A DNA stretch of 50,269 nt, taken from IMG/VR virus record IMGVR_UViG_3300020158_000005, positions 64,001-114,269 of that record. One strand, written 5' to 3'. The position numbers were made by a program, and so were the translations under genes. The notes under the pieces are model-generated. The model did no database searches. It worked only from the letters and a program-made list of their open reading frames with translations, and was not told the DNA's origin. Below, in pieces: positions 1-50,269 of this stretch; position 1 is the stretch's first letter; each line of letters starts with the position of its first letter. Source of the stretch: a virus.

Positions 1-419
1 TAGCTTCACTGTTCTCAGCTACTTTAGCCCTTGGATTTGTACAACCACCCGATGATGATGATAGAAGTAAAGCTGCCTTAAGAATAACTAAAAGAATAGT
101 TGACCAATTTGTACAAGAGCTTTCTTTCTTCTACAATCCTGTAGAAATACAGAATATGCTCTCAGGGGGTATGTTCCCTGCTCTGGGTATGCTTTCAGAT
201 ATGGAAAAATTTGTTACACATTCTACAAAAGAACTGTTTGGATATGATGTTTCTAATCCATATAGAACTCCTGAAGAAGTAAGAGATTCTGCCCACCCAA
301 TTAAAATGCTCTGGAGATTATTCCCTTCCTCTGCTTTAATGAAATTCACTACAATTATTGACCCAGAGACAGCTAAAGATTATGGTATAGAATTACCACA
401 ACAGACAGCACAGAGGTAA
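1..419 (+). CDS. C-terminal part of a large phage protein, start outside window
   Basis: The frame beginning at base 3 is open from the window edge to the TAA at 417-419, giving about 138 residues. The gene therefore starts outside the window, and the ATG at 156 is internal. The fragment has a run of four Asp near residue 19 and looks mainly helical. I do not recognise the family. Its strand and its place directly before the tail-fibre genes suggest a virion or ejected protein, which is inference only. Confidence 0.6.
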   Translation, partial: ASLFSATLALGFVQPPDDDDRSKAALRITKRIVDQFVQELSFFYNPVEIQNMLSGGMFPALGMLSDMEKFVTHSTKELFGYDVSNPYRTPEEVRDSAHPIKMLWRLFPSSALMKFTTIIDPETAKDYGIELPQQTAQR

Positions 420-456
420 TAATTGCTATATTACATTTAACAATCAGATGTGTTAC

Positions 457-487
457 TTTTTTAGTAGCCTATCTAAACTTATATTTG
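457..487 (+). promoter_or_regulatory. Bacteroidota-type promoter with strong -7 box
   Basis: TATATTTG at 480-487 matches the Bacteroidota -7 consensus TAnnTTTG. The -33 position holds only a T-rich stretch (about 457-462), so that box is weak. The box ends four bases before the ATG at 492, so the transcript would be nearly or completely leaderless. Confidence 0.55.
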
Positions 488-491
488 CATT

Positions 492-3400
492 ATGTCCAAC
501 CCATCATGTTCAGTTATCCCTATTAATAACCCATGTCCTACATCACCTGATAGTAAGTGTGTGGTGTATACAGGTGCTATTTTACCAAACTTAGGGGTAA
601 ATACTAATGAAAGGTTACAATCTATATTACAAAAAATAGACGAGTTAGTAGGGATTAATTTTACTGCCACTCTAGCATCTCTGTACGATGTGCATCTTGT
701 AAACCCATTAAATGGTCAATTATTATCATATGATGGTACTTTACATAAATGGATAAACATCACTCCTGTATATCAGAAACCTTTATCACTTACTACTTTA
801 GGAAATAGTGGTAGTTCTTCTCTTATAGCTGACGTATTAAATGTTCCCACATATACACTTTCTGGGCTTGGTGGTGTACCTTTATCTCGTACTATCACTA
901 TAAATGGCACAACTTACGACTTAAGTGCTGATAGAGTGTTTGTTACAGGTAGTTTAACAAATTTCTCTGCAAACAATTTCTCTCCTTTATTTAATACATC
1001 TGTTTCCACATCTACTACCACTCCTGTTTTGAGCTTTACAGCTATACCACAGGTAGGTAATAAGATATATGCATCCCCAGATGGTGCTACAGGAATCCCT
1101 TTATTTAGAAGTTTAGTTCCTTTAGATATTCCTGCATTAAACTATGTTACTTCTGTAGGTGCTAGTGGTCCATTAGTTTCTTCAGGAGGATTAACACCAT
1201 CTATTAGCATTCCTAAAGCAACAACCACTATAAGTGGTTATTTATCTGCTACAGATTTTAATGTATTTAATAATAAAGAAGGGGCTATTGTAGTAGGTAA
1301 TATTAATCAATATTGGAGAGGAGATAAATCTTTCCAAAATCTTGATACATTAGCTGTAACAGAAAATATAAATCTGTATTATACAGATGCTCGTTCTAGG
1401 GCAGCTATTTCTGCAGGAGCAGGAATTTTGTATAATCCCACTACAGGAGTTATATCAGCTTCAGCTTCTTCTGTAACAATATCGGCAGGTGCAGGTATAT
1501 CTATAACAGGAACCTATCCCAATTTTACAATAGCTTCCACTATTACGCAATATACAGATGCACTTGCTAGATTAACTATAAGTAGTTCTATTACAGCTAT
1601 CACTTATAATAATCTCACAGGTGTATTTAGTCTTACAGCAGGATATGGTATACCAACTACTACAGAAATAGCAGCTTGGAATGCTCTTGTTACTATGACT
1701 TATCCTGCAGCAGGTATTGCTGTATCAACAGGAACAGGATGGGGAACATCTATAATAGATAATTCAGCTAATTGGAACACAGCATATTCTTGGGGTAATC
1801 ATGCACTAGCAGGATACTTTCTTGCAGCTAATTTTAATAGTTCTTTTGATACTAGATTAGCACTAAAGACTACTACAGATTTAGCTGAGGGTACTAATTT
1901 ATATTTTACAAATAGTAGAGCAATAAATTCTACTCTTACAGGATATATATCAGGGGCAGGAACTATCTCAGCTACAGATAGTATATTAAGTGCCATACAA
2001 AAATTGAATGGTAATATCACTGCATTAACAACAGGTGTCTCAAGTGTATTTGGTAGGACAGGAACTGTAGTAGCAGTTAGTGGAGATTATAATACAAGTC
2101 AGGTAACAGAGAATACAAATCTTTATTATACAGACGCAAGAGCAAGAGCTTCTATATCCCTAACAGTTACAGGTAATAATGGAGCAAGTAGCTATAGTAA
2201 TACTACAGGAATACTTAATATACCAACATATACCTTAAGTGGTTTATCAGGTCAACCATTAAATAACAACTTAACTTCTTTATCAGGACTATCCTATGCA
2301 TCCTTAGCTTTTGTTAAGATGTCTGCATCAGGAACATTTACTCTTGATACAAATACTTATCTTACAGGTAACCAAACAATTACTCTTTCAGGAGATGTAA
2401 CAGGTTCAGGTACTACAAGTATAGCAACTACAATTGGAGCAGGTAAGGTAACTAATACAATGTTAGTTAACTCCTCTTTCTACATAGGAACTACTCTTAT
2501 TCCACTTGGTAGAGCTAGTTTGGCACAATCCTTAACAGGTATTACATCTATAGATGGAAGTGCAGCTACTCTTACTACAGGAAGAACAATTTCAGGTACA
2601 GGAGAAGCTACATTTACAACAGGTGCTTTTGATGGTAGTGCAGCAGTATCAGGTAGTGTAACATTACTTAACTCTGCTGTTACAGGTAAAGTTCTTACAG
2701 GACTTAATCTTTCTTCAGGTGGTACAATTTTAGCTACAGATAGTATACTGGTAGCATTTGGAAGAGTACAAAATCAAATATCAGCTCTTGCAGGAGGTGT
2801 AACCTATCAAGGTGTATGGAATGCAAGTACTAATACTCCAACTATTACTTCTTCTGTAGGAACTAAAGGATACTATTATGTAGTATCTGTTACTGGGTCT
2901 ACTAATATAGATGGTATCAGTGATTGGAAATTAGGTGACTGGATTATTTTTAATGGTACTACTTGGGATAAAGTAGATAATACAGATGCAGTATCAAGTG
3001 TAAATGGATTTACAGGAGCAGTATCTCTTACTACAGCAAATATATCTGAGGTAACAAATCTTTATTATCTTGATAGTAGAGCTAGGGCAGCAATATCTTT
3101 AACTACTACAGGTAATTCAGGGGCTGCTACATATAATAACACCACAGGAGTCTTTAATATTCCTACATATACATTTGATGGTCTTTCTCCTATGACTACA
3201 GCAGGAGATATGATTTATGGTGGAGTAGCAGGAGCAGCAACTAGACTTGGAATTGGCGGAGCAAATACAGTACTTCATGGTGGTGCAAGTGCTCTTTCTT
3301 GGAGTGCAGTGGTAGAAGCAGATATATCCTTATCTAATAACGTAACTAATAACGTTACTACAACTAGACATGGATTTGTACCTATTCTACCTAATAATGC

Positions 3401-3929
3401 CACCCTATTCTTTAATGGTCAAGGTAATTTTACTACTCCTAGTGGACTTAGTATTAATAACTCTTACTCACAAACAGGATTCTCAGGAACTACAGTAACT
3501 GTAGTGCATAATTGGGGAGCATATCCTGTAGTACAAGTAGTGGATAGTACAGGTGCTGTAATAATCCCAATGAGTATTGTTAATAATACGCTAAATGATT
3601 TTACAGTAACATTTTCTAGTGCACATACAGGAACTGTAATAGCTTCTGTAGGTGGTCCACAACCACAAGCGGTATCTGTAGTAACTTCAAACTACTCTGT
3701 ATTGACTACAGATAGAATTGTTAAGGTGACAACAGTAGGTATTATAGTAACACTTCCTACAGCTGTAGGTAATACAGGTAGAGAGTTCTTAATTAACAAC
3801 ACTACAGCAGGAAACATTTTCTTAACAACAACTAGTTCACAAACTATTAATAATCAAATCACACAAACAATTCCTCCTTATTCAACACTAGATGTATATT
3901 CAGATGGTGCAGGATATTGGATTGTATAA
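492..3929 (+). CDS. Large repetitive tail-fibre protein (1145 aa)
   Basis: This long, Gly/Ser/Thr/Asn-rich, Cys-poor protein has the composition of a trimeric beta-rich phage fibre. It contains at least four copies of an NLY(Y/F)TDARAR-like motif, at about residues 290, 466, 539 and 852, each following a T-E-N or E-V/G-T-N turn. There are also several copies of a short unit of the form NIPTYTLSGL. The C-terminus (about residues 1060-1145) is a compact beta module ending DGAGYWIV, similar to capping domains of other fibres. A module near residues 590-660 recurs in the 840-aa fibre downstream. It has its own promoter and is followed after 12 bases by the next structural gene. The role as a distal fibre or receptor-binding protein is inferred from composition and context. 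Confidence 0.75.
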   Translation: MSNPSCSVIPINNPCPTSPDSKCVVYTGAILPNLGVNTNERLQSILQKIDELVGINFTATLASLYDVHLVNPLNGQLLSYDGTLHKWINITPVYQKPLSLTTLGNSGSSSLIADVLNVPTYTLSGLGGVPLSRTITINGTTYDLSADRVFVTGSLTNFSANNFSPLFNTSVSTSTTTPVLSFTAIPQVGNKIYASPDGATGIPLFRSLVPLDIPALNYVTSVGASGPLVSSGGLTPSISIPKATTTISGYLSATDFNVFNNKEGAIVVGNINQYWRGDKSFQNLDTLAVTENINLYYTDARSRAAISAGAGILYNPTTGVISASASSVTISAGAGISITGTYPNFTIASTITQYTDALARLTISSSITAITYNNLTGVFSLTAGYGIPTTTEIAAWNALVTMTYPAAGIAVSTGTGWGTSIIDNSANWNTAYSWGNHALAGYFLAANFNSSFDTRLALKTTTDLAEGTNLYFTNSRAINSTLTGYISGAGTISATDSILSAIQKLNGNITALTTGVSSVFGRTGTVVAVSGDYNTSQVTENTNLYYTDARARASISLTVTGNNGASSYSNTTGILNIPTYTLSGLSGQPLNNNLTSLSGLSYASLAFVKMSASGTFTLDTNTYLTGNQTITLSGDVTGSGTTSIATTIGAGKVTNTMLVNSSFYIGTTLIPLGRASLAQSLTGITSIDGSAATLTTGRTISGTGEATFTTGAFDGSAAVSGSVTLLNSAVTGKVLTGLNLSSGGTILATDSILVAFGRVQNQISALAGGVTYQGVWNASTNTPTITSSVGTKGYYYVVSVTGSTNIDGISDWKLGDWIIFNGTTWDKVDNTDAVSSVNGFTGAVSLTTANISEVTNLYYLDSRARAAISLTTTGNSGAATYNNTTGVFNIPTYTFDGLSPMTTAGDMIYGGVAGAATRLGIGGANTVLHGGASALSWSAVVEADISLSNNVTNNVTTTRHGFVPILPNNATLFFNGQGNFTTPSGLSINNSYSQTGFSGTTVTVVHNWGAYPVVQVVDSTGAVIIPMSIVNNTLNDFTVTFSSAHTGTVIASVGGPQPQAVSVVTSNYSVLTTDRIVKVTTVGIIVTLPTAVGNTGREFLINNTTAGNIFLTTTSSQTINNQITQTIPPYSTLDVYSDGAGYWIV

Positions 3930-3941
3930 AAATAAACTATT

Positions 3942-6179
3942 ATGTCATATTTCACACAAGTTAGTTATTCAGATACAGGTTCTTTAGATGCGTTCTCAAG
4001 ATTAAGAACATCTAATCCTGAAACTTTATTTGCTGTTCAATCTCAATATGATACCAATCCTATAGAGATGGAAGGAGGATTTATAGGTACAGGAACTGCT
4101 GCTCCAACTTATAGCACTTCTACAAGAATGGTTGCATTGACAGCTACTGCTGGTACAGGAAGTGTATTTTATCAATCCTATCAATATAGTTCATATCAAC
4201 CAGGTAAAGCATTAAAACATGGAGAACCTGTTTTAACTGTTAATGGGTGGGTTAACATTGAAGATATAAAACTTGGAGATACTATCTTTGATGGACTAGG
4301 TAAAGAAACTAAAGTTATAGGTGTTTTTCCACAAGGAGAAAGAAAAATCTATAGAATCACTTTTGATGATGGTACTCATGTAGATTGTGATGGAGAACAT
4401 CTTTGGAAAACCATTGTAAGATGGGAAGGTAAAGCAGGTCAAGAAAGAGTATTAACTACTAATCAAATGTTAGACGAACATGGGGAAGTATCATCATCTT
4501 ATAACAGATGGAGAATACCTGCATCACCAGTACTTGAAATAACTGAAAAACCTGTTCCTATAGATGCTTATACATTAGGTGCTATTTTAGGAGATGGCAG
4601 TATAGATAAAAAATCTAGTTTTGTTCAATTTACTACAGCAGATTTAGAGATACTTTCTTATTTAAAGTGTGATATTAGTAAGTACGAGGCTAAGTATCAA
4701 TATGGGTTATTAGGTTTAGCAGAAAGTATTAGAACTTTAAAATTAGATAATACTAATTTTTTAACTAAATTTGTTCCTAACGAATATTTATATAACTCAA
4801 AAGAGATTAGATTAGCAATTTTACAGGGACTGATGGATACAGATGGTACTGTAGATAAAGTAGATGGCACTACTGAATACAACTCAGCCAGTAAACAATT
4901 AGCGGAAGATGTTGCATTTTTAGTTCGTTCATTAGGTGGGCAAGCAAAAATAAAAATAAAAGAAGCTAGTTATAAGAATGAAGATGGGGATAAGGTTAAA
5001 TGTTCTGACAGTTATAGAGTAAGAGTAATAATGCCTATTTGTCCATTTAAACTAGAGAGAAAATCATTCTATTGGAAGCCTAGAACTAGAATTTCTTTTG
5101 ATAGATATATTCATTCTATTAAAGAGCTTGGGGATTACCAAGCAACTTGTATAAGAGTAGAATCAGAAGACCATACATTCTTAACTAGAAATAATATAGT
5201 TACTCACAATAGTCAATTTATAGCTTTAACAGGTGTAGTAGGTACAGGTGTTGCAGGAGCTGTAGTTGATTATGGATATGGTGATAGTTTGAATGGTATA
5301 TTTTTAAGACAAAGTGGAACTACTATGCAAGTAGTACAAAGAAGTAATACTTCAGGAGCTGTAGTAGAAACAGTTATATCTCAATCTGCTTGGAATTTAG
5401 ATAAAATGGATGGTACAGGTAACTCAGGAATCACTTTTGATGTTACAAAAGCATTTATTCTTATAATGGATTTACAATTCCTTGGAATGGGTAGAGTAAG
5501 ATTTGGATTTGATATAAATGGAGTAGTATATTATTTTCATCAAATATTTAATGCTAACGTACTTGCTGTACCTTATATGCAACAAGCTACACTTCCTATC
5601 AGTGTTACCTTGACTACTACTGCTACTATAGCTACTAAAACATGTTATTTTAAATGTGCTACAGTACAGTCTGAAGGTGGTAGTTTACAAAACTTTGGGT
5701 ATAACTTTGCTACCCCTGAAGGAACTGTAACTGCAGGTAATGGAGCTAGAACATCTTTATTAGCTCTTAGACCATTAACAACATTTAATGGAATTCCTAA
5801 TAGGTCTCAAATTATTCTTGGAAATCTAGCAATAGCTGTTACAGGAACATCTCCTATATTCTGGGAATTATGTACAGGTGCTGTTTATACAGTAGCTCCT
5901 ACATTTGCTAGTGTAAATGCTGCTAACTCTTCTACACAATATGGTACAGGTGGAACATTTGGTAATTTAACAACAGGTCAGGTAATAGCTTCAGGATATG
6001 TAACAGGTTCAGGAGCAGGAGCAGCAGGAGTATCAAGTCCTACTATTTCACTACATAATCCAATTGCTCTTAATAGAGCAGGTGCTGTAACAGCTTTAGG
6101 TACACTTAGTTTACTTGTATCAGGAATAGGAGGTAATAGTGCAACTAGAGCATCATTTAACTTTGCAGAAATACGTTGA
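3942..6179 (+). CDS. Virion structural protein interrupted by an intein
   Basis: The 745-aa precursor has three parts: an N-extein (residues 1-89), an intein (90-423) and a C-extein (424-745). Joining the exteins restores SYQPGK-SQFIALTG, a junction that resembles a family of beta-rich phage virion proteins with a conserved YQxGKSQ motif followed by W-N-x-D-K-x-D-G and G-x-GRVRFGF. Those last two motifs are also present here. The mature protein would be about 411 aa. Its neighbours are fibres on the same strand, so a tail or baseplate-adjacent structural role is likely. The extein family assignment is from memory of motif pattern, not a search. Confidence 0.7.
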   Translation: MSYFTQVSYSDTGSLDAFSRLRTSNPETLFAVQSQYDTNPIEMEGGFIGTGTAAPTYSTSTRMVALTATAGTGSVFYQSYQYSSYQPGKALKHGEPVLTVNGWVNIEDIKLGDTIFDGLGKETKVIGVFPQGERKIYRITFDDGTHVDCDGEHLWKTIVRWEGKAGQERVLTTNQMLDEHGEVSSSYNRWRIPASPVLEITEKPVPIDAYTLGAILGDGSIDKKSSFVQFTTADLEILSYLKCDISKYEAKYQYGLLGLAESIRTLKLDNTNFLTKFVPNEYLYNSKEIRLAILQGLMDTDGTVDKVDGTTEYNSASKQLAEDVAFLVRSLGGQAKIKIKEASYKNEDGDKVKCSDSYRVRVIMPICPFKLERKSFYWKPRTRISFDRYIHSIKELGDYQATCIRVESEDHTFLTRNNIVTHNSQFIALTGVVGTGVAGAVVDYGYGDSLNGIFLRQSGTTMQVVQRSNTSGAVVETVISQSAWNLDKMDGTGNSGITFDVTKAFILIMDLQFLGMGRVRFGFDINGVVYYFHQIFNANVLAVPYMQQATLPISVTLTTTATIATKTCYFKCATVQSEGGSLQNFGYNFATPEGTVTAGNGARTSLLALRPLTTFNGIPNRSQIILGNLAIAVTGTSPIFWELCTGAVYTVAPTFASVNAANSSTQYGTGGTFGNLTTGQVIASGYVTGSGAGAAGVSSPTISLHNPIALNRAGAVTALGTLSLLVSGIGGNSATRASFNFAEIR
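4209..5210 (+). mobile_element. Intein with LAGLIDADG endonuclease domain (Ala1 type)
   Basis: This intein covers residues 90-423 of the structural protein. The splicing block A starts at Ala-Leu-Lys-His-Gly-Glu-Pro-Val, so the first residue is Ala rather than Cys or Ser. Block B is visible as DGTHVDCDGEHLW. Two dodecapeptide endonuclease motifs are present: LGAILGDGS (about residue 210) and LAILQGLMDTDG (about 289). The end reads HTFLTRNNIVTHN followed by Ser+1, a canonical His-Asn/Ser C-junction. Ala1 inteins are known to splice by direct attack of the +1 nucleophile on the N-junction. The endonuclease motifs keep their acidic residues, so it may be active. Confidence 0.88.
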
Positions 6180-6183
6180 GCCA

Positions 6184-6211
6184 TTAAACTTTTTTATAAT
6201 ATAAAGTTTAA
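6184..6211 (+). terminator. AT-rich inverted repeat, possible terminator
   Basis: Nine-base arms TTAAACTTT (6184-6192) and AAAGTTTAA (6203-6211) flank a 10-base AT loop. They sit in the 46-base gap between two structural genes. There is no GC core, so it could equally be an RNA-processing or stability element. Confidence 0.4.
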
Positions 6212-6225
6212 ATTAATAATACACA

Positions 6226-8748
6226 ATGAAAATAGATAGTCCTAAAATAGAAAATCTCATAACAAATGGTTTTGTAAAGACTTCAGGAAGTGATGGAACA
6301 CTTTCTGTAGATACTACAGCGTATCAACCACTATTAACCCCTGCTGCTTTAACTAAAGTGGATGATACCAACGTAACTATTATATTGGGTGGGACTCCTG
6401 CAACTTCTTTATTACAAGCAGTATCTATCACACTTGGTTGGACAGGTACTCTTGCTGATGCTAGAATAGCTTCTGCTGCCACATGGAATGCAAAACAAGT
6501 AGCATATACAAATTTAACTACTATAGGCTCTTTAGCAAATGCTAATGGATTTTTAAGACAAAATGGTAGTGGAGTTTTTTCTTATGATACAAATACTTAT
6601 TACTTAGCATCAAATCCAAATAGTTATACAAGTAATTTAGGTACTGTCACTAGTGTTTCTATGACTGTACCCACTGGATTAACTATTTCAGGTAGTCCAA
6701 TAACTACGTCAGGTACATTAGCTCTTACTCTTACAACAGGATATTCTATTCCTACTACAGCAAGTCAGTCTAATTGGGATGCTGCTTATTCTGCTAGAAT
6801 AACTACTCTTACAGTAATAGGAAGTAGTGGTAGTGCTACATTAGTAGGTCAAACATTAAACATTCCTACTTATACGCTCGCTGGTTTAGGTGGGCAACCT
6901 TTAAATACAAACCTTACTTCTTTATCAGCCCTATCTTATACGTCAGCCTCATTCGTTAAAATGACGGCTGCAGGTACGTTTGCTTTAGATACTAATACTT
7001 ATCTTACTGCCAATCAGACTATTACTCTTTCAGGTGATGTTTCAGGTAGTGGAACAACTGCTATTACAACTACACTAGCTTCCATTATAACAGCAGGTGG
7101 ACCTACAGGAAGTTCTTCTGTAGTACCCGTAATAACATACGATGCTAAGGGTAGACTTACTGCTGTATCTACAGCCACCATAACACCTGCATCTATTGGA
7201 GCATCACCTTTAGCAGGTTCATCCTCCATAACAACAGTAGGTACTCTCTCTAGTGGGAGTATTCCTTATAGTTTATTGAGTGGTACTATTCCAACTTGGA
7301 ATCAGAATACAACTGGAACGGCTGCGAATGTAACCTTTAACAATGTTACAGGTGGTTCAAGTTATCCAGTATTATTGAATAGTACAAATTCAGTTGGCTA
7401 TAATGCAACTGTATTTGTAAACTTAGTTAATGGCTCTTTAAATGCAACTACTTTTATTGGAGCAGGAAATTCATTGACATCATTACCAACTAATACTGCT
7501 TTATATCCTACATTAAATCAAAATACAAGTGGAACTGCTGCAATTGCAACAACATTTGGAGGTTCTACTGCAAATTTTGGTACTGCTGTTACTCCTGTTA
7601 ATATTGTTGCCCAACAATCAGGCGGTTCATTGGGCGTAGTAGCAGTTGCAGGGCTTCAATCTTTTCTTGGACTTGGTTCTAACGCTTATACTTCTACTGC
7701 TTATTTGCCTTTAACTGGCGGAACTTTGACAGGGGGATTAACAGGAACAAGTGCGAGTTTTAGTTCTAGCGGTAATACATTCACAATTCAAAATAATGGA
7801 GGTGGAGATAATCTAATTCTAAATAAAGGTACTGGGTCGTCTATAATTCTTAATAAAACAAATACTACTGCTCAAAGTTGGGCTATTGCCGCCGACCCTA
7901 ATTTTAGAATTTCAGATGCAACTGCATCAACAAATCCTTTTACAATTACATTAGGAACAGGAGCAGCTACATTTAGTAGTAGTGTAACTGCTAAAACATT
8001 TTCAACATCCTCTGTTATCAATCCACCAAGTTCGGGCGTAACAACAGGAGTAAGTATAGGTTTTGATGCAAACCACGAATGGGGATGGATTCAATCAACA
8101 AGAAATAGTGCAAGTGAAATAAGAAATTTATTTATACAGCCTTTAGGTGGTAATACATCTTTTGGTGCAACTCAAACTATAACTTTTACAAGTGCAGGAG
8201 CAGCTACATTTAGTAGTAGTGTTCAAGCCACTTCAATGTCTATTGGTATTGCACCACAAACCGATAAACTATTTATTTATAATGAAAGTGGTACAAATAC
8301 AGGAGAAACTATTCAACAAGATGGAACAGGCGATATTTTTAGGGCAAATGGAAATAGTGGGGCTAATAGGTTTACAATTACTCAAGCAGGAGTAGTATCA
8401 ATATTAGCCACCACCGCTTCAACAAGCACAACAACAGGTGCATTAGTTGTAAGTGGGGGTGTGGGGGTTGGAGGTAATGTATATGCAACAGGCTTCTACA
8501 ACTCTTCTGATGCTATATTAAAAAATGTTTTATCTAGAGATGGAGATGTAGTATATTTTAATTGGAAGGATAAGAGAGATAATCTACTACATATAGGATA
8601 TATTGCACAGGAGATGCTTAGTGTATATCCAAATCAAGTAAGTGGTGTGGAAGGTTCTTACAGTGTTAATTACACTGAGATATTAGTAGATAAAGTAAGA
8701 AGATTAGAAAATAAAGTTTTAGAACTTGAAAAATTATTGAATATATGA
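6226..8748 (+). CDS. Tail fibre with C-terminal S74-type chaperone domain (840 aa)
   Basis: The first ~740 residues are repetitive, Gly/Ser/Thr-rich fibre sequence. The last ~85 residues carry the hallmarks of a Peptidase_S74/intramolecular chaperone domain: NSSDAILKNV at the start (the conserved Ser-Asp and Leu-Lys), then HIGYIAQEML, SVNYTEILVDKV, and a terminal leucine-zipper-like coil RRLENKVLELEKLL. In this family the domain trimerises the fibre and then cuts itself off just before the S-D motif. Residues ~225-275 are nearly the same as a module of the 1145-aa fibre. The stop overlaps the next start (ATGA at 8745-8748), indicating translational coupling. Confidence 0.82.
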   Translation: MKIDSPKIENLITNGFVKTSGSDGTLSVDTTAYQPLLTPAALTKVDDTNVTIILGGTPATSLLQAVSITLGWTGTLADARIASAATWNAKQVAYTNLTTIGSLANANGFLRQNGSGVFSYDTNTYYLASNPNSYTSNLGTVTSVSMTVPTGLTISGSPITTSGTLALTLTTGYSIPTTASQSNWDAAYSARITTLTVIGSSGSATLVGQTLNIPTYTLAGLGGQPLNTNLTSLSALSYTSASFVKMTAAGTFALDTNTYLTANQTITLSGDVSGSGTTAITTTLASIITAGGPTGSSSVVPVITYDAKGRLTAVSTATITPASIGASPLAGSSSITTVGTLSSGSIPYSLLSGTIPTWNQNTTGTAANVTFNNVTGGSSYPVLLNSTNSVGYNATVFVNLVNGSLNATTFIGAGNSLTSLPTNTALYPTLNQNTSGTAAIATTFGGSTANFGTAVTPVNIVAQQSGGSLGVVAVAGLQSFLGLGSNAYTSTAYLPLTGGTLTGGLTGTSASFSSSGNTFTIQNNGGGDNLILNKGTGSSIILNKTNTTAQSWAIAADPNFRISDATASTNPFTITLGTGAATFSSSVTAKTFSTSSVINPPSSGVTTGVSIGFDANHEWGWIQSTRNSASEIRNLFIQPLGGNTSFGATQTITFTSAGAATFSSSVQATSMSIGIAPQTDKLFIYNESGTNTGETIQQDGTGDIFRANGNSGANRFTITQAGVVSILATTASTSTTTGALVVSGGVGVGGNVYATGFYNSSDAILKNVLSRDGDVVYFNWKDKRDNLLHIGYIAQEMLSVYPNQVSGVEGSYSVNYTEILVDKVRRLENKVLELEKLLNI

Positions 8749-9524
8749 GTTGGGCAGGACTAGCACAAAATCAAGCAGTGTCTTGGAGAGACTTACAAGA
8801 TGCAATAACAAATGGTTATTTTGCAGCAGGAGGTACAGGTATATCTGTAAATGACCAGTGTATTTATAAAAGCCTAGCTACAATACCTAACTATGTAGCT
8901 ATTAATACAGCATGGAGTACTTATGCTTCTAGAGCTACTAATGATTTATTACTAAAACGTGATTTCTGTCCTTATTATAGTTATACTATTTATGTATCTT
9001 TATATCACACTACTTTTACAGGTTATACAAGTTCAGCTCTTGCTTGTGCCCACGCAGGAACTACTATAACAATATATAGTCCTTCTAGTAGTATTACAGC
9101 AGGAGCTAAATTATATTATTTTGATGCTACATCTAATGGGTTTTTTCCATTTGGATTAAATAATACTAATGATTGGTTTTATGATTTAGCAGGTGATAAA
9201 GCTGTTCAAATGGGAACATCTTTTACCAATACTGTAGCAGGAACAACAGCTTGTATAACTTATACTACTTGGTTGAAAAATGGAGGTATAAGTTATGCTA
9301 GTACATCTGCTGCTTGTGCTGCTGGTACTGGTGGACCTACCTTATATAGTAGTATATCAGGAATGGTAACAAGTGTAACTACCTTTTATACTAATACCGC
9401 ATTAACTACACCATTTAATGGGGGTGGTTTGATTTGGAGTGTTAGCCTTGGTCCTACATACACAAGTAAATATGCAGCAACAATTAATAGTAGTGGTGTA
9501 GTAACTTCTTATACAACTTGTTAA
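8745..9524 (+). CDS. Probable tail-associated adhesin (259 aa)
   Basis: The protein begins with MSWAGLAQNQAVSWRDLQ and continues as aromatic and Thr/Ser-rich beta sequence, with several Cys residues at the end of short repeats (about 88, 168, 190). The C-terminal ~45 residues contain TTPFNGGGLIW followed by a beta hairpin and end in SYTTC. I do not know a named family, although similar Cys-ending proteins occur beside fibres in Bacteroidota phages. The ATGA overlap with the fibre gene argues that the two products act together, so a tip adhesin is a reasonable guess. Confidence 0.55.
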   Translation: MSWAGLAQNQAVSWRDLQDAITNGYFAAGGTGISVNDQCIYKSLATIPNYVAINTAWSTYASRATNDLLLKRDFCPYYSYTIYVSLYHTTFTGYTSSALACAHAGTTITIYSPSSSITAGAKLYYFDATSNGFFPFGLNNTNDWFYDLAGDKAVQMGTSFTNTVAGTTACITYTTWLKNGGISYASTSAACAAGTGGPTLYSSISGMVTSVTTFYTNTALTTPFNGGGLIWSVSLGPTYTSKYAATINSSGVVTSYTTC

Positions 9525-9874
9525 TGAAAGCAATAATTAAAATAGGAGAATGGAAGTTATTTGGTGCTAGGACAGTAGGTCTAACATTATATCCATACAT
9601 CTTCTTAAGAAAATCCTACTTTGATAGAATGCCTAAAATTGTACTTGATAATACAATTAGACATGAAACAATTCATATAAAACAACAAGCTGAATTATTA
9701 GTACTACCATTTTATATATGGTATGTGGTAGAATATGTAATTAAATTTTTTAAATACGGAGCATACGCTTATGAAAACCTTTCTTTTGAAAGAGAAGCTT
9801 ACCAAAATGAAAAAGATGAAAATTACCTATCTACTAGAAAACCTTGGTCTTTTATTAAATATTTAACTAAATAA
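9524..9874 (+). CDS. HExxH metallopeptidase-like small membrane protein
   Basis: Residues ~46-50 form HETIH in the context RHETIHIKQQAELL, the zinc-binding helix of gluzincin-like peptidases. It is followed by a hydrophobic stretch (LPFYIWYVVEYVIKFF) that could lie in the membrane. A downstream FEREAYQNEKD offers candidate third-ligand Glu residues. I chose the ATG at 9524, which overlaps the preceding stop (TAATG), over the TTG six bases upstream. Its position before a lipoprotein and a holin-like gene allows a part in envelope entry or lysis, but the substrate is unknown. Confidence 0.6.
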   Translation: MKAIIKIGEWKLFGARTVGLTLYPYIFLRKSYFDRMPKIVLDNTIRHETIHIKQQAELLVLPFYIWYVVEYVIKFFKYGAYAYENLSFEREAYQNEKDENYLSTRKPWSFIKYLTK

Positions 9875-9876
9875 AA

Positions 9877-10236
9877 ATGAAAAAAGTCTTATTAATTTTA
9901 GCTTTAAGCTTTGCAGCTTGTGAGCCTCTACCTAGTCCAGTGAACAAAATTATTGTGGTTCCAACACAACCAACAAACTCAGATGCTAAATATACAGCAA
10001 TGGGTACATTAAGTCTTTACACTACAGCAGAAGAAGCTTTTGCAAACCGTGTTTCAGGTGGTGCATACCATTTTATATATGGTGTAGTAAATGTACAAGA
10101 TAAAGTGTATACATCAGTATCTACTACCACTCCATTTAATGGACAAGGTAAATGGATATGTGTATCATTCGATGGGGGACATGTTTGGAAGTCAATTCAA
10201 GTGGATAATTATGGTGAAGTGTTACAGGTTCGTTAA
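9877..10236 (+). CDS. Small lipoprotein with adhesin-like C-terminal module
   Basis: The N-terminus MKKVLLILALSFAAC is a typical lipoprotein signal: a positively charged start, a hydrophobic core and an LSFAAC lipobox, with mature Cys15. The mature part (~105 aa) contains TTTPFNGQGKWICVSFDGG, which matches the TTPFNGGGLIW region of the adhesin two genes upstream. A phage lipoprotein that resembles its own adhesin could be a spanin-like lysis protein or could mask receptors. The sequence alone does not decide. Confidence 0.6.
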   Translation: MKKVLLILALSFAACEPLPSPVNKIIVVPTQPTNSDAKYTAMGTLSLYTTAEEAFANRVSGGAYHFIYGVVNVQDKVYTSVSTTTPFNGQGKWICVSFDGGHVWKSIQVDNYGEVLQVR

Positions 10237-10250
10237 AATTTAAATAAAAA

Positions 10251-10340
10251 ATGTTAAAGTTTCTAGTATATATACCAATTATTGTATATTGTTTATTATA
10301 TTTGTACTTTATTATTAAAACTTTAAAAAATAAAAAATGA
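10251..10340 (+). CDS. 29-aa single-span membrane peptide
   Basis: The reading frame ATG 10251 to TGA 10340 encodes a peptide with a hydrophobic span (about residues 4-22, rich in Ile, Leu, Tyr and Val) and a basic end TLKNKK. Its TGA overlaps the next gene's start as ATGA (10337-10340), which supports real translation. The topology suits a small holin- or antiholin-like peptide. The function is unproven. Confidence 0.45.
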   Translation: MLKFLVYIPIIVYCLLYLYFIIKTLKNKK

Positions 10341-10612
10341 ATTTTAAAATTGCAGATTTCAAAGTAGTGAACAAAGTAGCTAATACTCTATCTATAGATG
10401 TAAATAGCACAGTATTTGATGGTAAAGTAAGTGGAAATATTTCTTTATTAAATGTAGTAGATACATCTATTGATGGTATTCCTACTCCTATGCATATGTT
10501 ATATGGTTCAATTTACTCTGAACAATTTACTTTAGAAGTAACTCCGACAGATGATATTCCTTCTTTAGTGAAAAAAGCAGCAGCTCAACAATTAGGTGTA
10601 ACATATTTATAA
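10337..10612 (+). CDS. Unknown 91-aa protein
   Basis: This is a beta-rich protein without signal peptide, starting MNFKIADFKVVNKV and ending KAAAQQLGVTYL. It is translationally coupled to the 29-aa membrane peptide and followed after four bases by a membrane-anchored gene. I do not recognise the family. A small virion or assembly accessory is possible from location only. Confidence 0.5.
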   Translation: MNFKIADFKVVNKVANTLSIDVNSTVFDGKVSGNISLLNVVDTSIDGIPTPMHMLYGSIYSEQFTLEVTPTDDIPSLVKKAAAQQLGVTYL

Positions 10613-10616
10613 TTTT

Positions 10617-11234
10617 ATGAATGTATTAAAGAATCTACCCTATTTGATAATAGTGGTATTATTTGGAGTGGTAATGCTCCAAAGATGTGGTAAAACTCCA
10701 GAAGTAGCTAAACCTAAAATTGATACGGTAGTACGTATAGATACATTATATATACATGACACTGTTCCAGGTAAACCTATTTTAGTTTATTCTAAACCTG
10801 AAATTAAATGGAGAGATAGTATTCAATATATAGCTGATACAAGTTATGAAGGACTTTTAGCTCAATATGATGCTTTAGGGGATAAATATTTTTCTAGGAA
10901 TGTATATAAAACTCCTTTTAAGTTAGGTGTTTATGGGGATGCAACTGTAATAGATACTATTGTAGCAAATAAAATAATGGGTAATAATATATCATATAAT
11001 ATAAAAATACCAATTGTTACTAATACTATCACTATAAAAGAACCTTATAAACCTAAAAATCAGGTGTATTTTGGGGGTGGAATCAATGGTAATCAGTCGA
11101 GTTTAATTAATTCTGTGGAAATGGGATTCCTTTATAAGAATAAAAAAGACCAAATATTTGGTATAAAAGCCCAACAGTCATTTACATACGGACTTTCTTT
11201 CGGTGTAAATAGCTATTGGAAAATCAAATTCTAA
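10617..11234 (+). CDS. Membrane-anchored envelope protein, possible spanin-like
   Basis: Residues 7-22 form a membrane anchor (LPYLIIVVLFGVVMLQ) followed by CGK. The next region is rich in Asp-Thr pairs (DTVVRIDTLYIHDTVPG), a feature often seen in periplasmic stretches of Bacteroidota phage envelope proteins. The C-terminal ~60 residues look like a few amphipathic beta strands (VYFGGGINGN, MGFLYKNKKDQIFGIKA) ending in WKIKF, similar to outer-membrane-associated hairpins. The gene lies four bases before the holin-like gene. An Rz/spanin-like function is inferred from topology and position. Confidence 0.5.
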   Translation: MNVLKNLPYLIIVVLFGVVMLQRCGKTPEVAKPKIDTVVRIDTLYIHDTVPGKPILVYSKPEIKWRDSIQYIADTSYEGLLAQYDALGDKYFSRNVYKTPFKLGVYGDATVIDTIVANKIMGNNISYNIKIPIVTNTITIKEPYKPKNQVYFGGGINGNQSSLINSVEMGFLYKNKKDQIFGIKAQQSFTYGLSFGVNSYWKIKF

Positions 11235-11238
11235 TAAT

Positions 11239-11475
11239 ATGTTCCAAGAATTATCAAAAAGATGGAATGCAGAATCTCCTGCTTTCTTTAACAAAATTAA
11301 AAATTTCTGTATAGCTACAGGAGGAAGTGCATCAGCTATATTAGCTGCAGCGTCTGTACCAAACATTGTTGTACCAGCTATAGTGATTAAAATAGCTAGT
11401 TATATTGTAATTGCCTCTGCTGCAGCAGGAATAACAGCAAAAACCACTGTAAAAAACACAGAAGATTTAAAATAA
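11239..11475 (+). CDS. Putative holin (78 aa)
   Basis: The N-terminus is amphipathic and charged (KRWNAESPAFFNKIKNFC). Two hydrophobic segments follow, at about residues 25-41 and 43-65, both Ala/Ile/Val-rich, with a short polar charged tail (KTTVKNTEDLK). This small two-span layout with the S-P-x-F-F-x-K-I start resembles the holin-like proteins found next to lysis genes of Bacteroidota phages. It would form lesions in the inner membrane at the end of infection. No endolysin is visible in the window. Confidence 0.6.
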   Translation: MFQELSKRWNAESPAFFNKIKNFCIATGGSASAILAAASVPNIVVPAIVIKIASYIVIASAAAGITAKTTVKNTEDLK

Positions 11476-11476
11476 A

Positions 11477-11508
11477 TTTGGTAAATTAAAATAGTTAATC
11501 TATATTTG
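11477..11508 (+). promoter_or_regulatory. Bacteroidota-type promoter
   Basis: TTTG (11477-11480), a 20-base spacer and TATATTTG (11501-11508) match the Bacteroidota sigma consensus exactly. It lies in the 52-base gap ahead of the gene at 11528. Confidence 0.75.
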
Positions 11509-11527
11509 CCTAATAAATAAATATTTT

Positions 11528-11920
11528 ATGAGTACGTACAAAGATTTTAATGCGTTAGCTAAAAAGCTACAGGATGTAATTGGTAGTCAAGAGACTAAAG
11601 TACAAAAGAAAATTGTAAAGATTTTTGAAAAAATTAAACTAACTTTGGAAGCCTTTCAAGCTGCTGCTGACGAACTCCGTTTGGACAACGCATCAACAGA
11701 TGAAAAAGGTATTCTACTTTTAGACGACAAAGGTGGTTATAAGTTCTCTAAAGAAGGTTTGAAAACGCTTACTAAGCAAATTCAAGAATTAGAGAATAAA
11801 GAAGTTGACTTTAAACCACTTAATGTGGTAAACCCCCAAGGTTTGGAAACTTTTACCTTCTTAAAAGATTTTACCGTAGGTATTACTTTTGAAGAAGATG
11901 AAGAAGACGAAGAGCTTTAG
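11528..11920 (+). CDS. Unknown 130-aa protein with acidic tail
   Basis: The first ~60 residues are a charged helix pair (SQETKVQKKIVKIFEKIK). A short beta section follows, and the end is very acidic (FEEDEEDEEL). It has its own consensus promoter and is followed by a hairpin terminator, so it is a monocistronic unit and probably strongly expressed. I do not recognise a family. An acidic C-tail on a small abundant phage protein fits a scaffold, decoration or DNA-mimic role, which is speculation. Confidence 0.55.
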   Translation: MSTYKDFNALAKKLQDVIGSQETKVQKKIVKIFEKIKLTLEAFQAAADELRLDNASTDEKGILLLDDKGGYKFSKEGLKTLTKQIQELENKEVDFKPLNVVNPQGLETFTFLKDFTVGITFEEDEEDEEL

Positions 11921-11940
11921 GATTAAATTATTAACTATAT

Positions 11941-11978
11941 AATATACCCTTTTCTGCCTAATGGTGGAAGGGTATATT
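11941..11978 (+). terminator. Intrinsic terminator after the 130-aa gene
   Basis: Eleven-base perfect arms AATATACCCTT (11941-11951) and AAGGGTATATT (11968-11978) enclose a 16-base loop and are followed by ATTGTTTAA. The run of T is short, so termination may be partial. Confidence 0.65.
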
Positions 11979-12003
11979 ATTGTTTAATCCCACCACTGTT
12001 GAA

Positions 12004-12618
12004 ATGAATTCAGATGTACAATCAGCTATAATAGCCGCAGCAGCCGTCTTACTAGCAAAACCAATTGAAAGTTTCTTTGAAAAAAGAAAACAAAAAAAAG
12101 AAGCACTTAAGGTATTAAATGAAAAATCTGACCTATCTGATGAAGATTATTACGACAAAATAGGAGAAGTATTGGGGGTTATACAAAAAGAAACACAAGC
12201 TCACCGAGTGTTTTATTTAGCAGCCCAAAATGGTGAAAAAACTTTAGATAACTATAGTATTAAAAAACTCTCTATAGTAGCAGAAGTTAATGCAGAAGGA
12301 GTGGATGAAATTATCCATCAAATGCAAAATGTTCCTGTTGTAACTTTTAAGAGAAAGATAAATCTATTAAAGTTAGCTCCTAGTGGTTATTCAGTGAGTA
12401 ATGAATCAGAACTCATAGATAGACTCAGTAGGATAAATGTTTCTTATGGTATGAATACCATGCTATCGTTTAAAGTGATGAACATTAAACATGGAGAACA
12501 TTGGACAGGGATATTATGTATAGGTTTTGAGGAGTGTGATAGACATTTAGCAGAAACTGAAATTGCTTGGTGTTCTGTACAAGCCGCAAGAGTAGAAACA
12601 ATCATATCTAAAATATAA
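12004..12618 (+). CDS. Unknown 204-aa protein with hydrophobic N-terminus
   Basis: The ATG at 12004 (MNSDVQSAIIAAAAVLLAKP) is preferred over a TTG at 11980 that would lie against the terminator stem. Residues 7-21 are hydrophobic, followed by a basic stretch (EKRKQKKEA). The remainder is a soluble alpha/beta domain with no motif I can name. The part from about residue 150 on loosely recalls a GAF-like sensor fold, but I hold that weakly. Confidence 0.5.
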   Translation: MNSDVQSAIIAAAAVLLAKPIESFFEKRKQKKEALKVLNEKSDLSDEDYYDKIGEVLGVIQKETQAHRVFYLAAQNGEKTLDNYSIKKLSIVAEVNAEGVDEIIHQMQNVPVVTFKRKINLLKLAPSGYSVSNESELIDRLSRINVSYGMNTMLSFKVMNIKHGEHWTGILCIGFEECDRHLAETEIAWCSVQAARVETIISKI

Positions 12619-12622
12619 AATT

Positions 12623-12775
12623 ATGTCAATACCAGCACAACCAATAGGTTTATCAGTAGAAGGAAAACTTCTGTACGAAATCCTTAAAAAACTGGACGCT
12701 ATCCTTACAGGAAGTATTAAAGTAAATGTTACTAACCCTGACACTGCTCCAGCAAACGTTAAAGTTATACCTTAA
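12623..12775 (+). CDS. Small 50-aa phage protein
   Basis: An ATG at 12623, five bases after the previous stop, opens a 50-residue frame that starts MSIPAQPIGLSVEGKLLYEI and ends VKVIP. It fits the tight spacing of the operon, and the other strand offers nothing better here. The function is unknown. Confidence 0.5.
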   Translation: MSIPAQPIGLSVEGKLLYEILKKLDAILTGSIKVNVTNPDTAPANVKVIP

Positions 12776-12796
12776 TCAAATTAAAATAAAATAAAA

Positions 12797-13174
12797 ATGA
12801 CTCAGAACAAGAATCTTAAAGCCTATGCTCGCTACGACTCTCAAAACAGAATTGTATCTTCTAGTGTAGTGTTACGTACTAAAAAACCTTCAGGTAACTT
12901 TCAAGAAGTTAAAGGTTATTTGTGTTGCAATAAAATTTTTAGTGTTAGTGCTACTCCTACAGGTACTTTTACTACTACAACAACTATTACAGTAACTTGT
13001 GGTGGTACAGATTTACTATTAAGTGTGGTAAGTGACTTAGATTTAACTCCTGCTGAAATTGTAACTGCTTTATTACCTTACACTGCAGTGGGAACATTTT
13101 CTACAGATAATACATCTGTAACATTAACAGGTCCTATTTGCGATAATGCAACTCTTGCTATCGTAAAGGCATAA
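12797..13174 (+). CDS. Small beta-rich virion-type protein (125 aa)
   Basis: After a polar start (MTQNKNLKAYARYDSQNRIV) the sequence is dominated by Thr, Val and Gly with short strands (TGTFTTTTTITVTCGGTDLLL), as in immunoglobulin-like or decoration domains. Four Cys lie at about residues 43, 44, 68 and 115. It follows the 50-aa gene and precedes the ferritin-like gene. A structural role is inferred from composition. Confidence 0.5.
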   Translation: MTQNKNLKAYARYDSQNRIVSSSVVLRTKKPSGNFQEVKGYLCCNKIFSVSATPTGTFTTTTTITVTCGGTDLLLSVVSDLDLTPAEIVTALLPYTAVGTFSTDNTSVTLTGPICDNATLAIVKA

Positions 13175-13184
13175 AAAATAACCT

Positions 13185-13589
13185 ATGGCAGATTTATTCG
13201 GCGGAATGAAATCTGGACTTACCCCAGAAATCGTAAAGGGAAAATTATTCTCTTTTCATAATACAGCACATTCTTTACATTTAGATACAAAAAGCTTTGA
13301 AGAACATGGAGCTTTAGGTAGTTTATATGAAGGATTAGCTGATTTTAAAGATGATATTCCCGAAAAATTAATGGGGTATATGGGAGGAAAAAGAATGGGA
13401 CAATGTAAATTAGACCCTCTTCCAGTATATTCTCCTACAGCATCCAGTGTATTATGCAGAGAAATTCTTGATTTCGCTAAGGAATTAAGTGACTATGCAA
13501 AGAAAAACTCTTATTTAGACATTGATAATATGTCGGCAGACCTTAGTGGACTAGCTGCAAAAACAATTTATCGTCTTAGCCTATCCTAA
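13185..13589 (+). CDS. Dps/ferritin-like helical protein (134 aa)
   Basis: The helices carry Dps-like signatures: FSFHNTAHSLHLDTKSFEEHGALGSLYEGLADF (residues ~23-55) places His and Glu/Asp residues at the spacing of the first ferritin helices, and ADLSGLAAKTIYRLSL resembles the last helix. This matches the DUF5856-like phage proteins related to Dps. Those proteins form four-helix bundles, and the biological role in phage is not settled (metal binding, DNA protection or virion component). The stop codon overlaps the next start by one base (TAATG). Confidence 0.6.
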   Translation: MADLFGGMKSGLTPEIVKGKLFSFHNTAHSLHLDTKSFEEHGALGSLYEGLADFKDDIPEKLMGYMGGKRMGQCKLDPLPVYSPTASSVLCREILDFAKELSDYAKKNSYLDIDNMSADLSGLAAKTIYRLSLS

Positions 13590-13879
13590 TGTGCACGATT
13601 ATTTTAAAAGGTACAGCAGCAGATGTTCTATTAGAGAACGAGAAAACATACATTAACTATTTGAGTGGTATATTAGATAGTTGTGACGAACTCGCTACAA
13701 CAGAAATAACTAGAAACCCCTCTACATATAGTTTTAGAATCGTGTGTTCAGCTCCTAAGTATTCTCAAATAGTGCTATCCCAACTACTTGATTTTCATAA
13801 TTTGCTTAATATAAAGCTTGACCTTTCTAAGTCAATTAGAAATGCAGGAACAATAAATTTTGAAATTACACTAAACTAG
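13589..13879 (+). CDS. Unknown 96-aa protein
   Basis: A compact alpha/beta protein, MCTIILKGTAADVLL at the start and TINFEITLN at the end, with an N-terminal strand-helix and a C-terminal strand. It is coupled to the ferritin-like gene by TAATG. No family recognised. Confidence 0.5.
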   Translation: MCTIILKGTAADVLLENEKTYINYLSGILDSCDELATTEITRNPSTYSFRIVCSAPKYSQIVLSQLLDFHNLLNIKLDLSKSIRNAGTINFEITLN

Positions 13880-13889
13880 CGTATATTTG
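13860..13889 (+). promoter_or_regulatory. Bacteroidota-type promoter
   Basis: TTG (13860-13862), a 19-base spacer and TATATTTG (13882-13889) precede the gene at 13905. The promoter begins inside the end of the upstream gene. Confidence 0.7.
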
Positions 13890-13904
13890 TAAAAATATAT
13901 TACA

Positions 13905-14138
13905 ATGGCAAATGAACAGAAATATCAGTGGGAACCTGATGCAAAATTTGAACTTACAGGATTAGAATACAATCTTATCCTTGCAGCTACACAAGAATTC
14001 TTAAATTCTGCTGCGTCACAGCGTGTGCTTTTAATGCAACAAGCTAATATTATTCTAGAAAATAAGCTAAAAGAAGGAGTCGACAAAGGGATTGTACAAA
14101 CAATTGGAAGTTCTGAGACTAATTTGATTAACGAGTAA
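13905..14138 (+). CDS. Small helical protein (77 aa), last gene of the rightward block
   Basis: The sequence begins MANEQKYQWEPDAKFELTGL and is then largely helical and Gln/Asn/Ala-rich. A consensus promoter and a strong terminator bracket the gene, so it is a stand-alone unit and probably well expressed. I do not recognise a function. Confidence 0.55.
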   Translation: MANEQKYQWEPDAKFELTGLEYNLILAATQEFLNSAASQRVLLMQQANIILENKLKEGVDKGIVQTIGSSETNLINE

Positions 14139-14141
14139 ATG

Positions 14142-14169
14142 AAAAGGAGGGGTTAGTTCCCCTCCTTTT
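14142..14169 (+). terminator. Bidirectional terminator between the convergent gene blocks
   Basis: A perfect 11-bp stem AAAAGGAGGGG / CCCCTCCTTTT with loop TTAGTT. A-rich and T-rich flanks on both sides make it work for transcripts from left and right. Confidence 0.92.
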
Positions 14170-14173
14170 TAAT

Positions 14174-14458
14174 TTATAAAACTCCCCAATCATTGGCTTG
14201 CATATCTGTTTGACTTGCTAACCATCCTGTAACATAAGTTTTATCTGCTGCCCACATATCAATGTGAGGGACAATTTTAAACTCTGTACAGCCCTCAGAT
14301 TCTAAGAATTCTTTAGTAAAATGTGTACCATCTCTTAGTTTATCTAGTGGTACTGAATATCCGCCTGCTTGCACAAGAAACATATTTTTACCATTCCAAC
14401 CACTTCTAGATACTTTTTTACCTTCTTTTAACGCTTGTATAGCTTCTCCAAAATTCAT
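14174..14458 (-). CDS. tad2: Tad2-family anti-Thoeris protein (DUF2829)
   Basis: The 94-aa protein has the full DUF2829 pattern: an N-terminal MNFGEAIQALKEGKKVSRSGWNGKNMF, then a central VPHIDMWAADKTYV and the terminal GWLASQTDMQANDW. DUF2829 includes Tad2, which sequesters the cyclic ADP-ribose signal made by Thoeris defence systems, so the effector is never activated. The length is normal for the family. It is the last gene of the leftward block, next to the shared terminator, a typical place for a counter-defence gene. Family membership is clear. Ligand specificity in this protein (gcADPR isomers or other cyclic nucleotides) is inference. Confidence 0.85.
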   Translation of the reverse strand: MNFGEAIQALKEGKKVSRSGWNGKNMFLVQAGGYSVPLDKLRDGTHFTKEFLESEGCTEFKIVPHIDMWAADKTYVTGWLASQTDMQANDWGVL

Positions 14459-14459
14459 A

Positions 14460-14825
14460 TTATATTTGTTCAGATAAGCTGTCCCCCTGTTTTATGTTAC
14501 TTCTTTTATCCATTTCCCTTGCGAAATCTATCCACTCTTGATATTTATCTGGTATTATACCATTATGTCTATTCGAGTGACAATCCCCACACACAAGAAG
14601 AATATTCCAAGTTTTAAAAGCTATATCTTTACGATGAGCTTTTTCTATTAAATGGTCCCAATAGATGGTTTTATTTTCCCCTACAAGGGGTGTGTCGCAT
14701 ATAAGACACCTTCTATTTTTAGGTTCTATCCTATCCCATAAACTTTGGAACCATTCGTGTAACTCTCTTGTGAATTCTTTTTTAGCTTGTAACCTCACCC
14801 CTGAGCTTTTTCTTTTTGTAAGCAT
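14460..14825 (-). CDS. HNH-like endonuclease
   Basis: Two CxxC knuckles frame the nuclease core: CLICDTPL at about residue 40 and CGDCHSNRHNG at about 79. Between them lies the catalytic-type DHLIEKAHRKD (Asp-His). Asn and His of the third motif are in WNILLVC and HSNRH. The protein is 121 aa. Its start lies inside the preceding gene by 44 bases and its stop touches the tad2 start. It could process phage DNA (recombination, packaging) or be a degenerate homing nuclease. There are no NUMOD repeats to support the latter. Confidence 0.7.
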   Translation of the reverse strand: MLTKRKSSGVRLQAKKEFTRELHEWFQSLWDRIEPKNRRCLICDTPLVGENKTIYWDHLIEKAHRKDIAFKTWNILLVCGDCHSNRHNGIIPDKYQEWIDFAREMDKRSNIKQGDSLSEQI

Positions 14826-15153
14826 AATAGTACATTGTTGTTCGGTCTCGTTGTAAGATATTACTAGCTAGTTCTAAACTAAAATTGTGTCTAAATACAT
14901 ATGTAGAGTAGTCTACTAGCACTTTTCTCTCGTTAGATTTTAATTTACTGATTCTTTTAGTTCTGTCCATAATATCATCTACAGTGAGGTTGTATTTCTG
15001 ACAAAACTCCGCTAATTTAGCTCGTAATGTTTCCTCCTGGTTTATAGGTCTATTATGGGACATAAGCTCAAAATCTACAACTAATTTCTCTTGGAAAAGA
15101 TTTTCGTATTCTCTTTGAAACTCTTTTATTTTAGTTAGTCTTGTTATATCCAT
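14782..15153 (-). CDS. DnaA domain-IV-like DNA-binding protein
   Basis: Residues ~54-115 follow the C-terminal DNA-binding domain of DnaA: a helix LAEFCQKYNLTVDDIMDRTKR, then KSNERKVLVDYSTYVFRHNFSLELASNILQRDRTTMYYY. RDRTTMYY occupies the position of the DnaA signature RDHTTVLHA, which contacts the DnaA box. The first ~50 residues are a coiled helix, and there is no AAA+ domain. A stand-alone DnaA-like recognition domain in a phage may be an origin-binding or regulatory protein. The length is 123 aa. Confidence 0.68.
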   Translation of the reverse strand: MDITRLTKIKEFQREYENLFQEKLVVDFELMSHNRPINQEETLRAKLAEFCQKYNLTVDDIMDRTKRISKLKSNERKVLVDYSTYVFRHNFSLELASNILQRDRTTMYYYAYKKKKLRGEVTS

Positions 15154-15469
15154 ACGATTTCTTTTTAAAATATACTGTTTTACATAATGGTATAGCTGGT
15201 ATAATTACAAGATATATGTCTAAATCTCGTTTAAATTCTAGTTTTATTATCACCTTGAACAAATATCTACCATCTTCACTTAACAATCCTTTCACAATAT
15301 TCTGTTCTGTAATTCTAATAGAACGTGGATAGACTAATAAACTACCATTCATTCTTTCTTTTATTCTTTCTAAAGCATGCTTGCTGTAGTCTAATTCAAA
15401 GAAATCAGTACGATATTGGTATTTATTAGCTACTATCTCTTCTTTAAACACTTCTCGTATCTTTCCCAT
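15131..15469 (-). CDS. DUF4258-like small protein
   Basis: I chose the ATG at 15469 (MGKIREVFKEEI), one base after the preceding stop, rather than an ATG 42 bases upstream inside that gene. The central YSKHALERIKERMNG resembles the start of DUF4258 and related RelE-like folds (HAxxRxxxR). A five-stranded beta region follows. Such domains can be toxin-like or nucleic-acid binding. Here the assignment rests only on that short motif. Confidence 0.5.
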   Translation of the reverse strand: MGKIREVFKEEIVANKYQYRTDFFELDYSKHALERIKERMNGSLLVYPRSIRITEQNIVKGLLSEDGRYLFKVIIKLEFKRDLDIYLVIIPAIPLCKTVYFKKKSYGYNKTN

Positions 15470-15470
15470 A

Positions 15471-15701
15471 CTATTTCTCCTTATTATACGCTTTAAACCC
15501 AGCTTTTGCATTATATAAGTCTACAAGAAAGTTGATTTTATTCTTCCATTCTTGGAGGGCGACTTTTTTGCGTCCGTCAGGTTTTTCTTCGTATAGTTTT
15601 TCTAATTCATCTCTTATATCTGCAGCATTAATATACTGTTTCTTATAGAGATTAATTTCATCTTCCCCTACTTCAAGGATAATGCTAGATTTCTTCTTCA
15701 T
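15471..15701 (-). CDS. Unknown small charged protein (76 aa)
   Basis: A Lys/Glu-rich helical protein, starting MKKKSSIILEVGEDEINLYK and ending AGFKAYNKEK. It overlaps the 49-aa gene upstream by 17 bases and is followed directly by the DUF4258-like gene, so the three are co-translated. No family recognised. Confidence 0.5.
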   Translation of the reverse strand: MKKKSSIILEVGEDEINLYKKQYINAADIRDELEKLYEEKPDGRKKVALQEWKNKINFLVDLYNAKAGFKAYNKEK

Positions 15702-15834
15702 CTAAATTCCTCCTTTGTTTTTCCATTATAGCTGATAGAGTAGTAGCGTCATTGCTACTAAAATCTATATTCATAGAGATGAATTCATCTAAATGGTCAT
15801 TGTTAAGCGTGGATAAATAATTTTCTAAACTCAT
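15685..15834 (-). CDS. Unknown 49-aa protein
   Basis: A frame from the ATG at 15834 to the TAG at 15685 fills the gap after dut. It starts MSLENYLSTLNNDHLDEF and ends RRNLDEEEI, acidic and helical. The overlap with the next start supports translation. The function is unknown. Confidence 0.45.
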   Translation of the reverse strand: MSLENYLSTLNNDHLDEFISMNIDFSSNDATTLSAIMEKQRRNLDEEEI

Positions 15835-15866
15835 ATTATAAATTAAAAGAAAGATTTATTTCTTTC

Positions 15867-16295
15867 TTAAGTTCCAGTACTGCCGAATCCGCCAGTACCT
15901 CTTTCTGTAGAAGAAAGCTCGTCAACTAATATTAAATCCACATGAGGGAATGGGATAAACATAATTTGACCGATTCTGTCTCCAAATTGATAAATAGGTG
16001 GTAACTTAGATATTTCTTTATATCTAAATTTTACTGTATCTCTAAAATCTGAATCAATTATCCCTACAGAATTGCCTAGGATTAAATCCATTTTTGTATT
16101 ACTACTACGAGGGAATAATAGCCCCACAAAACCCATAGGTATTTCAAATGCAATTCCTGTATCATATTCCCAATAATTACCTTTTTCATTAAATACTGGT
16201 TCAGACATAGCAGTTAAATCCATACATGCAGCACCTTCACTAGCATAGAATGGTGTAGGGACTAAATCAAATGCTTTTTTATATTTAATAGTCAT
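15867..16295 (-). CDS. dut: Deoxyuridine triphosphatase (dUTPase)
   Basis: All five trimeric dUTPase motifs are in order: ACMDLTA (23-29), PRSS (62-65), GNSVGIIDSDFRD (74-86, with the catalytic Asp), GDRIGQIMF (105-113) and RGTGGFGSTG (132-141). The enzyme hydrolyses dUTP to dUMP and pyrophosphate, keeping uracil out of DNA and feeding dTMP synthesis. At 142 aa it has normal length. It overlaps the recA stop by 11 bases. The phage also carries a uracil-DNA glycosylase, so both routes of uracil exclusion are covered. Confidence 0.95.
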   Translation of the reverse strand: MTIKYKKAFDLVPTPFYASEGAACMDLTAMSEPVFNEKGNYWEYDTGIAFEIPMGFVGLLFPRSSNTKMDLILGNSVGIIDSDFRDTVKFRYKEISKLPPIYQFGDRIGQIMFIPFPHVDLILVDELSSTERGTGGFGSTGT

Positions 16296-17424
16296 CAGCT
16301 TCTTTTGTTTTAGGTGATAATACTTCTTGTAAGTAATCTGTAGTAGCTAATTCCGCTTCTTGTAAATCAGACATATCTACAATTTCAATAGGTTCTTTAA
16401 TAGCAGCTAACACTTTATTTTCAATTTCTTTTAGTAACTCAGTGTTATCTAGTAAGAAAGCTTCTAATTGTCCTTGCCCTACTCCTAATTTACTACCTTC
16501 AAAAGAATACGTATTACCTGTCTTACCAATAATACCCTTTTCAATAGCTAATTCCATCACTTCCTTATAACGTTGAATTCCTTTTCCAAACTCTACATAA
16601 TATTCAAACTCTTTCCAAGGAATACACACTTTAGATTTAGTGATTTTACCTTTCACATAAATACCATAAACACCATCAGTATCCTTATCAATACTCTTAG
16701 TAATTTCTATTTTAAGAGCTTGTAAGTATTTCATAGCCTCACCTGCAGGTTCAATATATGGATTACCATATCCTCCTGGATTCATTCTATACTGATTTAA
16801 ATAAACGAAAGCTGACTTAGAAACACTCAAAGCAGCATTAATTGCTCTATAAGCCTTAGCCATAAGAGCAGCAATCCTACCTATTTGTACTCCTGCCATA
16901 CCTGATGTAATTTCAGCCATAGGAATAAGAGCAGCAACACTATCCATTACAACAATACCATAAAAATTACTCTTTAATAATTTACAAGTAATTTCAATCC
17001 ATTCTTCACCTGATACAATGTCTCTGTCTTTTACACCATTAGCTTTAAGCAAAGATTCTCGGTCTACTAAATCCAATAAGTCAAGATTTACCCCTAAACT
17101 CTTAGCATACTCTAAATCTAATGTACCTTCTACATCACAAAATGCACAACGATTACCTTTCTTTTGGTCTTCTGCTATAATATGTAGAGCCAATGTAGTT
17201 TTACTACTACTTTCCTTACCTAAAATACAAGTGGTTTTTCCTCCTTTAGGAATTCCCAACCCACCTGTAGCTAAATCCAATGTTAAACTACCTGTACTAC
17301 ACCATTCAGCGACCTCTTCCATTTGTTTAGAAGATGCCGCTACAATAGTACCTTTTCCAAATAGTTCTTCTAGTTGTTTTAGTCTTTCGTCAACGTTAAT
17401 TTCTGATTTCTTGCTTTTTGCCAT
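16285..17424 (-). CDS. recA: RecA/UvsX-type recombinase
   Basis: The 379-aa protein has Walker A GKESSSKTT (69-77), the acidic FCDVEGTLD region that corresponds to the MAW motif neighbourhood, Walker B YGIVVMDSVAAL, and loop regions followed by AFVYLNQYRMNPGGYGNP (the switch Gln/Asn region). RecA polymerises on ssDNA and drives strand exchange for repair and recombination-dependent replication. The acidic tail KEADDY fits the family. It lies upstream of dut in the same operon. Its sequence looks like a short, divergent phage RecA rather than the bacterial one. Confidence 0.9.
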   Translation of the reverse strand: MAKSKKSEINVDERLKQLEELFGKGTIVAASSKQMEEVAEWCSTGSLTLDLATGGLGIPKGGKTTCILGKESSSKTTLALHIIAEDQKKGNRCAFCDVEGTLDLEYAKSLGVNLDLLDLVDRESLLKANGVKDRDIVSGEEWIEITCKLLKSNFYGIVVMDSVAALIPMAEITSGMAGVQIGRIAALMAKAYRAINAALSVSKSAFVYLNQYRMNPGGYGNPYIEPAGEAMKYLQALKIEITKSIDKDTDGVYGIYVKGKITKSKVCIPWKEFEYYVEFGKGIQRYKEVMELAIEKGIIGKTGNTYSFEGSKLGVGQGQLEAFLLDNTELLKEIENKVLAAIKEPIEIVDMSDLQEAELATTDYLQEVLSPKTKEADDY

Positions 17425-17467
17425 AGTTATTTATTTATGTAAATTTAAGAAATTTATCTCAAATTTC

Positions 17468-17713
17468 CTAGTTAATAACGACACAATTTATGTCTTCTTT
17501 CTTAATTTTTGACTCTTCTGTACCATCCCAATATCCTTCTATATCCATCGAATACACATGAATATCTTCTACTTTAGCAGGAGTGGGTTCATTATGTACT
17601 TTATAATAACTATTACCTTCATCATCCATACTGTATATACAAGGAAGATTACCAAATTCAGGATTTTCTATTAGCATTTCTGTAATGCATTCATGTAATT
17701 TTCTTAATGTCAT
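17468..17713 (-). CDS. Unknown 81-aa phage protein
   Basis: The start MTLRKLHECITEMLIENPEFGNLPCIYSMDDEG is a helix then a beta strand, a pattern common in short phage hypotheticals. It overlaps the upstream gene by four bases (ATGA). No function recognised. Confidence 0.5.
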   Translation of the reverse strand: MTLRKLHECITEMLIENPEFGNLPCIYSMDDEGNSYYKVHNEPTPAKVEDIHVYSMDIEGYWDGTEESKIKKEDINCVVIN

Positions 17714-17913
17714 ATTAATTCTATTTCATCTTTTACTTTAGTCCAATATTGGAATCCTCTATCAGCCCCCATATCACTTAATATATTCTTTACTACTTCT
17801 AAAGCAGCTCTTTTACTATATTCTATTACTATAGAAGGAGGATACCTCCCATATTTAAACATATTGTAAAAGAAGTCATATAATTCTTTAGCTTTTTGTT
17901 TAGCACTTATCAT
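17710..17913 (-). CDS. KAKEL-family small protein (67 aa), copy 1
   Basis: The layout K-A-K-E-L near the N-terminus, an Ala/Val-rich middle (RAALEVVKNIL) and a C-terminal YWTKVKDEIELI are shared with the proteins at 47569-47799 and 49025-49243. This looks like a paralogous family common in Bacteroidota phages and prophages. Both ends overlap neighbours by four bases. The function is unknown. Confidence 0.55.
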   Translation of the reverse strand: MISAKQKAKELYDFFYNMFKYGRYPPSIVIEYSKRAALEVVKNILSDMGADRGFQYWTKVKDEIELI

Positions 17914-18230
17914 ATATCACTTTTTAATTCCCACTCAGATTTCCAAGTGGATTCTTTTGTATCAAAATCTGTCCATCCCCATGTAAATTTAGCTATTTTA
18001 ACGTCTCCACTGCAATACTCATTTACCCATAACCATTGTTCCCAATATTCATCGGTTCCTTTTACGCAATATATTCCAAAAAATAGCCATTCAAATATGA
18101 AAGTAGGGGGTTTTTCGCATCTAGGGCTACCCCACTTATCTTTCCACAATAATCCATGTTTCACTACATCAGGTATCCATACCCACTTGTAATTTTTATA
18201 CCACGTTATAGTCCATTTAGCTTTTTTCAT
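17910..18230 (-). CDS. Unknown Trp-rich protein (106 aa)
   Basis: The sequence has an exceptional content of Trp (about 17 of 106), in pieces such as WTITWYKNYKWVWIPDVV and WGWTDFDTKESTWKSEWEL. The central PPTFIFEWLFFGIY could be an interior strand pair. It follows a terminator and begins a group of three coupled small genes. No family recognised by name. Confidence 0.5.
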   Translation of the reverse strand: MKKAKWTITWYKNYKWVWIPDVVKHGLLWKDKWGSPRCEKPPTFIFEWLFFGIYCVKGTDEYWEQWLWVNEYCSGDVKIAKFTWGWTDFDTKESTWKSEWELKSDI

Positions 18231-18243
18231 AACATAAAATTAA

Positions 18244-18265
18244 AAACCCCCAATTAAGGGGGTTT
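18244..18265 (-). terminator. Intrinsic terminator after the ribonucleotide reductase gene
   Basis: An 8-bp stem AAACCCCC / GGGGGTTT with loop AATTAA, A-rich on one side and T-rich on the other. It sits three bases after the nrdJ stop in transcription order. Confidence 0.85.
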
Positions 18266-18268
18266 AGT

Positions 18269-21200
18269 TTATAATCTATCCTGAATTGAACAAGAATTTC
18301 CACTGCAGGCAATGGAAGCATAATCGCTAACATCTTTATATTCAGGCTTAGTAAGAATCTTTGAAAGGTCTACTTCTTTAAATTGTTTATCAATGGTTTC
18401 CCATTTATGCAGAATATGCACATCTTTTAAACAATATACCATATTATCTATGTTATTCTTAAAATAGTTCTTAGCAAATTTCTTAGCTCTATCAATCCAA
18501 TATTTCTTCAATAACACTTGTTCTCTTGTTCCTGCAATAGGTTCCGTTTTGTCCTTTACAGATTTACAAGCTTGCCAAAGATTACCATTAAAATAATGTA
18601 ACCCATCTACAATAAGTCCCGAAGCAAATAAAGCTCCTGTACCATATTTAGCAATAATTTCTTCTAATGTAACTAGTTCTGTTAGGGGGGCTTGATTCCA
18701 CTCTCTACTACCAAAGTCACTTAAGAAAGAAATAGCTGTAAAAGCATCTTTATTATCCCAAATATAGTCAGCACATTTTTCCTTATCTCCTTCTCCTAAC
18801 ACTACTGTACAGGATACATTATGATTAATACCTCTATATCCACATAATTCAGGAACAGTTCCTGGCATTACCCAGTTTTCTTGTACTAATTTAATGTATT
18901 CTAGATGTTTTACACCCAGTACATCTTTCTTTAATAAGGCATCTTTATTATTCGCTACAGGAACATATACAACATAATCAGTTTTACTGTCACTATGTAC
19001 ACTTTCCTCTATCATATAAGGTCTATTTTCGGCTAACCACTTAGCTACGGTGTTTTCTTTGTTAATTTGCATCACTCTAAAATAGTTTCTAGCTTCTTCA
19101 GCAGAAATACCACCTACAGTCATAGCAATAACACTAGAATTACCTCCAGGTTTAACACAAGTAGTACGAGCAGCTTGATTGATTCCTATCATATCAGCTA
19201 CTATTTTGTTCGTATTCACTACTAATGCAGCACCTTCTCTTAGCCATTCTGGGTTAAATAGCTTAGGATTATTCATCCAACCTATTACAGAAATTCCTAA
19301 TAAAGCTTCTTTCTCAAAGATTTTTTCACTCACCTCTCCTAAATAAGGGAAAGACGTATAACCTGCTTGACAAGTTCCTAATATAGCAGAATGAACACAA
19401 GCTTTCAAAAATAACTCTTTTGTAGTACATTTTTCAGCTACAATTTCATTTAAATTACATTGCTTAGTTAAAACATTATTAAATACTCCTTGGTGTAATT
19501 CTGTTTCTTCAAAACAATATGAGTTATGTAAACCTGGGAGTAACTCTATAGTATCTATAATTTGTACTTTTCCTTTTTTAGTTGGTTCTTCTTTTGATAA
19601 CTCTCCTTTTGAACACCATAGCTCGGAACAGTCTGAAATTTGTAAATACCATATATCTTTATTTCTAATAGCATAGTTAGTTTTTACTCCTTTTTCTTGC
19701 ATTAAATTAACAGAAGAATCTATCCCTATTTTTGTTAGCAACAACTGGCAATCTCTAATTTTACTTTCTTCCCCATAAATTCTCAGCTTGCCATTATAAG
19801 TAATTGTACCGTCAGTATCTACCCACCCAGCAATAAAATTAATAATACTCTGTTTATTCCAAGTAAACACTTTAGATGGTAAACCTTCTTCATATTTTAA
19901 AGAAACCGAAAAATCTCTATCTAATTTATCAAAAGTTACATTATAATAATCTCCTGATTTTGTGGTGTTTAACACTTCACTTTTTTTACCACATATAAAA
20001 GGGAAGTCTAAATGAAAATTAGATTTATAAACAGAGGCAAAAGGTAGTCTTGATTTACCATTTTGATAATTTCTACACGTACCGTCACCTAATAGAAAAC
20101 CATAATCGTAAGCATATTCTTCTAAGACACCATCAGTATATATAATATTAGATTTAGGTACTGAAACTTTATATTTTTCAGTATTATTCAATAATTCAGA
20201 TAGTTTTAACTCTCTGTAGTTTTCTTCAAATCTATTTTTAACCAAAAACTTATGATTTTCTGTACAATCAAGATAGGACCCATCTGAAAAACCCACTCTA
20301 TATAGATTTCTATTAACACCTGTTAATACAGGCTTAACTTTTGACCATTTAACCCCATTCCAAATCTCTATTTCTTCCTTATTTTCCGCAACTTCTCCAA
20401 TAACTCTAATTCCATCTCTAGTTATAAGTTTTGTGTTATATTCAACACATCCCTGTACTCCAAATAAATCTTCATTAACCTTTGTAAACTCTTGAATATC
20501 ATCATAATGTATTTTACTTAAATCCCCATCATAAAGAATAGGTAGTTTACTAATTTCAAAACAAGGATTGAACATATCAAACCAAGAGTTAGCAAATACG
20601 AATCCAATATCATTTTGTCCACCATTTAGATTTACAAGATAATCAAACTGTTCTTTTGTTACTAAATTACGTATTAATATAACGCTATTATTGGTTCTTT
20701 CTCTTTGTTTGTTTTCAGAATACCAATTCCCTGTTTTAGCTAATATCATTTCCTCGTCATTAGGGTCTACGATGAAATCCAAAGCAGCTCTTCTCACGCC
20801 ACCACTAAGTACAGCATTAGACAAATGGCAAATAACATCTCCAACTACAATAGGTCTTAATTCATTTCCTTCTGTAATCATCCAATTATCTAACACTTGC
20901 TCTATTTTTTCAAGAGCATTTTTAAGGGGTTCATAACCAGGGGCTTTAAATCCCCCAGAGATAAATGTACCTTTTTCACGTATACCGCTACCATCGAACT
21001 TAATCTTATACCCTGTATATTCAGGAAAAGGGGCTTTATCTACAAAATAAGAAGACATTAATACACCTGCTGCATCTGCCCATCCTTCAATACTATCTTC
21101 AATTACAAATGTTTTTGTACCTAATAATCTAGGCTGAATCTTTGAAATATTCTTAACAAAAGGAATTAATAAACCTACACCTACTCCACAACCATTTAAA

Positions 21201-21523
21201 GCTAGATAGAACACTTCTTGAAAAACTCTGTTTCTTGAAGCATGCGTAGAAGTACAATTGTACATCCTAAGATTACTCCTTTCTATTTGTTTATATCTAT
21301 ACTGTAAATTCCTTTGTGAAGCTAAAATAAGCATATCACCTAAAGAGTCTTCTACTTCGTTTAGTAATACATTTAATTCTTCATTTTGATACTTTATTCT
21401 ATGCCCATTAATAATGTCCTTAGAAGCATCTTTCCATGTTTCATACCTACCTTCATCCATCCATTTAAAATAATCTGAATGTAATTTTAGGTCAGATAGA
21501 AACTTTTTTCCTTTGTTTGTCAT
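18269..21523 (-). CDS. nrdJ: Class II (B12-dependent) ribonucleotide reductase with intein
   Basis: Without the intein (residues 359-688) the enzyme is 754 aa, close to the monomeric Lactobacillus leichmannii enzyme. Visible catalytic residues are Cys90 (RMYNC, first redox Cys), Cys321 in FNPCFEI (thiyl-radical Cys and Glu), Cys689 in CNLNEI (second redox Cys) and the C-terminal pair CSGNSC (1073/1078) that re-reduces the site. It converts ribonucleotides to deoxyribonucleotides using adenosylcobalamin and needs no oxygen. A consensus promoter lies 36 bases upstream and a terminator follows, so it is a single-gene unit. No cobalamin riboswitch fits in the short leader. Whether it prefers di- or triphosphates cannot be read here. 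Confidence 0.93.
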   Translation of the reverse strand: MTNKGKKFLSDLKLHSDYFKWMDEGRYETWKDASKDIINGHRIKYQNEELNVLLNEVEDSLGDMLILASQRNLQYRYKQIERSNLRMYNCTSTHASRNRVFQEVFYLALNGCGVGVGLLIPFVKNISKIQPRLLGTKTFVIEDSIEGWADAAGVLMSSYFVDKAPFPEYTGYKIKFDGSGIREKGTFISGGFKAPGYEPLKNALEKIEQVLDNWMITEGNELRPIVVGDVICHLSNAVLSGGVRRAALDFIVDPNDEEMILAKTGNWYSENKQRERTNNSVILIRNLVTKEQFDYLVNLNGGQNDIGFVFANSWFDMFNPCFEISKLPILYDGDLSKIHYDDIQEFTKVNEDLFGVQGCVEYNTKLITRDGIRVIGEVAENKEEIEIWNGVKWSKVKPVLTGVNRNLYRVGFSDGSYLDCTENHKFLVKNRFEENYRELKLSELLNNTEKYKVSVPKSNIIYTDGVLEEYAYDYGFLLGDGTCRNYQNGKSRLPFASVYKSNFHLDFPFICGKKSEVLNTTKSGDYYNVTFDKLDRDFSVSLKYEEGLPSKVFTWNKQSIINFIAGWVDTDGTITYNGKLRIYGEESKIRDCQLLLTKIGIDSSVNLMQEKGVKTNYAIRNKDIWYLQISDCSELWCSKGELSKEEPTKKGKVQIIDTIELLPGLHNSYCFEETELHQGVFNNVLTKQCNLNEIVAEKCTTKELFLKACVHSAILGTCQAGYTSFPYLGEVSEKIFEKEALLGISVIGWMNNPKLFNPEWLREGAALVVNTNKIVADMIGINQAARTTCVKPGGNSSVIAMTVGGISAEEARNYFRVMQINKENTVAKWLAENRPYMIEESVHSDSKTDYVVYVPVANNKDALLKKDVLGVKHLEYIKLVQENWVMPGTVPELCGYRGINHNVSCTVVLGEGDKEKCADYIWDNKDAFTAISFLSDFGSREWNQAPLTELVTLEEIIAKYGTGALFASGLIVDGLHYFNGNLWQACKSVKDKTEPIAGTREQVLLKKYWIDRAKKFAKNYFKNNIDNMVYCLKDVHILHKWETIDKQFKEVDLSKILTKPEYKDVSDYASIACSGNSCSIQDRL
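19460..20449 (-). mobile_element. Intein in ribonucleotide reductase, Gln C-terminus
   Basis: The intein covers residues 359-688. Block A is CVEYNTKLITRDG, block B contains FSDGSYLDCTENHKF, and endonuclease motifs are YGFLLGDGTC and FIAGWVDTDGT. The C-terminal part reads SYCFEETELHQGVFNNVLTKQ followed by Cys+1. The last residue is Gln, not Asn, and the penultimate is Lys, not His. Gln-terminated inteins are known. The +1 Cys is also a catalytic Cys of the host enzyme, so only a spliced product should be active. Confidence 0.85.
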
Positions 21524-21550
21524 TTAATTTTGTTTGATTGTTAAAAAATA

Positions 21551-21582
21551 GAGGGTCGCAAATATAAGAATTCACGACCCTC
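21551..21582 (-). terminator. Terminator hairpin that encloses a promoter -7 box
   Basis: Arms GAGGGTCG and CGACCCTC (8 bp) enclose a 16-base loop. On the minus strand the stem is followed by TATTTTTT, as in an intrinsic terminator for the 59-aa gene upstream. The loop holds the -7 box of the nrdJ promoter. Confidence 0.7.
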
Positions 21583-21589
21583 CTACCAA
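21559..21589 (-). promoter_or_regulatory. nrdJ promoter
   Basis: On the minus strand TTG (21589-21587), a 20-base spacer and TATATTTG (21566-21559) match the Bacteroidota consensus. The -7 box lies between two arms of an 8-bp inverted repeat, which could also be an operator. Confidence 0.8.
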
Positions 21590-21608
21590 TAGTTTTTAAA
21601 CTTATTAT

Positions 21609-21788
21609 TTAATCTTTCTTGTTTAAGAATCTATAATAAGTTAATTCTGCTTCTATCTCCATAGCAAAATTTTTTAACAAATTCTCCACATCTCGTATCA
21701 ATATCATACCACAATCTTCACATTGTCCCTCTTTAAAAGGGAGTTCTTTCTCCTTTATTTTAGTAAGATATTTAGTTAACGTTGTCAT
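21609..21788 (-). CDS. Small CxxC protein (59 aa)
   Basis: The frame from ATG 21788 overlaps the preceding stop as ATGA. The protein has one CEDC pair (GQCEDCGM, residues ~21-26) and a helical acidic end. One CxxC pair is half a zinc site, so it may bind metal as a dimer. No family recognised. Confidence 0.5.
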   Translation of the reverse strand: MTTLTKYLTKIKEKELPFKEGQCEDCGMILIRDVENLLKNFAMEIEAELTYYRFLNKKD

Positions 21789-22597
21789 ATTAATTCTTTT
21801 AAACTATGAATCCTCTTATAGCCAACATCATAACGTTCATTATGCGGAGTGTCATATAGGAAACAACATATTCCTGCAGCATTAAGAGCTTTAAAATTAT
21901 CAAAACTATCATCTACAAAAATATCAATTCCAGCTTGTTTAGCTACATCCACTTTAGATTGTCCCACACCTACACAAAATACAGGTTTTGTAGGAAAACC
22001 ATTATCATCCAACCATTTAGTAGTAGTTACTACTGTACATGGTCGACTAGTAATGTAACAAGCAGGTTCAAATGGAATATCTTCTGCACTAATTAAAGGT
22101 TTTAATCCTGCATAAAAACTTTCCAAAATTCCTTTTTCCTTCATATCAACAAATCTCTGCACAATCTCCCTATCGAAGAACCATGATGTAGGGGCATCTT
22201 TAATATCGTAAAGCTCTCTCCAACCTCCTAACCAGTCACATAACACTTCATCAATATCTAATCCAATTTTAGGTCTTTGTAAATATCCATGAGCTCTGTC
22301 GTCTCCTTGAGGATAGATTTTGTAATAGGCTGTAAGAAAATGTGCATTACAAGCTAAATGAGCAGCATGCAATTCTCCTGTTTCTCCATCATAATCTTCC
22401 CCTTTTTTAATAGCAGCTAAATGTCTTTCTAATGATGAAATAACATTGCTCCATTTCATACCTAATTCCCAGTTTCTTTCAGCATACTTTTGAGCCCCTT
22501 TAGTAAGTATTTTTACCATTTCTTCATGTGCATAAGGATGCACTAAATCATAACGTAATTTTCCTTCGTTAAAACGAAGTCCTCCTCCTTGTTCCAT
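21785..22597 (-). CDS. Fused dNTP pyrophosphohydrolase (DUF5664-like) and HAD phosphatase
   Basis: Residues 1-~100 (GLRFNEGKLRYDLVHP, then GAQKYAERNW, SLERHLAAI, DGETGELHAAHLACNAHFL) match the DUF5664 family annotated as dATP/dGTP diphosphohydrolase N-terminal domain, all-alpha like MazG. Residues ~110-270 are a HAD nucleotidase: DIDEVLCDW (nucleophile Asp114, Asp116), ITSRP (Thr183), a Lys at 215/220 and FVDDSFDN (229-230). Together they could take a dNTP to dNMP and then to the nucleoside. The fusion is seen directly. Substrates are inferred from family knowledge. Confidence 0.75.
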   Translation of the reverse strand: MEQGGGLRFNEGKLRYDLVHPYAHEEMVKILTKGAQKYAERNWELGMKWSNVISSLERHLAAIKKGEDYDGETGELHAAHLACNAHFLTAYYKIYPQGDDRAHGYLQRPKIGLDIDEVLCDWLGGWRELYDIKDAPTSWFFDREIVQRFVDMKEKGILESFYAGLKPLISAEDIPFEPACYITSRPCTVVTTTKWLDDNGFPTKPVFCVGVGQSKVDVAKQAGIDIFVDDSFDNFKALNAAGICCFLYDTPHNERYDVGYKRIHSLKELI

Positions 22598-22600
22598 TTA

Positions 22601-22939
22601 TTAATTATTTAAGAATTCAAAACCTACTTCTATAGCTGATTTTGTAAGGACTTTTCTATTACTTATTTCATTAATAGTTAAATTAACATATTGCTTTTGG
22701 CTATCAAGAAAATCTAATACAGCATATTGATTAGCTGCTAAAATCACCATAGCATATTGACTTGCCATTTCATCGGTAATTTCAGGTACTACAATATCCG
22801 TTTTATCTGCTATTTCTGCCATCATAGTGGTTTGCATGTCTACAAGCTCACCTTTAGCCCATTGTTCCATTAATCCCTTGGTTTTGGGATATTTAGCTAA
22901 TAGGTCTGTTGCCCATTGCATTTCATCTTTCATATTCAT
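22601..22939 (-). CDS. Unknown 112-aa protein
   Basis: An acidic helical protein beginning MNMKDEMQWATDLLAKYPKT, Met/Ala/Gln-rich, with no motif I recognise. Three bases separate it from the nucleotidase fusion and two bases from the phosphoesterase, so they are co-transcribed. Confidence 0.5.
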   Translation of the reverse strand: MNMKDEMQWATDLLAKYPKTKGLMEQWAKGELVDMQTTMMAEIADKTDIVVPEITDEMASQYAMVILAANQYAVLDFLDSQKQYVNLTINEISNRKVLTKSAIEVGFEFLNN

Positions 22940-22941
22940 AT

Positions 22942-23616
22942 TTATAAATTTATAATGTTACCATTGTTAATAACCCCTTTATCGAATCTTCCATCTTCTA
23001 CTAACGAACCATTACTAAAAATAGTGTCTAATCCAGATAATGTCATAGTTCCTTGATTAATACAGTCTTTAAAGCGATGAATATGCCCAAAGCACACTAA
23101 CTTATGTGTGCTATTCATACAATGTTTTAAAAGACTTCTATCCCCACATTGCTCAAAATCATTATTTCTATTCTGAGTTAGGTCAAGTATACCTAATGGA
23201 GGACCATGACTGATAAGAATATCAGTAGTAGGTTCAACCATTTCCCATATTTCGTTCATCTTAGCTCTATTCTTATTAAATGCCCATCCTTCACCAAAAG
23301 AGGGTGTAATTGGAGTACCAAAGATACGAAATCCTTCTATTTCAGTGTAATCATTTTCTAGATAAGTTATTCCAACACTATGAAAATCAGAAGGAGTTAC
23401 TCTTCTTCTTTCGATAGCTAGGTCATGATTCCCAGCCGTAGCTAGCTTATGCTTTATTGGTAGAGAACCCATCCATTCTATAAAATCCCTACATTCTTTT
23501 TCACTTTGAATTAAATCCCTAGGATTTGACATATCTCCTGAGAATATAACCATATCCACTTCAGGAACTTTAAGTTGTTTGTGGAAAGTATGCGTCACGT
23601 ATCCGAGATATGCCAT
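22942..23616 (-). CDS. Metallophosphoesterase, N-terminal motif out of frame
   Basis: Calcineurin-type motifs are present: FSGDMSN, AGNHDLAIERR, ILISHGPPLG and CFGHIHR. The open frame starts at 23616 with MAYLGYVTHTFHK, which lacks the first metal motif D-x-H. That motif is encoded just upstream in another frame: a 21-codon frame from ATG 23660 reads SLTIWHISDT and stops at TGA (23597-23595). Removing five bases (or hopping over them) would give HISDTHTFHK. The gene is therefore broken by a 5-base insertion, or is recoded. An annotation from 23616 alone would describe an enzyme without its first metal ligands. Confidence 0.75.
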   Translation of the reverse strand: MAYLGYVTHTFHKQLKVPEVDMVIFSGDMSNPRDLIQSEKECRDFIEWMGSLPIKHKLATAGNHDLAIERRRVTPSDFHSVGITYLENDYTEIEGFRIFGTPITPSFGEGWAFNKNRAKMNEIWEMVEPTTDILISHGPPLGILDLTQNRNNDFEQCGDRSLLKHCMNSTHKLVCFGHIHRFKDCINQGTMTLSGLDTIFSNGSLVEDGRFDKGVINNGNIINL

Positions 23617-23660
23617 ATGGTTAATGACTTATCTCGGATATTATTTTTTAAATTTATCAT
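23595..23660 (-). other. 5' end of the phosphoesterase, with possible recoding site
   Basis: This 21-codon frame encodes MINLKNNIRDKSLTIWHISDT and overlaps the end of the GIY-YIG gene. The last codon ACG (23600-23598) is followed by TGA, and a second ACG starts five bases downstream (23595), leading directly into CAT ACT TTC of the main frame. An 11-bp inverted repeat (arms 23640-23630 and 23610-23600) lies immediately before. Identical take-off and landing codons, a stop and a hairpin are also features of the T4 gene 60 bypass. A simple mutation or assembly error would look similar. Confidence 0.5.
23600..23640. repeat. 11-bp inverted repeat at the phosphoesterase start
   Basis: TATCCGAGATA and TATCTCGGATA are perfect inverted arms with 19 bases between them. 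In RNA they would form a hairpin whose 3' arm ends at the ACG before the TGA. Confidence 0.8.
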
Positions 23661-24519
23661 AAATTATATTTTTAAGTTCTAAATTAAAACATTCAGTATG
23701 TCCCTCAAATTTACTAATAGGCTTATATTTTAATGTTTTAAATCCTTTTAAATAATACTGTTCTATATTAGATATTTCTGTAGAATTACTTTCATATTCT
23801 AACAATATATTATATTTATAATTTTTTACACCATGATATCTTTTTTTAATATTTACACGGGTAATTCCTATTTTTATAAATCTCTCAGTCTCATTAAAAA
23901 ATTCTAACATATAAAATATACATTGTTTGTTTTTTGATTTCTCTATCCAATGTGTTCTACTAAAACTTGAATTATCTTTTTTACATATAGGACATCCTCT
24001 ACCTAATAAATGACTTTCAATAAGAGAGTTAAATATACCATGTTTTTCACAAAATACATCTATTTTCTTTTTACTATTTGTATAATCAAAAACAGGGTAT
24101 GAATATTTATTATTATGTTTTTTATTAGCTTTAAAACAAAATAAGTCATAAGGTTTAGTACATGATACTATAGATACAGGATGACCTTGTAACAAATCAT
24201 AACATTGAGGTTCATATTGAAATCCATTATTATCTTGAACTAATAGTTTACTTTTCATACCCTTATAATTAATAAGAGTAAGGTTAGGAAAAATAGTATG
24301 TATCTTTCCTTGAATATATTTATATTTATCAACAATACTATAACAATTTGTTTTGTGCTTAAAAACTCTTCCAGGCATACGTTTAAACTCATTACCCTCT
24401 TTATCTTTAAATATAAGAGGAGTAGATAAGTTTTTAAAATAAACTATTTCATAGTCAGGATATAACTCTTCAAATTGTTTAAAGAATAATAAAGTCCTAT
24501 CTTTAAAGGAAATACTCAT
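23641..24519 (-). CDS. GIY-YIG-type homing endonuclease (292 aa)
   Basis: The N-terminal half has repeated short DNA-binding-like units. Residues ~135-180 read HNNKYSYPVFDYTNSKKKIDVF-type sequence and end in RGCPICKK, a DUF723-like zinc module. The C-terminal catalytic part contains IFYMLEFFNETERFIKIGITR (degenerate GIY and K-I-G), KKRYHG with the conserved Arg, and NIEQYYLKGF with the conserved Glu. Such free-standing genes home into a cognate locus. Its start overlaps the 59-aa zinc protein (ATGA) and its end overlaps the 5' end of the phosphoesterase, consistent with insertion between the two. The base composition is more AT-rich than its neighbours. Confidence 0.72.
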   Translation of the reverse strand: MSISFKDRTLLFFKQFEELYPDYEIVYFKNLSTPLIFKDKEGNEFKRMPGRVFKHKTNCYSIVDKYKYIQGKIHTIFPNLTLINYKGMKSKLLVQDNNGFQYEPQCYDLLQGHPVSIVSCTKPYDLFCFKANKKHNNKYSYPVFDYTNSKKKIDVFCEKHGIFNSLIESHLLGRGCPICKKDNSSFSRTHWIEKSKNKQCIFYMLEFFNETERFIKIGITRVNIKKRYHGVKNYKYNILLEYESNSTEISNIEQYYLKGFKTLKYKPISKFEGHTECFNLELKNIIYDKFKK

Positions 24520-24695
24520 TCTTTTATTTTTACTTTTGCTTCATATCCACATATAGGACAGAAATTAACTTGGTTTCCATACTCTTCATTATCAACAAAA
24601 AGTTTTCCATCTTCATCTTCTGTACAAGACGTAATAGCTTTACCCCAAAGAGTAATATCTGCTTTTTTAGATAGTACACATTTATGTATTTCCAT
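24516..24695 (-). CDS. Small zinc-finger protein (59 aa)
   Basis: Four Cys are arranged as C6 (HKCVL), C24 (TSC), and a CPIC pair at about 46-49 (NFCPICGYEAK). This may be a zinc ribbon. The ATG at 24695 lies six bases after the preceding stop, and the stop overlaps the homing endonuclease start. No named family. Confidence 0.55.
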   Translation of the reverse strand: MEIHKCVLSKKADITLWGKAITSCTEDEDGKLFVDNEEYGNQVNFCPICGYEAKVKIKE

Positions 24696-24700
24696 CTTTT

Positions 24701-25258
24701 TTAGTTTAAAGATTCTTCAAATTTATTATTTAAACGAAAACATTCCCTTTCTACATTATACAACCCCCAACATTCCTGTTCTGGGGTGAATATAGTATTA
24801 AATTCTTTTTCCCAAAAAGTTTTCAAATATTTATGTTTATTAAATACTAACCATTGCAAAGAAAGTAATTCTTTCCCATTATCTTTAATGGATTTCATAA
24901 ATAAATTCTTAAATTTACTACTCACTTTACTATACTTACCTTCCAAAATAATTTTATAATCCTCATCAAACTCTGCAGGTAATCTATAAACAAGAATTAT
25001 TTCTCCTGTAGGATAGTCAAATTCGTCCAATATTATAGAACCCCTCTCTTCTTCGGTCATTATAAATGCATTAAACCAATTCATGTTCTGTGGACGAAAT
25101 AACACCTGTAAACTATTTTCATAAGTGATGTCTTCTTCCGCATTAAACAAATAAGTGTTAACATACCTATTTTGTGTACATAAGTAAGGAGAAATATTCA
25201 GGATTGGTTTTAGAAATAAGGCAGAAACATTGGCTGTTTTTAAGCTTTCATCTATCAT
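24701..25258 (-). CDS. Unknown 185-aa phage protein
   Basis: An alpha/beta protein starting MIDESLKTANVSALFLKPIL and ending RLNNKFEESLN, with conserved-looking runs YLFNAEEDITYENS and EIILVYRLPAEFDEDYKIILEGKYSKVS. I have seen this layout as an uncharacterised phage protein but cannot name it. It is one base from the next gene. Confidence 0.5.
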   Translation of the reverse strand: MIDESLKTANVSALFLKPILNISPYLCTQNRYVNTYLFNAEEDITYENSLQVLFRPQNMNWFNAFIMTEEERGSIILDEFDYPTGEIILVYRLPAEFDEDYKIILEGKYSKVSSKFKNLFMKSIKDNGKELLSLQWLVFNKHKYLKTFWEKEFNTIFTPEQECWGLYNVERECFRLNNKFEESLN

Positions 25259-25259
25259 T

Positions 25260-25451
25260 TTATTTATATTTAGTAGTGGCTTCCTTTACTTTTTGCAATA
25301 ACTGTTTACTCTTAAATATGTGATTACTTCCATAAGATTCGTCAGGGAAATGTTCTAAAGCTAATTGGCACTCTAATAATAAAAAGATGAGATGGCTTTT
25401 TTCAGCTAGCATACTTGCTACTTGTTTGTCTGTAAATGTTACTTCAGTCAT
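25260..25451 (-). CDS. Unknown 63-aa helical protein
   Basis: Begins MTEVTFTDKQVASMLAEKSHL and forms two helices. It overlaps the upstream nuclease gene by eight bases. The function is unknown. Confidence 0.45.
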   Translation of the reverse strand: MTEVTFTDKQVASMLAEKSHLIFLLLECQLALEHFPDESYGSNHIFKSKQLLQKVKEATTKYK

Positions 25452-26568
25452 CGTATCTTAAATTTAATTTAACCATCTGGTTGTTATCAAAATTTTCTTT
25501 ACTAATATCAAAGATGTTATTCTCCATAGCCCAATTGACTTCCTCAAATAAACCTCTTACACCAGCATATTTTCTACCATTAATACTAAAACCATCTAAA
25601 GCTCTTAAAAAGTCTTGCTCTGTAGTTTCAAATATAAGAGGTTTAAGATTATCTGATGAAGTGTCTATAACGATAAAATTAAAAGGTAGTAAAGCATAAT
25701 CTCCTATACCTTGTTTATCCATCCATTGTAAAATACCTAAAGAATAGAAACATTGCTGTACATAATATCCATATTTCAAATAAGAATAAGCAAATCCTTC
25801 ACTATCGTATACAGCTTTTGTATCATATGGTTGTACTGTCTTAGTTCTATGGTCTACGTCAAGCTTATCTACCTCTTGTTTACATTCAATCTTATTACCA
25901 AATAATGTTTCATATTCCCATTCTATAACAAGATGGTTATAAACATTAAATCCGTAGTCTTCTGTATATTTAAATAAGGGTCCTACTTTTTCGTCATTTA
26001 ACACTTTTTCGGCAATCTGTTTAGCTTTTTCTAGTAGTCTAGTGTCTATCACCATCTTACCTACAGCTTCCATCTTAGATTTGAAATATTCCTCTTCCTT
26101 ACTACCTACAAAAATATCTACTACCTTACTTACTTCCTTACCTTTAAATTTACCTAATCCTTGTACATAATCAAATGCTTCGGAAAATCTAGCTAAGAAT
26201 GTAGAGGTAATTTCTCCATCTATTGTATCTCTCATAGTGAAATCATACAACTTATCAGATAAATCAAACATTTGTCCATCTCCTCTTACACCTTCATATA
26301 AATAGAATTGTTCATCTAGACGTTGTTCAAATTCCTGGAAATCTGCATTACATTCTAGCATAATAAAATCCACAATACTACCTAACATTAAACTGTAAGT
26401 AAGCTTTTCTTCTCTTTTTTCTCCTAAAATAAACTCCTTATAGAATTGTCTTGGATTCTTATCATACGTTTTTAAGGCTGATTGGTTTATCTTAACGATT
26501 TTTCTATAATCGGTTTTGGGTTGTTCATAACGAACAGTGTCATCTTGTTTTAATTGTCCTTTTATCAT
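25444..26568 (-). CDS. PD-(D/E)XK exonuclease (RecB/Cas4-like)
   Basis: The core shows the PD-(D/E)XK pattern: LGSIVDFIML (helix with Asp), IECKQEVDKLDVD, then QPYDTKAVYD with the Asp-x-Lys pair, followed by YYVQQCFYSLGI, the Q-x3-Y helix typical of RecB- and exonuclease VIII-like families. The first residues, NQSALKTYDKNPRQFYKEF, are the usual DNA-end binding helix. It probably degrades or resects DNA during recombination with the phage RecA or annealing protein. It shares the N-terminal peptide MIKGQ with the SSB-like protein. Length 374 aa is normal. Confidence 0.78.
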   Translation of the reverse strand: MIKGQLKQDDTVRYEQPKTDYRKIVKINQSALKTYDKNPRQFYKEFILGEKREEKLTYSLMLGSIVDFIMLECNADFQEFEQRLDEQFYLYEGVRGDGQMFDLSDKLYDFTMRDTIDGEITSTFLARFSEAFDYVQGLGKFKGKEVSKVVDIFVGSKEEEYFKSKMEAVGKMVIDTRLLEKAKQIAEKVLNDEKVGPLFKYTEDYGFNVYNHLVIEWEYETLFGNKIECKQEVDKLDVDHRTKTVQPYDTKAVYDSEGFAYSYLKYGYYVQQCFYSLGILQWMDKQGIGDYALLPFNFIVIDTSSDNLKPLIFETTEQDFLRALDGFSINGRKYAGVRGLFEEVNWAMENNIFDISKENFDNNQMVKLNLRYDD

Positions 26569-26864
26569 AGTTTTCTTAATATTTTAATTCTATTAGCAAT
26601 ATACCAAATTCCACCTTGACTTAAAGGTCTTTCTACTGCATCGTATTCTTCTATTTCCACTTCATACCATACTCTACCTGTTTTAGTTAAATGTGGGGCA
26701 TCAGGAGCATGGGTACAATGCCATCCATATCTTTCTTTAAAGCCTTTTGTAGGATGATTTTCTGCTGTAAGCCAAACATTTGTACGATAGCGAGCTCTTT
26801 TATTGATAAATAAAGAGGCAATTTTACCATCCTTCATTTCTCTAAATAACTTATATGCTATCAT
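26565..26864 (-). CDS. Conserved phage protein of unknown function (99 aa)
   Basis: The pattern YKLFREMKDGKIASLFINK, then ENHPTKGFKERYGWHCTHAPDAPHL and RVWYEVEIEEY is that of a widespread uncharacterised phage family. The His/Cys-rich middle could bind metal. It overlaps both neighbours by four bases. Confidence 0.6.
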   Translation of the reverse strand: MIAYKLFREMKDGKIASLFINKRARYRTNVWLTAENHPTKGFKERYGWHCTHAPDAPHLTKTGRVWYEVEIEEYDAVERPLSQGGIWYIANRIKILRKL

Positions 26865-27223
26865 AGTAAATAATTTATTGTTACTTTAGTACCTCTTCTA
26901 GTTAATTTAAATAATTTTTCTGATTTAACATCTAAAATAATGCAATTATCATTAAAAACTTGCTCTTTCTTTTTTATACGCTTAAAAATATGGTCGCAGT
27001 AGTTTACAAATTCTCTTTGTGTCATATTAGGTTTCATACCTATTAACATAGCACTAGGTGGTAATACTTCTCCTTTGTAAAAAGCTTTAGCTGTTTTTTT
27101 ACTAAATTGGTCTTTTTTACTACAAGGAATAATAGTAGCAGTACCCCTGTCATCATAAAATATGGCTAATCTTCTACCTTTATTGTCATAAAATGCATAG
27201 GTAGCAAACTCATTTATTGTCAT
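26861..27223 (-). CDS. Unknown 120-aa protein
   Basis: A basic alpha/beta protein, MTINEFATYAFYDNKGRRLAIF at the start, with CDHIFKRIKKKEQVF in the middle. It is coupled to the gene downstream (ATGA) and overlaps the 48-aa gene upstream. No family recognised. Confidence 0.5.
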   Translation of the reverse strand: MTINEFATYAFYDNKGRRLAIFYDDRGTATIIPCSKKDQFSKKTAKAFYKGEVLPPSAMLIGMKPNMTQREFVNYCDHIFKRIKKKEQVFNDNCIILDVKSEKLFKLTRRGTKVTINYLL

Positions 27224-27356
27224 ATAATCTGTTTAACACTTTATCAAAAATATCAAATACTTCCTTACCAATTTTCTTTCTTAAAGGTAGTACATTTATT
27301 GTAGTGGCATCAAAATAAGCTTTTAAAGCTTCCACTTCTTCATTACTTAATGTCAT
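27210..27356 (-). CDS. Unknown 48-aa protein
   Basis: A frame from ATG 27356 to TGA 27210, starting MTLSNEEVEALKAYFDATT. Its start overlaps the previous stop (ATGA) and its end overlaps the next start by 14 bases. It is short, but the chain of overlaps supports translation. Confidence 0.45.
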   Translation of the reverse strand: MTLSNEEVEALKAYFDATTINVLPLRKKIGKEVFDIFDKVLNRLYDNK

Positions 27357-27529
27357 AGACTAATATTTTTATCAATTTTATTAAGGCAATATTGCTTTAA
27401 TTGTTCCCCTAAAGTAATAAGTCCTACACCTATAATACCATTAATCTCCACTATATTATCAATTACATCAGCTAGCGTGAACTTTTCCTCTAGAATCAGC
27501 TTCTTTAGCTCTTCTTTTTCCAGTTTCAT
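27353..27529 (-). CDS. Unknown 58-aa protein
   Basis: A frame from ATG 27529, starting MKLEKEELKKLILEEKFTLA, with an Ile/Gly-rich hydrophobic middle (IVEINGIIGVGLITLG). It overlaps the 3' end of the HNH gene by 62 bases in another frame and the next gene by four. It might be a small membrane-associated peptide. Confidence 0.42.
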   Translation of the reverse strand: MKLEKEELKKLILEEKFTLADVIDNIVEINGIIGVGLITLGEQLKQYCLNKIDKNISL

Positions 27530-27968
27530 TTTTATCTATTTTACTTTTATTGTCATGGCAATTGTCACACAACACTTGTAATCCATTTTCTTCACAAAAT
27601 AATCTTTCTACAAACCCTGGTAGGTCTGCAAAACTATTTAAACTCCCTGCTGGGATAATGTGGTCTACAGAAACTTGCTTATCAGGGAAATAGTTTTTAC
27701 AAATATTACACTGAAATTCAACACGTTGTCTTTTGTTTGGACCTACATACACTCGTTTGGCTTTATTCTTACAAGATTGTATAGGTTTCCATACAATAGT
27801 GCGTCTTCTTAAGCTACTACGAATAAAACTGAAGAAAGCAGAGGTAGACATTGTTCCGTTATTATACGGTTTGTCTACCAATGACTTCCTTACAGCCTTC
27901 TTTCCCTTAGGTTTTACTCCTGAGACATCACTTATTTCTTGTTTGTTTTTTGGTCTTTTCTTCCTCAT
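27468..27968 (-). CDS. HNH endonuclease (166 aa)
   Basis: A basic N-terminal region (RKKRPKNKQ...) precedes a zinc-stabilised HNH core: CNICKNYFPDKQVSVDHIIPAGSL, then FVERLFCEENGLQVLCDNCHDNKSK. Both CxxC knuckles, Asp-His and the final His are intact. This form, with FVERLFCEENGLQVLC, is typical of phage-encoded HNH nucleases near replication genes rather than of NUMOD-containing homing enzymes. It lies directly downstream of the DNA polymerase. Confidence 0.8.
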   Translation of the reverse strand: MRKKRPKNKQEISDVSGVKPKGKKAVRKSLVDKPYNNGTMSTSAFFSFIRSSLRRRTIVWKPIQSCKNKAKRVYVGPNKRQRVEFQCNICKNYFPDKQVSVDHIIPAGSLNSFADLPGFVERLFCEENGLQVLCDNCHDNKSKIDKNETGKRRAKEADSRGKVHAS

Positions 27969-27977
27969 ATTTCATTT

Positions 27978-29837
27978 TTAGTGACATTCATAATAATTAT
28001 TACCAATATCTGCACTACAACCAATAACAACATTTAATTTAAGTCGTTCATTTGTTAATCGCATTGCTTCCTGTACTAGTAATTTGGTACTTTCTATTTT
28101 ATCCAAAGGTACATTAAATAACACTTCATCATGATATTGTAAGCCAATTTTTATTCCTAATTTACGTAAATAAGTTACCCAAATATCGAATACATATACG
28201 GCTGTACCCTGATTTAATGTAGAAAATTTATCTTTTTCATTTCTTAGAGAATACCAATATCCATTTACGGGATTTTGTTGCCATTGCTGTCTATTAACAG
28301 TTTTAACATTTAAACTATCTTCCACTTGTAAAATAGCTTTATTTCTCTTCCAAAATACATCTAATAGTTTCTTTGCAAAAGATTCTTTAAATCCTCCATT
28401 TCTAGCTAATGTTTTAACTCCTACTTTATAAGTAGCGGAGAAATTAACCACTTTTGCTTTTTGTCTTGCTTCTTTGTGATTTTCTCTTCCTTCTTTGTGA
28501 GCTATCACTTGTTCTTCTGTAAGAAGTCCTGCTTTTACTGCAATATCTAAATGTGGGTCAAATCCAGGAACATCCATCTCCCTAACATAATCAGGGTCAT
28601 ATTTAAATATGTAATGTCTTTTTGTATTATCTTCAATTCCCGATAGGTCACATCCAAATAATACACATCCTTCATCTGCAATAATACTACTCCTTACTTC
28701 TTTACCATATTTCTTGCTGAAGCCAGGTAGATTAACCACTACAGCATGCTGTAATCGCAAGGTGTTCGTTAATCCTGCACATGAAGCATATAGTCGTCCC
28801 ATCACTTGGTCCTTTAGAAAGGCTTTAAAAATGCCAATACGGTGGGATATTACAGTGAGTCCTTCTAACACTTCTAATTTAGGTTCCTTCTGGAATAGTT
28901 TCTTTACACTAGGACAAACTTCTCCACCACCTTCTTTACTAGCGATTTGAGGAATTTGTTTAGTTGTTCCATTTTCTTTATTCCTTACATGTTTAATATG
29001 TTCAGGAACCCATCCCAGAGAATACAACCAATTCTTAATCTGAGCACTAGAATTACTATTTGGGTCCTCCCATCCTAACACTTTTTCTAGTGTTTTCTCT
29101 TTTACTACTTCTTTACCTTGTTCTTTTAAAGCAGAAAAGAATAAATCTCCCTTAGTAAATGTATTTCCACTATCATCTTCTATAGCGTTTTTATAGACAT
29201 TTTCTTTTTTAACGGCTACTTTAGGCATTACAGACTCAAGTTGTTCTACTTTAGTTTCTTTATCATCTTCTAGATGTTTTAGTGTACTCTCTACATGAGG
29301 TACATCTAATCTTAAACCAATTTCTTCTTGTTCTCTAACGCAATCCATTTTAAAAGAAACATACCTACAAAATCTTAACACTAATTCCATAGTGCCATAG
29401 ATTTCCATTAAATAATCAAATTGCTGTTTAGCTAATTTTGTATTTATTTTAACATCCTCTTCACATCTATGGACATACACTTCTACAGAAGCATTTTCCC
29501 AATCTTCCACTTTAGGTTTAGGTACACCAAAATCTTCTCCCCATCCTTCCAATCCATGTGATATTCTATCGGGGTACAAATACCATGAAATAGGTAGAGT
29601 ATCAATTAAAGGTATTTCTCCATCAAACCCAAGGATTTTCCTGATAACTGGTAGGTCATAGCGAATTATGTTATGACCAATTAAAATCATTTCTTGTTTC
29701 AGAAAGTCTAATATATCTCCATACTTTGTAAGACTTCCACTTGTTCCATCATCAAGACAATGGTAGCTTAGACAGTGGATTTTACTCACACTGTCTAAGA
29801 GTCCATCACTTTCTATGTCAAAAATTATCATTTTCAT
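27978..29837 (-). CDS. polA: Family A DNA polymerase with 3'-5' exonuclease
   Basis: The exonuclease occupies the first ~170 residues: IIFDIESDG (Exo I), GHNIIRYDLP (Exo II) and HRCEEDVKIN near Exo III. The polymerase follows: motif A FGCDLSGIED (~388), motif B RQKAKVVNFSATYKVG (~460) and motif C QYHDEVLF (~582). The Glu in motif A is the steric gate. At 619 aa it is shorter than T7 or bacterial Pol I and lacks the 5' nuclease domain. It is the replicative polymerase. Near the start a TAAATTTG element and a TACGTA palindrome may contribute to regulation. Confidence 0.95.
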   Translation of the reverse strand: MKMIIFDIESDGLLDSVSKIHCLSYHCLDDGTSGSLTKYGDILDFLKQEMILIGHNIIRYDLPVIRKILGFDGEIPLIDTLPISWYLYPDRISHGLEGWGEDFGVPKPKVEDWENASVEVYVHRCEEDVKINTKLAKQQFDYLMEIYGTMELVLRFCRYVSFKMDCVREQEEIGLRLDVPHVESTLKHLEDDKETKVEQLESVMPKVAVKKENVYKNAIEDDSGNTFTKGDLFFSALKEQGKEVVKEKTLEKVLGWEDPNSNSSAQIKNWLYSLGWVPEHIKHVRNKENGTTKQIPQIASKEGGGEVCPSVKKLFQKEPKLEVLEGLTVISHRIGIFKAFLKDQVMGRLYASCAGLTNTLRLQHAVVVNLPGFSKKYGKEVRSSIIADEGCVLFGCDLSGIEDNTKRHYIFKYDPDYVREMDVPGFDPHLDIAVKAGLLTEEQVIAHKEGRENHKEARQKAKVVNFSATYKVGVKTLARNGGFKESFAKKLLDVFWKRNKAILQVEDSLNVKTVNRQQWQQNPVNGYWYSLRNEKDKFSTLNQGTAVYVFDIWVTYLRKLGIKIGLQYHDEVLFNVPLDKIESTKLLVQEAMRLTNERLKLNVVIGCSADIGNNYYECH

Positions 29838-29847
29838 AGATACAAAT

Positions 29848-29922
29848 TTACGTATTTTCTCTATCTCTTAATTCATTTAGAGCTTGATTAAACATTTCCA
29901 TTCCTGCTATAGTAGTGTACAT
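29848..29922 (-). CDS. Possible 24-aa leader peptide before the polymerase
   Basis: A frame from ATG 29922 to TAA 29848 reads MYTTIAGMEMFNQALNELRD and ends RENT. It lies alone in the ~95-base gap before the polymerase gene. The evidence is only its position and its acceptable start. Confidence 0.25.
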   Translation of the reverse strand: MYTTIAGMEMFNQALNELRDRENT

Positions 29923-29934
29923 AGTTACATTTCT

Positions 29935-31140
29935 TCATGCAACTCCATCCCTTAGGTCTTCTGCGGTCCTCCGTCTCGTTTCAAAATCCTGCACTATTTC
30001 TGCATCAGAATAATCTGCCTCATAATCATCTTCCTCATATTCATCATCTTCTTCTGTTTGAAGAGCTTCTGAAACAAATGAAGGGTCTTCAAATTTAGCT
30101 TTAAATTGGGAAATAATTTGAGAAATTTCTTTCTTTCTGCCTATAATAGATTTTTCTTTAAGTTCATTTCCTCCTATATAACAATAATCCTTCATAAATT
30201 CAAAAGGAACATAATATATTTGAGCTTTTGTAGCTAGAAGATGTGGTTCCACATATTTCTTATACATTGTTCTAAAAGCTTTGTGAGGATAAGAAGTACC
30301 TTGTAAATCTTTATCTACTAGAAATATCACTTTAGTCATATCTATAGTGCCATGTAATAATATATGTAGTTTTTGATACATATAATTTTCTGGTAATACT
30401 ATAGGAAGTACAACAGGTAATATTTCAGCAGATGTATTTCTAAATAAAGAATAACTACCCATACTAGCAGAGAAAGTACGCATATTTATTGTAGTTAATC
30501 CTTCTTTGAAAACATTTTCTGTTATATTATCATAACGATGTATCCAACCACTATTTTCTAATAAAAGTGGATTTTCCTGTCCAAGATATGCATTTACATA
30601 TGTATCTACAGAACCTTTTATAGAATCATGCCCACTACCATCTGTAATTAAGTTATAAATAAAATAACTTAATGGATTTTCTTTATCCTTTAAAGTAGCT
30701 TTAAACATATCTACATGTTCTCCTGTTAAAGACCTTCCTTGTCTACTATCTATATATTTTTCATTTATATAGTGGTATCTTTTATTAAAAAGTTGGGGAG
30801 CCACAGATAAATAAACTAAGGGAATAAACTCAGAAAAAGGACACATAAAATACCTACTAGCACTACTTAGTCCTCTTGAGTTAGTACCTAATTTAAAAAT
30901 ACTTGCAGGAGCTTCAGCTCCATTATCTTTTCCTTCCCAAAAAGGAGGAATGATTTTAGGTTTTACAGTACGTTTCCTTTTTACAGGTGCTGTTGTAGAT
31001 ATAGTAATAGAAGGATTATCAGTAGTTTCTGCAGGAATTTCTTGCATTCTTGCTGCATAGTCCCATGCGGCATCTATAGTCATAGTTTCTCCAATACTAG
31101 CTTGTGGCAACGATTCCGTTCTCACTTGTAATTGTCTCAT
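29935..31140 (-). CDS. Unknown acidic-tailed protein of the ubiquitin-like cluster
   Basis: The 401-aa protein (or 382 aa from the ATG at 31083, just after the E1 stop) has a polar, basic N-terminal linker (APVKRKRTVKPKIIPP), a central alpha/beta domain (~80-345; pieces EILPVVLPIVLPENY and TKVIFLVDKDLQG) and an extremely acidic tail (TEEDDEYEEDDYEADYSD). I find no catalytic motif. It overlaps the E1-like gene by 44 bases or lies 13 bases after it, and is followed by the polymerase. Position makes it a candidate target, adaptor or additional factor of the Ub-like system. The assignment to that system is inference. Confidence 0.6.
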   Translation of the reverse strand: MRQLQVRTESLPQASIGETMTIDAAWDYAARMQEIPAETTDNPSITISTTAPVKRKRTVKPKIIPPFWEGKDNGAEAPASIFKLGTNSRGLSSASRYFMCPFSEFIPLVYLSVAPQLFNKRYHYINEKYIDSRQGRSLTGEHVDMFKATLKDKENPLSYFIYNLITDGSGHDSIKGSVDTYVNAYLGQENPLLLENSGWIHRYDNITENVFKEGLTTINMRTFSASMGSYSLFRNTSAEILPVVLPIVLPENYMYQKLHILLHGTIDMTKVIFLVDKDLQGTSYPHKAFRTMYKKYVEPHLLATKAQIYYVPFEFMKDYCYIGGNELKEKSIIGRKKEISQIISQFKAKFEDPSFVSEALQTEEDDEYEEDDYEADYSDAEIVQDFETRRRTAEDLRDGVA

Positions 31141-31870
31141 TTTGATTTAATTTAATTTGTTCTACAGATTCAGTTTTATAATCTAAGAATGGTCCAAAGA
31201 ACCTTTGATGGAATGGAACTTCTTTAAATTCAGCACCCATTTTCTTGTTTGCCAACCAGTTACAGAAGGTAGCTGTAATAAAAGTTGCAATACCCATAGC
31301 TACAAAAGTAGTTTGTTTCATGGTACAATCAAGTTCTTCTATCTCACTATCATCAAATAACCAATTTTTATATTCTTCAATTTGTTCAGGATGGTCCCCT
31401 TGAACAACAAACACTTCACATAATTCTCCTGCCATTCTACCGTCTATAAATAAACAATCTTCATATTCAGCAGGGTCTTTAGCAAGTGTATGATTCTCCC
31501 ATTCTAAGAAAATTTCTTTACGGGCTTTCATATTATCTAAACCAGTAATACAAATATCCATCATACCAAAGTCAAGAGAATACATTTCTTTTATAGGAGT
31601 AAGATTATTAACGCAACCAAATTGATTACAAATTTCTGCTACAGCACTCACTTTACTCTTACCAATATCAGATTGTCTATACATTTGACCACCTTGTACA
31701 TTAGTTTCATCTACATTATCTCCATCAATAATATAAATTTCATGCATAATTCTACTTAAAGATAGGCAAGTCCAGCTTCCAATACCGCCAGCTCCTATCA
31801 TCATTATTTCTTTTTGCTGGTCAGCCCAATCAAATCCCGACCATCTTTTACCTTGAATTAATTTGTTCAT
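31097..31870 (-). CDS. ThiF/E1-like adenylating enzyme
   Basis: The 257-aa protein has an adenylation Rossmann core: MMIGAGGIGSW (residues 23-33, G-x-G-x-x-G), strand IYIIDGD (46-51) with the ribose-binding Asp, and the downstream ETNVQGGQMYRQSDIGKSK (Arg/Lys contacts to ATP). ICITGLDNMKARK (107-118) corresponds to the conserved D-N motif. Cys182 in LDCTMKQTTFVA is the best candidate for a thioester Cys. E1-like enzymes activate the C-terminus of a ubiquitin-like protein as an adenylate. Its neighbours are a JAB peptidase, an E2-like protein and two Ubls, so it is the activating enzyme of that set. Confidence 0.88.
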   Translation of the reverse strand: MNKLIQGKRWSGFDWADQQKEIMMIGAGGIGSWTCLSLSRIMHEIYIIDGDNVDETNVQGGQMYRQSDIGKSKVSAVAEICNQFGCVNNLTPIKEMYSLDFGMMDICITGLDNMKARKEIFLEWENHTLAKDPAEYEDCLFIDGRMAGELCEVFVVQGDHPEQIEEYKNWLFDDSEIEELDCTMKQTTFVAMGIATFITATFCNWLANKKMGAEFKEVPFHQRFFGPFLDYKTESVEQIKLNQNETITSENGIVATS

Positions 31871-31883
31871 TTTTTAATATTTT

Positions 31884-31916
31884 AAAAAGGGATGTATATT
31901 TCAACACCCCTTTTTT
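31884..31916 (-). terminator. Hairpin between the JAB and E1 genes
   Basis: Arms AAAAAGGG and CCCTTTTT, extended by TGT/ACA after one mismatch, form a stem followed by T on both strands. Genes on either side are 13-6 bases away, so it may only attenuate readthrough. Confidence 0.6.
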
Positions 31917-31921
31917 GTTAA

Positions 31922-32884
31922 TTAATCTACCATCACATGTCCTAATACAGTAGGTCCGTCACTTACAGCTTCTTCAGTTTCAGCTAATATCATATAAGTC
32001 AGTTCTTCCACAATTCCTTTGATAAGTCTATTGTAAGTGAAAGATTTTAAATGTTTCTCTAAAAGTTCTAACACTTGAATATAATCCCAAATACTTGCTT
32101 GTGGATACATAATTCCAAAATGCTCTTCAAAAGCTATGGAAAACTCAGCTAGATAGCTATCTAATTGTTTCTTAGTTTTAAGAAGATTATTCTTTTTAAT
32201 TAAGTTCTCTACAGGAGAATCTGGAGTCATTAAGTAGTTTTCTTCCACAAAAGAATTCAAAACACCATAAGCATCTTCTTTAGACATTAACAATGTCAAA
32301 GTGCTTTCTTGGGGTTTATATTTCTCATCTACATATTTTCTCCACTCTTCATCAGTCATATCCATGATGTCTTTATCTCTTTTTTGAGATTTAGTACCAT
32401 ATCCATAGTAGTCATCATCATTCAATCCTAATTCTCCTTGTTCCCATTTAGAATTCGTACTATCTTTGCCAGTATAGCTACTACCCATGCTCCCATATTT
32501 TCCACCATATCCACCATATACTCCATTATAAAATCCAGGATAGACAGGTTTAGCATCATCAATAGCTTTCTTAACAGCAGTGTAGCGAGCAGCAAAAGCT
32601 TCTTCTACAGGAACTACTGCATTTTCAAATTGTATTTTACAATCCATCACTACTAATACATCCTTAGATTTTTCTCCACCTAATACAAGGGGCTCAAATC
32701 CATCTAAATTATTGGCAAATTCCAGAGTAGTATCTGGTTTACCATTTCTTGTAGCTTTAAATGCTACTTTAGCTACGTATTCTCCTTTGAAATTTACTAT
32801 AAGCATAAGCAAATAGTTACTCAATACACCCCTATCTTCTAATTGTGACCAATCGGTTCCACTAAAGAAAGCACTCATAGAATG
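31922..32884 (-). CDS. JAB/JAMM peptidase, exon 2
   Basis: This exon begins with CAT TCT ATG, giving HSMSAFFSGTDWSQLED. Joined to exon 1 (HIHTH) it completes the metalloprotease motif H-x-H-x7-S-x2-D, with Ser129 and Asp132 of the joined protein. The next ~60 residues finish the JAB fold (YLLMLIVNFKGEYVAKVAF). The remainder is a Tyr/Gly-rich linker (YPGFYNGVYGGYGGKYGSM) and a long helical C-terminal domain absent from minimal JAB proteins. The joined protein is about 441 aa. Read alone from ATG 32878 this part would lack the zinc ligands. The protein would cleave or process Ubl conjugates or precursors. Confidence 0.85.
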   Translation of the reverse strand, partial: HSMSAFFSGTDWSQLEDRGVLSNYLLMLIVNFKGEYVAKVAFKATRNGKPDTTLEFANNLDGFEPLVLGGEKSKDVLVVMDCKIQFENAVVPVEEAFAARYTAVKKAIDDAKPVYPGFYNGVYGGYGGKYGSMGSSYTGKDSTNSKWEQGELGLNDDDYYGYGTKSQKRDKDIMDMTDEEWRKYVDEKYKPQESTLTLLMSKEDAYGVLNSFVEENYLMTPDSPVENLIKKNNLLKTKKQLDSYLAEFSIAFEEHFGIMYPQASIWDYIQVLELLEKHLKSFTYNRLIKGIVEELTYMILAETEEAVSDGPTVLGHVMVD

Positions 32885-32929
32885 CAGTTACGTTATTGGG
32901 AATTTTTTAATTATTTCCCACTTTATTTT

Positions 32930-32959
32930 TTGTTATTTAAAATTAATTATTTATATTTG
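32930..32959 (+). promoter_or_regulatory. Promoter of the intron-borne endonuclease
   Basis: TTG (32930-32932), 19 bases and TATATTTG (32952-32959) match the Bacteroidota consensus and are oriented toward the plus-strand endonuclease at 32980, opposite to the host gene. Confidence 0.75.
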
Positions 32960-32979
32960 CTCTCACCATAAAATAAATT

Positions 32980-33621
32980 ATGAAGAGACCTTTTCAAGGA
33001 AATATTAGATATTTCCAAAATTGTGATACCCCTATTAAAGCTTATTTTCTTGGTTTTATAGCTGCAGATGGTTGTCTATTAAGTAATGGAAAAAATTCCA
33101 TTTCTCTTTCAATAACATTATCTGAAGTAGATAGAAATCTTTTAAACAAGTTAAAAGAAGAAATAGGTTGTGAACATAGAATTTATAATATAAGAGGTAA
33201 AATGACACATAATAAAGACAAAGAAAAATATCATTGTCGTTTTCAATTGTGTAATAAACTACTTATTTCAGATTTAATGAGTTATGGATTCACAGAACGT
33301 AAATCTATAACTATGCCTAATATACTACAAAATATACCTAAAGAATTTAGAGATTCTTTTATTTTGGGATATTTTGATGGAGATGGTAGTATTTCTTACA
33401 ATATAGCAAGTAAACAACATGTTATCTCTTTTCGAGGAACAGAAGAATTTCTACAAAGTTTTGTAGAAACACTTCAGTTTGAAAAGTATAGGTTAATTAA
33501 AGATAAACAAAAGAATTGCTTTACTCTAACTGCTTGGCGTAAATCTGATATTCAAAAATTCAAACAAATATATAATAATAAAGAATTTTATTTAACTAGA
33601 AAATTTATTAAATTTCCTTAA
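32980..33621 (+). CDS. LAGLIDADG homing endonuclease inside the intron (antisense)
   Basis: The 213-aa protein has two LAGLIDADG motifs: IKAYFLGFIAADGCLL (~residues 17-32) and FILGYFDGDGSISY (~126-139), both with the metal-binding Asp. It is a single-chain homing enzyme that would cut the uninterrupted JAB gene and promote intron spread. It is the only rightward gene in the 14.2-50.3 kb block and has its own promoter. Intron-borne endonucleases are usually on the sense strand, so the orientation is unusual. Confidence 0.88.
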   Translation: MKRPFQGNIRYFQNCDTPIKAYFLGFIAADGCLLSNGKNSISLSITLSEVDRNLLNKLKEEIGCEHRIYNIRGKMTHNKDKEKYHCRFQLCNKLLISDLMSYGFTERKSITMPNILQNIPKEFRDSFILGYFDGDGSISYNIASKQHVISFRGTEEFLQSFVETLQFEKYRLIKDKQKNCFTLTAWRKSDIQKFKQIYNNKEFYLTRKFIKFP

Positions 33622-33836
33622 AAATCAATAAAGACCAGACTATATCATCTTCCTATTTCACTATAGGAAGTCGGGTTCTCGTGTTAGCTTCATCACCGTT
33701 CTGGTGGTATGCTATTAGTCGTTGCACCTTCATTCTATTCCTAGAAAGCTCGGCTCAGGATTGGAGCTTTTTAACTCTTTCCCTGAATTCTCCCAATTGT
33801 TAATATACATTACTGTATAAGAGCACCATTATGTCA

Positions 33837-34199
33837 ATGCGTGTGAATATGATGATTCTTTTGAGTTCCGTCCATTAATCCAGGATAAGCTTCATAAAGC
33901 TCAATAATATCGGCAGATTTAAATCCACCCTTATCTACTTCATATCCTGTAAATCCAGAAGTTCCAATATCTACTAAATAAATATCTTCACAGATGATAG
34001 TCCATTCATCTAAATCATTAATTGTTTTAATTTCGGAAGTGATAAGTTCACCACTCCATTCAATAGCTCCACACTGTTTGTGTAGATAATCAATTTGTTT
34101 TTTTAATTTCTCTGTAATAATCACTGTAGGTTTATTACTTAATTCTAGTCTATCCAAACACTGCTTGGTAACGTAGGGTTTTTGCACTTTGGTATCCAT
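33837..34199 (-). CDS. JAB/JAMM peptidase, exon 1
   Basis: Residues 1-121 hold the first half of the JAB fold: PTVIITEKLKKQIDYLHKQ, then IEWSGELI with the catalytic Glu47 and finally NHHIHTH with the zinc ligands His119 and His121. Without splicing the frame runs one codon further into a TGA (33836-33834). The start at 34199 lies inside the end of the E2-like gene by 50 bases. This is the only in-frame ATG before the fold starts. Homologues act as ubiquitin-like isopeptidases or precursor-processing enzymes. See exon 2 for the rest. Confidence 0.85.
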
Positions 34200-35304
34200 A
34201 ATCTAAATTAAATTTGTTAAGTTCTTCTTTTAATAATTGGTTATAATAATTTATCACATCTCCTGAAAGAGGAATAGAAGTTTTATCTTCTATTTCATCC
34301 ACGCTTTCATCATAAATTTTTGCTCCTATTTTTTCTCCTTTAAAATTAAGAGATAGTCTTTTTACATTTTCTTGTCTCCTTTTTAATAATTCTTTTATTC
34401 TATCTCTTGTAATTCCTAAATCCCTCACCTTACTATTTTCTTTATAGAATTCTAAAAGAGTAGGATGGTGAGCAATCACTTTTATTCCTTCATTATATTG
34501 GAATACTTCTTCAGGAATATTTGGTAATAGTCTATAAAATTCTACATTTGCTTGAGCAGAATCACTACTTAAGCCATACCCTATACCTGCCATTTTTATA
34601 TATGGACCGCCTTCTAAGCTCTCCCATATTAAATAATTCTCTAAACTAAAGAATAATAAATACCAACCTTCTGGAGTAGGTTCTATTAATAGGCTATTTA
34701 TTATCAGCCCAAATTCACTGCTACCGAGGCAAAATCCTCTATATTCACATAAACAACCACTTGGTAAATGAGAATGTCCATAATTAGAAGCGTATTCTTT
34801 TAAATGTAAAGTGGTTCTAGTTCCATAAAAGTTTATACTCACTTTATGTACATCTTCAACAGTACGTGGATGAATACAAAATTTAACATATAAATCTTTA
34901 ATTACATGAGAGTCCTCTCTGGAATTAGTGATGGTGAATTCAGGGAAATGTATAATAATGTCAAAAGATAAACTACCTGTTTTAACACAACCTACTCTTT
35001 CTGCCCCAAATACTTCATTAGCTATATCCTGAATACTATGTGCATCCAGAGAATATTTACCCCATAATTCCTTTGCTTCAGCTATTCTTATTTTTTCTTT
35101 TTCTTCATCGATAAATCTGTCAATATCAGAAACTTTAAAAGACCATTGTTGAGTTCTTACATCTGTAAAAACCACATCATCCCTTGAAATTTTTTCTATG
35201 GTCATAATTTGACCTAAAAACATATCCATTTGACCCCCATCAGCCCATTCTGGTGGTCTATTACTTGTTAATATTACTTGGTCCCCTTCTCTAAATTCTA
35301 ACAT
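34150..35304 (-). CDS. E2-like conjugating protein with N-terminal SH3-like domain
   Basis: Residues ~1-65 resemble an SH3/MIB-type barrel (EFREGDQVILTSNRPPEW, then GGQMDMFLGQIMTI). Residues ~105-235 fit an E2/UBC-like sandwich: FDIIIHFPEFTITN, KVSINFYGTRTTLHL, then YGHSHLPSG and RGFCLGSSEFG. The H-x-H followed by C-L-G resembles the pattern around the active Cys of prokaryotic E2-like families, making Cys192 the candidate. A basic helical C-terminus (~300-384) follows. Directly downstream are the JAB, E1 and acidic-tail genes, and upstream the two Ubls. The fold call is by motif and context. A structure prediction would be decisive. Confidence 0.62.
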   Translation of the reverse strand: MLEFREGDQVILTSNRPPEWADGGQMDMFLGQIMTIEKISRDDVVFTDVRTQQWSFKVSDIDRFIDEEKEKIRIAEAKELWGKYSLDAHSIQDIANEVFGAERVGCVKTGSLSFDIIIHFPEFTITNSREDSHVIKDLYVKFCIHPRTVEDVHKVSINFYGTRTTLHLKEYASNYGHSHLPSGCLCEYRGFCLGSSEFGLIINSLLIEPTPEGWYLLFFSLENYLIWESLEGGPYIKMAGIGYGLSSDSAQANVEFYRLLPNIPEEVFQYNEGIKVIAHHPTLLEFYKENSKVRDLGITRDRIKELLKRRQENVKRLSLNFKGEKIGAKIYDESVDEIEDKTSIPLSGDVINYYNQLLKEELNKFNLDYGYQSAKTLRYQAVFG

Positions 35305-35320
35305 ATATAAAATTTTTTAA

Positions 35321-35342
35321 AAAGGGGGATTTCTCCCCCTTT
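35321..35342 (-). terminator. Hairpin between Ubl 1 and the E2-like gene
   Basis: Nine-base perfect arms AAAGGGGGA / TCCCCCTTT with loop TTTC. A strong stem directly after the Ubl stop should reduce transcription into the enzyme genes. Confidence 0.8.
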
Positions 35343-35346
35343 ATGA

Positions 35347-35820
35347 TTAACTACGCAATTTCTTAGCTTCAGCCAAAGCTGCTGCTAATTCTTCATCCAC
35401 TACAGGAGCTACTACCTCTGCAACAGCTATTGTAGCTCTAGGTGCTGTGAAGAAACTTTCTACACTGCTTGTTAGAGCTGCTTTTAAAGCTGCAGTCTCC
35501 TGAGCACTTGCTATACGAGCAGTTGCTTTAATTGTTGCTGCAATAGCAGTACCTACAGCATTAGCATCACTATCAGTGATACCTGCCTTATTCTTAGTAG
35601 CAATGATGAACACATTGAAATCTTCTGTAGGAAGAATGCTATCATCTCCTCTAAGAGTGATGTTACCTGGTTTTACAACCACTTCCACTCCATCACCACC
35701 ATTGTAAATACCTGCGAAAGCACTATTTGCTTTCAAATCTCCGAAGGTTACACCTGCGAAATCATTAATTCTTACTGCTGCATTTGTTTTAGCACTTGCT
35801 ACGATTACTTTTCTAGACAT
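35347..35820 (-). CDS. Ubiquitin-like protein, copy 1 (157 aa)
   Basis: After MSRKVIVASAKTNAA the core reads GVTFGDLKAN, then GVEVVVKPGNITLRGDDSIL and PTEDFNVFIIATKNKAG (to ~residue 78). The TFGDLK, LRGDDS-LP and DFNVF-ATKNKAG pattern is that of beta-grasp Ub-like proteins found with E1/E2/JAB genes. The following ~80 residues are Ala-rich helices ending AEAKKLRS. There is no C-terminal Gly-Gly, so if it is conjugated, either processing exposes another end or the mechanism differs. It is a paralogue of the next gene. Confidence 0.72.
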   Translation of the reverse strand: MSRKVIVASAKTNAAVRINDFAGVTFGDLKANSAFAGIYNGGDGVEVVVKPGNITLRGDDSILPTEDFNVFIIATKNKAGITDSDANAVGTAIAATIKATARIASAQETAALKAALTSSVESFFTAPRATIAVAEVVAPVVDEELAAALAEAKKLRS

Positions 35821-35846
35821 TTTATTTATTTTTTATTGTAAATGAA

Positions 35847-35873
35847 AAAAGGGAGCCAATATAGCTCCCTTTT
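35847..35873 (-). terminator. Hairpin between the two Ubl genes
   Basis: Ten-base perfect arms AAAAGGGAGC / GCTCCCTTTT with loop CAATATA, in the 71-base gap between the Ubl genes. Confidence 0.8.
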
Positions 35874-35891
35874 GTTAAAATTTGTTAAATA

Positions 35892-36338
35892 TTATAAACT
35901 CTTAGCTTCAGCTAGAGCTGCTCCCAATTCAATGCAATCTGCATTTCCACCACAATTATCTACTACAGGAATAGATTTTTTGTAACTCTCAATAAAACCA
36001 ATCAAAGCATCTCTAAGAGATGTTAAATTAGCTCCTACAATTTCATCAATTACTTCATTAATTGCTTCTTCAACTTCATAAGCAACATCAGAGCTATCCA
36101 ATCCTGCTTTGTTCTTTGTAGCTACTAAGAACACGTTAAAATCACCTACTGGCAATACACTATCATCACCACGTAAAGTTACGTTTCCTGGTTTAACGAT
36201 AGCTTCTACACCATCACCATTGCCATAAATCCCTGCAAAAATAGGGTCGGCTTTCAAATCACCGAAAGTTGTTCCACTGAATTCAGTACGTGCTGCTGCA
36301 TTAGTTTTTGCACTGGCAATAATTACTTTTCTAGACAT
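35892..36338 (-). CDS. Ubiquitin-like protein, copy 2 (148 aa)
   Basis: The first ~80 residues are closely related to copy 1 (MSRKVIIASAKTNAA, TFGDLKADPIFAGIYG, TLRGDDSVLPVGDFNVF). The C-terminal half differs: acidic helices (EVEEAINEVIDEIV) and a small Cys-containing element VVDNCGGNADCIELG before ALAEAKSL. The final ~8 residues are again like copy 1 (ALAEAK), which suggests a selected C-terminal peptide. As first gene of the cluster with a nearby promoter it should be the most abundant product. Confidence 0.72.
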   Translation of the reverse strand: MSRKVIIASAKTNAAARTEFSGTTFGDLKADPIFAGIYGNGDGVEAIVKPGNVTLRGDDSVLPVGDFNVFLVATKNKAGLDSSDVAYEVEEAINEVIDEIVGANLTSLRDALIGFIESYKKSIPVVDNCGGNADCIELGAALAEAKSL

Positions 36339-36432
36339 AAAATTTTTTTTAATTGTTTAAATTTTCTTTTTTTTCGGATGTTTCCTAATTTCCATTCTGT
36401 TGTTAATGTCCTACCTATCCTTTAAATACTCC

Positions 36433-36464
36433 CTAAGATACATTAATTTTTTCAAACTAACAAA
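36433..36464 (-). promoter_or_regulatory. Candidate promoter of the ubiquitin-like cluster
   Basis: On the minus strand TTTG (36464-36461), 20 bases and TATCTTAG (36440-36433, one mismatch to TAnnTTTG). It lies in the longest gap of this region (36339-36483), which otherwise shows only T/A-rich sequence. A leader of about 90 bases would precede Ubl 2. Confidence 0.5.
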
Positions 36465-36483
36465 TTTTCTTTCAACTTTTTTA

Positions 36484-37242
36484 TTAGAAAGGCAACTCTT
36501 TTAGGAGTTCATTAAGGGTGTTTTCAAACCACCAAATAGTGAATTCTCCGCCATTATTCATTTCTAATAATTGATTAATCTCTGTAAACACTCCTTTTGT
36601 ATCCCATGTTGTTTTAGACCTAGCTACATAGCTAGGATGGTCTAACACAAATATAGGATTTGTAAGAGGATAAACATATTTCTGTAAATACGAAGCTTCC
36701 TTCCCAAGAAACAAAATAGGGACTCCAGGAAAATTCTTTGTAATTACTTCTGCTAAAAAATACTCATAAAACTTTTCCCATACATTAGTATGGCTTCCAA
36801 TTTGACCTTGTATAATAGTAAGGGATTTATTTAATAATAGAACACCTTGGGCTGCTAAATAATGCAAATCATTGGTATAATGTGCATCACATTCAAATTC
36901 CTCTGCAATCCCATCAAAAAACGCTTTTAAGCTAGGTTGTAGCACTCCGTCATTACTATTTGAACAATCCAATGCTATTCCTGTTGCCTGACTACTACCA
37001 TCCTTATATACCCCTGGATAAGGGTCCTGTCCTATTACAATAAGACGTAGATTAGAATAGTTAGTTTCTTTAAAAGCTTTAAATGTATTTTCGCTTGTAG
37101 GAAGTATTTTAGCTCCTTTCATGCTATCATTCTTCAATCGTTTATAGATATTGAAAGCATTTTCTCCCTCAAAAAAATCTTGCATATACCTAGCCCAATC
37201 TCCAAATTTAGGCTCAAAAGATTCCCAATTTAGTTTATTCAT
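36484..37242 (-). CDS. ung: Uracil-DNA glycosylase (family 1)
   Basis: Active-site motifs are intact: GQDPYPG (71-77, catalytic Asp73), the uracil pocket LLLNKSLT (~135-142) and the HPS loop (202-204) that inserts into DNA. The enzyme removes uracil from DNA. The length of 252 aa is slightly above the usual ~225, with an extra C-terminal helix. It overlaps the primase stop by four bases. Encoding it together with dUTPase shows that this phage uses thymine, not uracil, in DNA. Confidence 0.95.
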   Translation of the reverse strand: MNKLNWESFEPKFGDWARYMQDFFEGENAFNIYKRLKNDSMKGAKILPTSENTFKAFKETNYSNLRLIVIGQDPYPGVYKDGSSQATGIALDCSNSNDGVLQPSLKAFFDGIAEEFECDAHYTNDLHYLAAQGVLLLNKSLTIIQGQIGSHTNVWEKFYEYFLAEVITKNFPGVPILFLGKEASYLQKYVYPLTNPIFVLDHPSYVARSKTTWDTKGVFTEINQLLEMNNGGEFTIWWFENTLNELLKELPF

Positions 37243-38210
37243 AAAATTCCTTTACTTTTTAAATGTTCTTCTAGTAGTTTAATATTATACTTTGCAAATT
37301 CTGCAGGGTCATTCACTCCGAATTCTAAATACTCATCAGGAGTGTTATAATGTTTATAGTTATGTTTTTCTGTAGCTATCTTTGATTGTTGTTTTCCTTG
37401 CTCATCGCTACCAAAACACACATAAATATTATCAGATATACTGTTCAGCATATCTACATTACTGTCAAATATTCTAGCATTTTCAGATTGAGTGGACACT
37501 GAACAGAGTCCAAAATTCTTCAACACTAAACTATCCTTCACTGACTTACACACCATTAAATTGTTACAACGATGTAGTCCTTTGGAATACCATAGATAAT
37601 TTCCTGGAACGTTATTTCTCCATTTATCTTTCTTCTCTACACCAATTCTTAATATCTTACATTTATCTACATCAGGAGCATAATAAGCAAACGTGAGTTC
37701 ATCAGGTTTTAACATCACCTTCTTATGGTCTATAGCTAATGCCTTGACCCTATAAACGTCATTCCTTTTGAGGAAATCAGTAGATAAATGATATGAATTC
37801 CAATAAGCTGCATGCTTACTATCATATTTTCCTTCTGTAAATGCAATATGAATCTCTTTAGTTTCATATTTAGACACTTTTTGAATTGAAATAATATTGT
37901 TATTTTCTAAACCTAGTGTTGCTATTATATGGTCCATAGCTTCTTTAAAGATAAATCCATATTTCTTCTGTACGAATTGTAAGGCACTACCAGACTCTCC
38001 TGTAGAAAAATCTTTATAAAGAAAGACTTCTCCCTTGAAAAATATTACAAATGAAGGAGACTTATCTTTTCTTAATGGACTATTAAAAGGCTTACTTAGT
38101 GGAAAACTCCCTATCTCATATTTGAAAATATCTAATCCATTATGTGTAAGGGCTAACACTTCGTCCCAAGTAATCAATTTATGTTCCTTTTTCTGTACTC
38201 CTTTTATCAT
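37239..38210 (-). CDS. DnaG-like primase (Toprim, variant)
   Basis: The N-terminal ~110 residues resemble a DnaG-type primase without zinc finger: FNSPLRKDKSPSFVIFF, FLYKDFSTGESGSALQFVQKKYG. The Toprim part has MVCKSVKDSLVLKNFG (~220-236), where Lys stands where the usual catalytic Glu is, and a late acidic motif VCFGSDEQGKQQ (~268-279). A T-K-S-L/V-K-D variant of this motif recurs in primases of Bacteroidota phages. At 323 aa it is short and has no helicase part, and the DnaB-like helicase is encoded separately. It starts with MIKG like two other replication proteins. Confidence 0.8.
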   Translation of the reverse strand: MIKGVQKKEHKLITWDEVLALTHNGLDIFKYEIGSFPLSKPFNSPLRKDKSPSFVIFFKGEVFLYKDFSTGESGSALQFVQKKYGFIFKEAMDHIIATLGLENNNIISIQKVSKYETKEIHIAFTEGKYDSKHAAYWNSYHLSTDFLKRNDVYRVKALAIDHKKVMLKPDELTFAYYAPDVDKCKILRIGVEKKDKWRNNVPGNYLWYSKGLHRCNNLMVCKSVKDSLVLKNFGLCSVSTQSENARIFDSNVDMLNSISDNIYVCFGSDEQGKQQSKIATEKHNYKHYNTPDEYLEFGVNDPAEFAKYNIKLLEEHLKSKGIL

Positions 38211-38225
38211 AGTGTAAAATTAAAA

Positions 38226-38251
38226 AAAGCTTGGTATTTCTACCAAGCTTT
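38226..38251 (-). terminator. Intrinsic terminator between SSB-like gene and primase
   Basis: Eleven-base perfect stem AAAGCTTGGTA / TACCAAGCTTT with a four-base TTTC loop and T-rich flanks on both strands. Confidence 0.9.
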
Positions 38252-38272
38252 CTAAAAAATAAAAAATGAACA

Positions 38273-39160
38273 CTAATAATCATCCCCAGCCGTACTAATT
38301 TCAGCTTTTGTAGCTGTTGTAGCACTAATATCTGCTGTAGGTTCATATGGAACAAGTTTACCTAATGTATAAGTAGCTTTAAATCCATACTCTCCATCTA
38401 AACCTTCTTTAAATTTCTTAAACGTTTTAGCTTGGTAATCATTACTGAAACTTCCGCTAATAGCACCTTTATAGAATTCCTTACCTAAGAAAGCTTTAGA
38501 CCAAATAGATTGATATTGCTTTACTTCTGTTTCTCCTGCATCATTGGTTTTCTCTACATTACGTACACCAAATAAAGCAACAAAAGAAGTAGCATAATCA
38601 CTATCCACTAACTCTCTAAACTCCTTATAATTACCTCTAAATAAACGTTTTGTGTCAATTGTTACTTCGGTTCCAGGTTGGTTCCAGTCAAGTCTTCCTT
38701 GCCAAGTACGTAAAAATACAGCTAATTCTTCTTCCCCTACTAGAGCCTTTCTCCAAGTTTTAGGTCCTAACAGTTTATTAGTTTTTCTTTCTGTAAAGTT
38801 AGTAAACCATTCAGGGAATGTACCTTCATCATTAGACCAACTAGTGCTACAAGTGCTATTAATTACTTGATGTTTAGTTTCGTCCTTATTCAATCTCACT
38901 TTGTCTATAAGAGAAATATTGTGGTATGCTATACTACCGTCTTGCTTTTCTAGTACAAAACATAAACGCACTCTTGCGTCTCCATCTTTTGTCTCTCCTA
39001 CATAGTCAATTTCATCAGCTTCTTTTTCTCTGTCGGTGATGTCTAAAATACTGTCAAGTTCTTTCCTCGTTGGGTTGACAGCTATCACTTTAACTAATTC
39101 AAAACCTGTAAATAACTCTTGTACGAAAGTACTCTCTTTTCTTTCTTGTCCTTTTATCAT
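38273..39160 (-). CDS. Probable single-stranded DNA-binding protein
   Basis: The 295-aa protein ends in an acidic, aromatic tail (STAGDDY), as many SSBs do. Internal sequence is beta-rich with aromatic residues (VRLCFVLEKQDGSIAYHNISL; TSWSNDEGTFPEWFTNF; FLRTWQGRLDWN), resembling the SSB-like protein of crAss-like and related phages. It stands directly after an annealing-type ATPase and before the primase, the usual place. Strong hairpin termination behind it suggests it is made in larger amounts than the primase. The family call is by pattern and position. Confidence 0.62.
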   Translation of the reverse strand: MIKGQERKESTFVQELFTGFELVKVIAVNPTRKELDSILDITDREKEADEIDYVGETKDGDARVRLCFVLEKQDGSIAYHNISLIDKVRLNKDETKHQVINSTCSTSWSNDEGTFPEWFTNFTERKTNKLLGPKTWRKALVGEEELAVFLRTWQGRLDWNQPGTEVTIDTKRLFRGNYKEFRELVDSDYATSFVALFGVRNVEKTNDAGETEVKQYQSIWSKAFLGKEFYKGAISGSFSNDYQAKTFKKFKEGLDGEYGFKATYTLGKLVPYEPTADISATTATKAEISTAGDDY

Positions 39161-39183
39161 ATTGCTTATTTTAATGTATTGTA

Positions 39184-39852
39184 TTACCCTTCGTAATACT
39201 CTTTTAATTTTTCACTTACTATAGATAGTTTATTCTCTATCTTAATGTCTTCAAACATTCCTCTAGGACTCTTTGCAGGAATTTTACCCATTCTATTTGT
39301 AATGAAATTATAAGAAGTTTTATCCCCTTTACTCTCTACAGACGTGTATAACACCACTGTAAATAATCCTTCCATAACAATTTGTGTGTCAATAGCTTTC
39401 CCTGAAGTTTTAATTTTATAGGAAACAATATCTTCCCCATCTTTCACTTCTTCAGAGTGTGTAAAATAGTAAATATTCAAATCCGAACGTAATTTCTTAC
39501 ATTCCTGTATCATATTTAACATATCCTTAGCCATTAAGCTAAACTTAGTAAATCCTACTTCTGTAGCCTTATTAATAAGGTTAAAAGACATTAGATAATT
39601 AGCATCTTCAATAATCACATCTGTAATATGAAGAGCTTTTTCAGAAATAATCTTTAATTTATTTAGAACATCTATAGGATTGGATGGTTCAAAATAATTC
39701 TTGTTATCTGTATTATACAGTTTCTTACTACCTTTAAATGGAAGTTCTTTTCCGCTTACATTGATGATGTACGTAGTTTTACTGTCTAATGATTCAATAG
39801 ACGAAGATTTACCTGTTCCTGATTCTCCTACAATAGCTGCTAAATTAGCCAT
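39184..39852 (-). CDS. P-loop ATPase, Sak4-like annealing protein
   Basis: Walker A is GESGTGKSSS (residues ~9-18) right at the N-terminus, followed by a strand TTYIINVSGKELPFKGS. A Walker B-like strand DVIIEDANYLMSF occurs at about 79-91, and YFTHSEE at ~130 occupies the sensor position. The length of 222 aa and the order ATPase then SSB fit Sak4-type RecA-core proteins that promote strand annealing with a phage SSB. Other AAA-type functions remain possible. Confidence 0.65.
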   Translation of the reverse strand: MANLAAIVGESGTGKSSSIESLDSKTTYIINVSGKELPFKGSKKLYNTDNKNYFEPSNPIDVLNKLKIISEKALHITDVIIEDANYLMSFNLINKATEVGFTKFSLMAKDMLNMIQECKKLRSDLNIYYFTHSEEVKDGEDIVSYKIKTSGKAIDTQIVMEGLFTVVLYTSVESKGDKTSYNFITNRMGKIPAKSPRGMFEDIKIENKLSIVSEKLKEYYEG

Positions 39853-39855
39853 AAT

Positions 39856-40107
39856 TTATAAATTTTTATAATATTTAAGATACATTAATTGCTGTCTTAT
39901 TCCAAATTCTCTTGTTGCTACATTAGGAGTGAGAATACTATAGCCATTGTACCAAGCTTCTGATAATCTCGCCATTTTATCGACATCAAATATTCTGCTT
40001 CTTCCCTGTATAATTCCTTTATCATCTGCAAAGGAACGTATTACAGCAGTAAGTTCTTCAATTTTCTCACAAGCATTCACTGCTTGATATTTTTCTAATT
40101 CTGTCAT
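39856..40107 (-). CDS. Unknown 83-aa protein
   Basis: A helical protein (MTELEKYQAVNACEKIEEL) with a central basic stretch IQGRSRIFDVDKMARLSEAWYNG. It is the first gene behind the 10-bp repeats at 40111-40140 and lies three bases before the annealing ATPase. It could be a small DNA-binding or accessory protein. No family recognised. Confidence 0.5.
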   Translation of the reverse strand: MTELEKYQAVNACEKIEELTAVIRSFADDKGIIQGRSRIFDVDKMARLSEAWYNGYSILTPNVATREFGIRQQLMYLKYYKNL

Positions 40108-40110
40108 AAA

Positions 40111-40140
40111 TATTCGTATTTATACGTAAATATACGTAAT
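40111..40140. repeat. Three tandem 10-bp units (iteron-like)
   Basis: The units TATTCGTATT, TATACGTAAA and TATACGTAAT follow each other exactly at a 10-base period, and two contain the palindrome TACGTA. The helical-turn spacing places all on one face of DNA. They sit three bases upstream of the 83-aa gene start. A related TTTACGTAT occurs just before the polymerase gene (29847-29855). Confidence 0.6.
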
Positions 40141-40293
40141 TTAGTTGATATTTCCAAATTCTACATTAGATAAATCTTCCCATTTCCATAATTGATTTAC
40201 GTTTTTACTCACTAAAGGAAACCCACAAAATAGTGTTTTATTAGAGTATTCTACTATAGGTAGAGTATTCTTTTGTTTTCTACGTTTTGCCAT
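40141..40293 (-). CDS. Unknown 50-aa protein
   Basis: A frame from ATG 40293 immediately after the upstream stop, starting MAKRRKQKNTLPIVEYSNKT and ending VEFGNIN, with basic N-terminus and three aromatic residues (LWKWEDL). It ends just at the iteron-like repeats. The function is unknown. Confidence 0.45.
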   Translation of the reverse strand: MAKRRKQKNTLPIVEYSNKTLFCGFPLVSKNVNQLWKWEDLSNVEFGNIN

Positions 40294-40506
40294 TTAATTT
40301 TCTGTTATAATTGTTGTGGCAGAAATAGTTCTACCGTAATTTATACACATAGCTACAAGAGTTTCCAATCCAAATAAATGGTTGTCTATTAAAGCTTGTT
40401 TTAAACCCATTGTATCCTCTAAATCATAACCAGCTTCAACCCATTCTACATAGTTTGCTTGTAAACTATACTTAAGTACTTCTATTGTTTTGAATCTGTC
40501 TTCCAT
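40294..40506 (-). CDS. Unknown 70-aa protein
   Basis: Starts MEDRFKTIEVLKYSLQANYV and is helical with an acidic middle (GYDLEDTMG). It overlaps the SF2 helicase by 35 bases. No family recognised. Confidence 0.45.
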   Translation of the reverse strand: MEDRFKTIEVLKYSLQANYVEWVEAGYDLEDTMGLKQALIDNHLFGLETLVAMCINYGRTISATTIITEN

Positions 40507-41584
40507 TATAAAAATAGTTGATTTTTGTACTGTCTAACATAGACAGGCTTTCCTTTAATTTTTTTAGTTCTGCAGGTTCGTTAAGACATAAAATATGTAA
40601 ATCCGCTATTTTATCCTTATAATCTAGCTTAATAGCTCTGTTTAATATCTGGGAGGTCTCTTCTGCGTTATAAGTGAAATTAGTAAGAATAACACTATCC
40701 AGGTTTGGGTAAGTCACTCCCACTTTTCCAATAGCAGCTAAAGCAAGTTGATTTATTGTACCTTCTTTAAAGGCAGTGAATACACCTTCTTCTTTACTTT
40801 TACTATGATAGGAAGGAATTCCTAAACTATCTGCAGCTTTACTTAATCCCGTAAATACTAACACACGTTTGTCTTTAAGCTTTTCTAATAACCGAAGGGT
40901 ATATTCTTTCTTAGCTATAGAAGAGAGTGATAATCTATTTCTAGCAAGGGCTAAATACATAAAATTATCCCCATCTTGTTTTAATTTTTCTATTACCCAT
41001 GTATAAGCATCATAACGCTGTTTTTCTGTCTTTCTTTTTCCTTTCTTATCTTCTGTATAGATTTTAGTATCTAAATCCACTAAATGTACATTAATTAAAT
41101 AGTTGGCTAATATACCATCATCTATTCCTTCTAATGTAGTGTATTTAGCTATGCAAGGATAACCCCAATCTTTCTTGGTTTCTTCACTTACAGTACCAGA
41201 TAATAAAAGTGCAATACAGGAAGCATCTATAATATTTCTACAATATTCCCTTTCTAAGGGAGAAGCCGCATGAAATTCATCTATAATAAAGAAATCAAAA
41301 GCACTATCTCTAAAATGTTTAAGAGAGCTAAAATTGACAAATAAAACATTTTCCATGTCATACCCCCATAGATTCATTTCATCTATCCAGGTTTGTTGTA
41401 ATTTATTATCAGGATAAGCTATAAATATTTTAGGATTGTAATGATAGGTTTTTAACAAATCTATTACCACTTTACATTTACCAAATCTCATAGCTAAATC
41501 TATATAACCTATAGAAACATGATTAGAAAAAAAGTCTTTTATTTGTTTTACTACCTTAGCTTGTAATTCGTCTTGTGTACTCAT
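40472..41584 (-). CDS. Superfamily 2 helicase (DEAH-like)
   Basis: The 370-aa protein has motif I LAMRFGKCKV (~30-39; Cys where Thr or Ser is usual), motif Ia-like IFIAYPDNK, motif II FIIDEFHAA (Asp-Glu-Phe-His), motif III LLLSGTVS, motif V-like QLALAAIGKVGVTYP and motif VI-like QILNRAIKLDY. The two RecA domains form a small DNA translocase, probably acting in replication or recombination (UvsW/RecG-like tasks). The altered motif I may lower ATPase rate. It overlaps both neighbours. Confidence 0.82.
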   Translation of the reverse strand: MSTQDELQAKVVKQIKDFFSNHVSIGYIDLAMRFGKCKVVIDLLKTYHYNPKIFIAYPDNKLQQTWIDEMNLWGYDMENVLFVNFSSLKHFRDSAFDFFIIDEFHAASPLEREYCRNIIDASCIALLLSGTVSEETKKDWGYPCIAKYTTLEGIDDGILANYLINVHLVDLDTKIYTEDKKGKRKTEKQRYDAYTWVIEKLKQDGDNFMYLALARNRLSLSSIAKKEYTLRLLEKLKDKRVLVFTGLSKAADSLGIPSYHSKSKEEGVFTAFKEGTINQLALAAIGKVGVTYPNLDSVILTNFTYNAEETSQILNRAIKLDYKDKIADLHILCLNEPAELKKLKESLSMLDSTKINYFYNGRQIQNNRST

Positions 41585-41829
41585 AATCCAAATTTTTGAT
41601 TGAAATGGTCATACACCTTAGTCATTACTCTAGCTAAATCTACTGTACTTACCCCATTTTTTGTAGGAATAGCTTTACCATGATAGTTAGCTAAAAATAC
41701 AGGGAATTGTTGAGAGAATTCTTCTAATGAAAGAAGAACTCCCTTAGACATATCCTTATAATATTCATAAGCTAGAGAGAGTGGAAATTCTTGTCCTCCC
41801 CTTATTTTAATATATTCTTCTTTTGTCAT
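41581..41829 (-). CDS. Unknown 82-aa protein
   Basis: Begins MTKEEYIKIRGGQEFPLSLA and is mainly helical, ending DHFNQKFGL. It overlaps the genes on both sides by four bases. No family recognised. Confidence 0.5.
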   Translation of the reverse strand: MTKEEYIKIRGGQEFPLSLAYEYYKDMSKGVLLSLEEFSQQFPVFLANYHGKAIPTKNGVSTVDLARVMTKVYDHFNQKFGL

Positions 41830-42218
41830 AATAATTTCCTTTTTTCATATTCTTCAAAAAATCCTAATTTCATTCCTTTCTCTATCAATTCTCTTAATAG
41901 TTTAAAATCTTTCATATTAAAACTATCAATATTGATTAATTCAGCAAATTCTTTAGAGTCTAATATTTCATTTGTATCTATCCAAGGAACTAACACTTTA
42001 TTTAATAGTGTCTCTATAATATAATCTTCATTATCCCAGATTTCTAAATATTCTTCCAGACTTACCATACCTTTTTCTTTAATAAAACTTAAAGAAGGCA
42101 TGTAGTAAATATCCTTATAAGGGTCATATCCTACACTAAGGTTAAAAGATATATCACTTCCTTGTGCTGTAAGAGTAAAATCTCCGTAAATCGGGTTAAC
42201 ACTTATAATCTCTTGCAT
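41826..42218 (-). CDS. Unknown 130-aa protein
   Basis: The N-terminal half is beta-rich (IYGDFTLTAQGSDISFNLSVGYD), the C-terminal half helical and acidic, ending EEYEKRKLL. It shares one base with the upstream stop (TAATG). The function is unknown, and its place between two helicases suggests a replication accessory. Confidence 0.5.
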   Translation of the reverse strand: MQEIISVNPIYGDFTLTAQGSDISFNLSVGYDPYKDIYYMPSLSFIKEKGMVSLEEYLEIWDNEDYIIETLLNKVLVPWIDTNEILDSKEFAELINIDSFNMKDFKLLRELIEKGMKLGFFEEYEKRKLL

Positions 42219-42535
42219 TATATTTTATTTTTAATTGTTTCTTTAATAAGTTCTTTTTCGTTAATTTCTGTACCATCTAAATTAGAAAATCTTTTAATAT
42301 CAAAGGTAGGTTCCATCATAGTTTCCCCTAAAATAGGGTTTTGAACAGGCACTTTTGGGTTTTTTAATTCTTCCAATAGTACACCTATTTTATTCCCATC
42401 TCCAGGTTTTGTGGCATGATTTATCACTTGTCTTATATTATAGATTTTATCCTGTTTAGGACTTTGTACACCGTATTGGGTATAAAAAGCTACTGTTTCT
42501 GGGGGAAATTTACCATTTATACATATTACTTCCAT
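42218..42535 (-). CDS. Unknown 105-aa protein
   Basis: The start MEVICINGKFPPETVAFYTQYG, the phrase PKQDKIYNIRQVI and the short Pro-rich middle (KNPKVPVQNPILGETMMEP) recall small domains that bind other replication proteins. I do not recognise the family. One base separates it from the DnaB-like helicase. Confidence 0.5.
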   Translation of the reverse strand: MEVICINGKFPPETVAFYTQYGVQSPKQDKIYNIRQVINHATKPGDGNKIGVLLEELKNPKVPVQNPILGETMMEPTFDIKRFSNLDGTEINEKELIKETIKNKI

Positions 42536-42536
42536 G

Positions 42537-43481
42537 TTATAAAGTTAATTTTCTTGCAAATTTAGAAGGCATAAACTTGTCAAAGTCAAATAAAGGGAAT
42601 CCTGTTTCAATATCAGTATATCTATTAGACTTTCTATCAAATCTCACTGCTAATCTTTGTGGAATACCCACTAATTTTTGTTTTTTAATCTTCTGAGAAG
42701 CAAATTGTACTTCTGTATCCATTTTATCCGAAGCATACTTAGGTCTCCAAACAGACAAAACATTGTCAAATCCATCAGACCAACTACCACCACCCTTCAC
42801 TCTATACATAGAGGGTTCAGGATATTGTTTCACTGTACCTACTTCCATTTGAGGAGTAAGTTGGTGCATAACTAAATGGAACGATGTATTTGTTTCCCTA
42901 CAGAAGTCAATAGCCAAACTACCAATATAGCCAGCGTATATATCATCCCTTTCGGAAAATCCTTTAGGGCGAGCAAATTTAACAATAGGGTCAATAATAC
43001 ATCCATATACATCTCCTTGTTCGTCTTCACATACTTGTCTAAAAGCTTCTAATACACCTTTAATTGTGTTATTTGGGGGTTTTATATAGACAAATATGAA
43101 CAAATCTTTAATAAGTTCATAAGCATGTCTATATAAATCTTCTGAAATAACACCTGGATAGTCCTTATCTGTAGTACGACCTGTTAAGGTATGTATCATA
43201 TCGTCAAAGAATTCATGAGCAGGAAAATCTTCTGGGGAAGAGAAAACGAATTTCTTATCTGTCTCAAGAGCTTTCTTGATAGATAATTGCTTAATAAACA
43301 GACTCTTACCTTCATTTGCATATCCTGTCCAAATATTAGCTTCTTGGGTACGCCAAGTCCAACATTTATCAATATCTGCATTATAAGTGGTAGTACCTTT
43401 TATCTTACCATTTAATAGCCCCTGAGTCATCTCTTCAATACAATCTTCAGGTTTATAAATTAATACTTTTTCTTCATCCAT
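42537..43481 (-). CDS. DnaB-like replicative helicase (RecA core)
   Basis: The 314-aa protein consists of the DnaB C-terminal ATPase only: Walker A GYANEGKS (53-60), KFVFSSPEDFP near the usual SxE motif, Walker B strand YGCIIDPIVKF (~159-169) and the HLVMHQLTP (~203) plus later Arg residues. It should form a ring that unwinds DNA ahead of the family A polymerase. The DnaB N-terminal collar is missing, as in several phage helicases. The primase is on another transcript. Confidence 0.82.
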   Translation of the reverse strand: MDEEKVLIYKPEDCIEEMTQGLLNGKIKGTTTYNADIDKCWTWRTQEANIWTGYANEGKSLFIKQLSIKKALETDKKFVFSSPEDFPAHEFFDDMIHTLTGRTTDKDYPGVISEDLYRHAYELIKDLFIFVYIKPPNNTIKGVLEAFRQVCEDEQGDVYGCIIDPIVKFARPKGFSERDDIYAGYIGSLAIDFCRETNTSFHLVMHQLTPQMEVGTVKQYPEPSMYRVKGGGSWSDGFDNVLSVWRPKYASDKMDTEVQFASQKIKKQKLVGIPQRLAVRFDRKSNRYTDIETGFPLFDFDKFMPSKFARKLTL

Positions 43482-43485
43482 ATCC

Positions 43486-43806
43486 TTATTTTAAATATCC
43501 TTCATGTAATAAAAATTCATACACTTTAATAAATTCTTCTTTTGTTTTAAGGTCAGATATAAAATTAATATCATATTTTAATACTCTATTAGACCTAACA
43601 GAATTAATATACTCTTTATATAATTTATATCTTGATTCAGGATGTTCTATTTTATAATTTATGTGATGTATCACCCTATTTATAGCATGATATTGTAAAC
43701 TATCTCCCTGTCCCCTTCCTAAAAAATAAGCAAATGTAAAGCGATTTGAATAAGCTATTGCTATCAAATCTCCTTTTTGTAAAATTGGTCCATAATCTAA
43801 TTCCAT
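43486..43806 (-). CDS. Unknown 106-aa protein
   Basis: Starts MELDYGPILQKGDLIAIAYS and contains FAYFLGRGQGDSLQYH, a small beta-rich region, then basic helices. Between the 209-aa gene and the DnaB-like helicase it may be a replication accessory. No family recognised. Confidence 0.5.
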   Translation of the reverse strand: MELDYGPILQKGDLIAIAYSNRFTFAYFLGRGQGDSLQYHAINRVIHHINYKIEHPESRYKLYKEYINSVRSNRVLKYDINFISDLKTKEEFIKVYEFLLHEGYLK

Positions 43807-43818
43807 AATAATAAATTT

Positions 43819-44448
43819 TTATCCAAATAAATCTTTAGTTTCCAGAGGAACTAAACTTTCTTCTTTCTCGTCTGCTTCATCGAAATTCTCTAAAGCTGTA
43901 GCTAATGCACTACCTCTTTCCTTATGTAGGATGAAATATTGTACTAACATTGTGTACACTTCTTTCTTACTACATTCATCTACAAACTTACATAACACTT
44001 TAGTGATTCTATCTTCATTCCAGAGTTCTGGGTACACCTGATTGAATCTTTTTAAATACACTTCTAAGTCTTTTACACCACATAAGAAATAGTATTTACT
44101 ACTCTTTATACGCATAATAGCTTGTCTTTTCTTTGTATTTTTCTCTAATATGTCCTGTAATTTAGTATGTAGAATAGTGGGAAAGTTGGGAGTAGCTACT
44201 TCTTTTCTTAATTTCAACTCTGTAGATGGGGTAGATAAATTATTTAACATATCTATTCCATCTACAGTAAGCTGCATTTTGTCCGTAATTAGTCCTTTTC
44301 TTGTAAGTAATTGAATTAATGCTCCTATTTTAGGGATTAAAGCAATTTCTTCATCCATTTCAGCTCCTGCAATAAGTTGTAATATATATATCGCATCTAA
44401 GCTGATTCTCCGTTCTGTTAGTCCTATAAATTTTTCTAATGTCACCAT
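43819..44448 (-). CDS. Unknown 209-aa protein, possible helicase-associated factor
   Basis: The first ~70 residues look like a winged-helix (SLDAIYILQLIAGAEM, IQLLTRKGLITDKMQLTVDG). A middle helical region (KLQDILEKNTKKRQAI) and a C-terminal helical bundle follow, ending ETKDLFG. The gene lies close to the DnaB-like helicase. A loader or replication-initiation role is a hypothesis. Confidence 0.5.
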   Translation of the reverse strand: MVTLEKFIGLTERRISLDAIYILQLIAGAEMDEEIALIPKIGALIQLLTRKGLITDKMQLTVDGIDMLNNLSTPSTELKLRKEVATPNFPTILHTKLQDILEKNTKKRQAIMRIKSSKYYFLCGVKDLEVYLKRFNQVYPELWNEDRITKVLCKFVDECSKKEVYTMLVQYFILHKERGSALATALENFDEADEKEESLVPLETKDLFG

Positions 44449-44615
44449 ATATTTTCTTTATGTGGAAATATAATTGTATAAGTTCTTCCTTTTTTCCAAT
44501 TGTACCATAAAAGCCAATCTCCTGTTTCTGTATTTTTATCTATTACAAATTCAAATTTCCATTGTACTACCCATAAAATTACTACAATTATGAGTAAAAA
44601 TCTATAAATTGTCAT
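44442..44615 (-). CDS. Small membrane protein (57 aa)
   Basis: A frame from ATG 44615, MTIYRFLLIIVVILWVVQWK (one span), then a soluble tail with four Trp residues. The stop overlaps the next start (ATGGTGA). Not recognised. Confidence 0.5.
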   Translation of the reverse strand: MTIYRFLLIIVVILWVVQWKFEFVIDKNTETGDWLLWYNWKKGRTYTIIFPHKENIW

Positions 44616-44619
44616 AAAT

Positions 44620-44739
44620 TTAATGTTTTTTATAGTGATGAAAATCCTTTCTAAAATCCCAAATCATTAATACTACTGCTATAGCAGCTACAATAAGAGA
44701 AATATAGAAAGGATGTTCTTTTATTAAATTATTCATCAT
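44620..44739 (-). CDS. Small membrane protein (39 aa)
   Basis: I chose the ATG at 44739, overlapping the zinc-ribbon stop, over an in-frame ATG at 44817 that would cover most of that gene. The peptide has one span (YISLIVAAIAVVLMIWDF) and a His/Lys tail. The function is unknown. Confidence 0.45.
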   Translation of the reverse strand: MMNNLIKEHPFYISLIVAAIAVVLMIWDFRKDFHHYKKH

Positions 44740-44866
44740 CTCCTCCATTTTCATAACAACGTTCACACATACCATTATGGCTGGTTCCTCCTCCTGTAGA
44801 AGCGATTTCTCGTCCACAATATTTGCACCACACTTGTTTAAATAAGTTAATTAATTTTGATATCAT
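44729..44866 (-). CDS. Small zinc-ribbon protein (45 aa)
   Basis: A frame from ATG 44866 has two knuckles, WCKYCGRE and MCERCYEN, spaced by ~20 residues with Gly/Ser between, a clear zinc ribbon. It ends in GGDDE. It overlaps the membrane peptide downstream. Confidence 0.6.
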   Translation of the reverse strand: MISKLINLFKQVWCKYCGREIASTGGGTSHNGMCERCYENGGDDE

Positions 44867-44882
44867 TGTTATAATTTTTGTA

Positions 44883-45134
44883 TTATTTATTTACTCTTAA
44901 TCCATACATTAAATCAAACCAAGAAAATTGTAATTTAGCTTTATCTTTGTTTAATTTTAATGTTTTTTTAATTAACTCTATAGCATACTCTTTAAAACTA
45001 TCATATTGTTCTGGAGTAAGAGTGTTATTACTAAACCATTTTTCATCTTTTTTAACCTCTTTTATTGTTTTTCCTGCCATAGTAAGTTCGTATTCAATAA
45101 GATGGTCGTATAGATTATCCTTATTTATCTTCAT
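44883..45134 (-). CDS. Unknown 83-aa protein
   Basis: A Lys/Glu-rich helical protein, MKINKDNLYDHLIEYELTMA at the start, ending DLMYGLRVNK. It overlaps the upstream gene by 14 bases. The function is unknown. Confidence 0.5.
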   Translation of the reverse strand: MKINKDNLYDHLIEYELTMAGKTIKEVKKDEKWFSNNTLTPEQYDSFKEYAIELIKKTLKLNKDKAKLQFSWFDLMYGLRVNK

Positions 45135-45372
45135 ATTGTTCTAATTTATAATTACTATTCTGTGTTGTAAACATTGTCACATCATTATTTTCTAAAGAAA
45201 AAGATTTAATAATAGTAGTTTGCCAATATTTAAAAGGGGAATAATATAAAATACAACCTCTTCCTATTTCAGGTGTGTCATATATTAAATTACCGTCTTC
45301 TTTATACTCTATCCATTTTACTCTATCTCCAAAATTAATCAATCCATCATTTAATCTTGTTAATTTAAACAT
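45121..45372 (-). CDS. Unknown 83-aa beta-rich protein
   Basis: Starts MFKLTRLNDGLINFGDRVKWIEY with the look of a small SH3-like barrel and ends LEQYEDK. No family recognised. Confidence 0.5.
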   Translation of the reverse strand: MFKLTRLNDGLINFGDRVKWIEYKEDGNLIYDTPEIGRGCILYYSPFKYWQTTIIKSFSLENNDVTMFTTQNSNYKLEQYEDK

Positions 45373-45379
45373 ATAAATT

Positions 45380-45712
45380 TTATTTTATATTTGTTAAAGG
45401 ATAAGAGTTGATAATAGATGATGCAGAAATAACTACTGTATCACTACCACATTCATATTCATCTAATAAGTCTTTATGGTCTGTATATTCTTCACTATTA
45501 ATAACTAGAAGTTTAGCTGAATCTTTAGCAGCTTCTAATGCAGCTTGTACATGTAGTTTAGCAAACTCTATCATTGCTTCTTTACAATCTGAGAAGTTGA
45601 TAACTACTTCTCCTTCTGTATCAGAATGAGCTACAAACCATGTAGCAAATCCTCTATCATTTATGTGTTCTTGTGCTGTAGGTAAATGTCCATCCTTTGT
45701 ATGTTTTTCCAT
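45380..45712 (-). CDS. Phage protein with N-terminus altered by an HNH insertion (110 aa)
   Basis: The C-terminal ~70 residues (CKEAMIEFAKLHVQAALEAA, ending IINSYPLTNIK) belong to a type common in Bacteroidota phages and prophages. The first ~18 codons coincide with the 3' end of the HNH gene in another frame. The intact-type start IPTAE is found upstream of the HNH gene as a 12-codon remnant (MNIPTAEFDNIK, 46190-46152). The present start is thus probably supplied by the inserted element. Confidence 0.6.
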   Translation of the reverse strand: MEKHTKDGHLPTAQEHINDRGFATWFVAHSDTEGEVVINFSDCKEAMIEFAKLHVQAALEAAKDSAKLLVINSEEYTDHKDLLDEYECGSDTVVISASSIINSYPLTNIK

Positions 45713-46136
45713 TATATCTTCTTTTTAAAAATGCAATTATGTTTGATTTATGTAAATTTAAACCTTCAGCAGCCAGTCTTATTGAGTCAAAAGATAATAC
45801 TTGTTCTTCTTTTGTACATATAATCGGCTTACATACTTTTTTAGTTCGTTGTTTATCTTTCATATCCTTGGTAAAGGACTTACCAAAGAAATTATTTTTA
45901 TCCCCTATTTGTGATAGAGATATTTTTTCACTTCTTTCTTTGGTAAAGTCATATTTAACATGACAAGAACGACATAATTCTGTAAAACACGTTATGTCTT
46001 TACTATACTCACAACCTTGTAATAAAGCCCAATCATATACTTTTGCTGTAGTTGTACCGCAGTGTGAGCATATATTCTTTTTTGGGTAGTTTTCTCTTAG
46101 CCATTTATGCAAGGCACTATATTCTTTTTTATTCAT
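45657..46136 (-). CDS. HNH homing endonuclease with NUMOD modules
   Basis: The nuclease part has ICSHCGTTTAKVYDW, LCRSCHVKYD (zinc knuckles) and Lys/Arg-rich linker SQIGDKNNFFGKSF (NUMOD3-like). A NUMOD1-like helix-turn-helix follows: VLSFDSIRLAAEGLNLHKSNI, ending RYNGKTYKGWTFTY. I chose ATG 46136 because a consensus promoter ends five bases before it. An ATG five codons upstream (46151) would overlap that promoter. The element is bounded by 11-bp direct repeats. Confidence 0.85.
   Translation of the reverse strand: MNKKEYSALHKWLRENYPKKNICSHCGTTTAKVYDWALLQGCEYSKDITCFTELCRSCHVKYDFTKERSEKISLSQIGDKNNFFGKSFTKDMKDKQRTKKVCKPIICTKEEQVLSFDSIRLAAEGLNLHKSNIIAFLKRRYNGKTYKGWTFTYSTRTHK
45674..45684. repeat. 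Direct repeat flanking the HNH element (right copy in transcription order)
   Basis: TGCTGTAGGTA (plus strand), identical to 46176-46186. It lies inside the overlap of the HNH gene end and the 110-aa gene start. Confidence 0.75.
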
Positions 46137-46140
46137 AATA

Positions 46141-46171
46141 CAAAAATACAATAACTACTTAATATTATCAA
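46141..46171 (-). promoter_or_regulatory. Promoter of the HNH homing gene
   Basis: Minus-strand TTG (46171-46169), 20 bases and TATTTTTG (46148-46141) match TTG-N20-TAnnTTTG. The ATG at 46136 follows after four bases, so the message would be leaderless. Confidence 0.7.
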
Positions 46172-46175
46172 ATTC

Positions 46176-46186
46176 TGCTGTAGGTA
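46176..46186. repeat. Direct repeat flanking the HNH element (left copy in transcription order)
   Basis: TGCTGTAGGTA, the second copy of the 11-bp repeat, 502 bases from the first. It codes for the IPTA of the remnant peptide. Confidence 0.75.
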
Positions 46187-46195
46187 TATTCATAA

Positions 46196-46567
46196 CTATT
46201 GTTTTACTATTTCAATTAATTTATTAAGACAAGCTAGTTCTGCTTCTTCGTAAGTACCAACTTTAGGGTCTTTGTTAAACTCTTCCATTGTTCTTTGTTG
46301 CACATATTCTTTACCTGACAAAGACATATCATAGACATGACAATCAAATTGTTTTACATTTGGTCTAAATCCAATGAATCCTCTCAAATTATACTTCTCT
46401 CTAAACCATCTGAATGCTTGTTGGTATAATGGAGTATCTACAAATGCATCTGAATCTGGATGATACGCAAAAGTTTTATCTTTATAGTAACAGCCTAAAC
46501 AAGATTCATTAAACCCCAATTCTTTAAGAGATAAAGCTTGTTCATATGGTATAAACTCTTTATTCAT
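46196..46567 (-). CDS. Unknown 123-aa phage protein
   Basis: The sequence (MNKEFIPYEQALSLKELGFNE, then CLGCYYKDKTF and QAFRWFREKYNLRGFIGF) is of a kind frequently seen in Bacteroidota phages and prophages and has a CxxC pair. It might be a small DNA- or metal-binding protein. The function is not known. Confidence 0.55.
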   Translation of the reverse strand: MNKEFIPYEQALSLKELGFNESCLGCYYKDKTFAYHPDSDAFVDTPLYQQAFRWFREKYNLRGFIGFRPNVKQFDCHVYDMSLSGKEYVQQRTMEEFNKDPKVGTYEEAELACLNKLIEIVKQ

Positions 46568-46569
46568 AA

Positions 46570-46773
46570 CTATTTAATTAAGATTTCGTGTAAATAAACT
46601 TCTGCTTCACTGCCTTCACCGTACTGAATAAGTATAGGTGTGTGTTCATCAAAGTCCTCAAGTATAGGTTCTATATAAGATATGGTATAATCATTACCTT
46701 CTATAGGGTCTGGGTCATTCCATACTAATGGAGTTCCTTTTTCAATTGCTCTTTTTAATGATAATATGTGCAT
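46570..46773 (-). CDS. Unknown 67-aa protein
   Basis: An acidic small protein, MHILSLKRAIEKGTPLVWND, ending VYLHEILIK. It is two bases upstream of the next gene in transcription order. No family recognised. Confidence 0.45.
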   Translation of the reverse strand: MHILSLKRAIEKGTPLVWNDPDPIEGNDYTISYIEPILEDFDEHTPILIQYGEGSEAEVYLHEILIK

Positions 46774-46776
46774 ACA

Positions 46777-47028
46777 TTATTTATTTGAATTGTTATAAAT
46801 TTCTTCATTACCGAAAGCACTATCCATCTCATAGTATATCTCAGCAGTAGACTCTCCATTATTATCTTCAACATCCATGATATCTATTACTCCTTCTATC
46901 TCACCCCCATGGTATATGCCCGTCTTTGGATAGTTAGCATAATCTAATTCAAATAAATCTCCTGACTTTACATCAGCTTCCGCATCCACATACAACCATC
47001 CTTCTTTATATTTAATTGGTGTTAACAT
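46777..47028 (-). CDS. Unknown acidic 83-aa protein
   Basis: Starts MLTPIKYKEGWLYVDAEADV, a small beta barrel-like sequence rich in Asp and Glu. It may be soluble and single-domain. The function is unknown. Confidence 0.45.
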   Translation of the reverse strand: MLTPIKYKEGWLYVDAEADVKSGDLFELDYANYPKTGIYHGGEIEGVIDIMDVEDNNGESTAEIYYEMDSAFGNEEIYNNSNK

Positions 47029-47041
47029 AATTAGTTTTTTA

Positions 47042-47101
47042 TTAATTCCACCATACTAAGTTGGTATTTTCATAATTATTTACTTCATCATCTTTATTCA
47101 T
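47042..47101 (-). CDS. Possible 19-aa peptide
   Basis: A frame from ATG 47101, MNKDDEVNNYENTNLVWWN. The start is in the same GTAAAAC-R-ATAGTTATGAATA context as the remnant before the HNH gene. It could be a leader or another gene remnant. Confidence 0.25.
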   Translation of the reverse strand: MNKDDEVNNYENTNLVWWN

Positions 47102-47103
47102 AA

Positions 47104-47322
47104 CTATCGTTTTACAAAGTGAATAGTATCTCCTATGTTATATAGCCCTGAAGGTGCTACAAATTCTTTGTCAACAAACCCCTTATCTGTAGAAAATCTA
47201 GCGGTATAAGTGGTTACTCCATTTGTAACACCATCTATCTTAGCTACAACATCTCCATCTGTAATAGGTCTGTCGCAACTAGCTAATAATAGTACAGCTA
47301 GTATTGTTATTAATTTTTTCAT
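47104..47322 (-). CDS. Small lipoprotein (72 aa)
   Basis: MKKLITILAVLLLASC is a clear lipoprotein signal, with Cys16 as the acyl acceptor. The mature ~57 residues are beta-rich (VVAKIDGVTNGVTTYTARF; NIGDTIHFVKR). The product would sit in the host envelope. Small phage lipoproteins can block superinfection, but no evidence here decides. Confidence 0.6.
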   Translation of the reverse strand: MKKLITILAVLLLASCDRPITDGDVVAKIDGVTNGVTTYTARFSTDKGFVDKEFVAPSGLYNIGDTIHFVKR

Positions 47323-47342
47323 ATTAAACTGTTTTAGGTGGG

Positions 47343-47558
47343 TTAAAGTGATTCTCCATAGTCATGCCAACCTCTCCAGTATTCGGCATCATATTCCTCT
47401 TGTGTATATATCTTAGGTTCTTCTTTTTGGAGTTGTTCTGCTTTTTCTACAATTAATTCTAGTAGTTTATCGACACTTATAAGTTCTGTTTTCAAAGCAC
47501 TTTTAAGGTCTTCTCTAGTGTTATTAATGTATTCTATTAACTTATCTAGGTTACTCAT
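47343..47558 (-). CDS. Unknown 71-aa coiled-coil protein
   Basis: A helical, Glu/Lys/Leu-rich sequence (DKLLELIVEKAEQLQKEEPK) ending YWRGWHDYGESL. Not recognised. Confidence 0.45.
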   Translation of the reverse strand: MSNLDKLIEYINNTREDLKSALKTELISVDKLLELIVEKAEQLQKEEPKIYTQEEYDAEYWRGWHDYGESL

Positions 47559-47568
47559 TGTTTAAGGT

Positions 47569-47799
47569 TTAAAGGTTTTCTATTTCTGTTTTAACTTCTT
47601 GCCAATAATTTATTGCCGCATTATCATCCATCATCTCGACATGGGTTAGCATTTCATCTACTGCTATTAATGCACATTGTTTAGCTGCATTGTACTGATT
47701 GTAATATAAATGTTCTTTATCTTTTTCTGCCTCTTTTGATGCAGGTAATGGTTGATACATTTTAATTACTAATTCTTCTGCTTTTTCTTTAGGTATCAT
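47569..47799 (-). CDS. KAKEL-family small protein (76 aa), copy 2
   Basis: Paralogue of 49025-49243 and 17710-17913: PKEKAEELVIKMY, then AAKQCALIAVDEML and YWQEVKTEIENL. The AKQCALIAVDE block is the same as in copy 3. Confidence 0.6.
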   Translation of the reverse strand: MIPKEKAEELVIKMYQPLPASKEAEKDKEHLYYNQYNAAKQCALIAVDEMLTHVEMMDDNAAINYWQEVKTEIENL

Positions 47800-47821
47800 A
47801 ACTCTTTTGTTTTTTATTTGG

Positions 47822-48052
47822 TTAGCGTCTTGAAATTGTTAGGTAATCTGCATAGGCTTTTGATTGTTTCCCATCTACCCAATAGATAGCTTCTGACTTA
47901 GATAGCATTTTCACACTATCACACGTAAATGATGAAGTTGTTGCACCCCATCCATTAACATTATGTAAATAAATTGTAGTTTCTTTTACATGAGGGCTAT
48001 CCTCATTGCAAGAAAATAGGCAAATCGTTAAAATGATAAATAGGTATTTCAT
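47822..48052 (-). CDS. Small lipoprotein (76 aa)
   Basis: MKYLFIILTICLFSC is a lipoprotein signal with Cys15 at the lipobox. The mature part (~61 aa) contains aromatic and Ser-rich strands (HNVNGWGATTSSFTC). Its start overlaps the upstream stop by one base. A host-envelope location is expected, the role unknown. Confidence 0.6.
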   Translation of the reverse strand: MKYLFIILTICLFSCNEDSPHVKETTIYLHNVNGWGATTSSFTCDSVKMLSKSEAIYWVDGKQSKAYADYLTISRR

Positions 48053-48855
48053 TATTGTTTTGTTTTTAGTTCTTGGATTTTGTTTAGTAAGTCATCGCAT
48101 CTTAAAATTCCATAAACCCTTTGATTCTTATCTATTTCTTTCACCCAAATTTCTAAATCATCTAGTGATTGATTGGATTTATAGGAGTTTTGTTTAAGTA
48201 GCCCTATAACTTTATGTATATTCTCAAACTTAATTAGCATTCCTTCTGATGTATCTGTACTTAAAGGATAAAGTATTTCTTCAACAGTTAACACTTTCTT
48301 CTCTATGGATGGGGAAGGTTGTTCTTTAGCATCTGTTATAGTCCATCCTCTTTCTACTTCTTCTGTCTTTGGTTGTTCTAGTTTAGGGAAATCACCATTA
48401 CAAATTCCACATTGACTTATAAGTACATCAGGGTGATTAGGACATGGGTTTAATCCTTCTTTGAGTTCTTCTGTCTTTGGTTTAAGGGATTGGAGAATAT
48501 CTTTTACATTATCATCAGTAATAAAGGTTCTACCTTCAAAATGATTTCTAGCCCCACTATACCATGAAGAAGCAATAAGTTTTTCTACTTCTTCCTCTGA
48601 ATACATCCTTGATTCTGATTTAGGAATACGTTGTGTTATCATTTCTAAAAGAGTCTTTAACTGTTCTTCATCCAAGTGCCTTAACGCATTACTTAGGATG
48701 GTTAACACAGGCTCATTCTTAAATGATTCAGGTAACGCCTTATTTATCCATTCACCTTCACTTTCTGATTGAAGGGCTTCGGTGGCTATCTTATTAGCTG
48801 TTGATTGGTCTAATGTTACTTCAACTATCTTTTTTAATGCTTCTTTATGATTCAT
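48052..48855 (-). CDS. Unknown 267-aa protein with Cys/His cluster
   Basis: The N-terminal half is helical (MNHKEALKKIVEVTLDQST; LDEEQLKTLLEMITQRIP). A MYSEEEVEKLIASSWYSGARN piece recalls small-gene repeats in Bacteroidota phages. A zinc-binding-like cluster CPNHPDVLISQCGIC lies near residue 138. The C-terminus is helical again. No function recognised. The overlap with the genes on either side indicates coupling. Confidence 0.5.
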   Translation of the reverse strand: MNHKEALKKIVEVTLDQSTANKIATEALQSESEGEWINKALPESFKNEPVLTILSNALRHLDEEQLKTLLEMITQRIPKSESRMYSEEEVEKLIASSWYSGARNHFEGRTFITDDNVKDILQSLKPKTEELKEGLNPCPNHPDVLISQCGICNGDFPKLEQPKTEEVERGWTITDAKEQPSPSIEKKVLTVEEILYPLSTDTSEGMLIKFENIHKVIGLLKQNSYKSNQSLDDLEIWVKEIDKNQRVYGILRCDDLLNKIQELKTKQ

Positions 48856-49028
48856 GGTTTTTGTTTTAATCGTTTATACCAATTATTTCCTAAACATCTC
48901 ATTTTTACTCCCCCAAAGCTTAATATAACTTCATTATGCTTATAATTAGAGGGAAAAGCCATTTTTATGTGTACACATTCTTTTCTGTGGAACAATAAAT
49001 TCCAATTTCTATCTATATATGCTATCAT
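48852..49028 (-). CDS. Unknown 58-aa protein
   Basis: A frame from ATG 49028 (overlapping the previous stop as ATGA) to TGA 48852 (overlapping the next start): MIAYIDRNWNLLFHRKECVH, ending NWYKRLKQKP. Double coupling supports it. The function is unknown. Confidence 0.5.
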   Translation of the reverse strand: MIAYIDRNWNLLFHRKECVHIKMAFPSNYKHNEVILSFGGVKMRCLGNNWYKRLKQKP

Positions 49029-49243
49029 AGCTTTTCGATTTCTTGTTTAACTTGTTTCCACCAATTTATTTGAGTGATTGGTTCTTGATTTTCATCCCAA
49101 TTCATTGGCTGTAAAGGACGTGATTTAATAATTTCATCTACAGCTATTAAGGCACATTGTTTAGCCATATCATGGTCAATAACTGAGCATATTGTATTAT
49201 GGTATTTATATACTAACTCTTTAGCTTTTTCTTTAGGATTCAT
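49025..49243 (-). CDS. KAKEL-family small protein (72 aa), copy 3
   Basis: MNPKEKAKELVYKYH, then MAKQCALIAVDEII and WWKQVKQEIEKL place it in the same family as 47569-47799. The middle differs. It is the first coding gene after the tRNA. Confidence 0.6.
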   Translation of the reverse strand: MNPKEKAKELVYKYHNTICSVIDHDMAKQCALIAVDEIIKSRPLQPMNWDENQEPITQINWWKQVKQEIEKL

Positions 49244-49260
49244 AATAATAAATTTTTAGA

Positions 49261-49332
49261 TTCCCCAGTAGGACTCGAACCTACAACCTCTTGAATACAA
49301 TTCAAGGCTCTACCAATTAGAGCTATGGGGAA
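49261..49332 (-). tRNA. tRNA-Thr (anticodon UGU), slightly atypical
   Basis: A cloverleaf can be drawn on the minus strand: acceptor TTCCCCA / TGGGGAA, D-arm GCTC / GAGC, anticodon stem CTTGA / TCAAG with loop ATTGTAT (anticodon TGT), T-arm GTAGG / CCTAC with loop TTCGAGT. The base usually at position 26 is missing, and loop bases A32-T38 could extend the stem. CCA is not encoded. It would read ACA, a codon favoured by this AT-rich, Thr-rich phage. Confidence 0.8.
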
Positions 49333-49339
49333 AACGATT

Positions 49340-49708
49340 TTAAGCTTGTTCTACTTCTGCTGTCAGAGCTTCTAATTCAGATTCCAAGAATGCAATTTTT
49401 GCATTATGTATTTCTAAATCTTGTTCAGCTTTTGTTACAGCATTTTTAGCATCTAACAATGCACGTACATAAGCATCTCTATTAGTAATAGGTTGTCCAT
49501 TATTAATACGTGCTTCAGCTTGACGTTCTTGTGCTTCTGTCACTGCATCTTCTTTAGCAATAACATCCCCTTTAAGAGAATTTACTTGTGTGCGAATTGC
49601 ACTGTCTGCTTGTCTGAATGCTTTTTCAGCTTTAGCTGTTGCATCATCACCTTGGATTTTAGCCACAAAACTCTTTACGAAACTCTTAACTAATTGACTA
49701 TTGTTCAT
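49340..49708 (-). CDS. Coiled-coil protein (122 aa)
   Basis: Apart from the first ~20 residues (MNNSQLVKSFVKSFVAKIQG) the protein is one long Ala/Glu/Gln heptad region, typical of a dimeric or trimeric coiled coil. It has no other motif. The upstream homing gene ends inside its first codons (11-base overlap). Confidence 0.5.
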   Translation of the reverse strand: MNNSQLVKSFVKSFVAKIQGDDATAKAEKAFRQADSAIRTQVNSLKGDVIAKEDAVTEAQERQAEARINNGQPITNRDAYVRALLDAKNAVTKAEQDLEIHNAKIAFLESELEALTAEVEQA

Positions 49709-50269
49709 GTTTTTGATTTTTAATTTTTAAAATTGGTTTGTTTTTACTTTCTTTTTGAATACGACTTCTTAAAGTTTGTTCTTTTAAATTATAAAATTTT
49801 GCAGCTTCTCTAATACTAGAGAACTCTTGTTTTGTTTCTATATCTATTACAGCTTTTGCATTAGGAGCAACTTTACCATACATATGATTCTTCTTACCTT
49901 TTTGATTTTCAGAAAATTCTGGTTTTTTAATACCCCAAAAAGGATGTTTCTCTCCAGTTATTTGGGGGTACTTCTTACCTTTATTCCATGAAGTATGCCC
50001 TTTTTGTGAATTGGACATTTTTTCTAATGTTTCTTTAGAACACGTACCTGTTTTTCCTTTATTCCAAGATTTACCATACTTTCTTCCTGTAAATGCTTTA
50101 GACATATTTTCTCTAGTTTGTGTAGAAAATACTCCTTTTTTAGAATTTGTTTTAGTTAAAATACAATTTAATCCTTTTTCAGTTACTTCATAAAATTCTT
50201 GCCAGTATCTTTCTCTATCATTTAATAGTTCAATAGAACATTCTTCTACTATTTCAAATATATGGTTAG
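49698..50269 (-). CDS. GIY-YIG homing endonuclease with NUMOD3/NUMOD1, start outside window
   Basis: The frame is open to the right window edge, adding about 54 residues before the ATG at 50105. That part (IELLNDRERYWQEFYEV, then GLNCILTKTNSKKG) is the end of a GIY-YIG nuclease with its catalytic Glu. Next come at least four NUMOD3 repeats (SWNKGKTG, SWNKGKKYP, HPFWGIKK, NHMYGK) and a NUMOD1-type helix-turn-helix (IREAAKFYNLKEQTLRSRI). The gene is thus 3' complete and 5' truncated by the window. Confidence 0.85.
   Translation of the reverse strand, partial: NHIFEIVEECSIELLNDRERYWQEFYEVTEKGLNCILTKTNSKKGVFSTQTRENMSKAFTGRKYGKSWNKGKTGTCSKETLEKMSNSQKGHTSWNKGKKYPQITGEKHPFWGIKKPEFSENQKGKKNHMYGKVAPNAKAVIDIETKQEFSSIREAAKFYNLKEQTLRSRIQKESKNKPILKIKNQKHEQ

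Follow-up and report, generated by a model that had tools for sequence, protein, structure and literature searches.

How could a ribosome make one protein from a gene whose metal-binding residues lie in two reading frames, with a stop codon between them? The question is raised by a calcineurin-like metallophosphoesterase (MPE) gene in the 50,269 nucleotides of viral DNA analyzed here (the window), which form part of a 114,269-base virus record (IMGVR_UViG_3300020158_000005, positions 64,001 to 114,269). The protein relatives of the window are those of Flavobacterium and Cellulophaga phages; the host is therefore probably a Bacteroidota bacterium, an inference drawn from these relatives.

A gene parted by five bases

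On the minus strand, a homing endonuclease gene (HEG) of the T5orf172/GIY-YIG type is followed by the MPE gene (Table 1). The HEG product is 49-53% identical to those encoded at the same position in two other phage loci, L095 and L145. The minus strand reads CAT ATC TCG GAT ACG, then TGACG, then CAT ACT TTC CAC: five bases stand between GAT ACG, which encode Asp and Thr of an active-site D-T-H motif, and CAT, which encodes its His. The MPE of Flavobacterium phage elemo begins MSLKKNKSLVIWHISDTHTYHDLLKVP; in the window, MINLKNNIRDKSLTIWHISDT runs into TGA, and HTFHKQLKVP continues in a different frame. The MINLKNNIRDKSLTIWHISDT frame matches the MPE start of a Flavobacterium phage, KSLVIWHISDTHTYH. 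A mechanical gene-finder would begin the MPE at the ATG of the MAYLGYVTHTFH frame, and at other loci start codons in this frame are absent or different.

Table 1. Coordinates of the interrupted MPE locus in the window
Feature	Position	Strand	Evidence and remarks
HEG, GIY-YIG superfamily, T5orf172 domain, 292 aa	23641-24519	-	Pfam PF10544, 20.7 bits, above cut-off; PHROG 681 endonuclease, E 5e-29
MPE replacement N-terminal frame, 21 codons MINLKNNIRDKSLTIWHISDT up to the stop	23598-23660	-	Sequence; ATG at 23660 lies within the last HEG codons
RNA hairpin	23600-23640	-	11-bp lower stem (23640-23630 with 23610-23600), A.A mismatch, 5-bp upper stem
Take-off codon ACG (Thr), closing HISDT	23600-23598	-	Sequence
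Five extra bases, TGACG	23593-23597	-	TGA stop (23597-23595) overlaps landing codon ACG (23595-23593)
MPE body HTFHKQLKVPEVDMVIFSGD, restarting at CAT (His) 23592 as HTFHKQ	22942-23592	-	PF00149, 39.9 bits; GNHD, HGPP and GHIH motifs intact
MPE ORF as a mechanical gene-finder would call it (MAYLGYVTHTFH...)	22942-23616	-	Start not conserved among relatives

The insertion, the replacement start, the stop, the gap and the hairpin are all shown by sequence. A sequence-only reading of this locus had already placed HISDT and THTFHK in different frames, with ACG followed by TGA and a second ACG five bases on, and all of this held. So did its 11-bp inverted repeat ending at the take-off codon, which is a perfect, strongly folding stem of a design shared by all ten loci described below. 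The neighboring GIY-YIG gene that it named is there in the window and is dispensable elsewhere: half of the loci have lost the HEG but keep the hop site. What that reading overlooked is the in-frame ATG at 23660, the cassette's own replacement gene start.

The same layout in ten phages

Is this layout peculiar to one assembly? A single-protein scan of viral sequences gave no match, and alignment queries were required; homologs were collected by protein-alignment scans of IMG/VR together with pattern scans. Interrupted loci number ten, the window and nine others from IMG/VR (L014, L022, L079, L095, L145, L172, L244, L247 and L248), all of them metagenome assemblies. In each, the metal-binding D-T and H are separated by exactly five bases of the form TRACN (TAACT at six loci, TGACG and TAACC at two each). 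A stop codon, TAA or TGA, lies directly 3' of the Thr codon in all ten; a second Thr codon (ACN) always follows five nucleotides onward, and an in-frame ATG is found 20-22 codons before the stop (L022 has an additional in-frame ATG farther upstream). The take-off codon is ACG at six loci and ACT at four, the wobble base of the landing ACN varies (G, T or C), and the two codons are identical at only four loci (the window, L145, L244 and L248), agreeing at two of three bases in the other six. By eye, the 20-22-residue N-termini share no motif beyond H-x-S-D-T.

By contrast, about 90 distinct uninterrupted homologs all have D-[T/S]-H in frame, with neither the extra five bases nor the hairpin, and in a structure match, MPPED2, the metal ligands are likewise exactly D-[T/S]-H. 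These homologs support the earlier suggestion that a short hop would rebuild D-T-H exactly; the hop is inferred from the DNA, and no protein has been observed.

Several simpler readings were rejected. Sequencing error in the window is ruled out by the same arrangement of five nucleotides, stop, hairpin and ACN at nine other independent loci. UGA recoding fails because readthrough of TGA would remain in the wrong frame and other loci use TAA. Pattern matches at L099, L245, L249 and L251, as well as all ten in bacterial and archaeal genomes, lack an MPE context and were set aside as chance.

A hairpin at a fixed distance from the stop

In the window, the 11-bp repeat extends with its 3' arm as far as the first base of the take-off ACG. 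The folding energy of the 57-nt region is -20.8 kcal/mol (z -5.9), and none of 200 shuffled sequences is as stable. At all ten loci a hairpin adjoins the take-off codon: its lower stem (8-11 bp) is separated by a short break from its upper stem (5-8 bp), which ends 11 nt upstream of the take-off codon at nine loci, the window included, and 10 nt upstream at one. Folding energies range from -19.9 to -28.2 kcal/mol across the ten, against a mean of -2.5 kcal/mol (sd 1.8) for the same stretch in 88 uninterrupted homologs.

The upper stems differ in sequence and are similar in length. In the lower stem, 92% of alignment cells are paired versus a shuffled mean of 86.4% (2 of 500 shuffles as high); compensatory changes on both sides occupy seven cells, where shuffles average 2.7 and 1 of 500 reaches as many, and sliding the stem partners lowers pairing to 54% or less. 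None of these three comparisons is corrected for the relatedness of the rows. When a covariance model was built from seven of the hairpins, these seven scored 59-69 bits, and no other match in 345 kb exceeded 18 bits.

The downstream gene is under selection

Is the part of the gene beyond the gap still alive? The full-length downstream ORFs stay open for 217-227 codons, and the GD, GNHD, HGPP and GHxH motifs are intact at the loci checked. Measured pairwise against the nearest uninterrupted homologs, dN/dS is 0.06-0.13, which is also what most uninterrupted pairs show, with the caveat that part of this divergence predates the insertion; when an ORF like that of L079 is simulated with 0.28 neutral substitutions per site, 0.2% of runs leave it open. 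Ordinary purifying selection on the downstream ORFs, at HEG-less loci too, is thereby shown. The exception is L247, in which the ORF breaks within a few codons of the resume site, through assembly error or decay. The window MPE itself sits on a long tree branch (0.91).

The sequence-only reading had named what would refute it: raw reads without the five bases, or the lack of a full-length protein together with decay elsewhere in the gene. For most loci these objections fail: all ten have the five bases and, with the exception of L247, the downstream gene shows no decay.

Insertion, spread, loss and probable healing of the cassette

Complete cassettes are seen in L095 and L014, where the HEG splits the MPE gene, with the old start upstream of the HEG and a recoded start after it. 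In L095, the original start, ATGAAGATACTTCATATATCAGACACACACAGT, lies upstream of the HEG, and the recoded start that follows the HEG ends in hairpin, stop and gap; L014 is organized in the same way, and its break falls precisely between T and H. At its other end, the L095 contig (IMGVR_UViG_3300046787_000302, a 130-kb record) carries an uninterrupted MPE allele, L114. The two have identical flanks: 116 nt to the left of an insert of about 985 nt, and 92 nt to its right, where the contig ends. L095 and L114 are probably two alleles in one sample, in which either the population is mixed or homing is still under way; an artefact of assembly remains possible. In the replacement starts, a polar-hydrophobic-[W/L]-H-[I/L/F]-S-D-T β-strand is retained with differing codons.

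An intact HEG is found in the window, L014 and L095; the L145 copy runs as far as the contig edge, and L244 keeps only a fragment. None was found beside the MPE in L022, L079, L172, L247 and L248. These five HEG-less loci still keep the hop site, and their gene start resembles the stretch in which endonuclease tail and MPE overlap. Neither in these five nor in the window did the available upstream sequence reveal the old gene start.

On a tree of 100 MPE sequences, the six hop carriers included need six changes and are scattered like random labels; the hop therefore moves, and its spread is shown rather than inferred. L145 is partnered with the uninterrupted L153, and L079 with L114 and L115. 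Some copies seem to have been repaired: L076 has an L244-like N-terminal extension that runs straight into D-T-H without a gap, and both L076 and L039 combine the extension and the 5' arm with an in-frame D-T-H. They are probably healed copies.

Bypassing and its rivals

What would let a ribosome cross the gap? For T4 gene 60, reviews list matched take-off and landing codons, a stop directly behind the first of them, a take-off stem-loop, a second stem-loop on the 5' side and a signal in the nascent peptide (PMC5009743). In their account, the 5' stem-loop probably has its top already paired outside the exit channel and pulls the mRNA as it is completed; refolding of this stem-loop is a published driver of T4 bypassing (PMC5009743, PMC11194080). 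The T4 gap has been proposed to protect against the endonuclease (PMC5009743, PMC3014915).

The MPE loci are probably best explained by a mobile HEG cassette that protects itself with a five-nucleotide gap, which the ribosome crosses by programmed bypassing; bypassing is inferred from sequence, without protein, ribosome-profiling or reporter data. In this model, the cassette interrupts the MPE at the active-site D-T-H codons and brings a replacement 5' end: a new ATG overlaps the last HEG codons, about 21 codons re-encode the lost β-strand (..[W/L]H[I/L/F]SDT), and the hairpin, the stop codon and five nucleotides beyond the frame follow them. The stop in the A site would stall the ribosome with peptidyl-tRNA-Thr on ACG or ACT, while the upper stem would sit at the mRNA exit, 10-11 nt upstream. 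Completion of the 8-11-bp lower stem would then pull the mRNA until the tRNA re-pairs with the ACN five nucleotides on, and translation would restart at His to give an uninterrupted D-T-H. The five-nucleotide length of the hop and the hairpin's part as motor are inferred, not shown. The gap and the recoded codons would stop the endonuclease from cleaving the copy that carries it; such immunity is the likely advantage, because a reconstituted gene would otherwise recreate the endonuclease target, which recoding and gap would break. The sequence-only reading had noted that bypass elements can protect against cleavage; immunity likewise stays an inference and is not shown.

Several points tell against bypassing: take-off and landing codons match fully in less than half of the loci, the gap is too short to hold a take-off stem-loop, a T4-like nascent-peptide motif is not evident, the L247 ORF is broken, the window MPE has its long branch, all hop loci come from metagenome assemblies, and a -1 or +2 shift reaches the same frame with one or two extra residues. 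The last is the core of the rival to be taken most seriously, programmed frameshifting at the stop-proximal Thr codon, either -1 (giving D-T-V/L-T-H) or +2 (giving D-T-T-H), with hairpin and stop as stimulators. Both shifts do enter the downstream frame, and the wobble drift of ACN among G, T and C is what would be expected of a codon that is decoded, not re-paired. We nevertheless consider frameshifting unlikely: the uninterrupted homologs and MPPED2 are without exception D-[T/S]-H and extra residues would part two metal ligands, there is no heptameric slippery sequence, and the hairpin lies upstream, a position favoring forward movement. Still harder to sustain is the view that the MPE is dead or dispensable, with hairpin and gap as debris of HEG insertion and only a 20-22-residue peptide made. 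It can point to the broken ORF of L247 and to the long branch of the window, but the other full-length ORFs have stayed open where only 0.2% of neutral (L079-like) runs do, dN/dS is low, hairpin geometry is constant, and the β-strand residues of the replacement starts are kept by different codons.

The two remaining rivals can be all but discarded. Internal initiation in the downstream frame would yield an MPE without its first strand and metal-binding Asp, leaving the hairpin as a translation regulator; a downstream-frame ATG does exist in the window (at 23616), and TTG in L014 and L022, but in L079, L095 and L145 the downstream frame offers none of ATG, GTG and TTG ahead of the His codon. 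An internal start is therefore not conserved, and the conserved upstream frame of 20-22 codons would be left without purpose. Removal of the gap or of the whole insert from the RNA, as an intron or a very short excision, would be consistent with L095 and L014, where loss of the whole insert would leave the old 5' part correctly joined to the MPE body; against it, the insert is almost all HEG ORF, and the old start was not found at six loci in the upstream sequence at hand. Neither the window nor L095 matches any Rfam intron family, and Pfam scans of the HEG and MPE found no Hint or intein family; lacking a splicing core and a Hint match, group I or II introns and inteins were rejected.

A dedicated hop tRNA was also considered. 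The sole tRNA gene found in the 114-kb record is a tRNA-Thr(UGU) (window 49259-49332, minus strand), specific for the amino acid of the hop codons, and the L022 phage has the same tRNA among many, a match to the hop amino acid that is probably coincidence. The idea was rejected: this tRNA occurs in the window and L022 only and was not found in the other hop phages examined.

Returning to the bypassing model, a bolder reading, which we hold more likely than not, is that these loci form a class of mobile bypass cassettes of their own. Each would be an HEG element that replaces the N-terminal end of a gene and owes its self-immunity to a five-nucleotide out-of-frame gap, crossed by a minimal hop driven by a fixed-distance 5' hairpin and a stop, and spread horizontally among phages that probably infect Bacteroidota. 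Its stages would be visible as loci with the HEG intact, with an HEG remnant, with the HEG lost and the hop kept, and with the gap healed.

Comparison with known systems

The likeness to T4 gene 60 claimed by the sequence-only reading (matched codons, stop, hairpin, homing gene) is supported, except that the codons are identical in only four of ten loci. In T4 gene 60/mobA, which has a 50-nt bypass, an HEG is likewise inserted in a gene, the downstream part has its own start and a non-coding gap lies near that start; the stop directly after the take-off codon, the 5' stem-loop and the idea of the gap as protection are also shared. As in a gene 60-type element, a conserved protein is divided between two reading frames of one mRNA. 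There are also differences: the gap is 50 nt in T4 and 5 nt in the MPE cassette, which has no take-off stem-loop; the MPE N-terminus is short (20-22 aa), without a KKYK-like motif; take-off and landing codons often match at only two of three bases; the HEG is HNH in T4 and GIY-YIG/T5orf172 here; the T4 protein stays split, whereas the lost MPE end is rebuilt; and T4 has one locus against ten. The MPE element would work like T4 gene 60/mobA, with bypassing inferred from sequence, but we do not file it as a gene 60-type member because its gap holds no stem-loop.

Fungal mitochondrial mobile ORFs (mORFs; Allomyces atp6 and Glomus atp6/atp9/cox2/nad3) also consist of an endonuclease cassette that brings a diverged duplicate gene end and leaves the native end beside it (PMC3630166). 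An HEG inside the gene with the old end kept beside it is seen in L095 and L014. The fungal replacement is C-terminal and in phase, however, while the MPE replacement is N-terminal and, at all ten loci, out of phase by 5 nt and a stop; an in-phase end is seen only in L076 and L039. The byp elements of Magnusiomyces capitatus mitochondria differ in another way: they are crossed by mitochondrial ribosomes at 81 sites, reportedly independent of mRNA context, while the MPE hop concerns one gene and bacterial ribosomes, with a conserved hairpin and a stop codon. Bypassing by short hops has been proposed in bacteria and phage for the Prevotella loescheii adhesin and the Streptomyces phage Hau3 terminase; these cases are unconfirmed or were not followed up, and no homing cassette is mentioned (PMC5009743).

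The MPE family has been invaded from the other side as well. In the cultured Flavobacterium phage vB_FspP_elemoA_7-9A (MT497017; L003:2453-3725), the MPE has a diverged replacement C-terminus, followed by an HNH gene and then by the old last 11 codons (KLSSNGNIFEI). As in the MPE cassette, an HEG comes with a replacement end; here, in contrast, the replacement is C-terminal and in frame, the nuclease is HNH, and bypassing is not needed. Across different phages, homing cassettes have struck the MPE gene at its start and at its end. In the literature searched, which left out most subscription papers, we found no N-terminal replacement combined with an out-of-frame 5-nt hop across ten natural alleles.

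Other homing-type genes in the window

The window is unusually rich in free-standing homing-type genes. Those recognized by eye (HNH, LAGLIDADG-like and NUMOD-like) lie at 14460-14825, 27468-27968, 32980-33621, 45657-46151 and 49698-50105; only one of the five was scanned, 27468-27968, which gave an HNH match below cut-offs. An HNH-like ORF (45380-46151, minus strand) shares 56 nt with the start of the next gene, recalling the overlap of endonuclease tail and MPE; the covariance model finds no hop hairpin there, and the next gene has no homolog in the phage collection. A ribonucleotide reductase ORF (18269-21523, minus strand) contains an intein-like LAGLIDADG insert with its reading frame uninterrupted, and a structural-type protein (3942-6179, plus strand) has an apparent Hint/intein insert, judged from its translation only. 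The ORF at 21785-22597 (minus strand) fuses a dATP/dGTP diphosphohydrolase-type domain to a 5'-nucleotidase-type domain; its product is 62-65% identical to proteins of Cellulophaga phages phi38:1, phi40:1 and Calle and of a Leptolyngbya phage.

What the MPE alleles mean

Phage HEG cassettes rewrite the start of the gene that they invade, and mechanical gene calls at such sites give the wrong protein start. Reviews reportedly treat T4 gene 60 as essentially the sole well-studied bypass outside mitochondria, and the rules of bypassing have therefore not been open to comparison. With ten natural alleles of a much smaller element, and with relatives that are uninterrupted or healed, it would become possible to test what hopping minimally requires. 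The same MPE alleles would also test the idea that gaps arise as homing-element immunity.

Follow-up and report, generated by a model that had tools for sequence, protein, structure and literature searches.

A candidate PRTRC-like ubiquitin-like conjugation cassette in the replication block of crAss-like phages, with a group I intron in its JAMM gene

Why would a phage carry a set of ubiquitin-like conjugation genes among the genes that copy its DNA? Bacterial ubiquitin-like conjugation has been studied mainly as antiphage defence (PMC10449767, PMC12355090); here, phages themselves keep the whole machinery at a fixed position in the replication block. The window that we analysed, a 50,269-nucleotide stretch of a crAss-like phage, contains on its minus strand (36338-31097) two genes for ubiquitin-like proteins (Ubls), followed by a probable E2 gene and the genes of a JAMM peptidase and a ThiF/E1 enzyme. 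A preliminary description had listed these genes, together with an acidic-tailed protein, as a consecutive and co-oriented set. Having checked coordinates and families, we find the set to be real, with the corrections given below.

35892..36338, minus strand: Ubl1, predicted ubiquitin-like precursor (AF2 beta-grasp, Foldseek, conserved Gly79/Pro63)
35847..35873, minus strand: terminator-like hairpin after Ubl1, 12 bp, GGGAGC..GCTCCC plus T run (scan; position conserved in relatives)
35347..35820, minus strand: Ubl2, tandem paralogue of Ubl1 (alignment)
35325..35339, minus strand: weaker terminator-like hairpin after Ubl2 (scan)
34150..35304, minus strand: E2-like protein, 384 aa, core 88-226 (AF2 topology; invariant His179 and Cys192)
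33837..34199, minus strand: JAMM exon 1 (iterated HMM 1.8e-30; splice model)
32885..33836, minus strand: group I intron, 952 nt (RF00028; homologous introns in relatives)
32980..33621, plus strand: LAGLIDADG homing endonuclease gene in the intron (PF14528 1.2e-10; phrog_4645 9e-45)
31922..32884, minus strand: JAMM exon 2, HSMSAFFSGTD... (spliced protein matches JAMM HMM)
31097..31870, minus strand: E1-like ThiF-fold activating enzyme, 257 aa (PF00899 1.2e-16, above cut-off)
29935..31140, minus strand: 401-aa protein with acidic tail (no family)

The gene list and family profile searches of the window place the cassette among DNA-copying genes, with UDG and primase upstream, and the same primase and UDG setting is present in crAss001, cr111, cr126, cr128, FpV4 and Dulem virus 41. 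A PolA gene (29837-27978) adjoins the cassette end, after the 29935-31140 gene. The polymerase does follow in the window, as described earlier, but it is not a constant neighbour: several genes separate it from the cassette in crAss001. Co-orientation likewise applies to the cassette genes, all on the minus strand, but not to the LAGLIDADG gene inside the block. The acidic-tailed protein, which occupies the place of crAss001 gp75, has no family in profile searches and no detectable relatives in other loci; we rejected it as a gp75-family homologue because hhalign against that family fails. No E3-like gene was identified.

Structure prediction within 34150-36338 yields a beta-grasp for Ubl1 (residues 1-73; pLDDT 84, and 93-97 over residues 1-70), and the model matches ubiquitin, ISG15 and MoaD with a Foldseek probability of about 1.0. 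The grasp ends in an invariant Gly79 (KNKAG), followed by a 69-residue helical C-terminal extension; Gly79 and Pro63 are each kept in 57/57 aligned copies. By predicted fold and the conserved glycine at its end, Ubl1 is a ubiquitin-like protein, a putative protein modifier. Ubl2 is 53% identical to Ubl1 and has the same K-x-K-A-G end and a 77-residue extension, bearing out the claimed pair; no further Ubl matches occur in the whole 114-kb record. Informative families for Ubl were absent from Pfam, NCBIfam, PHROGs and PADLOC, and PDB sequence profiles returned no match for Ubl, E2 or JAMM. Because a tail of 53-206 residues follows the conserved Gly in every copy, a situation that a processing peptidase resolves, Ubl probably starts as a precursor that JAMM trims.

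The E1 is a ThiF-fold enzyme by its motifs, in agreement with the earlier assignment. It contains a Rossmann adenylation GxGGxG motif (GAGGIGS), the acidic and Arg residues D49/D51, D112 and R117, and the candidate thioester Cys182 (CTMKQT). Cys182, which lies in C-[ST]-x-K-Q-T, D112 and R117 are invariant (82/82). Searches of the PDB return NEDD8-E1 at 1e-9 as well as UBA5 and SUMO E1s, and ThiF and MoeB models also match. With the window E1 as a single query, no relative turned up among viral contigs; a 4-sequence E1 alignment used as query did find relatives.

Our assignment of the 35304-34150 product as a probable E2 is the weakest link of the main model. It draws on the predicted topology, on a His/Cys pair that never varies and on weak structural matches. 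The AF2 model of residues 88-226 (pLDDT mostly above 90) shows a UBC-like topology, in which a helix, a four-strand meander, HxH, Cys and two helices follow one another in UBC order, and His179 and Cys192 are each found in 56/56 copies. Foldseek returned no significant match (best bacterial E2 8tz0, E 0.55), with bacterial E2s at ranks 2, 13 and 47 and Atg3 at rank 8 (weak) among 507 matches. The protein has no Pfam match and no informative family in NCBIfam, PHROGs or PADLOC, and a Prok-E2_B search of its own genome and 149 genomes of the L086 phylum gave no match in the phage. Of the SH3 plus E2-like architecture proposed earlier, the E2-like part is retained and the SH3 part is not, residues 1-54 having a pLDDT of about 41-51.

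The JAMM gene called previously (34199-33837) has the expected residues but is exon 1 only. This exon carries the catalytic Glu in EWSG, shares 50 nt with the E2 gene and ends in HHIHTH followed by a stop; exon 2 lies at 32884-31922. The E + H-x-H-x7-S-x2-D motif is intact only once the exons are joined, and the spliced protein (441 aa) matches over residues 9-419, at 1.9e-53, a JAMM HMM iterated from seeds without the window sequence. All ungapped copies but one in the alignment of relatives keep the E/H/H/S/D residues. The window exons match no Pfam or NCBIfam profile, and crAss001 JAMM scores 20.4 bits against PF14464 (cut-off 25) and 12-14 bits against TIGR03735 (cut-off 102). We keep JAMM as the functional reading because the motif residues are present, though these profile cut-offs are not reached.

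The sequence that splits the gene, inside H-x-H-x7-S-x2-D, is a group I intron by its RF00028 score (60.6 bits at 33616-33846, minus strand; gathering score 50; E 2.9e-15), and its self-splicing is putative. The match came from a short-stretch scan, the Rfam fast filters having passed the intron over. The intron has a terminal G, its catalytic core in the 5' part and a readable U.G pair at the 5' splice site (GCAU with GUGC). L031, L039, L023, L067 and Fpv1 have homologous introns, inserted at this site or close to it; in relatives four insertion positions are used, all within about 27 nt of the JAMM motif. Rfam did not call the insertions of Fpv1 and L022; we judge them to be introns as well, since their sequences are related, they carry LAGLIDADG genes and the exons continue exactly across them. 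Fpv1 and the intron-free FpV4 offer a natural contrast for the effect of a split JAMM active site.

Is the cassette a chance assembly of this genome? Wherever all four genes could be read, in 71/71 loci, Ubl, E2, JAMM and E1 stand in one order and on one strand; the proposed co-occurrence and the placement of a phage-encoded set in the replication block are supported in about 70 related loci. The cassette occurs in dozens of relatives, sampled from the gut and from the environment, including crAss-like phages (Steigviridae, with the cultured crAss001), the Flavobacterium phages FpV4 and Fpv1, and uncultured relatives; genes are missing only at contig ends or in the case of three distant E1s. 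The proteins are about 20-40% identical across relatives, and active-site residues are nonetheless kept. E2 and JAMM reading frames overlap in 69/70 loci (median 68 nt), which points to translational coupling. The cassette is not essential to the wider crAss-like group, since 100 of 125 kb read of the related Leptolyngbya phage Lbo-JY46 contain none. GenBank labels its genes in crAss001 and FpV4 'thiamine biosynthesis protein', 'metalloprotease' or 'hypothetical'. Among open-licence papers we found none linking crAss-like phages to ubiquitin and no description of the system; ThiF, ubiquitin and JAB are all absent from the main text of Yutin et al. 2021.

A scan of the region found 14 terminator-like sites (3.1 expected). 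Such a hairpin follows the Ubl gene in 27/51 loci compared with 13/294 comparable other gaps (p = 9e-17, with related loci treated as independent), which suggests that Ubl is made in excess over its enzymes. DapZ and SSRC38 Rfam matches were below cut-off and are explained by a terminator-like hairpin.

We consider it probable that the cassette encodes a reversible PRTRC-like ubiquitin-like conjugation cascade acting on replication proteins, with two expression controls. We infer its chemical steps, targets and role from the genes, their synteny, the invariant residues, the predicted Ubl fold, the intron and the hairpins. Ubl would be made as a precursor, which JAMM would cut just behind the invariant Gly that closes the beta-grasp. 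E1 would adenylate this Gly and then carry Ubl on Cys182; E2 would receive it on Cys192 and join it to target proteins, from which JAMM could remove it again. The cascade may work in early infection on genome-replication proteins of phage or host. Partial termination downstream of the Ubl gene would let the tag exceed its enzymes, and in the window phage active JAMM would appear only once the intron excises itself from the mRNA. The broader proposal, that a complete cascade tagging replication proteins is a fixture of the DNA replication module in Steigviridae crAss-like and related Bacteroidota phages, with JAMM as a hotspot for self-splicing introns tying tag processing to RNA splicing, is tentative and leans slightly to the doubtful side. 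The cultured carriers crAss001 and FpV4 make a direct search for conjugates in infected cells possible.

Bil defence uses the same enzyme classes as the phage cassette. Since antiviral systems share these classes (PMC10449767; PMC12355090) and a lone JAMM could serve as a deconjugase, the phage set might disturb host Ubl antiviral systems (Bil, CBASS Cap2/Cap3), for example by putting a wrong tag on host targets or by stripping host Ubls. We regard such counter-defence as unlikely: the full set always stands together in the replication block and is not scattered in accessory genes, a decoy could do without an E1, E2 and precursor Ubl of its own, and PADLOC gives no close Bil or Cap match. Slightly less probable still is a reading of the 'E2' as another alpha/beta protein that works with Ubl, E1 and JAMM, with Ubl attached to one partner only, for instance the product of the gene that follows E1. 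The sub-significant Foldseek scores and the missing profile link between phage E2 and PRTRC-B would fit this; the UBC-order topology with H179 and C192, the E2 and Atg3 structures among the Foldseek matches and a gene slot matching that of the E2 in a PRTRC plasmid do not, and the protein downstream of E1 is not conserved.

JAMM processing of sulfur-carrier Ubls is known from QbsE/QbsD. Together with the ThiF and MoeB matches of E1 and the thiamine label in GenBank, this counts for a reading in which E1 would thiocarboxylate Ubl like ThiS/MoaD and JAMM would only expose the C-terminal Gly, the product being a sulfur-containing nucleotide or tRNA. This is the least probable of the three, and several points count against it: the cassette always includes an E2-like protein whose His and Cys are invariant, E1 has no rhodanese, the annotations in the cassette neighbourhoods read place no thiamine or sulfur-transfer gene next to E1, and an excess of Ubl via the terminator suits a consumed tag more than a recycled carrier.

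Among cellular systems, the plasmid PRTRC cassette (ParB-related, ThiF-related; operon type 6d of Iyer et al. 2006, PMC1779556) is the closest relative, with scores below the curated cut-offs. In the examples compared, Pseudanabaena plasmid L090 and Marinobacter plasmid L088, a Gly-ended Ubl, E2 (Prok-E2_D), JAB and ThiF are likewise ordered Ubl..E2-JAB-E1 on extrachromosomal DNA, alongside replication or partition genes (SSB, ParB). The JAMM motif HSHH-x-M-x-A-x-F-S-x-T-D is almost identical (VHSHHGMNAYFSDTD in the phage, IHSHNNMATFFSGTD in PRTRC-A; hhalign 87%), and TIGR03735 weakly matches 4/6 JAMMs. Phage E1 aligns with PRTRC ThiF (hhalign 98.5%) and scores 42.7 bits against TIGR03736, below its cut-off of 144.75. 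No hhalign match linked phage Ubl to PRTRC-C or E2 to PRTRC-B, a weak test with PRTRC profiles from only three sequences, and neither a ParB-family gene nor PRTRC proteins D-F were recognised among the cassette neighbours in the window. In the phage E2, H-S-H precedes the Cys; that His is absent from type 6d E2s (PMC1779556). Phage Ubl carries a C-terminal extension, whereas PRTRC-C ends at Gly.

The kinship to Bil suggested earlier was not borne out: among PADLOC Bil profiles BilD alone matched, at 5e-4 and outscored by several E1-E2 fusion models. Bil has Ubl, E2, JAB and E1 in the same order as the phage cassette. Bil (BilA-D) is, however, bacterial and antiphage, whereas the cassette is carried by phages. 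CBASS type II Cap2/Cap3 and 6A-MBL share E1/E2 chemistry and a JAMM-type deconjugase, but Cap2 is an E1-E2 fusion with a CD-NTase as substrate and no beta-grasp Ubl (PMC12355090). Tail assembly in lambda/T1 has a phage Ubl (TAPI) with a conserved Gly and a C-terminal domain, and an adjoining JAB (TAPK, JAB + NlpC) proposed to release it (PMC1779556); it differs in having neither E1 nor E2 and in lying in a tail assembly rather than a replication locus. Some crAss-like groups are rich in group I introns and inteins (PMC7886860), and the intron targets named in the part of that paper considered here do not include JAMM. Compared with those LAGLIDADG-bearing introns, the insertion described here lies in the JAMM catalytic motif, at several positions.

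The window occupies bases 64001-114269 of a virus record of 114,269 bp, and the large terminase of this record (L107:12874-14898) matches that of Leptolyngbya phage Lbo-JY46 (39.7%) and those of crAss-like phages such as Cellulophaga phi17:2. Because of these matches the source is placed, from sequence, among the crAss-like phages broadly defined, with no close tie to any named genus. The record also contains a very large ORF of 4403 aa (L109:6202-19413; PHROG matches only short and C-terminal) and a phage tRNA-Thr (anticodon tgt; window:49259-49332, - strand). Genes on the - strand of the window follow in the transcription order primase, uracil-DNA glycosylase, Ubl1, Ubl2, E2-like, JAMM, E1, an unknown protein and PolA. 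Primase and uracil-DNA glycosylase genes likewise adjoin the cassette in crAss001, cr111, cr126, cr128, FpV4 and Dulem virus 41.

The window E1 retrieved 78 phage records from INPHARED, most of them crAss-like phages of Bacteroides (crAss001 and its relatives; Steigviridae in the records whose taxonomy was looked up) and phages of Flavobacterium psychrophilum, and an E1 alignment query returned 78 IMG/VR loci. The preliminary description had proposed a ubiquitin-like conjugation cluster, and its genes do travel together: profile searches place Ubl-E2-JAMM-E1 in a single order on a single strand in 71 of 71 loci with all four genes readable; exceptions occur where a contig ends and at the three distant E1s of L079, L081 and L082. 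E2 and JAMM reading frames overlap in 69 of 70 loci, and the JAMM and E1 genes almost abut. The cassette is lineage-specific, since none was found within the 100 kb read of Lbo-JY46. In the large virus contigs L081 and L082 the distant E1 adjoins a JAMM motif of the classical type (HTHP...PSG-D). More distant E1s also occur on two MAG contigs from Planctomycetota (L086, L087), and these four contigs possibly represent another type of cassette, viral or cellular. Xanthomonas jumbo phage PhiXhv-15 encodes a related E1 (L101:5001-5696) adjoining topoisomerase genes, with no Ubl, E2 or JAMM of the cassette's family beside it in the stretch read.

Identity among cassette proteins is mostly 20-40%, yet active-site residues are kept. 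The window E1 is a plain ThiF protein (PF00899, 1.2e-16) with NEDD8-activating enzyme as its best PDB matches; Asp-112, Arg-117 and Cys-182 (C-[ST]-x-K-Q-T) are invariant in 82/82 sequences. It lacks the additional N-terminal region of about 140 residues seen in crAss001 gp76 (L002:11539-12696). Sequence searches named no informative family for Ubl and E2-like, and we examined both using alignments from relatives. The proposed Ubl fold was recovered: the AF2 model of Ubl1 is a beta-grasp (pLDDT 93-97, residues 1-70) that Foldseek matches to ubiquitin, ISG15 and MoaD with probability about 1.0, the E-values reaching only 2e-3 to 2e-2 because the domain is small. Pro-63 and Gly-79 are invariant (57/57); Gly-79 lies six residues past the last predicted strand, where ubiquitin carries its terminal glycines, and is followed by 53-206 residues in all 57 proteins. 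We infer that Ubl is a precursor trimmed by JAMM.

His-179 and Cys-192 of E2-like are invariant (56/56; Y-x-H-S-H ... C-[LT]-G-x-G). For the E2-like fold, the AF2 model of residues 88-226 (pLDDT mostly >90) supplied the topology, with helix, four strands, HxH, Cys and two helices in UBC order, but Foldseek with the full model gave no significant match. The top 50 Foldseek hits include the bacterial E2s 8tz0/8tyz (ranks 2, 13 and 47) and Atg3 (rank 8), and in BFVD only phage homologues reach significant E-values. We regard the E2 assignment as probable.

The JAMM serine and aspartate are present in 68/68 sequences, and the glutamate and both histidines in all ungapped copies except one. The JAMM ORF of the preliminary description ends at HHIHTH, and the remainder of the motif begins 952 nt further on. 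When 34199-33837 is fused to 32884-31922, the motif reads HHIHTH-HSMSAFFSGTD without a frame change, and the spliced protein of 441 aa scores 1.9e-53 against a JAMM profile built without the window sequence. A group I intron core lies at 33616-33846 (- strand; RF00028, 60.6 bits, gathering 50), and the 952-nt insert holds a LAGLIDADG gene that runs in the other direction. The last bases of the 5' exon, GCAU, could base-pair with an intronic GUGC to form the expected U.G; the terminal intron base, read directly, is G. Further JAMM genes are interrupted as follows.

Insertions in JAMM genes
L007, L023 and L039 (loci): past the first His; Rfam-positive
L067 (locus): past the first His
L031 (locus): at the window's own site; intron sequence 71% identical to the window's
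L022 (locus): past H-S-H-N-T-M-A
Fpv1 (cultured phage): one residue ahead of the motif

At least eight JAMM genes are thus interrupted, at four positions inside about 27 nt. The cultured phages Fpv1 and FpV4 carry filled and empty forms of the same locus (insert about 1.0 kb; exons 100% identical across 331 nt and 98.8% across 933 nt), with silent changes immediately 3' of the insertion site, as expected after homing. The likely, ordinary cause of this clustering is the preference of homing enzymes for invariant DNA. Even so, intron-bearing phages should need splicing to make active JAMM. Certain crAss-like groups are rich in group I introns (PMC7886860). One relative has a group I intron within its E2-like gene (L008:6210-6441; RF00028, 69.7 bits). 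Elsewhere in the window, the ribonucleotide reductase gene (18269-21523, - strand) seems to contain an intein (LAGLIDADG_3 561-626; Intein_splicing 390-672, under the cut-off), and a virion structural protein (3942-6179, + strand) encloses a LAGLIDADG domain (289-346), probably a further intein or homing insertion.

Terminator-like hairpins follow both window Ubl genes.

Hairpins in the cassette
35873-35847, - strand: terminator-like hairpin 3' of Ubl1
35339-35325, - strand: weaker terminator-like hairpin 3' of Ubl2

A scan of the region found 14 such sites against 3.1 expected. Among relatives, 38 of 67 loci have one after the Ubl gene, compared with 1 of 71 after E1 and 3 of 149 after E2/JAMM. 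With near-identical loci collapsed to one, and with every other gap measuring 15-120 nt in these loci as the comparison, hairpins occur in 27/51 gaps after Ubl versus 13/294 elsewhere (p = 9e-17, odds ratio 24). The p-value is inflated by relatedness of the loci, but hairpin sequences vary from locus to locus. The simplest reading is partial termination, which would make the tag more abundant than the enzymes.

Taken together, our best reading is that JAMM would trim the Ubl precursor beyond Gly-79, that the trimmed Ubl would be conjugated to targets in early infection, and that JAMM would reverse the conjugation. We regard this whole statement as reasonably probable; that the genes form a Ubl conjugation set appears more secure, and action on replication proteins less so.

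Our literature search, with most subscription papers outside its reach, found no account of the phage cassette, and we confine the claim of novelty to the literature searched. Bil, to which the set had been likened, is a poorer fit than PRTRC: a PADLOC search matched only BilD, at 5e-4 and below several E1-E2 fusion models. Type 6d systems, predicted in 2006 as conjugation systems (PMC1779556), correspond in our own reading of gene content to PRTRC. In PRTRC plasmid cassettes the gene order Ubl, E2, JAB, ThiF matches that of the phage cassette; the JAMM motifs are nearly identical (hhalign 87%), the E1s align across 180 columns (hhalign 98.5%), and PRTRC-A is a listed, weak NCBIfam match in four of six phage JAMMs. 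In contrast, the phage proteins fall below family cut-offs, the remaining PRTRC genes are missing, and phage Ubl and E2 give no alignment to their PRTRC counterparts. By analogy, the phage cassette is PRTRC-like in its predicted working, yet we do not class it as PRTRC.

Follow-up and report, generated by a model that had tools for sequence, protein, structure and literature searches.

The window, i.e. the whole stretch of 50,269 nucleotides analysed here (positions 64001-114269 of the 114,269-base virus record IMGVR_UViG_3300020158_000005), carries on its minus strand a JAB/JAMM gene, which specifies a zinc protease of the kind that removes ubiquitin; a 952-nt insert interrupts the gene within its zinc-binding motif. 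A splice model, together with alignment to the intact JABs of crAss-like and Flavobacterium phages, places exon 1 at 33837..34199 (codons 1-121, with EWSG and both of the zinc His residues, ...HIHTH) and exon 2 at 31922..32884, which begins with CAT TCT ATG and holds the S-x2-D part of the motif. The insert (32885..33836, minus strand) lies after the second zinc His codon, the CAT of codon 121, and parts the two His ligands from the Ser and the Asp; it is assigned to the group I introns based on a match to RF00028, the restored reading frame and the same architecture in seven related loci. Exon 1 ends with the T of CAT at 33837 and the intron reads TGACAT...AACTG, with its terminal G at 32885. 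Since unspliced exon 1 meets TGA at the intron start straight after ...HIHTH, an active enzyme would need splicing, and it follows from the sequence that JAB activity should be confined to the spliced product.

Excision of 33836-32885 yields a single 441-aa open reading frame with HTHHSMSAFFSGTD, i.e. H-x-H-x7-S-x2-D, in which the part encoded by exon 2 opens with HSMSAFFSGTD and the motif of the spliced protein reads E...H-T-H-x7-S-G-T-D. When in-frame junction pairs within 12 nt were compared, the reported pair alone, of those giving back a JAMM-like pattern, had an exon-terminal U, an intron-terminal G and both of the ligand His residues in register. The split of the motif after its second His had been proposed in an earlier reading made from the sequence only, which made the proposal depend on boundaries that restore the JAMM motif; these junctions do restore it, the boundaries proved to be exact, and the related loci with and without the intron described below provide their strongest support. 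The residues E47, H119, H121, S129 and D132 are invariant among the ten aligned JABs, in agreement with the E...H-x-H-x7-S-x2-D signature of JAMM/Prok-JAB (PF14464), and all ten match Prok-JAB (best 1.7e-7). The window protein itself scores 15.8 bits against Prok-JAB, below the curated score of 25 and over residues 118-151 only, and its membership of the family is therefore based on the motif and on its relatives. A single-sequence JAB query of the viral contigs gave no matches and an alignment-based query gave 453 relatives; a JAB profile search of the PDB sequences found nothing.

The JAB gene belongs to a minus-strand cassette, the members of which in other phages are an uncharacterised protein, JAB/JAMM, a ThiF/E1-like enzyme and a uracil-DNA glycosylase. 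The ThiF/E1-like adenylating enzyme is encoded downstream of JAB at 31097..31870 (minus strand; Pfam ThiF, 1.2e-16). Matches to the PRTRC system fell below the curated cut-offs (PRTRC_A 16.4 of 101.8 bits, PRTRC_ThiF 42.7 of 144.75 bits). Upstream of the cassette, tandem paralogous small proteins (MSRKVI.ASAKTNAA...; 35347-35820 and 35892-36338, minus strand) are candidate ubiquitin-like partners, for which no family match was obtained in the libraries tried.

The minus strand from 33836 to 32885 is a group I intron. RF00028 matches the minus strand at 33863-33616 with 61.7 bits (gathering threshold 50; E 5.6e-15), a match which was missed by a fast Rfam scan of the whole window and lies above the cut-off in the search of the whole record; a covariance-model scan was among the checks that the sequence-only reading had called for. 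The catalytic core, from the 5' end of the intron to the 3' strand of P7 (33630..33836, minus strand), scores 166 bits with R1, a covariance model built from the eight related introns described below, the window being itself a row of the training set. The P7 strands GACTA (33716..33720) and TAGTC (33638..33642) are located on the minus strand, as had been noticed earlier, and are invariant in the eight introns; due to this invariance P7 is uninformative by covariation. The core helices P2-P5 and P8 show 41 two-sided compensatory cells across the eight introns, versus 14.0 +/- 2.9 in shuffles, the number falling to 5-13 when the partners are shifted by 1-3 columns; 91.6% of the core-helix cells are paired. 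The internal guide sequence GUGC (33823..33826, minus strand) pairs with the exon GCAU in P1, with a U.G pair at the splice site, and AAUG (33827..33830, minus strand) pairs with CAUU of the 3' exon in P10. These helices have 4 bp each in the window and are weak when taken alone (null fraction 0.05); they are longer, with 6-7 bp, in Flavobacterium phage Fpv1 and in the contig L017. Thus, a P3-P8 core with the P7 pairing, a terminal U of the 5' exon paired to the guide G, a terminal G and P10 are all found, and the P1 pairing and terminal G seen earlier are present, the former being short. A terminator-like hairpin at 33752-33768 was dropped as it is not conserved by eye in Fpv1. A second and weak RF00028 match lies outside the window (record positions 58298-58471, minus strand; 20.4 bits, below the cut-off).

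The strand opposite to the intron carries, in the part that separates the core from the 3' splice site (the P9 side), an intact gene of 213 codons at 32980..33621 (plus strand), the product of which matches Pfam LAGLIDADG_3 (1.2e-10), so that the opposite-strand homing endonuclease gene (HEG) recognised earlier is borne out. The protein has the LAGLIDADG motif in duplicate, and each copy supplies one catalytic acidic residue (D30 and D135, both invariant in 18 relatives); its AlphaFold model (pLDDT 92.7) shows the pseudo-symmetric, two-fold LAGLIDADG arrangement, and the best solved structures matched by Foldseek are bI3 maturase, I-HjeMI and I-AniI, with I-SceI lower. The HEG frames of Fpv1, L099, L101, L102 and L103 extend 24-33 nt into the core on the opposite strand and end in a QTIS peptide, encoded by the complement of the P7 3' strand. 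The frame in the window stops 8 nt short of the modelled core and lacks the C-terminal Q-x-Q-T-I-S tail found in most relatives; the window enzyme could be impaired, judging from this missing tail.

A promoter-like TTG-N19-TATATTTG, a pattern which we take to be that of the Bacteroidota primary sigma factor, is located at 32930..32959 (plus strand), 20 nt upstream of the HEG start, where the sequence-only reading had placed the gene's own promoter; its shuffle probability is 0.0085. TTG-N19/20-TANNTTTG also occurs 19-26 nt upstream of the HEG start codon in Fpv1 (where a HEG-strand transcript would be expected to begin just past TACTTTTG), L015, L016 and L017, i.e. five of the eight family members carry the motif, with per-sequence shuffle probabilities of 0.004-0.027. 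Among the eight, it is missing ahead of the HEG in L013, L014 and L098; in L014 and L098 its place is taken by purine-rich, Shine-Dalgarno-like sequences, and the differing promoter region perhaps reflects other hosts.

The closest named relatives of the HEG are found in Fpv1 and its kin (39% identical). Fpv1 has the same exon-intron-exon arrangement of the same gene with an antisense endonuclease, annotated as an 'endonuclease' opposite in strand to two hypothetical proteins with no intron described; a short stretch of it matches RF00028 with 43.4 bits (E 5.6e-10), whereas an Rfam search of six relatives together gave no match, probably owing to its filters. The near-identical phages Fpv3 and FpV4 carry a single uninterrupted JAB gene, i.e. 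an empty site, and joining the Fpv1 exons at their junctions gives the same exon structure as in the intronless gene of Fpv3. Aligned with Fpv3, Fpv1 is unchanged over the 808 bp that precede the insertion site. On the 3' side, the first 42 bp contain 15 differences, which change one amino acid, and the two sequences then agree fully between positions 43 and 2000 (about 1950 bp). This diverged 42-bp tract is, on comparison of the two sequences, interpreted as a co-conversion footprint of homing, since such a trace is expected from repair off a diverged intron-bearing donor. The evidence for the empty site and homing comes from Fpv1, Fpv3 and FpV4 rather than from the window's own phage; a search of the phage collection at megablast sensitivity gave no DNA relative of the window region.

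The family examined consists of the window, Fpv1 and six IMG/VR contigs, L098 and L013-L017, which were the best relatives in an alignment search of the viral contigs (the handles L099-L103 denote the five contigs L013-L017 when taken with longer flanks). In the six contigs the HEG runs against the flanking genes, which are JAB exons separated at this same motif. Removal of the junction-bounded sequence restores the JAMM motif in seven loci (the window, Fpv1, L013, L015, L016, L017 and, with two introns taken out, L014/L100); L098 shows x8 spacing in place of x7, with a G-terminal intron. In L014/L100 the motif is cut twice, first by the antisense-HEG intron and then by another group I intron, whose ORF is on the sense strand, and between the two lies a micro-exon of 22 nt, TCACATAATGTAATGAGTGCGT (L100 3204-3225); the three joined exons read HSHNVMSAFWSAAD. 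In all eight cases the intron immediately follows a CAU His codon of H-x-H-x-H; the three insertion sites, spaced 6 nt from one to the next, are GH|IHSH in Fpv1, IH|(S/T)H in L013, L014, L015 and L017, and HSH| in the window, L016 and L098, the Fpv1 insertion being 12 nt upstream of that in the window. The guide sequence starts with GUG in every family intron, and the zinc His codons of 54 intact JABs are CAT in 44 and 45 cases. In L102 (the same contig as L016), the ThiF/E1-like gene beside the split JAB (1016-2255) is likewise interrupted, in its conserved DEVNLARN...QMY region, by a group I intron whose LAGLIDADG gene runs in the sense direction.

Of the 96 loci searched with R1, only the eight JAB loci gave a core opposite to the HEG; every other core found adjacent to an HEG lies on the HEG's own strand. 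Three Patescibacteria loci with a minus-strand core near a plus-strand HEG (L309, L333 and L301) were rejected, as they are surrounded by tRNA genes and the core is located next to the HEG instead of enclosing it; L002, with an HEG opposed to its neighbours, was left uncounted, no group I core having been found. A DNA-pattern search for the core matched only introns without this HEG. The eight antisense HEGs form one side of a branch in a tree of 49 HEG proteins (SH-aLRT 94), on which orientation takes one change versus 7.6 in shuffles. The intron is optional, being absent from most JAB relatives, and on the JAB tree its presence takes six changes for six intron rows, with the interrupted genes scattered among intact ones. 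Because the antisense HEGs cluster and the interrupted JAB genes are scattered, the trees are taken to indicate that the antisense orientation arose once within the sample and that the element was later transferred among diverged JAB genes; the sample was picked by similarity, and further antisense lineages may exist.

Taken together, these data are best explained by a mobile, self-excising group I intron with a separately transcribed antisense LAGLIDADG HEG that homes into JAB, a reading to which we give a probability of roughly 0.9. The minus-strand ribozyme would remove itself from the JAB pre-mRNA and so restore the JAMM zinc motif, while the endonuclease would be made from its own plus-strand transcript, initiated at a host-type promoter inside the 3' tail of the intron. 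The enzyme would then cut intronless JAB alleles at the conserved stretch of His codons, and repair of the cut allele would copy the intron in. The target would stay cuttable because protein function holds the His stretch constant. A lineage in which the HEG turned antisense once would have spread among diverged phages, in each case landing right after a CAU His codon of H-x-H-x-H, and would form a family of mobile elements specialised on the zinc motif. Antisense placement could free the HEG from the timing of the host gene and keep ribosomes off the folding intron.

Control of the splicing or expression of JAB by the antisense HEG transcript, as a timed switch for the ubiquitin-like system, is improbable. 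The promoter motif in five of the eight members could yield RNA complementary to the intron, and the HEG frame overlaps the opposite-strand core in five of the eight, but the window frame ends before the core, the intron is missing from most relatives, and its distribution and the co-conversion fit a parasite. That antisense RNA hinders splicing of the JAB intron, as suggested earlier, is speculation. In a specific and equally doubtful form, HEG transcription from the host-type promoter would transiently block intron folding or JAB transcription, and the JAMM and E1-linked cassette would come on when transcription by the host polymerase fades; if this were true, a selfish element would double as a timer of the phage ubiquitin-like system. 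The optional intron, the empty sites, the co-conversion and the scattered host genes argue for a mobile element and not for a switch kept for the benefit of the phage. It is likewise unlikely that the HEG product is now chiefly a maturase aiding intron folding, with its endonuclease role secondary or lost; the top Foldseek match is a maturase and I-AniI is bifunctional, but both catalytic Asp residues are invariant and the Fpv1 tract implies recent homing. That a free-standing HEG broke the JAB gene, leaving no working intron and a dead JAB in this phage, is hardly credible. The HEG does have its own promoter motif, opposes the JAB gene and has many free-standing HEG-like counterparts in this record, but the JAB strand bears a complete group I core supported by covariation, exact junctions restore the motif in seven loci with Fpv1 matching the Fpv3 exon structure, and conserved residues are kept in both exons.

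This phage has a heavy load of mobile endonucleases. A ribonucleotide-reductase-like protein (18269-21523, minus strand) contains an intein bearing a LAGLIDADG domain, and a phage protein at 3942-6179 (plus strand) has an intein-like insert with a LAGLIDADG/Hom_end domain. HEG-like ORFs with T5orf172, HNH, I-HmuI-like NUMOD and NUMOD3 matches, some below the curated cut-off, occur at 23641-24519, 27468-27968, 45657-46151, 49698-50105 and 14460-14825 (all on the minus strand).

The mobile antisense-HEG intron can be compared with several known systems. The presence of group I introns inside conserved catalytic motifs is to be expected. Introns of this group with an antisense HEG are well established in the nuclear rDNA of Didymium, where the gene encodes a His-Cys enzyme (PMC9548176, PMC3073962). 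The earlier statement that the arrangement departs from the usual sense-encoded HEGs holds for phages and bacteria as far as found, but nuclear rDNA group I introns do include antisense HEGs. Like the phage intron, Dsq.L2066/I-DsqI and Dir.S956-2/I-DirII have an HEG opposite to the intron strand, expressed from a separate promoter as is proposed for the phage gene (PMC9548176, PMC3073962), in Dsq.L2066 also on the P9 side, and relatives exist with either HEG orientation. The Didymium introns differ in involving eukaryotic rDNA, a His-Cys box, RNA polymerase II and spliceosomal introns, whereas the phage intron lies in a protein gene and has a LAGLIDADG enzyme and, in five of eight members, the Bacteroidota-type motif; it therefore falls outside the Didymium type, defined by a His-Cys box in nuclear rDNA. 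The sense LAGLIDADG introns of crAss-like phages cr6_1 and cr114_1 and of the Prevotella Lak phages share the HEG family (about 30-40% identity) and related cores, but have the HEG on the intron's own strand and other host genes. In cr6_1 and cr114_1 (L006 and L007) the intron HEGs are open only when TAG is read as a residue. The crAss-like phages are similar in their dense self-splicing elements in phages of Bacteroidota (PMC7886860), although the MCP example described there has co-directed frames; JAB, ThiF and metalloprotease go unmentioned in that text. A review covering group I introns in bacteria and phages (PMC3984707) contains none of the words antisense, opposite and orientation. No antisense HEG in a phage or bacterial group I intron was found in the open literature, and since most subscription papers lie outside this coverage, no priority is claimed.

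The intron described here provides a phage counterpart to the slime-mould rDNA introns with an antisense endonuclease. The expression of antisense HEGs has been called an unsolved question (PMC9548176), to which a host-type promoter inside the intron is a candidate answer. In this region the intron is nearly all that distinguishes Fpv1 from Fpv3, which makes homing directly testable. Such introns are missed by automatic annotation, and the JAB genes of these phages therefore look truncated. The element tracks a catalytic motif, its eight introns lying after CAU His codons in JAB genes of two types.
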